Shown here: positions 1 through 32,378 of the stretch, piece by piece
Numbering within the stretch: position 1 is the stretch's first letter
Layout of the letters: each line of letters starts with the position of its first letter
Source: an uncultured Clostridia bacterium
GTDB lineage: Bacteria; Bacillota; Clostridia; TANB77; CAG-508
Direction: 5' to 3'
Assembly: GCA_944386645.1 (NCBI GenBank)
Contig: CALXBW010000016.1
Coordinates: 1 to 32,378 of the forward strand
DNA: 32,378 bases
Program-made: the position numbers and the translations under genes
Notes under the pieces: model-generated
Databases searched by the model: none
Seen by the model: only the letters and a program-made list of their open reading frames with translations
Told to the model about the DNA's origin: nothing

Positions 1-186
1 TATATTCTTTATATTTCTTTTATTTTTATTTGCCTTATTTCTTCTACCCTTTAATTCTACAATCTCTATAGGTGTTAATTCATTTCTTTTCAGCTTATAT
101 AATAAAGAATTTTTACTTATATCTTCTACTTTATTCTTTACTATATTGCCTAATTTATCAATAGCTTTATATAAGTATAAAGGCAT
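1..186 (-). CDS. pilC: Type IV pilus inner-membrane platform protein PilC, N-terminal part (cut by window edge)
   Basis: An open frame runs from an ATG at 186 to the window edge without a stop and encodes 62 residues. It begins MPLYLYKAIDK and later has LTPIEIVEL, the usual opening of PilC/GspF proteins (M-P-x-Y-x-Y-K-A, then L-T-P-I-x-I about 35 residues on). PilC is the polytopic inner-membrane platform on which the PilB and PilT motors act. An AGGTG ribosome binding site lies just before the ATG, and the gene follows pilT by 17 bases, so it is the next cistron of the pilus operon. The family assignment rests on the N-terminus and gene order only; the membrane domains lie outside the window. 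Confidence 0.85.
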   Translation of the reverse strand, partial: MPLYLYKAIDKLGNIVKNKVEDISKNSLLYKLKRNELTPIEIVELKGRRNKANKNKRNIKNI

Positions 187-203
187 TAATTTTCACCTCT
201 TTG

Positions 204-1304
204 CTAATTTGATTTTCTTATTTTTAATTGCATTATTGTCCTATTTAACACATCTATATTTTTTTCCTCTATTTGAGCCTTAGCTTGTTCTAAAGAAATC
301 TTATTTTTTACAAATAAATTTGCTAAAGAATTTATTAAACTAATACTTCCTTTTTCAATACTACTTTGCATAGAATCTTCTATTTCAGAAACACTTAATT
401 TTTCTTTTCTTATGCATCCTGCTATTACATTATCTACAACCATTACTTCTGGTACCATTATCAATTTATTTTCTGGATTGGTTAATAATCTTTGTGAAAT
501 AACTAATTTTAATAATGTAGCTATCAAATATTTTACACTTCCTTGATCACTAATATCATAAAAGTTAATCATCCTATCAATAGTTTCTGCGCATGATCGT
601 GTATTCAAAGTTCCTATAACTAAATGTCCGGATTCAGCCATTTCGATTGCTGCATCCATTGTTTCTCTATCTCTAATTTCACCTATTACTAATATATCAC
701 AGTCTTCTCTTAAAGAATTTTTTACACCATCACTAAAAGTCAAAACATCTTTACTTAAGCCAACTTCTTTTTGTACAATAACAGATTTTTTTGATTTGTG
801 TGTATACTCAATAGGATTTTCTAATGTAAGTATTTTTCTATTTTGATTTTCATTTATTTCATTTATCAATGCATTTAACGTAGTTGTTTTTCCAGAATTT
901 GTCTTTCCTGTAACTAGCATTAGCCCCTGTGGCTGAAATGTCATTCTTCTTACAATATCTGGAACTCCTAATTCTTCAAATTTAGGCAATTCAGACTTTA
1001 TTATTCTCAAAGTTACAACTGGTATATCATTAGATAATGACATATTTGCTCTTAAACGTATATCTCCATACATATATGAAAAATCTAATCTTCTTTGCTT
1101 TTTAAATAAATTATCCTTTTCTATATTTCCTCTTATAAAAAAATCATATACATCTAACATATCTTCATTTTTTATTACATCACCTATTTCAGATTCAATA
1201 AGTGATCTTGCTATTCTTAACATAGGCTTTATTCCTGATATTAAATGTACATCTGATGCATCTTTTTTTATTGCCTCATCCAATATTTTTTCAATTTGTA
1301 CCAT
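204..1304 (-). CDS. pilT: Type IV pilus retraction ATPase PilT
   Basis: This 366-residue hexameric secretion ATPase would drive pilus retraction and twitching at the cytoplasmic face of the membrane. Visible motifs are the N-terminal ASDVHL segment, Walker A GKTNSGKTT at about 133-141, an Asp-box LENPIEY near 161-167, Walker B DILVIGEIRDRE at about 203-214, and the segment ETIDRMINFY near 240-249, which matches the PilT family better than PilB. Length fits PilT (about 350). The gene lies 17 bases downstream of pilB, with a TAGGAGGAA ribosome binding site. One oddity is the His box, which reads GHLVIGTLNT with Asn at about 234 where most PilT proteins have a second His. Assignment as PilT rather than a second extension ATPase is likely because pilB is adjacent and has the PilB-specific N-domain and zinc motif. 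Confidence 0.93.
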   Translation of the reverse strand: MVQIEKILDEAIKKDASDVHLISGIKPMLRIARSLIESEIGDVIKNEDMLDVYDFFIRGNIEKDNLFKKQRRLDFSYMYGDIRLRANMSLSNDIPVVTLRIIKSELPKFEELGVPDIVRRMTFQPQGLMLVTGKTNSGKTTTLNALINEINENQNRKILTLENPIEYTHKSKKSVIVQKEVGLSKDVLTFSDGVKNSLREDCDILVIGEIRDRETMDAAIEMAESGHLVIGTLNTRSCAETIDRMINFYDISDQGSVKYLIATLLKLVISQRLLTNPENKLIMVPEVMVVDNVIAGCIRKEKLSVSEIEDSMQSSIEKGSISLINSLANLFVKNKISLEQAKAQIEEKNIDVLNRTIMQLKIRKSN

Positions 1305-1321
1305 TTCTATTTCCTCCTATT

Positions 1322-2950
1322 CTAATAAAAAATTATTTTCCTATTTAATTCATCTAAAGTTATCTCACCATCTAAAACTTTCCCTATTCCATCTACTATA
1401 AGAGGTCTATATCCATCTTTTATAGCTTGTTTTCTTATTTCAATTGTTGAAGCATTATTTATAATTAACTCTTTCATATCTTCTTTAATTTCTAAAACTT
1501 CAAATACTCCTGTTCTACCATAAAAACCTGTATTATTACATTTAGAACATCCCTGTGGTTCAAATGTATATTTACCATTAAAATCGACATTAATCCCATA
1601 TTTATTCATTATAGAATTAATTATATCTTTTTCTTCTTGTGTATATTCCCTTTGTTTCGCACATTCTCTACATATTTTTCTTACAAGTCTTTGTGAAACT
1701 GATACTGCTAAAGTACTTGCAATATCATAATTAGAAACACCCATTTTTCTAAGTCTTGTTACAACTTCAATGCTATCTATAGTATGGATTGTAGACAATA
1801 CATAATGACCTGTTTGTCCAGCTTGCATAGCTATTTCTGCAGTCTCTCTATCTCTTATTTCACCAACTAAAATTATATCTGGATCTTGTCTTAAGACAGT
1901 TCTTAGCGAATCTGAAAAAGTATTTTTAGCAGCTATTTCTATTTGATTTAATCCATTTATTCTAATTTCTACTGGATCTTCTATTGTTGTTATATTTATA
2001 TTAGGACTGTTTAATAAATCAATAATACTATAAAGACTAGTAGTTTTTCCTTCTCCTGTTGGTGCAGCAATAATAGTAATACTATTTCTCTTATTAAATA
2101 TTTTTCTTGTCTCCATTATACCTTTTCTAAATCCTAATTCATTTAAAGCTTGTATATCTGTATTTTTCTTCAATAACCTAAGTACAAATTTTTCACCATA
2201 AACATTTTTTTGTGAAGATACACGTATATTATAATCTGGATATATTAATATTCTTCCATCTTGTGATTCTTGTTTTTCTTGATGCATATTAGATATTGCT
2301 TTTAATCTTCCTATTATCTGATTTTGTTTATCCTTTTCAATATTTGCAACAGTTATAAGTTCTCCATCAATTCTATATCTAACTCTTATAACATCATTTT
2401 GTGGTTCAATGTGTATATCACTTGCTCTTTTATCAATTCCATTTTTTATTATATTATCTATTAATGATGTAACATCTCTTATATTCTCTATCCTATCACT
2501 TGTTTTTCCTTCTAAAAATTTTAAAACATCTTCAATATTTGTTGCAAAAGTTATATATCTTTCCATAGTAAGACCTTTATTTAGTAATAACAATCTTACA
2601 GTATCAATAGCACGTTTATCAGATGTATCTGCAAAGCATACCCTTACTCTGCCATTAATTATATCAAAAGGTACTGCCATACATTGTTTAGCTACATCCA
2701 ATGATATATAATCTACAACATTTATAGCTATATCACTTGGCTCTAAAATGATAGCTTTTTCATCTAATATTTCCCCCATAACTTTTATTAATGAATAGCT
2801 ATCACATAGCCCCAATATATTTATTATATCACCTAATTTCCTACCTGGATGTTCTTTCTGATACTCTATAGCTTTGCTAACATCATTTTCATCTATCAAA
2901 CCTCTTCTTACCAATTCAACCCCAATAGGTAATTTATTTTTTCCTTCCAT
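1322..2950 (-). CDS. pilB: Type IV pilus extension ATPase PilB
   Basis: This 542-residue ATPase would power pilin polymerisation. The N-terminal third (about 1-145) has the GspE/MshEN-type layout, including RKLGDIINILG near 38-48. The catalytic half shows RASDIHIEP (175-183), Walker A APTGEGKTT at about 296-304, Asp box TIEDPVEIR (322-330), and Walker B DPDIILVGEIRDRE (356-369). The His box GHYVLSTIHT (381-390) is intact. Zinc-binding cysteine pairs CREC (427, 430) and CSKC (468, 471) lie near the C-terminus, as expected for PilB/GspE and absent from PilT. It sits between the large pseudopilin gene and pilT, with a GAGAGGTGA ribosome binding site before the ATG. Confidence 0.95.
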   Translation of the reverse strand: MEGKNKLPIGVELVRRGLIDENDVSKAIEYQKEHPGRKLGDIINILGLCDSYSLIKVMGEILDEKAIILEPSDIAINVVDYISLDVAKQCMAVPFDIINGRVRVCFADTSDKRAIDTVRLLLLNKGLTMERYITFATNIEDVLKFLEGKTSDRIENIRDVTSLIDNIIKNGIDKRASDIHIEPQNDVIRVRYRIDGELITVANIEKDKQNQIIGRLKAISNMHQEKQESQDGRILIYPDYNIRVSSQKNVYGEKFVLRLLKKNTDIQALNELGFRKGIMETRKIFNKRNSITIIAAPTGEGKTTSLYSIIDLLNSPNINITTIEDPVEIRINGLNQIEIAAKNTFSDSLRTVLRQDPDIILVGEIRDRETAEIAMQAGQTGHYVLSTIHTIDSIEVVTRLRKMGVSNYDIASTLAVSVSQRLVRKICRECAKQREYTQEEKDIINSIMNKYGINVDFNGKYTFEPQGCSKCNNTGFYGRTGVFEVLEIKEDMKELIINNASTIEIRKQAIKDGYRPLIVDGIGKVLDGEITLDELNRKIIFY

Positions 2951-2966
2951 CTATATCACCTCTCAA

Positions 2967-3812
2967 TTATATTTCAATAGGTCCATAAATACTATTATTT
3001 AAAATTTTTGATACATTATTTGAATCCAATTCTGATAAACTTATCCAAATTCCTGATTTATTATTTGAAAATTCACTTGGCACTACATATCCTGATGACA
3101 CATCAACTAATTTTCCATTTTTATCTACAGTTTTATTACCACTTCCATATATAAATTCCACATTGTTTCCATTATATGCGAATTTTGGAATCCATACATA
3201 TATAGTTGCAGGGCTTATGATATTTCCACTATTTGTAATATCACTTTTCATAACTGCTACAGCCCATTTTTTATTAAGATAATTATACCAATTTCTATCA
3301 GCTGAATTAGTTTGTATTAAATTATTATTTGAATTATATTTTGCTGCAACCATTCCGCTTTCTAACTCTGGAATATTAGGCACAACCATGCTTTCCTTTT
3401 CTTTTATTTTCATAAAATCTATTTTTCTTTGTTTATTTCCAACTTCATACTTCAATGTTAGATTTATCGTTTTTACTACATCTATATCAAAATCTTCAGG
3501 TTTATATGTTTCTATATTTATATCCACATCATACCCTCTATCTATATTAATTCCTGCAATACTTTTTTTACCATTAGTTTTTTCAATTACTTTAAAATTT
3601 TCATTATTTACTTCATCATAATATAACTCATCAATTTTTTCTAGTATTGATATAGAATAACCAATTGCTTGCTCTCTCCTCAATATTTCTACATTTGATG
3701 TATATAAATTTATATATAATGATGTAATTACAGACATAAATATAGTAATTATTAAAACAGCTAATGCAATATCTACTCCAGTAAAACCATTATTTTTTTT
3801 TAAATACTTCAT
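2967..3812 (-). CDS. Large type IV pseudopilin (prepilin-type N-terminus)
   Basis: The 281-residue product begins MKYLKKNNG, then FTGVDIALAVLIITIF. A charged leader, Gly9 and the hydrophobic helix form a class III prepilin signal cut after Gly9 and methylated at Phe1. Mature position 5 is Asp, not the Glu conserved in most pilins. The first half is a pilin-like domain with an extended helix. The second half has a separate beta-rich segment with YVWIPKFAYN near residue 206; from memory, similar W/V-W-I-P segments recur in clostridial surface and phage proteins. The gene lies between pilD and pilB, suggesting a minor pilin or a tip or adhesive subunit. The role is inferred. Confidence 0.75.
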   Translation of the reverse strand: MKYLKKNNGFTGVDIALAVLIITIFMSVITSLYINLYTSNVEILRREQAIGYSISILEKIDELYYDEVNNENFKVIEKTNGKKSIAGINIDRGYDVDINIETYKPEDFDIDVVKTINLTLKYEVGNKQRKIDFMKIKEKESMVVPNIPELESGMVAAKYNSNNNLIQTNSADRNWYNYLNKKWAVAVMKSDITNSGNIISPATIYVWIPKFAYNGNNVEFIYGSGNKTVDKNGKLVDVSSGYVVPSEFSNNKSGIWISLSELDSNNVSKILNNSIYGPIEI

Positions 3813-3820
3813 TTATATTA

Positions 3821-4588
3821 TCACATCCCACTATTTACAAAATTACTCAATATCATAAAAACTATATTAAAAATACCTATATATGAACATATTGGAATTA
3901 TTTTATTATTGTCAATTTTTTTATGTTCTTGCACTAGCATTTTTATTGCCAATATTAACAATACAAATATTATTGTTGCAAGAGTAACTATTGTTCCTGT
4001 AAATAACAATGTTAAAAATAAAACATAAAATACAGAAAATATATATTTATCATTTTGAATAATATATATTAACAATAAAATTATATAATATATAACATAT
4101 CTATATATATTAACACCTACTATATATAGATATAGTATATAAATTAAAGAAATAATAAGTCCAAATTTTTTTATTGACCTTGTAACATATTTTTTTTCTC
4201 TATCAATTCCAATAATAATTATTAATGTGACTATATATATTGTTGAAATTAATATATATATTAATTCTTTATATCCAATATTTAATATGTTTAAATTTAA
4301 TGACATTACAAATAACATATATATAATTCCAGAAAATACTTCTAGTATTAGATATCTTATTCTTACTTTATCATTACAATATCTACATTTTCCTCTCAAA
4401 AAGATATAACTAAATATTGGTATCATATCCCAAAAAACTAATTTATGATTACAATTTGGACAATATGATCTTTTATTTAATATATTTTCCTTTTTTGGTA
4501 TTCTATATACTGCTAACGTTGTAAAGCTACCTAACAAAGTTCCTATTATAAATGCAAATACATATATTATAATGTTTAACATTTTCAC
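3821..4588 (-). CDS. pilD: Prepilin peptidase PilD-like, with degenerate second active-site motif
   Basis: This 255-residue polytopic membrane protein belongs to the A24 aspartic peptidase family, which cleaves prepilin leaders and methylates the new N-terminus. The N-terminal domain has GSFTTLAVYRIP (20-31) and two Cys pairs, CPNC (43, 46) and CRYC (68, 71), typical of the methyltransferase zinc site. The first catalytic Asp is probably Asp129 in IIGIDREKK. The second site, normally GxGDxK, appears only as IIQNDKY with Asp180; both glycines are missing. The rest is very hydrophobic with about six to eight membrane segments. It lies directly downstream of the pilin, the expected position. It may be active through Asp129 and Asp180, or it may have lost peptidase activity. 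Confidence 0.82.
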   Translation of the reverse strand: MKMLNIIIYVFAFIIGTLLGSFTTLAVYRIPKKENILNKRSYCPNCNHKLVFWDMIPIFSYIFLRGKCRYCNDKVRIRYLILEVFSGIIYMLFVMSLNLNILNIGYKELIYILISTIYIVTLIIIIGIDREKKYVTRSIKKFGLIISLIYILYLYIVGVNIYRYVIYYIILLLIYIIQNDKYIFSVFYVLFLTLLFTGTIVTLATIIFVLLILAIKMLVQEHKKIDNNKIIPICSYIGIFNIVFMILSNFVNSGM

Positions 4589-4595
4589 TCCTATT

Positions 4596-4643
4596 TATAC
4601 TAAATTGAGCATATACATTTATTGCATATGCTCATTTAGTATA
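4596..4643 (-). terminator. Stem-loop between major pilin and pilD
   Basis: Bases 4596-4614 pair with 4626-4643 (one bulged T), giving an 18-bp hairpin centred on GAGCATAT / ATATGCTC. It begins 15 bases after the pilin stop codon. No clear U-run follows on the minus strand, so it is more likely an mRNA-stabilising or partial attenuating hairpin that raises pilin mRNA relative to the downstream assembly genes than a full terminator. Confidence 0.65.
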
Positions 4644-4657
4644 ATATTAATTATTAA

Positions 4658-4882
4658 TTATCCATTTATTTCATTTATTTTATTATCAATTGTTTGATTA
4701 ATAAAATTCAATAATTCAGCTTCATTTGTAGCTGCATTATCATATTCATTTACAGCAGTTTGTGCATTATTTATTAAATTTCCTTGTAATGCAAATGTTA
4801 TTGAAACCCCCGCTAAAATTAATAATACTATGATTGTGATAATCAATGCAACTAATGTTATACCTTTGTTTGCTTTAAACAT
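4658..4882 (-). CDS. Very short major type IV pilin
   Basis: The 74-residue precursor begins MFKANKG, then ITLVALIITIIVLLILAGVS, a prepilin signal with cleavage predicted after Gly7. The mature protein would be only 67 residues, a long N-terminal helix plus a short polar tail (many Asn, Glu, Ala) and no globular beta-sheet head or disulfide cysteines. Mature position 5 is Ala instead of Glu. Proteins with this ITLxALxITIIVLLILAG helix are frequent in Clostridia. Position in the operon, directly upstream of pilD and followed by a strong hairpin, suggests this is the major subunit. The ribosome binding site is AGGAGG just before the ATG. Confidence 0.85.
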   Translation of the reverse strand: MFKANKGITLVALIITIIVLLILAGVSITFALQGNLINNAQTAVNEYDNAATNEAELLNFINQTIDNKINEING

Positions 4883-4934
4883 AAAAAATCCTCCTTTATT
4901 TATTTTATTATATATTTAATACAATAAATTTATA

Positions 4935-5396
4935 TTATTTCATACCACTATCTTCAAAGAAAGTTCCTGTATAATCTGGATTTTCCTGTTCTTCTTTTGT
5001 ATTTGTAGTATTTGAATTATTTATTGTATTTTTAACATTATTATTTTTTGTACTATCACTAGTACTTGTACTACTTGAATTTGTAGTTGTGTTATTTTCA
5101 TAATTATTTATACTAAAAGGATCTACTTTTCCTTCCTTATAACTACCCTGTTTCTTATATCCACTTAAGTCTGAATCATCAATTTCATAAGTTACAATTA
5201 TTCTTTCTTCTTCATTTTGAACTGCTTTATTTAGTTCTTCTTTTACATCGCTTAAGCTCGCTGGCATAGTATATTCTACTGGTTGTGGTATTGTTTTATT
5301 TATAGGTATATAATCATAAAATATTACTGCCAAAATTAAAACAAGTGCTATACATAATAAAATAGTAATCATTAATTCTTTTAGAAAATTTTTCAC
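4935..5396 (-). CDS. Single-pass pilus assembly protein, PilP-like by position
   Basis: The 153-residue protein has one N-terminal membrane helix (about 9-27), then an extracytoplasmic part. It includes a short conserved-looking stretch KVDPFSINN near 90-98, reminiscent of the (R/K)xDPF motif of PilP and GspC-type proteins. The C-terminal half is low complexity, rich in Thr, Ser and Asn, and probably disordered. It sits between pilO and the pilin gene, where Gram-negative operons carry pilP. There is no signal-peptidase II lipobox. Function as the alignment-complex partner of PilO is inferred from the gene order and DPF motif; homology is not certain. Confidence 0.55.
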   Translation of the reverse strand: MKNFLKELMITILLCIALVLILAVIFYDYIPINKTIPQPVEYTMPASLSDVKEELNKAVQNEEERIIVTYEIDDSDLSGYKKQGSYKEGKVDPFSINNYENNTTTNSSSTSTSDSTKNNNVKNTINNSNTTNTKEEQENPDYTGTFFEDSGMK

Positions 5397-5415
5397 TTGA
5401 ATACCTCCTTATTAC

Positions 5416-6111
5416 CTATTTATTAGTATTTGTTGTGTTTGAACTATCTTGTGTAGAATTTGTACTATTTGTATTTTCTGTATTTGTTACAGTAGTCGTT
5501 TTCTTTATATTATCTAAATTTATAGCAACATCTCTAACCTTAAATTTGTAACTTAAAATAGATCTATTTCTTTCATTTTGCGTACCTGTAGGTTCTAACT
5601 CAAAATCTTCTATTGTAAAGTTTAATTTATCATCTTTTTCAATATCAGAAATAAAATCAGCTATATTATTATACTCACCTGTTCCTTCAAATATTATATC
5701 AGACATATTAGGTGTACCTGTACTACTTTCTGCAAAGCTTAAATTTAATTTTAAGTTGTTTTCTGTTGCATAATTTCCTATATCAACCCATAATACTTCT
5801 ATTTCATATTTTTTATATTCTGATATATCTTGTATATCGGAATCTTCACCAACACTAACTAAACTTAAATACTCATTTTTAGTAGATATTAATTCTTTTC
5901 CTGCAGCACTTAAATCTGATAATGATGTTGGGTATGTTTTATTTTTTAAAGTATCCAACTCTAAAATTTTATTATCTAATTCATTATTTTTATTTTTTAT
6001 TTCTTGTAATGATGCTATTTTGACTCCAGAAATACTAAAACCATTTACAACAATTGCATATGAAAATATTGATATAATTAAAATAATTAATATTAATATA
6101 ATTTTTTTCAT
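5416..6111 (-). CDS. pilO: Type IV pilus alignment protein PilO
   Basis: The 231-residue protein has one N-terminal membrane helix (about 3-24) and a coiled-coil stretch (about 37-60, rich in Lys, Asn, Glu, Leu). A mixed alpha/beta region follows to about residue 195, matching the PilO/GspM ferredoxin-like architecture. The last 30 residues are a Thr/Asn/Ser tail. Its ATG overlaps the pilMN stop codon in an ATGA, so the two are translationally coupled. PilO pairs with the PilN part of PilMN in the inner-membrane alignment complex. The assignment rests on architecture and order more than on strong sequence motifs. Confidence 0.8.
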   Translation of the reverse strand: MKKIILILIILIISIFSYAIVVNGFSISGVKIASLQEIKNKNNELDNKILELDTLKNKTYPTSLSDLSAAGKELISTKNEYLSLVSVGEDSDIQDISEYKKYEIEVLWVDIGNYATENNLKLNLSFAESSTGTPNMSDIIFEGTGEYNNIADFISDIEKDDKLNFTIEDFELEPTGTQNERNRSILSYKFKVRDVAINLDNIKKTTTVTNTENTNSTNSTQDSSNTTNTNK

Positions 6112-7727
6112 GGTAAATCACCCTCAATCGTAATATTAATATATTCACCATTTTTATTTCCACTTGTAGTAGTTATATTTAATAAATACTCTTTAGACTT
6201 TAGTTGTGCCAAAAAATATCCTAACTGTTCTATTTTCTTTGATCTAGCAGTAATAACTATATGTGAATCATTAGTATTCTTTATAGATGTTAATTGAGCT
6301 TCTTCTGGTATACAAAACATTATTCTATTTAGTAAATTAGGTATTGCATTTTTTGATTTATATTTTTCACTTGCCTTTTGATTTATTTCATCAATTTGTT
6401 TTATTAAATTATTATAATCATTTGTTCTAGTTTTAATACTATTAATATCTTTTTCTACTGCAGCAATTTGCTTATAAAAGTCTTGTTTTTTATTTTCTGA
6501 TTCACCTATTTTAGTTTCTAATTGATTATTTACTGCAATTGAAAATACAGAATATAATATAACAGCAGTTAAAATTGTACCAGCTATTCTTGCTAGCACT
6601 CTATCTGTGCCATCAAATTCTTTGCCTAAATCTACTTTTGCAGTTAATAACGACATTAAATTTTTACTAGAAGAACTAGAATTTGAATTTCCTAACTGTG
6701 GTAATTCAATTTTATCTCTTAATGTCAATTCTTTAAAATTAACACTACTGATTCCTATTCCTAAACCTTGAAGACCCAGTGCAACTGCAGAATTTACTTC
6801 TATATATTCTTTTATATTTACTTTCAAAGAAGTTGTGTCTATAAAATATGGTTTTAATATTTCACATTTTGTATTATTTAAGTTTTCTTGAAAATACAAA
6901 TCGATGTTATTTATTACAACTCCAGCCCCTGTAAGATATATTTTATCTACACTTAATTTATTATCAGATAATATCTTTTTAAACTTTTTAATTATATTAT
7001 ATAATACAGGCATTATATCTTCTAAATACTCATTTTCAGCAATTTGCAAATCTTTACTATTAGATGTATATATTGTTGTATTTTTACATAAATCATATGC
7101 TTTAGAATAAGAATTTTCTCTTATTCCAATTTTATCAAATATTTGTTTCATTCCATCAGATATTACTTTTATTTCATATAAAATACCATCTAATATTATT
7201 GTAATAATAGTTCTATCTTCTATATTTATTATTGCAACATTTTCTTTTGTATTTGTTTCAATTAAATTTGTAATACTTGTAGATAATGGCGTTATATTTC
7301 TTAATTTATATCTTTCTAATTCTTTCACTTTTCTTGCAATTTCAGTTTTATTAGCTGATATATATATAGCTCTTAACTTTTCATCATCATCTTTATTTGG
7401 CACACAAAAATATCTTGAATCTATAACATTTTTATTTATTCCATTTTCATCACAATAAAATTCGAATTCTGTTTTTATAGCTTTTTCTATATCTTTCTTA
7501 CTTAACATAGAAAATACATTAAAATAATTATACATTTCATCTGATAAATTAATGCTAATTGGTGTTTTAAAACTATATGTTTCACTTATTATTTGATTTA
7601 ATACATCTTCTAACATTTCATATTGTTTTACCCCATAAGATTCTATTTTTATATTATTACGTTCTTTAGATATTTTAGCATATTTTATCATGTTACTATC
7701 TATATATAACCCCAAACACTCCGCCAT
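6108..7727 (-). CDS. pilMN: PilM-PilN fusion protein (actin-like cytoplasmic domain plus membrane-anchored domain)
   Basis: At 539 residues this is about the sum of PilM and PilN. Residues 1-325 form a PilM/FtsA-like actin fold: LGLYIDSNMIKYAKI (5-19) is the first phosphate-binding loop, IINIEDRTIITIILDG (166-181) the second, and YLTGAGVVINNI (264-275) the adenosine motif. Residues 328-345 (SSVNFKELTLRDKIELP) resemble the cytoplasmic PilN peptide that binds PilM. A membrane helix follows at about 378-400, then a coiled coil (about 402-455) and a small alpha/beta domain. The fusion joins the two partners covalently. From memory, Clostridioides difficile also has a pilMN gene. It is the first gene of the operon, with an AAGGAGAA ribosome binding site. 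Confidence 0.92.
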   Translation of the reverse strand: MAECLGLYIDSNMIKYAKISKERNNIKIESYGVKQYEMLEDVLNQIISETYSFKTPISINLSDEMYNYFNVFSMLSKKDIEKAIKTEFEFYCDENGINKNVIDSRYFCVPNKDDDEKLRAIYISANKTEIARKVKELERYKLRNITPLSTSITNLIETNTKENVAIINIEDRTIITIILDGILYEIKVISDGMKQIFDKIGIRENSYSKAYDLCKNTTIYTSNSKDLQIAENEYLEDIMPVLYNIIKKFKKILSDNKLSVDKIYLTGAGVVINNIDLYFQENLNNTKCEILKPYFIDTTSLKVNIKEYIEVNSAVALGLQGLGIGISSVNFKELTLRDKIELPQLGNSNSSSSSKNLMSLLTAKVDLGKEFDGTDRVLARIAGTILTAVILYSVFSIAVNNQLETKIGESENKKQDFYKQIAAVEKDINSIKTRTNDYNNLIKQIDEINQKASEKYKSKNAIPNLLNRIMFCIPEEAQLTSIKNTNDSHIVITARSKKIEQLGYFLAQLKSKEYLLNITTTSGNKNGEYINITIEGDLP

Positions 7728-7761
7728 AATATTCTCCTTATTTTATAATAATTCAAAATAT

Positions 7762-7791
7762 TTTATAAGTATTGTATGCAAAAAAAAACAA
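7762..7791 (-). promoter_or_regulatory. Candidate sigma-A promoter of the pilus operon
   Basis: On the minus strand, TTGTTT (7786-7791) and TATAAA (7762-7767) are separated by 18 bases, about 35 bases upstream of the pilMN ATG. The rest of the 254-base divergent gap to the plus-strand dodecin gene (7728-7981) is AT-rich. I could not identify a convincing promoter, sigma-A or sigma-G type, for the plus-strand operon in it. Confidence 0.4.
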
Positions 7792-7981
7792 ATTATGATG
7801 TTTTTTTACAAATTATTATTAACATATTTATTGATATCATATAAAGTATTTATAAGTCAATATTTATATCCGAATTGTAATGTATTTGTAATTTGATTGT
7901 AATACTTTTTTTTATATTTTTTGTATATTTATAGAAAAAAAGGAAAATATATTAATAACACTTATTTATGGAGGTAAAAAC

Positions 7982-8197
7982 ATGGTTACAGAAAAACATA
8001 TAAAAGTTACAGGAATGTCAACTGTATCTTGGAAAGACGCTATAGTCCAAACTATAGCTGAGGCTGCAAAAACAATCGATTATATATCAACTGTTACTGT
8101 TTTGGAGCAAACAGCTAAAGTAAATGGAAAGAAAATTGTAGAATACTATTCTACATTAGATATTTCATTTGTAGTTGATAGAGAAAGAGAAGATTAA
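7982..8197 (+). CDS. Dodecin-like small protein
   Basis: The 71-residue product has the dodecin layout: a first strand (HIKVTGMS), the helix start SWKDAIVQTIAEAAKTI (16-32), then strands with VTVLEQ (38-43) and ISFVV near the end. Dodecins form spherical dodecamers that bind flavins or CoA. The residue aligned with the flavin-stacking Trp of characterised dodecins (as I recall LRWFEV in Thermus) is Thr or Val here (ISTVTV), so flavin binding of the usual kind is doubtful. Its start has a strong GGAGG at 7970-7974. It precedes spoVAC by 40 bases with no hairpin between, so it is probably the first cistron of the spoVA operon. Confidence 0.8.
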   Translation: MVTEKHIKVTGMSTVSWKDAIVQTIAEAAKTIDYISTVTVLEQTAKVNGKKIVEYYSTLDISFVVDRERED

Positions 8198-8237
8198 CTT
8201 TTGTAATAACTAAAATTTAACTCGATTGGAGGTATTT

Positions 8238-8690
8238 ATGAATTCTACACCACTTGATACTAAACAAGATTATCAAAATTATGTCAATTCAAAATCCCCT
8301 AATTCTCCTATTCTTAAAAATTGTTTTAATGCTTTTTGGGTTGGTGGACTAATTTGTACTACTGGTCAATTAATCTCTAGTTATTGTCAATATAAAGGGC
8401 TAGATCAAAATATGAGTAATACTATTGTCTCTATTATCTTAATTTTTATAACTGCTTTTCTAACATCCATTAATGTATTTAATAAAATAGGTAAATTTGC
8501 AGGTGCTGGCTCATTAATTCCTATAACTGGATTTGCAAATTCTATTGTTTCTCCTTCTATGGAATATAAATCGGAAGGATATGTAATGGGTGTAGGTGGA
8601 AAAATGTTTACAGTTGCAGGTCCAGTATTAGTTTTTGGGATATCTACTTCTATATTAGTAGGAATTTTATATTTTATATTTAATATTTAA
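8238..8690 (+). CDS. spoVAC: Stage V sporulation protein AC
   Basis: SpoVAC is a forespore inner-membrane protein of the channel that loads and releases dipicolinic acid; in Bacillus it behaves as a mechanosensitive channel. The 150-residue product has three to four membrane segments (about 28-46, 60-78, 86-105, 125-148) and the family signature GKFAGAGSLIPITGFANS. Length matches B. subtilis SpoVAC. The frame is open upstream to a TTG at 8226, but that codon overlaps the GGAGG at 8228-8232, so the ATG at 8238 is the start. Confidence 0.95.
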   Translation: MNSTPLDTKQDYQNYVNSKSPNSPILKNCFNAFWVGGLICTTGQLISSYCQYKGLDQNMSNTIVSIILIFITAFLTSINVFNKIGKFAGAGSLIPITGFANSIVSPSMEYKSEGYVMGVGGKMFTVAGPVLVFGISTSILVGILYFIFNI

Positions 8691-8731
8691 AATTTTATTA
8701 AAGATATTTATCAGTGCTATTGGAGGTTAAT

Positions 8732-9736
8732 GTGAATAGAATAGGAAATCAAACAATTAAATTTAATAATCCACCAACAATATTAGAAACAGCTAGTATT
8801 GTTGGTCCAAAAGAAGCTAACGGTCCCCTTTCTAAATATTTTGATAAATGCTTAGAAGATGAATTTTGGGGAGAAAATAGTTGGGAAAAAGCAGAAAGTA
8901 AAATGATAAAAGAAGCATCAAATTTAGCTATATCTAAATCTAATTTACCAATTTCCGATATTAATTTTTGTTTAGCAGGTGATTTGTTAAATCAATGTAT
9001 ATCGTCAAATTTCGGATTAAGAGAAATAAATATTCCCTTTTTTGGTATATTTGGTGCTTGCTCTACATTTGCAGAAAGTTTATGCTTAGGTTCTATATTA
9101 GTTGAATCGAATGCTGCCAACAATGTTTTATGTAGTGTTTCTAGTCATTTTTGTAGTGCAGAAAAACAATTTCGCTTTCCATTAGAATTAGGAAACCAAA
9201 GGCCACAAAGTGCCCAATGGACTGTTACAGGTTCTGGATGTGCCATAATTTCTAAAACTGGTCAAGGACCTTATATAACCCATATAACTCCAGGTAAAAT
9301 TATTGATATGGGAATAAAAGATTCTAATAATATGGGAGCTGCTATGGCACCTGCAGCACTTGATACTCTAATCACTCACTTTAAAGATACTGGTAGAAAC
9401 CCCAGTTATTATGATGGTATTTTCACTGGTGATTTAGGTTATGTAGGAAAAGAAATATTAACTGAATTAGCCTTATCTAAAGGTTATAACATAAAATCAA
9501 ATTATAATGATTGTGGAGTTTTAATCTTTGACAAAGATGCTCAGGATACACATTCTGGTGGTTCTGGATGTGCTTGCGCAGCAACAGTATTTTCAGGATA
9601 TATATTTAATCAGTTAAAAGAAAAAAAATATAAAAAGATATTATTAATTGCTACAGGTGCTTTAACCAATTCTACAACAGCACAACAAGGAGAAAGTATT
9701 CCTGGTATAGCACATGCTGTAAGTATAGAAATTTAA
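8732..9736 (+). CDS. spoVAD: Stage V sporulation protein AD
   Basis: SpoVAD is the soluble, thiolase-fold dipicolinic acid-binding subunit of the SpoVA complex. The 334-residue product has the family landmarks SIVGPKEANGPL near the N-terminus, GIFGACSTFAESLCLG around 110-125, and CSVSSHFCSAEKQFRFP near 140-156. The segment GIFTGDLGYVGKEI follows, and an SGGSGCACAATVFSGYIF stretch near the C-terminus. Length is close to the 338 residues of B. subtilis. The start is a GTG at 8732, five bases after GGAGG (8722-8726). An upstream in-frame GTG at 8714 would place the ribosome binding site inside the gene, and the ATG at 8730 is out of frame. Confidence 0.95.
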   Translation: MNRIGNQTIKFNNPPTILETASIVGPKEANGPLSKYFDKCLEDEFWGENSWEKAESKMIKEASNLAISKSNLPISDINFCLAGDLLNQCISSNFGLREINIPFFGIFGACSTFAESLCLGSILVESNAANNVLCSVSSHFCSAEKQFRFPLELGNQRPQSAQWTVTGSGCAIISKTGQGPYITHITPGKIIDMGIKDSNNMGAAMAPAALDTLITHFKDTGRNPSYYDGIFTGDLGYVGKEILTELALSKGYNIKSNYNDCGVLIFDKDAQDTHSGGSGCACAATVFSGYIFNQLKEKKYKKILLIATGALTNSTTAQQGESIPGIAHAVSIEI

Positions 9737-9793
9737 ATTAATATTATTCAAAAATTTTCATTAGAGCTAAATTTATAATGAATGGAGGCTATT

Positions 9794-10180
9794 ATGGGGT
9801 TCTTTCAGACACTTGATTATATGATGCTTTTAAAAGCATTTATAGTAGGAGGATTAATTTGCATTATTGGTCAAATACTAATAGATAAAACTAAATTAAC
9901 TTCAGCAAGAATATTAGTCATATTTGTAACAACAGGTGTAATTCTTGGAGGATTAGGAATATATAAATATTTAGTTGATTTTGCTGGAAGTGGTGCAACA
10001 GTACCTCTTACTGGATTTGGAAATGCACTTGCAAAAGGCGCAATTGAAGGAGTAAAACAATATGGGTTTATAGGAGCTTTTACTGGTGGAGTTACAGCAG
10101 CTGCTGGTGGAATTGCTGCTGCTGTATTTTTCGGATATATTGCTGCACTTATTGCGAAACCAAAAATGAAAAAACAATAG
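9794..10180 (+). CDS. spoVAE: Stage V sporulation protein AE (SpoVAEb type)
   Basis: This 128-residue membrane subunit of the dipicolinic acid channel has four hydrophobic segments and the family motifs FIVGGLICIIGQILIDKTKL and FAGSGATVPLTGFGNALAKG. The latter is related to the SpoVAC signature, reflecting common ancestry of the two subunits. The start is the ATG at 9794, five bases after GGAGG (9784-9788); the ATG at 9782 overlaps that site and is rejected. It is the last gene of the operon, and its stop codon lies inside the following terminator. The operon lacks spoVAA, AB, AEa and AF here, a reduced C-D-Eb set. Confidence 0.95.
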   Translation: MGFFQTLDYMMLLKAFIVGGLICIIGQILIDKTKLTSARILVIFVTTGVILGGLGIYKYLVDFAGSGATVPLTGFGNALAKGAIEGVKQYGFIGAFTGGVTAAAGGIAAAVFFGYIAALIAKPKMKKQ

Positions 10181-10200
10181 GAAAACTTTCCTATTGTTTT
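10171..10200. terminator. Bidirectional terminator between spoVAE and thioredoxin
   Basis: AAAACAATAGGAAA (10171-10184) is exactly complementary to TTTCCTATTGTTTT (10187-10200), followed by more T on the plus strand and preceded by A on that strand, so it can terminate both convergent units. It overlaps the stop codons of spoVAE (plus) and the thioredoxin gene (minus). Confidence 0.85.
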
Positions 10201-10514
10201 TTATTTGCCATAATAACTTTTTCCAATTCTTCTATTTGTCTTACACCTGATAATCTTCCAAGTTCCGAACCATTTTTATAAAATATTATTGTTGGAACTA
10301 CTCCTATATCATTTTCTTCAGCTAATTCTTCATTTTCATCAATATCAACTTTTGCTACTCTTACATCATTATCATATTTTTGTGCAATTTCATCCACTAT
10401 TGGAGACATTACATTACAAGGTCCACACCAAGTTGCAAAAAAATCAACTAATAATAATTCTTTAGATTTCAATAATTCCTTAAAATTATCTTTGTTTGGA
10501 TATAATATTGACAT
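10191..10514 (-). CDS. trxA: Thioredoxin
   Basis: This 107-residue cytoplasmic disulfide reductase has the active-site WCGPC at 29-33 in DFFATWCGPCNVMSP. It also has VAKVDIDEN (about 54-62) and the cis-proline segment GVVPTIIFYKNG, all diagnostic of thioredoxin. The length is standard. It follows secG by 33 bases with no hairpin between, so it is likely cotranscribed from the promoter upstream of secG; an AAGGAGGA ribosome binding site precedes the ATG. It is the last gene before the shared terminator. Several thioredoxins often coexist in clostridia, so the trxA symbol denotes family, not necessarily the main housekeeping copy. Confidence 0.95.
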   Translation of the reverse strand: MSILYPNKDNFKELLKSKELLLVDFFATWCGPCNVMSPIVDEIAQKYDNDVRVAKVDIDENEELAEENDIGVVPTIIFYKNGSELGRLSGVRQIEELEKVIMANKKQ

Positions 10515-10547
10515 ATATTATCCTCCTTATATTAATATTATGTACTT

Positions 10548-10802
10548 TTATTCTATTACATATACAATTCCTAAGGCAATAGTAAAAATTGCAAATATTA
10601 TTCCAAATATAATAGTCCATTTTTTTAATGAACCTTCTTTTGTTCTTCCTTTATTTTTTTCATAAAAGTTACCAGAAGATGATGAACCAACTATTGCACC
10701 TGACAATCCTTCTTGTCCTTTTTTTTGTAATAAAGTTAATATTATTATTACTACACATATTAATATATATATACCTGATAAAATATATTTTAATATTTCC
10801 AT
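10548..10802 (-). CDS. secG: Preprotein translocase subunit SecG
   Basis: This 84-residue small translocon subunit assists SecYE in protein export. It has two membrane helices (about 5-25 and 60-82) separated by a polar loop with the characteristic LLQKKGQEGLSGAIVGSS stretch (about 24-41). The length and two-helix topology match SecG. A good promoter (10834-10862) and a GTAGGGGG ribosome binding site precede it, and thioredoxin follows in the same direction. In many Firmicutes secG precedes rnr and smpB; that neighbourhood is not present here. Confidence 0.93.
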   Translation of the reverse strand: MEILKYILSGIYILICVVIIILTLLQKKGQEGLSGAIVGSSSSGNFYEKNKGRTKEGSLKKWTIIFGIIFAIFTIALGIVYVIE

Positions 10803-10833
10803 TAAATTTCCCCCTACGTTTTTTATCTTTTAT

Positions 10834-10862
10834 ATTCTAACATATAACATTTGAAATTACAA
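10834..10862 (-). promoter_or_regulatory. Promoter of secG-trxA
   Basis: On the minus strand TTGTAA (10857-10862), a 17-base spacer, and TAGAAT (10834-10839) form a close sigma-A match, about 32 bases upstream of the secG ATG. Confidence 0.7.
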
Positions 10863-10899
10863 GTATTTAATGTTTTATGTTTATTGATTTTTTTATTTT

Positions 10900-11634
10900 T
10901 TAATAATTAACTTCTACAAGATATAATCCATGTGGTGGTAAAGTTTTTCCTGCTAATTTTCTATCTTTTGCTTCTAAAATTCTTTTTACATCTTCAGGTT
11001 TTATTTTTCCAATTCCAACATCTATAAGTGTACCAGATATTATTCTAACCATATTATATAAAAAACCATTACCCTCATATTCCATATATATTCTTTCGTC
11101 TTTTTTTTCTATATTAATTTTATATATTGTTCTAACACTATTTTTGCCACTAGTTCCACTTGCTTTAAATGACGTAAAATCATGCTCACCTTCTAAATAT
11201 TTAGATGCTTGTTTCATTTTTTCTATATCAATATTATTTGTTACATTATATTCTAATGCTCTATATATTGCACTACCAGTTTGAGAATTATTTATAATAT
11301 ATCTATACTTCTTTGATTTACAATTATATCTAGAATGAAATCTTTCTTCTACTTCTTCTGCGTATTTAATTCTTATACTCTTTTTTAATTTTGAGTTAAT
11401 AGCATTTGGTATTTTTTCTATAGAAATATTACTATTAGTCTTAAAATTTGCTGTTTGCCCTAAACTATGAACTCCCGCATCTGTTCTGCCTGAAGCAATT
11501 AAATCTACTTTTTCACCAGTGATCAGTTCTATGGCAAGCTCTATTTCTCCTTGAATATTTAATTTATTAGGTTGTTTTTGCCAACCCCCAAATCCTTTAC
11601 CATCATATTCAATAATTAATTTTATATTTCTCAT
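10900..11634 (-). CDS. truA: tRNA pseudouridine(38-40) synthase TruA
   Basis: The 244-residue enzyme converts uridines 38-40 of the tRNA anticodon stem to pseudouridine. The catalytic Asp52 lies in ASGRTDAGVHSLGQ. Other family marks are IEYDGKGFGGWQKQP near the start, the RFHSRYNCKSKKYRY strand, HDFTSFKASG, and the C-terminal GNGFLYNMVRIISGTLIDVG. Length matches the family. Its ATG overlaps the cdaA stop in an ATGA, implying coupled translation. Downstream (10840-10899) I see no hairpin terminator, so some read-through towards secG is possible. Confidence 0.96.
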   Translation of the reverse strand: MRNIKLIIEYDGKGFGGWQKQPNKLNIQGEIELAIELITGEKVDLIASGRTDAGVHSLGQTANFKTNSNISIEKIPNAINSKLKKSIRIKYAEEVEERFHSRYNCKSKKYRYIINNSQTGSAIYRALEYNVTNNIDIEKMKQASKYLEGEHDFTSFKASGTSGKNSVRTIYKINIEKKDERIYMEYEGNGFLYNMVRIISGTLIDVGIGKIKPEDVKRILEAKDRKLAGKTLPPHGLYLVEVNY

Positions 11635-12570
11635 TTTTTTATCTCTTCTTTTTTGTTTTTAGAACGATTATTATTAATTTTTTCTTTTATTTTATTAACA
11701 AATTTTATTTCTTTCTTTTCATTTTGTTGCATTCTTTTTGTTACAACATGTTTTATTAATATTCTCTTTAAAGCTTCTTCTTTTATATCAGCAATTAATG
11801 TACCATCTTTTGCAACTGATATTTTTCCAGTTTCTTCTGAAACAACTACTGCTATACTATCTGATTCTTTTGAAATTCCTATTGCTGCTCTATGTCTTGT
11901 ACCTAATTCCTTAGCTATGTCTTTATCACTTGCAAGTGGCAACATACATGCAGAAGCCATTATTTTATTATCACTAATTACAACTGCACCGTCATGTAAC
12001 GGTGTATTAGGTGTAAATATATTTACCAATAATTGTGGTGATATTTCAGAATTCATATATATACCTGTACTTATTATATCTTTTATTTCGATATCTCTTT
12101 CTATAACAATTAGTGCACCTGTTTTCGTCTTTGCAAGTTCTGTTACAGCAATTACAATTTTATATATATTTTCTTTAGTTTTTGTTGCAATATCTTTATC
12201 TATTCCGAAAAAATTTTGTTATTTTACTTGTACCTAACTGCTCCAATGCTCTTCTAAGTTCTGGTTGAAATATAACTATTATTATAATTACACCATATGT
12301 CATAACAGATGTTAATATAAAATGTAATATATTTAGTTCCAATACTCCACTTAATGCTGTAACTATTATTAAATATACTATTCCTTTTAATAATTGCCAA
12401 GCTCTTGTTTCCTTTACTAATTGCAAAACTTTATAAGCTAAAAAAACAACTATAGTTATATCTATTATTAATAATATTAATTTTATAGGATATTGATGTA
12501 AACTTAGCAAATAATCTGCTATATTTTGTTCATAAAAATTTTCAAACATTATTCTAATATTTTCTAACAT
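11631..12570 (-). CDS. cdaA: Diadenylate cyclase CdaA, reading frame interrupted by a one-base shift
   Basis: CdaA is the membrane-bound enzyme that condenses two ATP into c-di-AMP. From the ATG at 12570 (GAGG site upstream) the frame encodes three membrane helices and PELRRALEQLG, then stops at TAA 12196-12198. The next frame, open from 12218 on, continues the same protein: GALIVIERD, the DGA motif (NTPLHDGAVVIS) and the RHR motif (GTRHRAAIG). Its frame-internal ATG at 12056 is too late to give a full DAC domain. Dropping one base in the T-run at 12208-12213 joins both into a 312-residue CdaA. The codons there are AAA TTT TTT CGG; a +1 slip at TTT re-pairs on TTC and reads GGA next. Sequencing error, true mutation and recoding all remain possible. 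Confidence 0.88.
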
Positions 12571-12584
12571 ATATTACCTCACAT

Positions 12585-12683
12585 TTATGCTGCAAATATA
12601 TAATAAACTAATGTAAATATAGATGCAGAAGCTAAAGCTATTATTAATATAGCAGCTATAATTTTTACCCAAATTTTACTCAT
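12585..12683 (-). CDS. 32-residue membrane peptide upstream of cdaA
   Basis: The frame from ATG 12683 encodes MSKIWVKIIAA followed by a hydrophobic helix rich in Ile, Leu and Ala, and ends at TAA 12585-12587, 14 bases before the cdaA ATG. A strong AAGGAGAGAG lies at 12691-12700. Another ATG at 12690 is closer to it but gives only a four-codon frame (ATG ACA AAT GAG TAA) that overlaps the second ATG. The peptide could be a small single-pass membrane protein cotranslated with cdaA. I do not recognise a family. Position and composition support it being real, but no independent evidence is visible. A weak promoter-like TATAAA lies just upstream. Confidence 0.6.
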   Translation of the reverse strand: MSKIWVKIIAAILIIALASASIFTLVYYIFAA

Positions 12684-12739
12684 TTGTCATCTCTCTCCTT
12701 CTTATGTTTTATTTTATACAAAATTCATAATAACACAAA

Positions 12740-12781
12740 AATAAATAGAATTCAAGATTTTACAATTGAATTCTATTTATT
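12740..12781 (-). terminator. Terminator after pheT
   Basis: AATAAATAGAATTCAA (12740-12755) is exactly complementary to TTGAATTCTATTTATT (12766-12781), with a 10-base loop. On the minus strand it begins 8 bases past the pheT stop codon and runs into TTTTTGTG. Confidence 0.8.
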
Positions 12782-12788
12782 ACCACAA

Positions 12789-15194
12789 TTATTTTCTCAA
12801 TTCTGCCCCTAATTCATCCTCTAAAGCTTTAATTATTTTCTCCATTACTTCTGAGATTTCCTCATCATTTAAAGTTCTATCTTTGGCCCTAAATTTTATT
12901 GCATATGCTACACTCTTTTTATTTTCTCCAATTTTTTCATTTCTATAAATATCAAATAAATCAACAGTTTCTATTATTTTTTTTGCTTTTGCTTTTATAA
13001 TTTTTTCTATTTTTAATACTTCTACTTTTTCATCTACTAAAACAGCTATATCTCTTTCAACAGCTGGATATTTAGGAATTGGTACATACTTCTTCTCTTT
13101 TTTACTATATTTTTCTAACTTCTTCATGTTTATTTCAGCTATATAAACCTTATCTGAAATATCATAGTTTTCTTGTACTATTGGATGAATTTGCCCCATT
13201 ATTATTATAGGATCATTTCCTATTTTTATAATAGCTGTTTTTCCTGGATGATAACTTGTATTTTCAGTATATCTTGATATATCATATCTATTTAAATTAA
13301 CTGTTTCCAGTACATTTTCAACTATTCCTTTTAAATCATAAAATTTTTCTTCTTTTCCTGTTATTGCAATAGTTAATATTTGTTTTTCATCTGGTAATTC
13401 ATTATTTTCTATATTTGACTTATTCTTATATACCTTTGCATATTCGAACAATTTTAAATTACTATTCTTTTTAGCATAATTAGTACTTATCGTTTTCATT
13501 ACTGTTGGAATAACTGATGTTTTCATTATTGAATAATCTTCGCTTATAGGATTTCTTATTTTAATAACTTCCTTATATAATTCACTATTCTCTAATATGT
13601 TACTCTTCGCAAGATCATCAGGATTAATAAATCCATATGTACAAATTTCAGAAAAACCTTTATTAACTAACATATTTTTTATATTATCTTCCATCTTTTG
13701 ATATATAGATCTTCCTCCTACAGTATTACCCGAATTATCCAAACTACTTTCTAATTTATCATATCCATATATTCTCAAAATTTCTTCTGCAATATCTGCT
13801 TCCTGTTCTAAATCCTGTCTATAATATGGTGGTATACAATATCCGTCAATCAGTTTTATATCTAACTTATTTAATATATTTACCATTTCGTCTTCAGAAA
13901 CATTTATTCCTAATAAACTATTAATTCTATTAGGATTAAATTCTATTTTTATTTCTTTTTGCTTTTCTGGATATTCATCAATAACTCCATCAATTGCTTC
14001 TCCTGCACCAAGTAATTCAACCAATTCTACGGCTCTATTAACTGCTCTTAGTGCATTTTCTTGAGGTAATCCCTTTTCATATCTACTAGAAGCCTCTGTT
14101 CTTAAACCTAATCTTTTGGCTGTCATTCTTACACTACCACCATTAAATACTGCAGATTCAAAAACAACCATATTAGTATTTTTTTCTATTTCTGAATTCT
14201 CTCCTCCCATAACACCTGCTACTGCATCTATTTTTTTCTCATCAGAAATAACTAACATACTATTATCTAATTTTCTATCTATACCATCTAATGTTTTTAG
14301 TATTTCTCCATCTTTTGCTCTTCTTACTATGATATGCTTATTTGCTATTGAATTTATATCAAAAGCATGCATTGGTTGCCCCATTTCTAACATAACATAA
14401 TTTGTAATATCAACAATATTATTTATTGGTCTTATACCGCAAGCTTTTAATCTTTTTCTCATCCAATCTGGTGATTCTTTTATTACTATATTTTTTACAA
14501 CTCTAGCAACATACCTATAACACAAATCAGGTGCATCTATCGTTACCTTTAAACCTTCTATTTTATCTTTTTTATCTATATTTAATTTATCTATTTTTTC
14601 ATTTGGATTTTTATACTCTTTATTTAATGAAACTGCTGTTTCTCTTCCAAGTCCTTCAACAGATAAACAGTCTGGTCTATTAGGTGTTATTTCAAACTCA
14701 ATAATATTGTCTCTTAAATCTAAAACATCTACTATATCTTCACCCAATTTACTCTCATATTCTTTAGGTAAAATCATTATTCCATCTTCTATTTGATTTG
14801 GCATATCCTCTAAAGTTAAACCAAGTTCACCAATAGAGCACATCATACCACAAGATTCTACTCCTCTTAAACTACCTTTTTTTATTTTTATATCTCCAGG
14901 TAATTCTGAACCAATTTTCGCGATTGGAATTATATCTCCTTTTTTTATATTTTTTGCACCTGTTACAATTTGTAATATTTCATTTTTTACATCTACCTTT
15001 GTAACAACTAGTTTATCTGCATCTGGGTGTTTCTCGATTTCTAATATTTTTCCTACAACAACATTTTTTATATTATCCCCCTTAATTTCATATCCTTCTA
15101 CTTTAGAACCAGTCATTGTAAATATTTCTGACAACTCTTTAATATCAACATCAATATCAGAATAATCTTTTAACCATTCTACTCCAACTTTCAT
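12789..15194 (-). CDS. pheT: Phenylalanyl-tRNA synthetase beta subunit
   Basis: This is the 801-residue beta subunit of the alpha2-beta2 PheRS. Domain order is complete: the first strand MKVGVEWLKDY, then an EMAP/tRNA-binding domain (about 40-150, with HPDADKLVVTKVD). Next come B3/B4 editing (about 200-380, with NRPDCLSVEGLGRE and GRETAVS), B5 (about 400-480) and a catalytic-like core. The C-terminal FDX-ACB anticodon-binding domain includes PKYPAVERDIAVLVDE. Length is normal. It follows pheS by 21 bases in the same T-box-controlled transcript. Confidence 0.97.
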   Translation of the reverse strand: MKVGVEWLKDYSDIDVDIKELSEIFTMTGSKVEGYEIKGDNIKNVVVGKILEIEKHPDADKLVVTKVDVKNEILQIVTGAKNIKKGDIIPIAKIGSELPGDIKIKKGSLRGVESCGMMCSIGELGLTLEDMPNQIEDGIMILPKEYESKLGEDIVDVLDLRDNIIEFEITPNRPDCLSVEGLGRETAVSLNKEYKNPNEKIDKLNIDKKDKIEGLKVTIDAPDLCYRYVARVVKNIVIKESPDWMRKRLKACGIRPINNIVDITNYVMLEMGQPMHAFDINSIANKHIIVRRAKDGEILKTLDGIDRKLDNSMLVISDEKKIDAVAGVMGGENSEIEKNTNMVVFESAVFNGGSVRMTAKRLGLRTEASSRYEKGLPQENALRAVNRAVELVELLGAGEAIDGVIDEYPEKQKEIKIEFNPNRINSLLGINVSEDEMVNILNKLDIKLIDGYCIPPYYRQDLEQEADIAEEILRIYGYDKLESSLDNSGNTVGGRSIYQKMEDNIKNMLVNKGFSEICTYGFINPDDLAKSNILENSELYKEVIKIRNPISEDYSIMKTSVIPTVMKTISTNYAKKNSNLKLFEYAKVYKNKSNIENNELPDEKQILTIAITGKEEKFYDLKGIVENVLETVNLNRYDISRYTENTSYHPGKTAIIKIGNDPIIIMGQIHPIVQENYDISDKVYIAEINMKKLEKYSKKEKKYVPIPKYPAVERDIAVLVDEKVEVLKIEKIIKAKAKKIIETVDLFDIYRNEKIGENKKSVAYAIKFRAKDRTLNDEEISEVMEKIIKALEDELGAELRK

Positions 15195-15215
15195 AATTTC
15201 CTCCTCATAATATTA

Positions 15216-16235
15216 TTAAAATTGTTTTAAAAATCTAATATCATTTTCATATAACAATCTCAAATCTTCTATACCATATTTAGCCATAGCAATTCTTTCA
15301 ACACCAAATCCAAATGCAAATCCAGAATATTCTTTTGGATCTATTCCACAATTTCTAAGCACATTTGGGTGTACCATTCCGCATCCTACTATTTCTATCC
15401 ATCCTTCTTGCTTACATACTCTACAACCTTTTCCTCCACAAACAAAACATGAAACATCTGCCTCTGCACTAGGTTCTGTAAAAGGAAAATGATGTGGTCT
15501 AAATCTAATTTTTATATTTTCTCCTAAATACATTTTTGTAAATGCTTCTAATGTACCTTTTAAATTAGCCATTGTTATATTTTTATCTATTGCTAATCCT
15601 TCTATTTGATGAAATACTGGTGAGTGTGTAGCATCTACTGAATCAGCTCTGTACACAGCTCCTGGACATATTATTTTTATTGGTGGCTTTTGCCTTTCCA
15701 TAACTCTAGCTTGAACAGGTGAAGTTTGACTTCTTAATAAGATATCGTCTGTTATATATATAGTATCTTGTAAATCTCTTGATGGATGCATTAATGGTGT
15801 ATTTAATTGATCAAAATTATAATGTGCTGTTTCTATTTCTGGTCCATCTTCTATTTTATATCCCATACCTATAAAAATTTCTTTTACTTCATCTATAACT
15901 TTAGTTATTGGATGAACTGAACCAATACTCTCTTTTTTACTTGGTTCTGTTACATCTATAACTTCTTTTTTTATACTTTCTTCTAAAATATTTCTTTTTA
16001 ACTCTTTTTCTTTTTTGCATATTAAATTTTCAATAGTATCTCTTACTTCGTTTACTAAACTACCTATTATTGGTCTTTCTTCTTTTGAAAGTGCCCCCAT
16101 ACCTCTTAATATTGATGTTAACTCACCCTTTTTTCCTAAATATTTTACCCTTATATCATCTAAAATCTTTAGTTCATTTACACTATTAATACTATTTATA
16201 GCTTCATCTTTAATTTTTTTAATTTTCTCTTCCAT
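15216..16235 (-). CDS. pheS: Phenylalanyl-tRNA synthetase alpha subunit
   Basis: The 339-residue catalytic subunit of PheRS ligates phenylalanine to tRNA-Phe. It has the N-terminal coiled coil, then the class II core with HPITKVIDEVKEIF (about 115-128), the motif 2 region FHQIEGLAID, and motif 3 GFAFGFGVERIAMAKYGI. A Cys-rich stretch CFVCGGKGCRVCKQEGW is common in Firmicute PheS. The frame is open upstream to an ATG at 16259, but the AGGAGG at 16241-16246 sits between the two and places the start at the ATG 16235. Confidence 0.97.
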   Translation of the reverse strand: MEEKIKKIKDEAINSINSVNELKILDDIRVKYLGKKGELTSILRGMGALSKEERPIIGSLVNEVRDTIENLICKKEKELKRNILEESIKKEVIDVTEPSKKESIGSVHPITKVIDEVKEIFIGMGYKIEDGPEIETAHYNFDQLNTPLMHPSRDLQDTIYITDDILLRSQTSPVQARVMERQKPPIKIICPGAVYRADSVDATHSPVFHQIEGLAIDKNITMANLKGTLEAFTKMYLGENIKIRFRPHHFPFTEPSAEADVSCFVCGGKGCRVCKQEGWIEIVGCGMVHPNVLRNCGIDPKEYSGFAFGFGVERIAMAKYGIEDLRLLYENDIRFLKQF

Positions 16236-16257
16236 TTTTGCCTCCTTTTTATATAAC

Positions 16258-16498
16258 AAAAAAGACCATCATCCATAGGACGAAAGGTCTTTTCCGCGGT
16301 ACCACCTAATTTATTAATAAAAAATTATTAATCTCTCTCATGCTATAACGTAGCAACCGTTTTTGCTTAATATTATTCAGCAAAACCCTCCAAAGCGAAA
16401 CTTCAATAAAACATTATTAATGGACTTTCAGCTTATAATCCATCTCTCTCAAAATAATTAAATTTTATCTACTAAACTTCTTCTACAGTTTTATTATT
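16258..16498 (-). promoter_or_regulatory. T-box leader controlling pheS-pheT
   Basis: Read on the minus strand, the leader has a Stem I with GAGAGAGATGG and AAGCTGAAAG in the distal part. It is followed by GAAGTTTCGCTTTGGAG, where UUC (16397-16399) fits the Phe specifier. Next are Stem III (GCTACGTTATAGC), the T-box AGGTGGTACCGCGG (16294-16307), and a terminator AAAAGACC...GGTCTTTTTT (16258-16293). Uncharged tRNA-Phe pairing with the specifier and T-box would favour the antiterminator and allow pheST transcription. Confidence 0.95.
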
Positions 16499-16504
16499 TT
16501 ATAT

Positions 16505-16533
16505 ATATTATCACTTTTTTTATTTTTTTACAA
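16505..16533 (-). promoter_or_regulatory. Promoter of the pheST T-box transcript
   Basis: Minus-strand TTGTAA (16528-16533), a 17-base spacer, and TATAAT-like TAATAT (16505-16510), placed just upstream of the T-box Stem I. It is back to back with a plus-strand promoter whose -35 starts at 16540. Confidence 0.75.
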
Positions 16534-16539
16534 TATTTA

Positions 16540-16568
16540 TTGAAAAAAATTTTTCTGCATGTTAATAT
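16540..16568 (+). promoter_or_regulatory. Promoter of the first structured RNA
   Basis: TTGAAA (16540-16545), a 17-base spacer, and TAATAT (16563-16568) match sigma-A consensus well. The expected start site falls at about 16574-16576, at the GTAGTTA sequence that is also conserved in the second copy. Confidence 0.75.
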
Positions 16569-16572
16569 AAAT

Positions 16573-16750
16573 GTAGTTATTCAGACTTAAAATTACTTAT
16601 TAAAAAAGTAATGTACTTTTTATGAAGTAATAATTCGTTAGAATCAGTAAGTATACAGCCTATTATAAATTATTTTATATCATTTTCATATTGTTAAATA
16701 GGCTGCTCACTGCTAGAAATTATAAATAAAAAATACATTGCATTTTTCTT
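16573..16750 (+). ncRNA. Candidate structured non-coding RNA, copy A
   Basis: About 178 bases follow a good promoter and end in a long A/U stem plus TTTTTCTT, a terminator-like end. The closing stem pairs about 16608-16623 with 16722-16741; the apical stem pairs CAGCCTATT (16656-16664) with AATAGGCTG (16697-16705). Between them lies an asymmetric internal bubble. The same architecture, with conserved GTACTTTTT, TGAAGTAA and TAGAAATTA segments, occurs at 20146-20331. Two apical base pairs differ by compensatory double changes. Size, rod shape, central bubble and two copies resemble 6S RNA, but I cannot assign it to that family from sequence. No protein-coding frame explains it. Confidence 0.7.
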
Positions 16751-16800
16751 AGAAAAGATATTTCTCTGAATATAAACAATATTACAAAGGAGGACTAATT

Positions 16801-17301
16801 TTGAATAAAAAATTATTAATTATTATTCCAATTATTGTAGTTATAATAATAATTGCAATTATATTATTTTTCGTTTTTAATAACAAAAATGAATCTGATG
16901 ACAATTTCTTGAATGGTACAAATCAAGCTCCAGTTCATAATCCTCTTGAAGATGCTACTCTTTCTAATGGACAATGGCCTACTTCTGGGTTAATGTCTAA
17001 AATACCTAGAATTTCTGTTGGAACTGTAGGTGATGTTGTTGAAACAGATTCAGGAACTTCTGTTAGTGTATTTAACATTAGCTTATCAGATTATCAAAAT
17101 TATATAGCACAAGTTCAACATGCTGGATTTAATATAAATGAACAATCAACATCAACAACAAATTCTGTTCTTTATTCATCTAGTAATGCAGAAGGAATTT
17201 CAATCAAAACTAGTTATTCTACAGAAACACAAAAAATGTCTTTGGTTATTTCTCAGTCAACAAATTCTGTAAATACTACTACTAATAATATTGTTCAATA
17301 A
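16801..17301 (+). CDS. Membrane-anchored protein of unknown function, DUF6591-like
   Basis: The 166-residue product starts at TTG 16801, six bases after AAAGGAGG. It has one N-terminal membrane helix (about 4-27), a polar linker, and an extracytoplasmic domain (about 57-150). The domain begins WPTSGLMSKIPRISVGTVGDV and contains a D-Y-Q-N-Y helix followed by GFNINEQ and short beta strands. The WPTSGL...IP opening and the later YxxYxxxxxxAGF helix resemble proteins I associate with DUF6591, a clostridial family of unknown role; the match is tentative. The C-terminus is Thr/Asn/Ser-rich. It stands alone downstream of the structured RNA, closed by its own terminator. Confidence 0.8.
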   Translation: MNKKLLIIIPIIVVIIIIAIILFFVFNNKNESDDNFLNGTNQAPVHNPLEDATLSNGQWPTSGLMSKIPRISVGTVGDVVETDSGTSVSVFNISLSDYQNYIAQVQHAGFNINEQSTSTTNSVLYSSSNAEGISIKTSYSTETQKMSLVISQSTNSVNTTTNNIVQ

Positions 17302-17323
17302 AATCTAATTATACAATAAAAAC

Positions 17324-17362
17324 CTGACCCAACTAACAATCAAAGATTGCTAGTTGGGTCAG
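17324..17362. terminator. Strong bidirectional terminator
   Basis: An 18-base arm at 17324-17341 (CTGACCCAACTAACAATC) pairs with 17345-17362 with one mismatch and a 3-base loop. A runs precede it and T runs follow it, so it can end both the plus-strand unknown gene and the minus-strand trmB-gdpP unit. Confidence 0.93.
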
Positions 17363-17372
17363 ATTTTTATTA

Positions 17373-19373
17373 CTAACTATTTTCCATTAAATACTCATTT
17401 ACTTTCTCAATAACCAATTTCTTTGCTTCTTCTAAAGTCAATTCATGTAACTGCGCTCCAGCTACAGTAATATGGCCTCCACCGCCCAACTTTTCTAAAA
17501 CCACTTGGACATTTATATCACCTATAGAACGACCACTTATACAAATCTTATCTCCTACATTTCCGATAACAAATGATGCCGTAATGTCACTAATTGTTAT
17601 TAACTCATCTGCTGCTTTAGCACAAATTATTCCTGCATTTTTATCTACCTTATCATATACAGCAATTCCTATAGTATCATTAATTAGTTCTGTATTTTTA
17701 ACAATATCAGAAATAATATTATAATTTTCTAAATCCATTTGAAACCATTTTTTTACTTTTATAATATCTACTCCTAATTTTCTTAAATACGCTGCTGCTT
17801 CAAAAGTTCTTACACCTGTTTTGAAAGTAAAATCTTTTGTATCAACCATTATTCCACCATATAAAGCCTCTATTTCTTGATCTGTAAGTTTTATATCTTG
17901 ATTAGAATATTGTAAAATTTCTATAACTAATTCAGCTGTTGAGGAAGCATATACTTCATGGAACATTAATATTGGTGATTCTATAAATTCTGTACTTTTT
18001 CTATGATGATCTATAATAACAATTTTTTCAGTTTCATCTAATAAACTAGGCACCTCAACATAATTTTTCCTATGTGTATCTACAATTATTAATAATGTTT
18101 CTGGACTTATTTTAGCAATCGCTTCATTTTTATCTATAATTGCTTCTGCATATTCTTCATTAGTTTTTAATGATTCAATAAAATTTGCTAGTGTTATATC
18201 TGCTGTTGAACTAACTATATGCACTTCTTTTCCTAAACTTTTAGCTAATCTATATAATCCTAAACCAGAGCCCATTGAATCAATATCACCATTCATATGT
18301 CCCATTATTAAAACATCTTTTGATTCATTTATAAGTTCTTCTAATGCATGAGCAATTATTCTAGCTTTTACTTTTGTTCTTTTTTCTACCTCTTGTGCTC
18401 TTCCACCAAAGAAATTATATTTTCCGTTTGTACGAATAACAGCTTGGTCTCCACCTCTTCCCAATGCTATATCTATTGCTGAAAGTGCTGTTTGATATTT
18501 ATCATAGTTTGATTCTCCCTCATCTGTTATTGCAATACTTAAAGTTAATTGCAATTTTCCTTCTATATTAATTTGTTTTATTGTATCTAAAATATTAAAT
18601 TTATCTTTTTCTATTTGTTCTAAATATTTTCTCTCAAAAACATATATAAATGTATCTCTATCTTTCTTTATAATAAGACCACCTGTTGGATTTACCCAAT
18701 TATATATTTCTTTTTCAACTGTAGCAATAACTTGAGGGGTTGATTCTGTTGATATTCTTTGCATTATTTCTTCGTAATTATCAATCATTATTATACCAAT
18801 ACATGTTTTAGAATCATTATATTTTTTTAATATTTCTACATTTTGAGTATTATCTATAAAATATAAATTTACCAAATATTTTTTTGAATTATCTGTATTT
18901 TTATTTTTTACATACTCCCCTATTATTTTATACGATTTTTTGCCTATTCCTACATCTTTTTCTATTGCTTTTTTATTACTATCCTTAATTATTTCTTGCT
19001 TTATTTCTTTAATAATATCCTCTAAATAATTTTTTATATCTATATTTATAAATTCTTTAACAAATTTATTATTCTTCCATATTATATTTCCATCAGTCTC
19101 CATAATAATCAATGGAAACGGCGAATTAATTAAATTATTTTTTGCTGCTGAATCAACATCTAATGTTAATTCTTGTATATGTTTAAAAAATTCACTTTTT
19201 TTTCTACCATTCGTCCAAAAAGTATATGCAAGCAATAATACATATAATATTATAGAAGGAGCTATAAAATTTACTTCATATATACATAATAATATTAACA
19301 AAATTAAAATTATTGCTAAATATATTTTTGTTTTAGATGTTATTTTATCTAAAATTTTTTTATTTATTGGCAT
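17373..19373 (-). CDS. gdpP: Cyclic-di-AMP phosphodiesterase GdpP
   Basis: This 666-residue membrane enzyme hydrolyses c-di-AMP to pApA. Two membrane helices (about 17-33 and 37-53) precede a degenerate PAS domain (about 85-175) and a degenerate GGDEF domain (about 185-320). The DHH/DHHA1 phosphodiesterase follows, with GHMNGDIDSMGS (358-369), VDTHRKNY (431-438), IDHHRKS (454-460) and GGGGH (630-634). All metal-binding His and Asp positions of the DHH module appear present. It follows trmB by 29 bases in the same direction and opposes the synthase CdaA encoded about 5 kb away. Length matches B. subtilis GdpP (659). Confidence 0.95.
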   Translation of the reverse strand: MPINKKILDKITSKTKIYLAIILILLILLCIYEVNFIAPSIILYVLLLAYTFWTNGRKKSEFFKHIQELTLDVDSAAKNNLINSPFPLIIMETDGNIIWKNNKFVKEFINIDIKNYLEDIIKEIKQEIIKDSNKKAIEKDVGIGKKSYKIIGEYVKNKNTDNSKKYLVNLYFIDNTQNVEILKKYNDSKTCIGIIMIDNYEEIMQRISTESTPQVIATVEKEIYNWVNPTGGLIIKKDRDTFIYVFERKYLEQIEKDKFNILDTIKQINIEGKLQLTLSIAITDEGESNYDKYQTALSAIDIALGRGGDQAVIRTNGKYNFFGGRAQEVEKRTKVKARIIAHALEELINESKDVLIMGHMNGDIDSMGSGLGLYRLAKSLGKEVHIVSSTADITLANFIESLKTNEEYAEAIIDKNEAIAKISPETLLIIVDTHRKNYVEVPSLLDETEKIVIIDHHRKSTEFIESPILMFHEVYASSTAELVIEILQYSNQDIKLTDQEIEALYGGIMVDTKDFTFKTGVRTFEAAAYLRKLGVDIIKVKKWFQMDLENYNIISDIVKNTELINDTIGIAVYDKVDKNAGIICAKAADELITISDITASFVIGNVGDKICISGRSIGDINVQVVLEKLGGGGHITVAGAQLHELTLEEAKKLVIEKVNEYLMENS

Positions 19374-19402
19374 AATTTTCTCCTTACTTATATTTACAAT
19401 TA

Positions 19403-20053
19403 TTAAACTTTTGCTATAATAGCTTTTATCTTTATTCCTTCTTTTGTGTACATTTCTTCATGCTCAGTTGTAAAATTTTCAGTAAATATATTGTCTCTAT
19501 GTAAATCATTTGTATATCTTATAATTTTATAATCAGCCGCTTTAAAATATCTAAAACTTGAATTATATAGGTCTTCATCATCTGTTTTAAAATATATTTC
19601 TACTCCACTTTTTAAAAATTGTTTATATTTCAATAATAATCTAGTATGTGTTAACCTACGTTTCTGATGCTTTCCTCTTGGCCATGGATTACAGAAATTA
19701 ATATATATTCTTTCTATATTATCATTTCCCGAAATTATATCATTTATTTGTTCTATATTTTTTTGAACTAATACTACATTACTTACTATTTTTTTATCAA
19801 ATAATTTTTCTATATTTCTTTTTGCTACTCCTAAAATATCCATTTTTATATCTATAGCTATAAAATTTATTTCAGGGTGCGCTTTTGCTATCTTTGCAAC
19901 AAATATCCCCTTACCACACCCCAATTCAATATGAATTGGATTATTATTATTAAATTTTTCCTTCCAATTTTCTTTATATTTTTCTGGCTCCTTCTCAAAG
20001 AAATAACAACTATTCAATTCTTCTTTTGCCCATGGCTTACTTCTTATTCTCAT
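19403..20053 (-). CDS. trmB: tRNA (guanine-N7-)-methyltransferase TrmB
   Basis: The 216-residue enzyme methylates G46 of tRNA using S-adenosylmethionine. The start MRIRSKPWA matches the family opening. The SAM-binding loop is IHIELGCGKGIFVAKIA (about 41-57), and FCNPWPRGKHQKRRLTH (about 120-136) corresponds to the conserved F-x-D/N-P-W-P-K-x-H-x-K-R-R-L signature. The C-terminal FTTEHEEMYTKEG segment is also typical. It is the first gene of a two-gene unit with gdpP, with promoter at 20081-20109. Confidence 0.96.
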   Translation of the reverse strand: MRIRSKPWAKEELNSCYFFEKEPEKYKENWKEKFNNNNPIHIELGCGKGIFVAKIAKAHPEINFIAIDIKMDILGVAKRNIEKLFDKKIVSNVVLVQKNIEQINDIISGNDNIERIYINFCNPWPRGKHQKRRLTHTRLLLKYKQFLKSGVEIYFKTDDEDLYNSSFRYFKAADYKIIRYTNDLHRDNIFTENFTTEHEEMYTKEGIKIKAIIAKV

Positions 20054-20080
20054 ATTTTCTCCTTATTATTTAACAATAGT

Positions 20081-20109
20081 ATTTTAACATTTATTTATGT
20101 AAATTTCAA
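20081..20109 (-). promoter_or_regulatory. Promoter of trmB-gdpP
   Basis: Minus-strand TTGAAA (20104-20109), 17-base spacer, TAAAAT (20081-20086), about 27 bases upstream of the trmB ATG. Confidence 0.75.
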
Positions 20110-20145
20110 GAAAATACTTACATTTTTATTCATATTTAACTATTC

Positions 20146-20331
20146 GTAGTTACTGCTTAAAGTAATCATATTTTAATAAAAAATAAATGTACTTTTTGTG
20201 AAGTAACAATTCTTTGGGACACCAGCAAGCTTACAGTCTGTTAACATCCAATTGCAAGGATTTATTTTAATAATATCCTACAGACTGTGCGATGTTAGAA
20301 ATTACAAATAAAAAATACATTTATTTTTCTT
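20146..20331 (+). ncRNA. Candidate structured non-coding RNA, copy B
   Basis: This is the diverged partner of the element at 16573-16750, in the same orientation, starting at a shared GTAGTTA. A/U-rich closing arms pair around 20182-20201 with 20303-20323. The apical stem pairs CAGTCTGT (20234-20241) with ACAGACTG (20280-20287). Compared with copy A, a C-G pair has become U-A and an A-U pair has become G-C, so pairing is kept while sequence changes. It ends in TTATTTTTCTT. It lies between the trmB promoter and the rpoC terminator and converges on rpoC. I found no good promoter for this copy; TTAACT at 20136-20141 is the position equivalent to the -10 of copy A. Confidence 0.65.
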
Positions 20332-20357
20332 GCAATATTAATTTTAATATGAAAAAC

Positions 20358-20398
20358 AAATGCAGAAATAAAATAACTTTTACCTTATTTCTGCATTT
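20358..20398 (-). terminator. Terminator after rpoC
   Basis: AAATGCAGAAATAA (20358-20371) is complementary to TTATTTCTGCATTT (20385-20398). On the minus strand the hairpin follows the rpoC stop by a few bases and runs into TTTGTTTTT. Confidence 0.85.
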
Positions 20399-20405
20399 AT
20401 ATACT

Positions 20406-23400
20406 TTAATGAAGTATCTTACTTCTTTCTAAATTCTCATTTAATGTTTCATCTTCTACTAAATCTTCTGTACTAATATGAACATCTTTATACATACTCA
20501 TACCTGTACCTGCTGGAATTAATTTTCCAATTATAACATTTTCTTTTAATCCCAATAATGGATCTACTTTTCCCTTTATTGCTGCATCTGTTAAAACTCT
20601 TGTTGTTTCTTGGAACGATGCTGCTGATAAGAAACTCTCTGTAGATAATGATGCTTTTGTAATTCCTAATAATGTTCTTTTTCCTTTTGCAGGTCTTTTT
20701 CCTTCTGCAATTATCTTATTATTTTCATCTTCGAATTCATACATATCAACTAAAGCACCTGGGAACATCTTTGTATCACCACTATCTTCTACTCTTACCT
20801 TCTTAAGCATTTGTCTTCCTATTACTTCTATGTGTTTATCGTTTATATCAACACCTTGGTTTCTATAAACTTTTTGTACTTCAGATATTAAATATTCATA
20901 AACTCCTTGTGGTCCTTTTATTTGTAAAATATCATTTGGATTTATAGAACCCTCTGTTATTGGATCACCAGCTTCTAAGTAATCTCCATCTTTAACTTTT
21001 AATTTTGAACCAAAACTGATTGTATATGTTTTTGCATCATCTTTACCTGTTATTGTTACTTCTTTTCTCTTCTTATCATCTGAAATACTAACAGTTCCAG
21101 CAATTTCAGTAATTACAGCTAATCCTTTTGGTTTTCTAGCTTCAAATAATTCTTCAACTCTAGGTAAACCTTGTGTAATATCTCCTCCTGCAACACCTCC
21201 TGTATGGAATGTTCTCATAGTAAGCTGAGTTCCTGGCTCCCCGATTGATTGAGCAGCGACAATTCCTACAGCTTCTCCTATTTTCACTTCTTCCCTTCTT
21301 GCAAGTCCCATTCCATAACATTTACAACATACACCATGTTTTGATCTACAAGCTAAACTTGAACGTACTCTAACTTTAGTAAATCCAGCTTTAATAATAT
21401 TTGTTGCTATTTCATCATTAATCATATTTTCTTTATGTGCAACAATATTTCCATTTTTATCTTTTAAATCTTCTAATAGATATCTACCAATTAGTCTCTC
21501 ATGTAATGTTTCTATTACTTGATTTCCATCTTTAATATCAGATATTTCTATCCCTTCTGTTGTTCCACAATCTTCTTCCCTAATAATTATATCTTGGCTT
21601 ACATCAACTAATCTTCTTGTTAAATATCCAGAGTCTGCTGTTCTTAATGCAGTATCTGCAAGACCTTTTCTAGCACCATGTGAAGATATAAAATACTCTA
21701 AAACATCTAATCCCTCTCTAAAACATGATTTGATTGGTATTTCAACTGCTTTACCAGAAGTATTAGCCATAAGTCCACGCATACCAGCTATTTGTCTTAA
21801 CTGATTCATATTACCTCTAGCTCCAGATTGAGCCATCATATAAATTGGATTTAAATCATCAAAATTATCTTTCATAGCTTCTGTAACTTGATTTGTTACA
21901 TCTTCCCATATTTTGATAACAGCTTCATATCTTTCATTTTCTGTTATCAAACCACGTCTATATTGTTTTAATATTTCATCTTTATCATGTTCTGCTTTTT
22001 CTAATATTGCTTTTTTAGCTTCTGGAACTGCAACATCAGCAACACTAACTGTTATAGCACCTTTTGTAGAATATTTAAATCCTATTGCTTTTATATAATC
22101 TAATACTTCTGCAGTTGCAGATAATCCATGTTTATTTATACATTTTGCTATAATCGTTCCTAAGTTCTTTTTAATAACAGGGAAATCTATCTCTAAATCA
22201 AATTCTTTTTCTGGATCTGATCTATCAACAAAACCTAAATCTTGTGGTATTCCTTCATTATATATTATCCTACCAACAGTTGTTTCAATTGCTTTATATT
22301 TAACTGTTCCATCTTCTAAAGTTTTAAACATTCTTATTTTTACTTTAGCATGCAATTCGACATCATTATTTTGATATGCCATAATAGCTTCATCTGTACT
22401 ACTAAAATACATTCCTTCGCCTTTTTCACCATCTATTTGCATAGTTAAGTAGTAACTTCCTAATATCATATCTTGTGTTGGTACTGTAACTGGTTTACCA
22501 TCTTGTGGTTTCAATAAGTTGTTTACAGATAGCATTAGAAATCTAGCTTCTGCTTGTGCTTCTGGTGATAAAGGTACATGTATAGCCATTTGGTCTCCAT
22601 CAAAGTCCGCATTAAATGCTGTACATACTAGTGGATGTAATTTTATAGCTCTACCTTCAACTAATATTGGTTCAAATGCTTGTATTCCTAATCTATGTAA
22701 TGTAGGAGCACGGTTTAACATTACTGGATGATCTTTTATAACATCTTCTAATATATCCCATACTTCTGGTCTTAATTTCTCAACCATTCTTTTTGCATTT
22801 TTTATATTATGAGCTATTCCTCTACCAACTAATTCTTTCATTACAAAAGGTTTAAATAATTCTACTGCCATTTCTTTTGGAAGTCCACATTGATATATTT
22901 TTAATTCTGGCCCTACAACTATAACAGAACGCCCAGAATAGTCAACTCTCTTACCTAAAAGGTTTTGTCTAAATCTACCTTGTTTTCCTTTAAGTAAATC
23001 AGATAAAGATTTTAATGGTCTATTTCCTGCTCCCGTAACTGGTCTTCCACGCCTGCTATTATCTATTAACGCATCTACAGATTCTTGTAACATTCTTTTT
23101 TCATTTCTTACAATTATCTCTGGAGCACCTAATTCCAATAATCTTTTCAATCTATTATTTCTATTTATAACTCTTCTATATAAATCATTCAAATCTGATG
23201 TTGCAAATCTACCACCGTCTAACTGAACCATTGGTCTCAATTCTGGTGGAATTACAGGAACTACATTCATAATCATCCATTCAGGTTTATTCCCAGATAA
23301 TCTAAATGATTCTACAGTATCTAACCTTTTTATTAATTTTACTTTCTTTTGTTCACTTGCTTTTTCTAACTCTTTTTTTATTTGTTCTGATAATTTTTCA

Positions 23401-23954
23401 ACATCAACTTCAGATAATAATTTCAATAATGCTTCTGCACCCATTTGCGCTTTAAAAGAACCTTTTCCATATTTTTCTTCTGCTTCATGATATTCTTTTT
23501 CTGTTAACACTTGGCATTTTGTTAATCCAGATGTTCCTTTATCTGTAACAATATATGATGCAAAATATATTACTTTTTCTAAGCTTCTTGGTGATATATC
23601 TAGTATTAAAGCTATTCTACTTGGTATTCCTTTGAAATACCATATATGTGCAACTGGTGCTGCTAGTTCAATATGTCCCATTCTTTCTCTTCTAACTTTT
23701 GATTTTGTTACTTCTACACCACATCTATCGCAAACTATACCCTTATATCTAACTCTCTTATATTTTCCACAATGACATTCCCAATCTTTTGTTGGTCCAA
23801 ATATTTTTTCACAAAATAATCCATCTTTTTCTGGCTTTAATGTTCTATAGTTTATTGTCTCTGGTTTCTTAACTTCCCCTTTTGACCATTCTCTTATTTT
23901 TTCATCGGAAGCTAATCCTATTTTTATTTTATCAAAAATTTCTAATTCTTCCAT
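20406..23954 (-). CDS. rpoC: RNA polymerase subunit beta'
   Basis: This is the 1182-residue largest subunit of RNA polymerase. The N-terminal zinc site CHCGKY...CDRCG (Cys60, 62, 75, 78) is intact. The active-site Mg-binding NADFDGDQM is at 448-456, preceded by [20 protein letters not shown]. Bridge-helix and trigger-loop segments include [21 protein letters not shown] second zinc cluster lies in [15 protein letters not shown]. Length fits Firmicutes without large lineage insertions. It follows rpoB by 128 bases, a gap with no gene and no strong hairpin. Confidence 0.98.
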
Positions 23955-24082
23955 TAAAATTTTTGCCCCCTCTTATTAACATTAAAGTTTTTGAGTATAA
24001 ACTACTATTTAGATATACACCGCTCGAACAGACATGTTGTCATCTGCATAGCAATATTATACTCTATTCAATTAATAATATC

Positions 24083-27802
<3,720 letters not shown>

Positions 27803-28217
27803 AAAAATCACCCCTATTTAAGTTGTGAATACTCACACTTTAATAATTTTTTAGCAGATTTATATTACTTAAAAAAAGCACAAAAAAGTCCCTCTTAAAT
27901 AAAAATGTTATATAAAATAAAAATTTTACTGCCTATCAATTTTTACTCCATATAATTATTTCTATTTAATTCCTCTATTTTTGTATTTTTTAAGTTGTTA
28001 TCTAGGCAACAAAAAGGCATGTTGGCAGATACTTTTTTTACCAACTTACCTTTAATATTTTTCTTTATTTAATTAGTATAACAAACTCTTTTTTTATAAT
28101 AATCACCTTAACTTTTAAATTTTAGAAAAGTATACTATTTAGAATTTAAATATTTTTGAATTATCTTTAGAATTTAAATGTATTAATAAAAATGTCGTTT
28201 GTCATCTCAATATAGCT
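27803..28217 (-). promoter_or_regulatory. Long untranslated leader of rpoB-rpoC
   Basis: About 415 bases separate the predicted start of transcription from rpoB. I see no gene in it. A short stem, GTTGG with CCAAC (about 28021-28045), and a nearby GGCAAC...GTTGCC-like pairing could form a structured leader. A second -10-like TATACT lies near 28076-28081 but lacks a convincing -35. Direct TTTAGAATTTAAAT copies lie near 28137-28150 and 28166-28179. The region may hold an autoregulatory site, which sequence alone cannot show. Confidence 0.4.
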
Positions 28218-28223
28218 TTGTTT

Positions 28224-28253
28224 ACTATATCACAATTACTATATAATTGTCAA
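28224..28253 (-). promoter_or_regulatory. Strong promoter of rpoB-rpoC
   Basis: Minus-strand TTGACA (28248-28253) is the exact -35 consensus, followed after 18 bases by TATAGT (28224-28229). The site overlaps an inverted repeat ACAATTA/TAATTGT (28232-28250). On the plus strand, TTGTTT (28218-28223) with an 18-base spacer to TATAAT (28242-28247) forms an overlapping promoter-like sequence in the opposite direction. Confidence 0.75.
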
Positions 28254-28258
28254 TATGT

Positions 28259-28318
28259 GTGTTAATATTTTTATGCTATTTTTTATATGTGTTAATATTT
28301 TTATGCTATTTTTTATAT
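28259..28318. repeat. Exact tandem duplication, 2 x 30 bases
   Basis: Two identical 30-base units (28259-28288 and 28289-28318) begin GTGTTAATATTTTTATGCTA. They lie directly upstream of the rpoBC -35 box, within the region occupied by UP elements, and are rich in A-tracts on the minus strand. Confidence 0.95.
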
Positions 28319-28329
28319 GTATATTTATA

Positions 28330-30954
28330 TTATCTTTCTATATCTTTTTCCATCATTTTCTTTAAAATTTTTCCTTCTTTCTCTATATCATTGATTTTTA
28401 AGTTTTCAGTGTTTTTATTTAAAGAATACATTTGCATTTTTCTTTTCGATGCATATTCTTCATCAAGTTTTCTTAATCTCATATAATTTATTTTTTCTCT
28501 TATCTTACTAGCTTTTTCTTGTACCAATATACTTCCACTTCTTTTTATTATTTCTTTTCCTATTCCTTCTTCTTCCAACACTTCTATTATTTCCTTTATT
28601 TCTTTTGCTTTGCCTCGTGCTAATATAGTTCCATTTGTTTTTATTATTTCTTTTCCTATTCCTTCTTCTTCCAACACTTCTATTATTTCCTTTATTTCTT
28701 TTGCTTTACCTTTTGCTAATATATCTCCATTTGTTTTTATTATTTCTTTTCCTATTCCTTCTTCTTCTAATACTTTTATTATTTCTTTTATTTCTTCTGC
28801 TTTACCTTGTACCAATATAGTTCCATTTGTTTTTATTATTTCTTTTCCTATTCCTTCTTCTTCTAATACCTTTATTATCTCTTTTATTTCTTTTGCTTTG
28901 CCTAGGGCTAATATACTTCCGCTTCTTTTTATTATTTCTTTTCCTATTCCTTCTTCTTCTAATACCTTTATTATCTCTTTTATTTCTTTTGCTTTGCCTA
29001 GGGCTAATATACTTCCGCTTCTTTTTATTATTTCTTTTCCTATTCCTTCTTCTTCTAATACCTTTATTATCTCTTTTATTTCTTTTGCTTTACCACAAGC
29101 TAATATATTTACACTTCTTTTTATTATTTCTTTTCCTATTCCTTCTTCTTCCAACACCTCTATTATTTCTTTTATTTCTTTTGCTTTACCTTGTGCTAAT
29201 ATAGTTCCATTTCTTTTTATTATTTCTTTCCCTATTCCTTCTTCTTCTAATACCTCTATTATTTCTTTTATTTCTCCTGCTTTACCATAAGCTAATATAT
29301 TTCCATTTCTTTTTATTATTTCTTTTCCTATTCCTTCTTCTTCCAATACTTCTATTATTTCCTTTATTTCTTTTACTTTACCACAAGCTAATATAGTTCC
29401 ACTTCTTTTTATTGTTTCTTTTCCTATTCCTTCTTCTTCCAATACCTCTATTATTTCTTTTATTTCTTTTGCTTTACCTAGTGCTAATATATTTCCATTT
29501 CTTTTTATTATTTCTTTCCCTATTCCTTCTTCTTCCAATACCTCTATTATTTCTTTTATTTCTTTTGCTTTACCTTGTGCTAATATATTTCCATTTCTTT
29601 TTATTATTTCTTTCCCTATTCCTTCTTCTTCCAACACCTTTATTATCTCTTTTATTTCTTTTGCTTTGCCTCGTACCAATATAGTTCCATTTCTTTTTAT
29701 TATTTCTCTTCCTATTCCTTCTTCTTCTAACACCTTTATTATTTCTTTTATTTCTCCTGCTTTACCATAAGCTAATATATTTCCATTTGTTTTTATTATT
29801 TCTTTCCCTATTCCTTCTTCTTCTAACACCTTTATTATTTCTTTTATTTCTTTTGTTTTGCCTCGTGCTAATATGTCCCCATTTGTTTTTATTATTTCTT
29901 TTCCTATTCCTTCTTCTAACACCTTTATTATCTCTTTTATTTCTTTTGCTTTGCCTCGTGCTAATATAGTTCCATTTGTTTTTATTATTTCTTTTCCTAT
30001 TCCTTCTTCTTCTAACACCTTTATTATTTCTTTTATTTCTTTTGCTTTACCTTGTACTAATATATTTACATTTGTTTTTATTATTTCTTTTCCTATTTCT
30101 TCTTCTTCTAACACCTTTATTATTTCTTTTATTTTTTTTGCTTTACCTTGTGCTAATATACTTCCACTTCTTTTTATTACTTCTTTTCCTATTTTTTCTT
30201 CTTCTAACACCTTTATTATTTCTTTTATTTCTTTTGCTTTACCTTGTGCTAATATACTTCCACTTCTTTTTATTACTTCTTTTCCTATTTTTTCTCTTTC
30301 TAATACTTCTATTATTTCTTTTATTTCTTTTGCTTTGCCTAGGGCTAATATATTTCCATTTGTTTTTATTATTTCTTTTCCTATTCCTTCTTCTTCTAAC
30401 ACCTTTATTATTTCTTTTATTTCTTTTGCTTTGCCTTTTGCTAATATGTCTCCATTTGTTTTTATTATTTCTTTTCCTATTCCTTCTTCTTCCAATACCT
30501 CTATTATTTCTTTTATTTCTTTTGCTTTGCCTAAGGCTAATATAGTTCCATTTGTTTTTATTATTTCTTTTCCTATTTTTTCTTCTTCTAATACCTTTAT
30601 TATTTCTTTTATTTCTTTTGCTTTGCCTAGGGCTAATATAGTTCCATTTGTTTTTATTATTTCTTTTCCTATTTTTTCTTCTTCTAACACCTTTATTATT
30701 TCTTTTATTTCTTTTGCTTCGCCTCGTGCTAATATACTTCCGCTTCTTTTTATTATTTCTTTTCCTATTCCTTCTTCTTCCAACACATTTATTATTTCTT
30801 TTATTTCTTTTGCTTTGCCTAGAGCTAATATATTTCCATTTGTTTTTATTATTTCTTTTCCTATTCCTTCTTCTTCCAACACATTTATTATTTCTTTTAT
30901 TTTTTTTGCTAACTTTTCTCCTAATATTAATTCTAAACTATTACATTCTTCCAT
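28330..30954 (-). CDS. Protein of 25 tandem 32-residue helical repeats, function unknown
   Basis: The 874-residue product is a 16-residue leader, 25 contiguous repeats and a 59-residue charged C-terminal helix. Each repeat starts KEIKEII, has VLEEE at 9-13, GIGKEII at 14-20 and ends ILAxGKA; one unit (the 11th) lacks one Glu. Predicted fold is two helices per repeat, an alpha solenoid. Variation is confined mostly to positions 8, 14, 22-23 (TN, RS or RN), 25 (N, S, T or D) and 29 (L, R, K, Q, Y or C). There is no signal peptide. The start is ATG 30954 after GAGGTGG; the in-frame GTG at 30966 lies in that site. It is coupled to the gene upstream. I do not recognise a characterised family. Confidence 0.85.
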   Translation of the reverse strand: MEECNSLELILGEKLAKKIKEIINVLEEEGIGKEIIKTNGNILALGKAKEIKEIINVLEEEGIGKEIIKRSGSILARGEAKEIKEIIKVLEEEKIGKEIIKTNGTILALGKAKEIKEIIKVLEEEKIGKEIIKTNGTILALGKAKEIKEIIEVLEEEGIGKEIIKTNGDILAKGKAKEIKEIIKVLEEEGIGKEIIKTNGNILALGKAKEIKEIIEVLEREKIGKEVIKRSGSILAQGKAKEIKEIIKVLEEEKIGKEVIKRSGSILAQGKAKKIKEIIKVLEEEEIGKEIIKTNVNILVQGKAKEIKEIIKVLEEEGIGKEIIKTNGTILARGKAKEIKEIIKVLEEGIGKEIIKTNGDILARGKTKEIKEIIKVLEEEGIGKEIIKTNGNILAYGKAGEIKEIIKVLEEEGIGREIIKRNGTILVRGKAKEIKEIIKVLEEEGIGKEIIKRNGNILAQGKAKEIKEIIEVLEEEGIGKEIIKRNGNILALGKAKEIKEIIEVLEEEGIGKETIKRSGTILACGKVKEIKEIIEVLEEEGIGKEIIKRNGNILAYGKAGEIKEIIEVLEEEGIGKEIIKRNGTILAQGKAKEIKEIIEVLEEEGIGKEIIKRSVNILACGKAKEIKEIIKVLEEEGIGKEIIKRSGSILALGKAKEIKEIIKVLEEEGIGKEIIKRSGSILALGKAKEIKEIIKVLEEEGIGKEIIKTNGTILVQGKAEEIKEIIKVLEEEGIGKEIIKTNGDILAKGKAKEIKEIIEVLEEEGIGKEIIKTNGTILARGKAKEIKEIIEVLEEEGIGKEIIKRSGSILVQEKASKIREKINYMRLRKLDEEYASKRKMQMYSLNKNTENLKINDIEKEGKILKKMMEKDIER
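28510..30906 (-). repeat. Array of 25 in-frame 96-base repeats
   Basis: The 2.4-kb array encodes the repeats of the helical repeat protein. Units are contiguous with no spacers and keep the 96-base period, except one unit of 93 bases. The plus strand is pyrimidine-rich (TTCTTCTTCT stretches). Some neighbouring units are nearly identical in DNA (for example those around 28890-29080), which suggests recent duplication or gene conversion. The repeats create long open frames on the opposite strand that have no other support. Confidence 0.95.
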
Positions 30955-30967
30955 ATAATTTTCCACC

Positions 30968-31258
30968 TCATAAATTATTTTTTAATTCATTTTTTATATA
31001 TTTATTTATTAATTTCATTTTTTCATCTTTTTCAGATAAATAATTAATCTGCAACCATCCTAATATATTCAATGCTCTTTTTGATATATTTTTTTTATTA
31101 AATATATCATTTTTATCTATTTTTACTTTATATTCTATATTTCTATTGTCTTTTATTGTTTTTACAATTTCTATTGGTATTTTCATCACTAGTTTTCTAT
31201 CCATATTTTTTAAAATTTCAAATACTTCTGTATATGCATTTCTTCTATCCTCTTCCAT
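30968..31258 (-). CDS. Small helical protein of unknown function, coupled to the repeat protein
   Basis: The 96-residue product begins MEEDRRNAYTEVFEILKNMD and has no membrane helix or signal peptide. It is lysine- and isoleucine-rich and mainly helical, with a central IPIEIVKTIKDN and a later ISKRALNILGWLQINYLSE segment. I have the impression that small proteins of this layout (AYTEVxEIL ... IP ... LSxxALxLL) recur in Clostridia, but I cannot name a family. It is the first gene of the unit; its TGA overlaps the ribosome binding site of the repeat gene, so the two are translated together. Promoter at 31295-31323 and a GTAGGTGAAT ribosome binding site support expression. Confidence 0.8.
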   Translation of the reverse strand: MEEDRRNAYTEVFEILKNMDRKLVMKIPIEIVKTIKDNRNIEYKVKIDKNDIFNKKNISKRALNILGWLQINYLSEKDEKMKLINKYIKNELKNNL

Positions 31259-31294
31259 TTTTATTCACCTACTTCTTATTTAATTAACATAATG

Positions 31295-31323
31295 ATTTTA
31301 CCATCTTTTTTTATTTTTTTCAA
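31295..31323 (-). promoter_or_regulatory. Promoter of the repeat-protein unit
   Basis: Minus-strand TTGAAA (31318-31323), 17-base spacer and TAAAAT (31295-31300), 36 bases upstream of the start codon of the 96-residue gene. The rest of 31324-31490 is AT-rich with no gene. Confidence 0.7.
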
Positions 31324-31502
31324 GTACTTACATTTCTTTCTTAATTTAACTATGAAATAAATATGATAATTTCTTAAATAAAAAATTGAGAAAATGTCCA
31401 AATAAAATATTTATTTTTTTCTTAAATGACCTAATTAAAAAAATTATTTAAGTCTAGATTATAGAAATTAGAAAAATAGAATCCACACTAAAAAGGAGAT
31501 GA

Positions 31503-31574
31503 ATGATAAAATGCTATTTACAACTTATTTTCTATTTTAAATATAATAAAAAAATATATATTAAAAAACCTTAG
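31503..31574 (+). CDS. Possible 23-residue peptide or gene remnant
   Basis: AAAAGGAG at 31491-31498 is the only good plus-strand ribosome binding site in this part of the window. It precedes ATG 31503, which opens a 23-residue frame (MIKCYLQLIFYFKYN, then a lysine-rich tail) ending at TAG inside the terminator at 31563-31610. An overlapping frame from ATG 31499 would give 13 residues. A weak promoter, TTGAGA (31386-31391) with 16 bases to TATTTA (31408-31413), lies upstream. It could be a small hydrophobic peptide, or the leftover start of a deleted gene. Confidence 0.3.
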   Translation: MIKCYLQLIFYFKYNKKIYIKKP

Positions 31575-31610
31575 ATTATTAAACAAAGTTTTAATAATCT
31601 AAGGTTTTTT
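31563..31610. terminator. Bidirectional terminator
   Basis: A 21-base arm at 31563-31583 is exactly complementary to 31590-31610 (core CCTTAGATTATT / AATAATCTAAGG), with A6 and T6 at the ends. It begins 6 bases past the stop codon of the minus-strand 117-residue gene and also closes the plus-strand micro-ORF. Confidence 0.93.
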
Positions 31611-31616
31611 ATATTA

Positions 31617-31970
31617 TTATTGTTTTAATTCTTCTTGAGTTTCATCAATCCAATCAAGCAATATTTTCATATTTTTTTGAATAGATTCTTTACAATCAGA
31701 TAAATCATTAAGAATTTCTTTTTTTCTCTCTTCTGGTAATTCATCTTCTTTTATTTTCACTAAATCTAACCAAAATAATTCATAAAGAGCATATTTAATA
31801 TCTTCTTTTAAATTTTCTTTTACCTCATGCCATTTTTTATAATTTTCACATTTGGTATACTCTAACATGTTGACTTTTTTGTCTTTTGATTTTCCCCTAT
31901 AATATTCCTTAAATTCCATTTTATAAAGGTAGTCAATAAATGGATTAAGCATTTTTTCAAGGTTGTTCAT
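31617..31970 (-). CDS. Hypothetical 117-residue helical protein
   Basis: The product is charged, rich in Lys and Glu, and predicted almost fully helical, with no signal peptide or membrane helix. Aromatic-rich stretches (YLYKMEFKEYYRGK near 15-28, YALYELFWLDLVK near 60-72) suggest a small helical bundle. I recognise no family. It is monocistronic, with an AGGAGGAAG ribosome binding site, its own promoter (32064-32092) and terminator. Confidence 0.75.
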   Translation of the reverse strand: MNNLEKMLNPFIDYLYKMEFKEYYRGKSKDKKVNMLEYTKCENYKKWHEVKENLKEDIKYALYELFWLDLVKIKEDELPEERKKEILNDLSDCKESIQKNMKILLDWIDETQEELKQ

Positions 31971-32063
31971 AATGTCTTCCTCCTAAATGTAATATCATTG
32001 AATTTAAATGCATCTTGAACTTAAAAAAAATATTTTTTAAGTTGTTATTTTTTTTACTTATAT

Positions 32064-32092
32064 CTGATAGCATTTTATGGTCATCTTGTCAA
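32064..32092 (-). promoter_or_regulatory. Promoter of the 117-residue gene
   Basis: Minus-strand TTGACA (32087-32092), 17-base spacer, TATCAG (32064-32069). The leader holds an A/T-only inverted repeat, AACTTAAAAAA with TTTTTTAAGTT (about 32018-32043), which could be a weak attenuator. Confidence 0.6.
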
Positions 32093-32378
32093 GTATTATT
32101 TATGAAATTTTAATTATTAACATTATTTTAATGTTACAATTCGCAGCTTATATAGTTACATGTTCAATTTTTTGAGAAATAACTCTGTTGTGCGGGCGAA
32201 CACTGTTCGCCCCTACAGCTATTCTATTAGATTCTTCTATATAAGTTTTTATAGATTTTGATATAATAATAATGAATAAATTTTGAATGCGATTGGAGAT
32301 ATTTATAGAATTTGTTATATAATTTAATGAGGAATGTTCATGGGCAAAATCTTTGATTTTGAGCCTGAATGAAAGAGG
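32093..32378. other. Gene-poor end of the window with several inverted repeats
   Basis: No convincing gene is seen. TAACATTA (32118-32125) is repeated inverted at 32129-32136. A GC-rich palindrome lies at 32194-32212. Near the end, GGC-AAAATC (32343-32351) pairs with GATTTTGAGCC (32355-32365). A plus-strand ATG at 32339 opens only ten codons. The right-hand 100 bases may belong to a dispersed element or to the leader of a gene outside the window. Confidence 0.5.
32194..32212. repeat. GC-rich palindrome, REP-like
   Basis: GGGCGAACACTGTTCGCCC is a perfect 9-bp inverted repeat around a central C, followed by CTACA, in otherwise AT-rich sequence. There is no U-run, so it is not a simple terminator. 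It resembles dispersed extragenic palindromes seen in several bacteria; copy number in this genome cannot be judged here. Confidence 0.6.

Follow-up and report, generated by a model that had tools for sequence, protein, structure and literature searches.

A long, regular array of mTERF-like repeats encoded beside rpoB in an uncultured Clostridia bacterium is probably a sequence-specific DNA binder

What is the ligand of a protein with 25 tandem 32-residue repeats whose variation peaks at two positions? We addressed this question for a gene in a window of 32,378 bases, the entire contig C16 of a 1.69-Mb MAG of a gut Clostridia bacterium. The window protein is probably a sequence-specific DNA binder that stands alone, a superhelix of the mTERF-like (pTERF-like) kind. 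The array gene is single-copy within its own genome, and a ribosome-binding-like AGGTGG at 30968-30963 lies 5' of its ATG. The features of the locus are as follows.

30968..31258, minus strand: 96-aa gene directly upstream of the array gene, ending in a stop codon that overlaps the ribosome-binding-like site of the latter
28330..30954, minus strand: array gene, 874 aa from ATG, an intact ORF with no stops
28330-30966, minus strand: alternative ORF of the array gene from a GTG start at 30966, 878 aa
30904..30954, minus strand: short N-terminal cap, ~17 aa (~40 aa in relatives)
28507..30903, minus strand: 25 tandem repeats of 32 aa (31 in repeat 11), with hypervariable repeat positions 24 and 28
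29851..29943, minus strand: repeat 11, the sole 31-aa repeat, with one E missing (from script parsing)
28330..28506, minus strand: C-terminal tail, ~58 aa, occupying the place of the ~290-aa sigma-like domain of relatives
24083..27811, minus strand: rpoB, identified by sequence, co-directional with and downstream of the array gene; rpoC is next

The array gene lies 0.5 kb upstream of rpoB, and the 96-aa gene, the array gene and rpoB are all on the same strand. The 96-aa gene is probably in the same operon as the array gene; we rejected it as an array-specific partner, as it belongs to a common multi-copy family. Elsewhere the window holds a type IV pilus-like cluster (204-7727; PilT/PilB ATPases, prepilin peptidase and PilM-type proteins) and spoVAC/AD/AE-like genes (8226-10180), the MAG being small-genome and Clostridia-like. 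A frameshift or an assembly error apparently breaks a cdaA-like (diadenylate cyclase) gene into a pair of ORFs at 12196-12570 and 11631-12056. At 32230-32378 lies a MITE/REP-like repeat element of ~149 bases that often adjoins a partial inverted copy, with 26 matches in the window genome and 77 in that of a sister species, G002, where one sits beside the array.

Counting each repeat from its EIKEII start, positions 25 and 29 of a preliminary description of this DNA become 24 and 28 here, and we recovered the residue series that it had read from first repeat to last, N S T T D N S S N T D N T N N T N T N S S T D T S at position 24 and L R L L K L Q Q Q R R Y R Q L C Y Q C L L Q K R Q at position 28. 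Its statement that all 25 repeats have 32 residues is correct for 24 of them, but not for repeat 11 with its 31. Variation had also been described as confined to a few positions; the peaks are indeed at 28 (2.36 bits of entropy) and 24 (1.86 bits), the top two of the 32 columns, but the description was slightly overstated, as position 7 (K/E/N) follows at 1.31 bits and positions 21-22 (T/R, N/S), 32 and 13 vary further. Among seven independent arrays of the same family, position 28 has the highest entropy in six and shares the top rank in the remaining one, while position 24 ranks 2nd once, 3rd four times, 5th once and 10th once. Averaged over eight arrays, entropy is 1.98 bits at position 28 and 1.38 bits at position 24, and at most 0.98 elsewhere. 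A Nei-Gojobori-type count between repeats, with positions 21-22 tallied separately, gave dN/dS-like ratios of 2.7 at each of positions 28 and 24 and 0.20 for the scaffold in the window array, and of 2.25 (28), 1.83 (24) and 0.36 (scaffold) over all seven arrays; these ratios are descriptive only, because repeats are not independent sequences. Since position 28 is first or tied first in six other arrays and the ratios at 24 and 28 are far higher than 1 with a scaffold value of 0.20, the pattern goes beyond chance. Residues at the two positions showed no significant association with each other (p 0.08 in the window array; p 0.42 overall).

The AF2 model of the array, covering repeats 1-8 with 18 in-register stretches (pLDDT 90.4, pTM 0.83), predicts a superhelix with three helices per repeat, one long and then two at about residues 17-21 and 24-28. 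Foldseek against the PDB placed DNA-bound human MTERF1 first (E 4.7e-4), then other MTERF1 chains, with the TAL effector dHax3 fifth, and nearly all of the best 50 structural matches were mTERF or TALE chains. VIA-align gave Z 17.1 to MTERF1 and Z 11-12 to TALE/BurrH (rmsd 3.2-3.6 over ~250 residues), scores that repeat or helical models may raise through common arrangement. The predicted array agrees with the description of mTERF proteins as ~33-aa three-helix repeats in a superhelix, and with that of pTERFs as tandem mTERF-like three-helix repeats in bacterial MAGs; it departs from TALE repeats of 33-35 aa and two helices with base readers at 12/13, having 32 aa and three helices. The central helix of MTERF1 is capped by a conserved proline that lines the DNA major groove (PMC4705650). 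Relatives of the array in Bacilli carry an mTERF-like CP[TSY]IL at positions 22-26 (CP[TSY]ILAxG), with a proline at 23 matching this groove-lining proline, and the window repeats have G/V at the conserved mTERF proline (motif position 8). Given the Bacilli proline at 23, residue 24 would be next to it and residue 28 another turn along that helix. Whether the variable positions share one face had been left to structure prediction, and the prediction would put the hypervariable residues at i and i+4 of one short helix, beside the equivalent of the groove-lining proline.

Sequence searches bear on a rival explanation, in which the array binds RNA, its i, i+4 pair (S/T/N/D with K/R/Q/L) reading RNA bases as in PUF/PPR proteins for transcript control. 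The window protein had no match to Pfam mTERF (PF02536), which counts against DNA binding; one relative (L091) reached E 0.0013 and 18.2 bits against a cut-off of 23.1. PDB sequence searches also count against it, as designed PPR proteins dominate the matches, with a 3-aa gap per repeat, and TIGR00756 PPR matched the window array at E 0.0018 (18.3 bits, below the cut-off of 20). Several plant mTERF proteins, moreover, have a role in intron splicing. Because the designed-PPR matches require that gap in every repeat, we rejected PPR as the family, its 35-aa, two-helix unit contrasting with a period of 32 and three helices; the gapped match reflects consensus solenoid composition. The predicted fold matches DNA-bound MTERF1 and TALE, and relatives contain sigma-like and HTH modules, so that RNA binding appears unlikely. 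Matches to Fer4_12, BglII, L24e, MTase_II and other Pfam, NCBIfam, PHROG and PADLOC models were mutually contradictory and were set aside as artefacts of the lysine/glutamate-rich repeat.

Proteins are, as is generally known, frequent ligands of alpha solenoids, and the variable face could instead recognise a peptide or protein. The array is approximately charge-neutral (K+R close to E+D) and not clearly basic, which suits such a ligand and counts against DNA. A long identical scaffold in which just one or two residues switch from repeat to repeat speaks against a protein ligand, as do the MTERF1/TALE-like superhelix and the sigma-like partner domains of relatives. We favour DNA over peptide because of the fold, because relatives have sigma-like and HTH-like partners and because pTERFs are reported to bind DNA, and consider the peptide reading very improbable. 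The earlier suggestion of a modular nucleic-acid or peptide binder with a TALE/BAT, PPR or mTERF layout, made with no claim of homology, is supported by a predicted fold that falls beside DNA-bound MTERF1 and TALE/BurrH, by diversification of 24 and 28 on a conserved scaffold and by variation of the same positions in relatives.

What, then, do these relatives look like? The P0001 search matched 23 of 390 genomes of the bacterial family, the weakest matches (genus g30, E 1e-5 to 1e-3) being unrelated proteins on inspection. The named contigs belong to MAGs that carry the labels Clostridia, Bacilli, Lachnospiraceae and Erysipelotrichaceae; phages, plasmids and IMG/VR yielded no array relatives. 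Where the contig permits, most arrays in the same family and in Bacilli are followed by a ~290-aa C-terminal domain (alignments A1 and A4) that the window protein lacks. In its AF2 model (pLDDT 80.7), sigma factors occur throughout the Foldseek list at weak E values (0.09 and up), and VIA-align superposed a region 2 fold on sigma-28 (Z 8.7, rmsd 2.3 over 78 residues) and a region 4 HTH on 8jzt and 1ku3 (Z ~7, rmsd 2.3-2.6 over 56-60 residues). At the sequence level support is slight: hhalign of 36 C-domains against cellular sigmas gave E 0.0012 over 134 collinear columns, and weaker values with smaller sets; Pfam matches in single members included Sigma70_ECF (0.0033) and r2 (0.022), and HTH_Mga scored above its cut-off in L038. 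On this predicted structure, the C-domain looks like a sigma-factor-like fold with regions 2 and 4.

In L112-L126 (e.g. L113:1-2301 and L120:1414-3621), the same sigma-like C-domain stands behind an array of HTH-like repeats of ~70 aa at the N terminus (consensus IDYxEFLELY..FAEILGIS..NYxxIK..GTRAKIL), putatively a second type of programmable DNA-binding array. Beyond the family, 398 sampled genomes of the phylum yielded two weak matches only, both LuxR-type regulators. Two unlike putative DNA-binding arrays share one C-domain, which supports DNA targeting. In a Bacilli MAG, two array-sigma paralogues stand in tandem (L090:4267-9777), and their 31-aa repeats, CPTILAxGKSQEI, come nearest to the mTERF motif. 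Frameshifts interrupt many of the array-sigma genes (L037, L038, L036, L047, L049, L081, L085, L086 and L096 among them), mostly outside long homopolymers (in L038 at an AAAG tandem); they may stem from decay, from phase variation or from errors of assembly. Three proteins of ~800-890 aa (L003, L004 and L005) from a different family of the order have NPEIL-type repeats of ~32 aa with no Pfam match; two of the three adjoin valS, and they are possibly a bacterial mTERF-like housekeeping protein.

In most Clostridia loci, the array-sigma gene adjoins a gene that we call c1, encoding a ~95-aa helical protein (MEYLKKYGITEEQI...; for example L039:6141-6425, L050:8187-8471 and L043:9597-9881). In a census of hand-picked genomes, c1 was present in all 8 Clostridia genomes chosen for having an mTERF-like array and sigma-like domain, and absent from the 22 others, which include HTH-array genomes and the c1-free window genus. 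A possible role for c1 is that of anti-sigma or co-factor. More tentatively than for DNA binding itself, we propose that gut Clostridia and Bacilli hold protein-programmed sigma factors, of which the window protein would be an effector-less DNA-binding version. In such a factor, a reprogrammable mTERF-like array (or an HTH-repeat array) would pick the DNA site and the fused sigma-70-like domain would recruit RNA polymerase, with c1 accompanying the mTERF-array form in Clostridia.

The lack of both C-domain and partner gene in the window genus, together with the frameshifts that break many relatives, could also mean that the window protein is a decaying, non-functional remnant of an array-sigma protein after loss of its effector domain. 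Against this, its 25-repeat ORF is intact with the scaffold ratio at 0.20, and the tail holds no recognisable C-domain remnant; we rejected that origin of the tail because the comparison scored no better than shuffles. The sister species G002, of the same genus, points the same way, the array being 99% common to the two against 94% for the flanking rpoBC. In G002 the final 249 aa of the array are present beside the same rpoB and run to a contig end; over 764 bp the two arrays share 99.2% identity, against 93.8% over 8 kb of rpoBC with its flank. The coding differences that this species comparison revealed are one position-28 cassette and one position-21 residue. In the first, GCC CTA GGC of the window reads GCT TGT GGT in G002, so that residue 28 is C in place of L and silent changes accompany the switch, a form present in other repeats of the window array. 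The second is T to R at position 21, with no further coding differences in the compared part. This pattern suggests that the array was recently transferred or converted and that a specificity cassette was swapped from repeat to repeat, and a non-functional remnant seems quite unlikely.

For a stand-alone DNA-binding superhelix, we infer DNA as the ligand, one repeat per base, a reading role for 24 and 28 and a roadblock function. Each 32-aa repeat would form one long and two short helices, and the array would wrap in the DNA major groove, with residues 24 and 28 on the groove-facing side setting the base preference of each repeat. At one repeat per base, 25 repeats would therefore specify a site of ~25 bp. 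Recombination between repeats would swap the residues at 24 and 28 and so reprogram the target. Because the window protein lacks the sigma-like C-domain of its relatives, DNA occupancy is the most likely mode, and it would repress transcription or act as a roadblock rather than recruit RNA polymerase. MTERF1 blocks transcription. Two further observations count against DNA binding: the N-cap is very short compared with those of relatives, and a search for targets near array genes was negative and found no base code. A shared residue-28-to-base code fitted to the DNA flanking eight arrays gave no excess with equal restarts.

How does the array compare with known systems? Prokaryotic mTERF-like DNA-binding tandem repeat proteins, pTERFs, are reported by Hu et al. 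2024 (PMC11417379), who describe DNA binding by two members with different motifs and a Kd of 1.87 nM for pTERF1, from a Clostridia MAG. Because this family is already reported, the window array is not a new kind; it is probably of the pTERF kind, likened by description and not by sequence. Both have three-helix mTERF-like repeats in tandem and occur in Bacillota MAGs, one of the published sources being a ruminant-gut Clostridia MAG; pTERF1, moreover, lacks the conserved mTERF proline/leucine pattern. The published members have 3-11 repeats, against 25 here; the paper makes no mention of a sigma factor, nor, in the section considered here, of a partner gene. With MTERF1 and eukaryotic mTERF proteins (PF02536), the array shares the superhelix of ~33-residue three-helix motifs (Z 17.1), and their groove-lining proline corresponds to repeat position 23; those proteins differ in their few (8) degenerate repeats compared with 25 near-identical ones, and the Pfam model is not reached. 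TALE/BurrH (BAT) proteins likewise present one hypervariable spot per repeat on an otherwise fixed superhelix, one that binds DNA as the window array probably does (Z 11-12, rmsd 3.2-3.6), and differ in their 33-35 aa, two-helix repeats and in a sequence signature that the window array lacks.

New here is the fusion of the array to a sigma-like C-domain in relatives, with c1 in Clostridia; among open-licence papers, we found no mTERF-like or TALE-like repeats joined to a sigma factor. If our reading is correct, nature offers in these proteins a set of DNA-binding arrays that are long, very regular and apparently reprogrammable, with far more repeats than the 3-11 of published pTERFs, and the two positions 24 and 28 make a code directly testable. 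A parallel for the fusions is PDB 9n9q, an RNA-guided transcription complex with a sigma factor, dCas12f-sigma. It likewise combines programmable targeting with a sigma factor, and the C-domain of relatives matches its sigma chain (VIA Z 6.8); here a protein array, and no RNA, would do the targeting, and the window protein itself has no sigma part. Array-sigma fusions would then represent transcription initiation aimed by a protein code, in parallel to RNA-guided sigma complexes.
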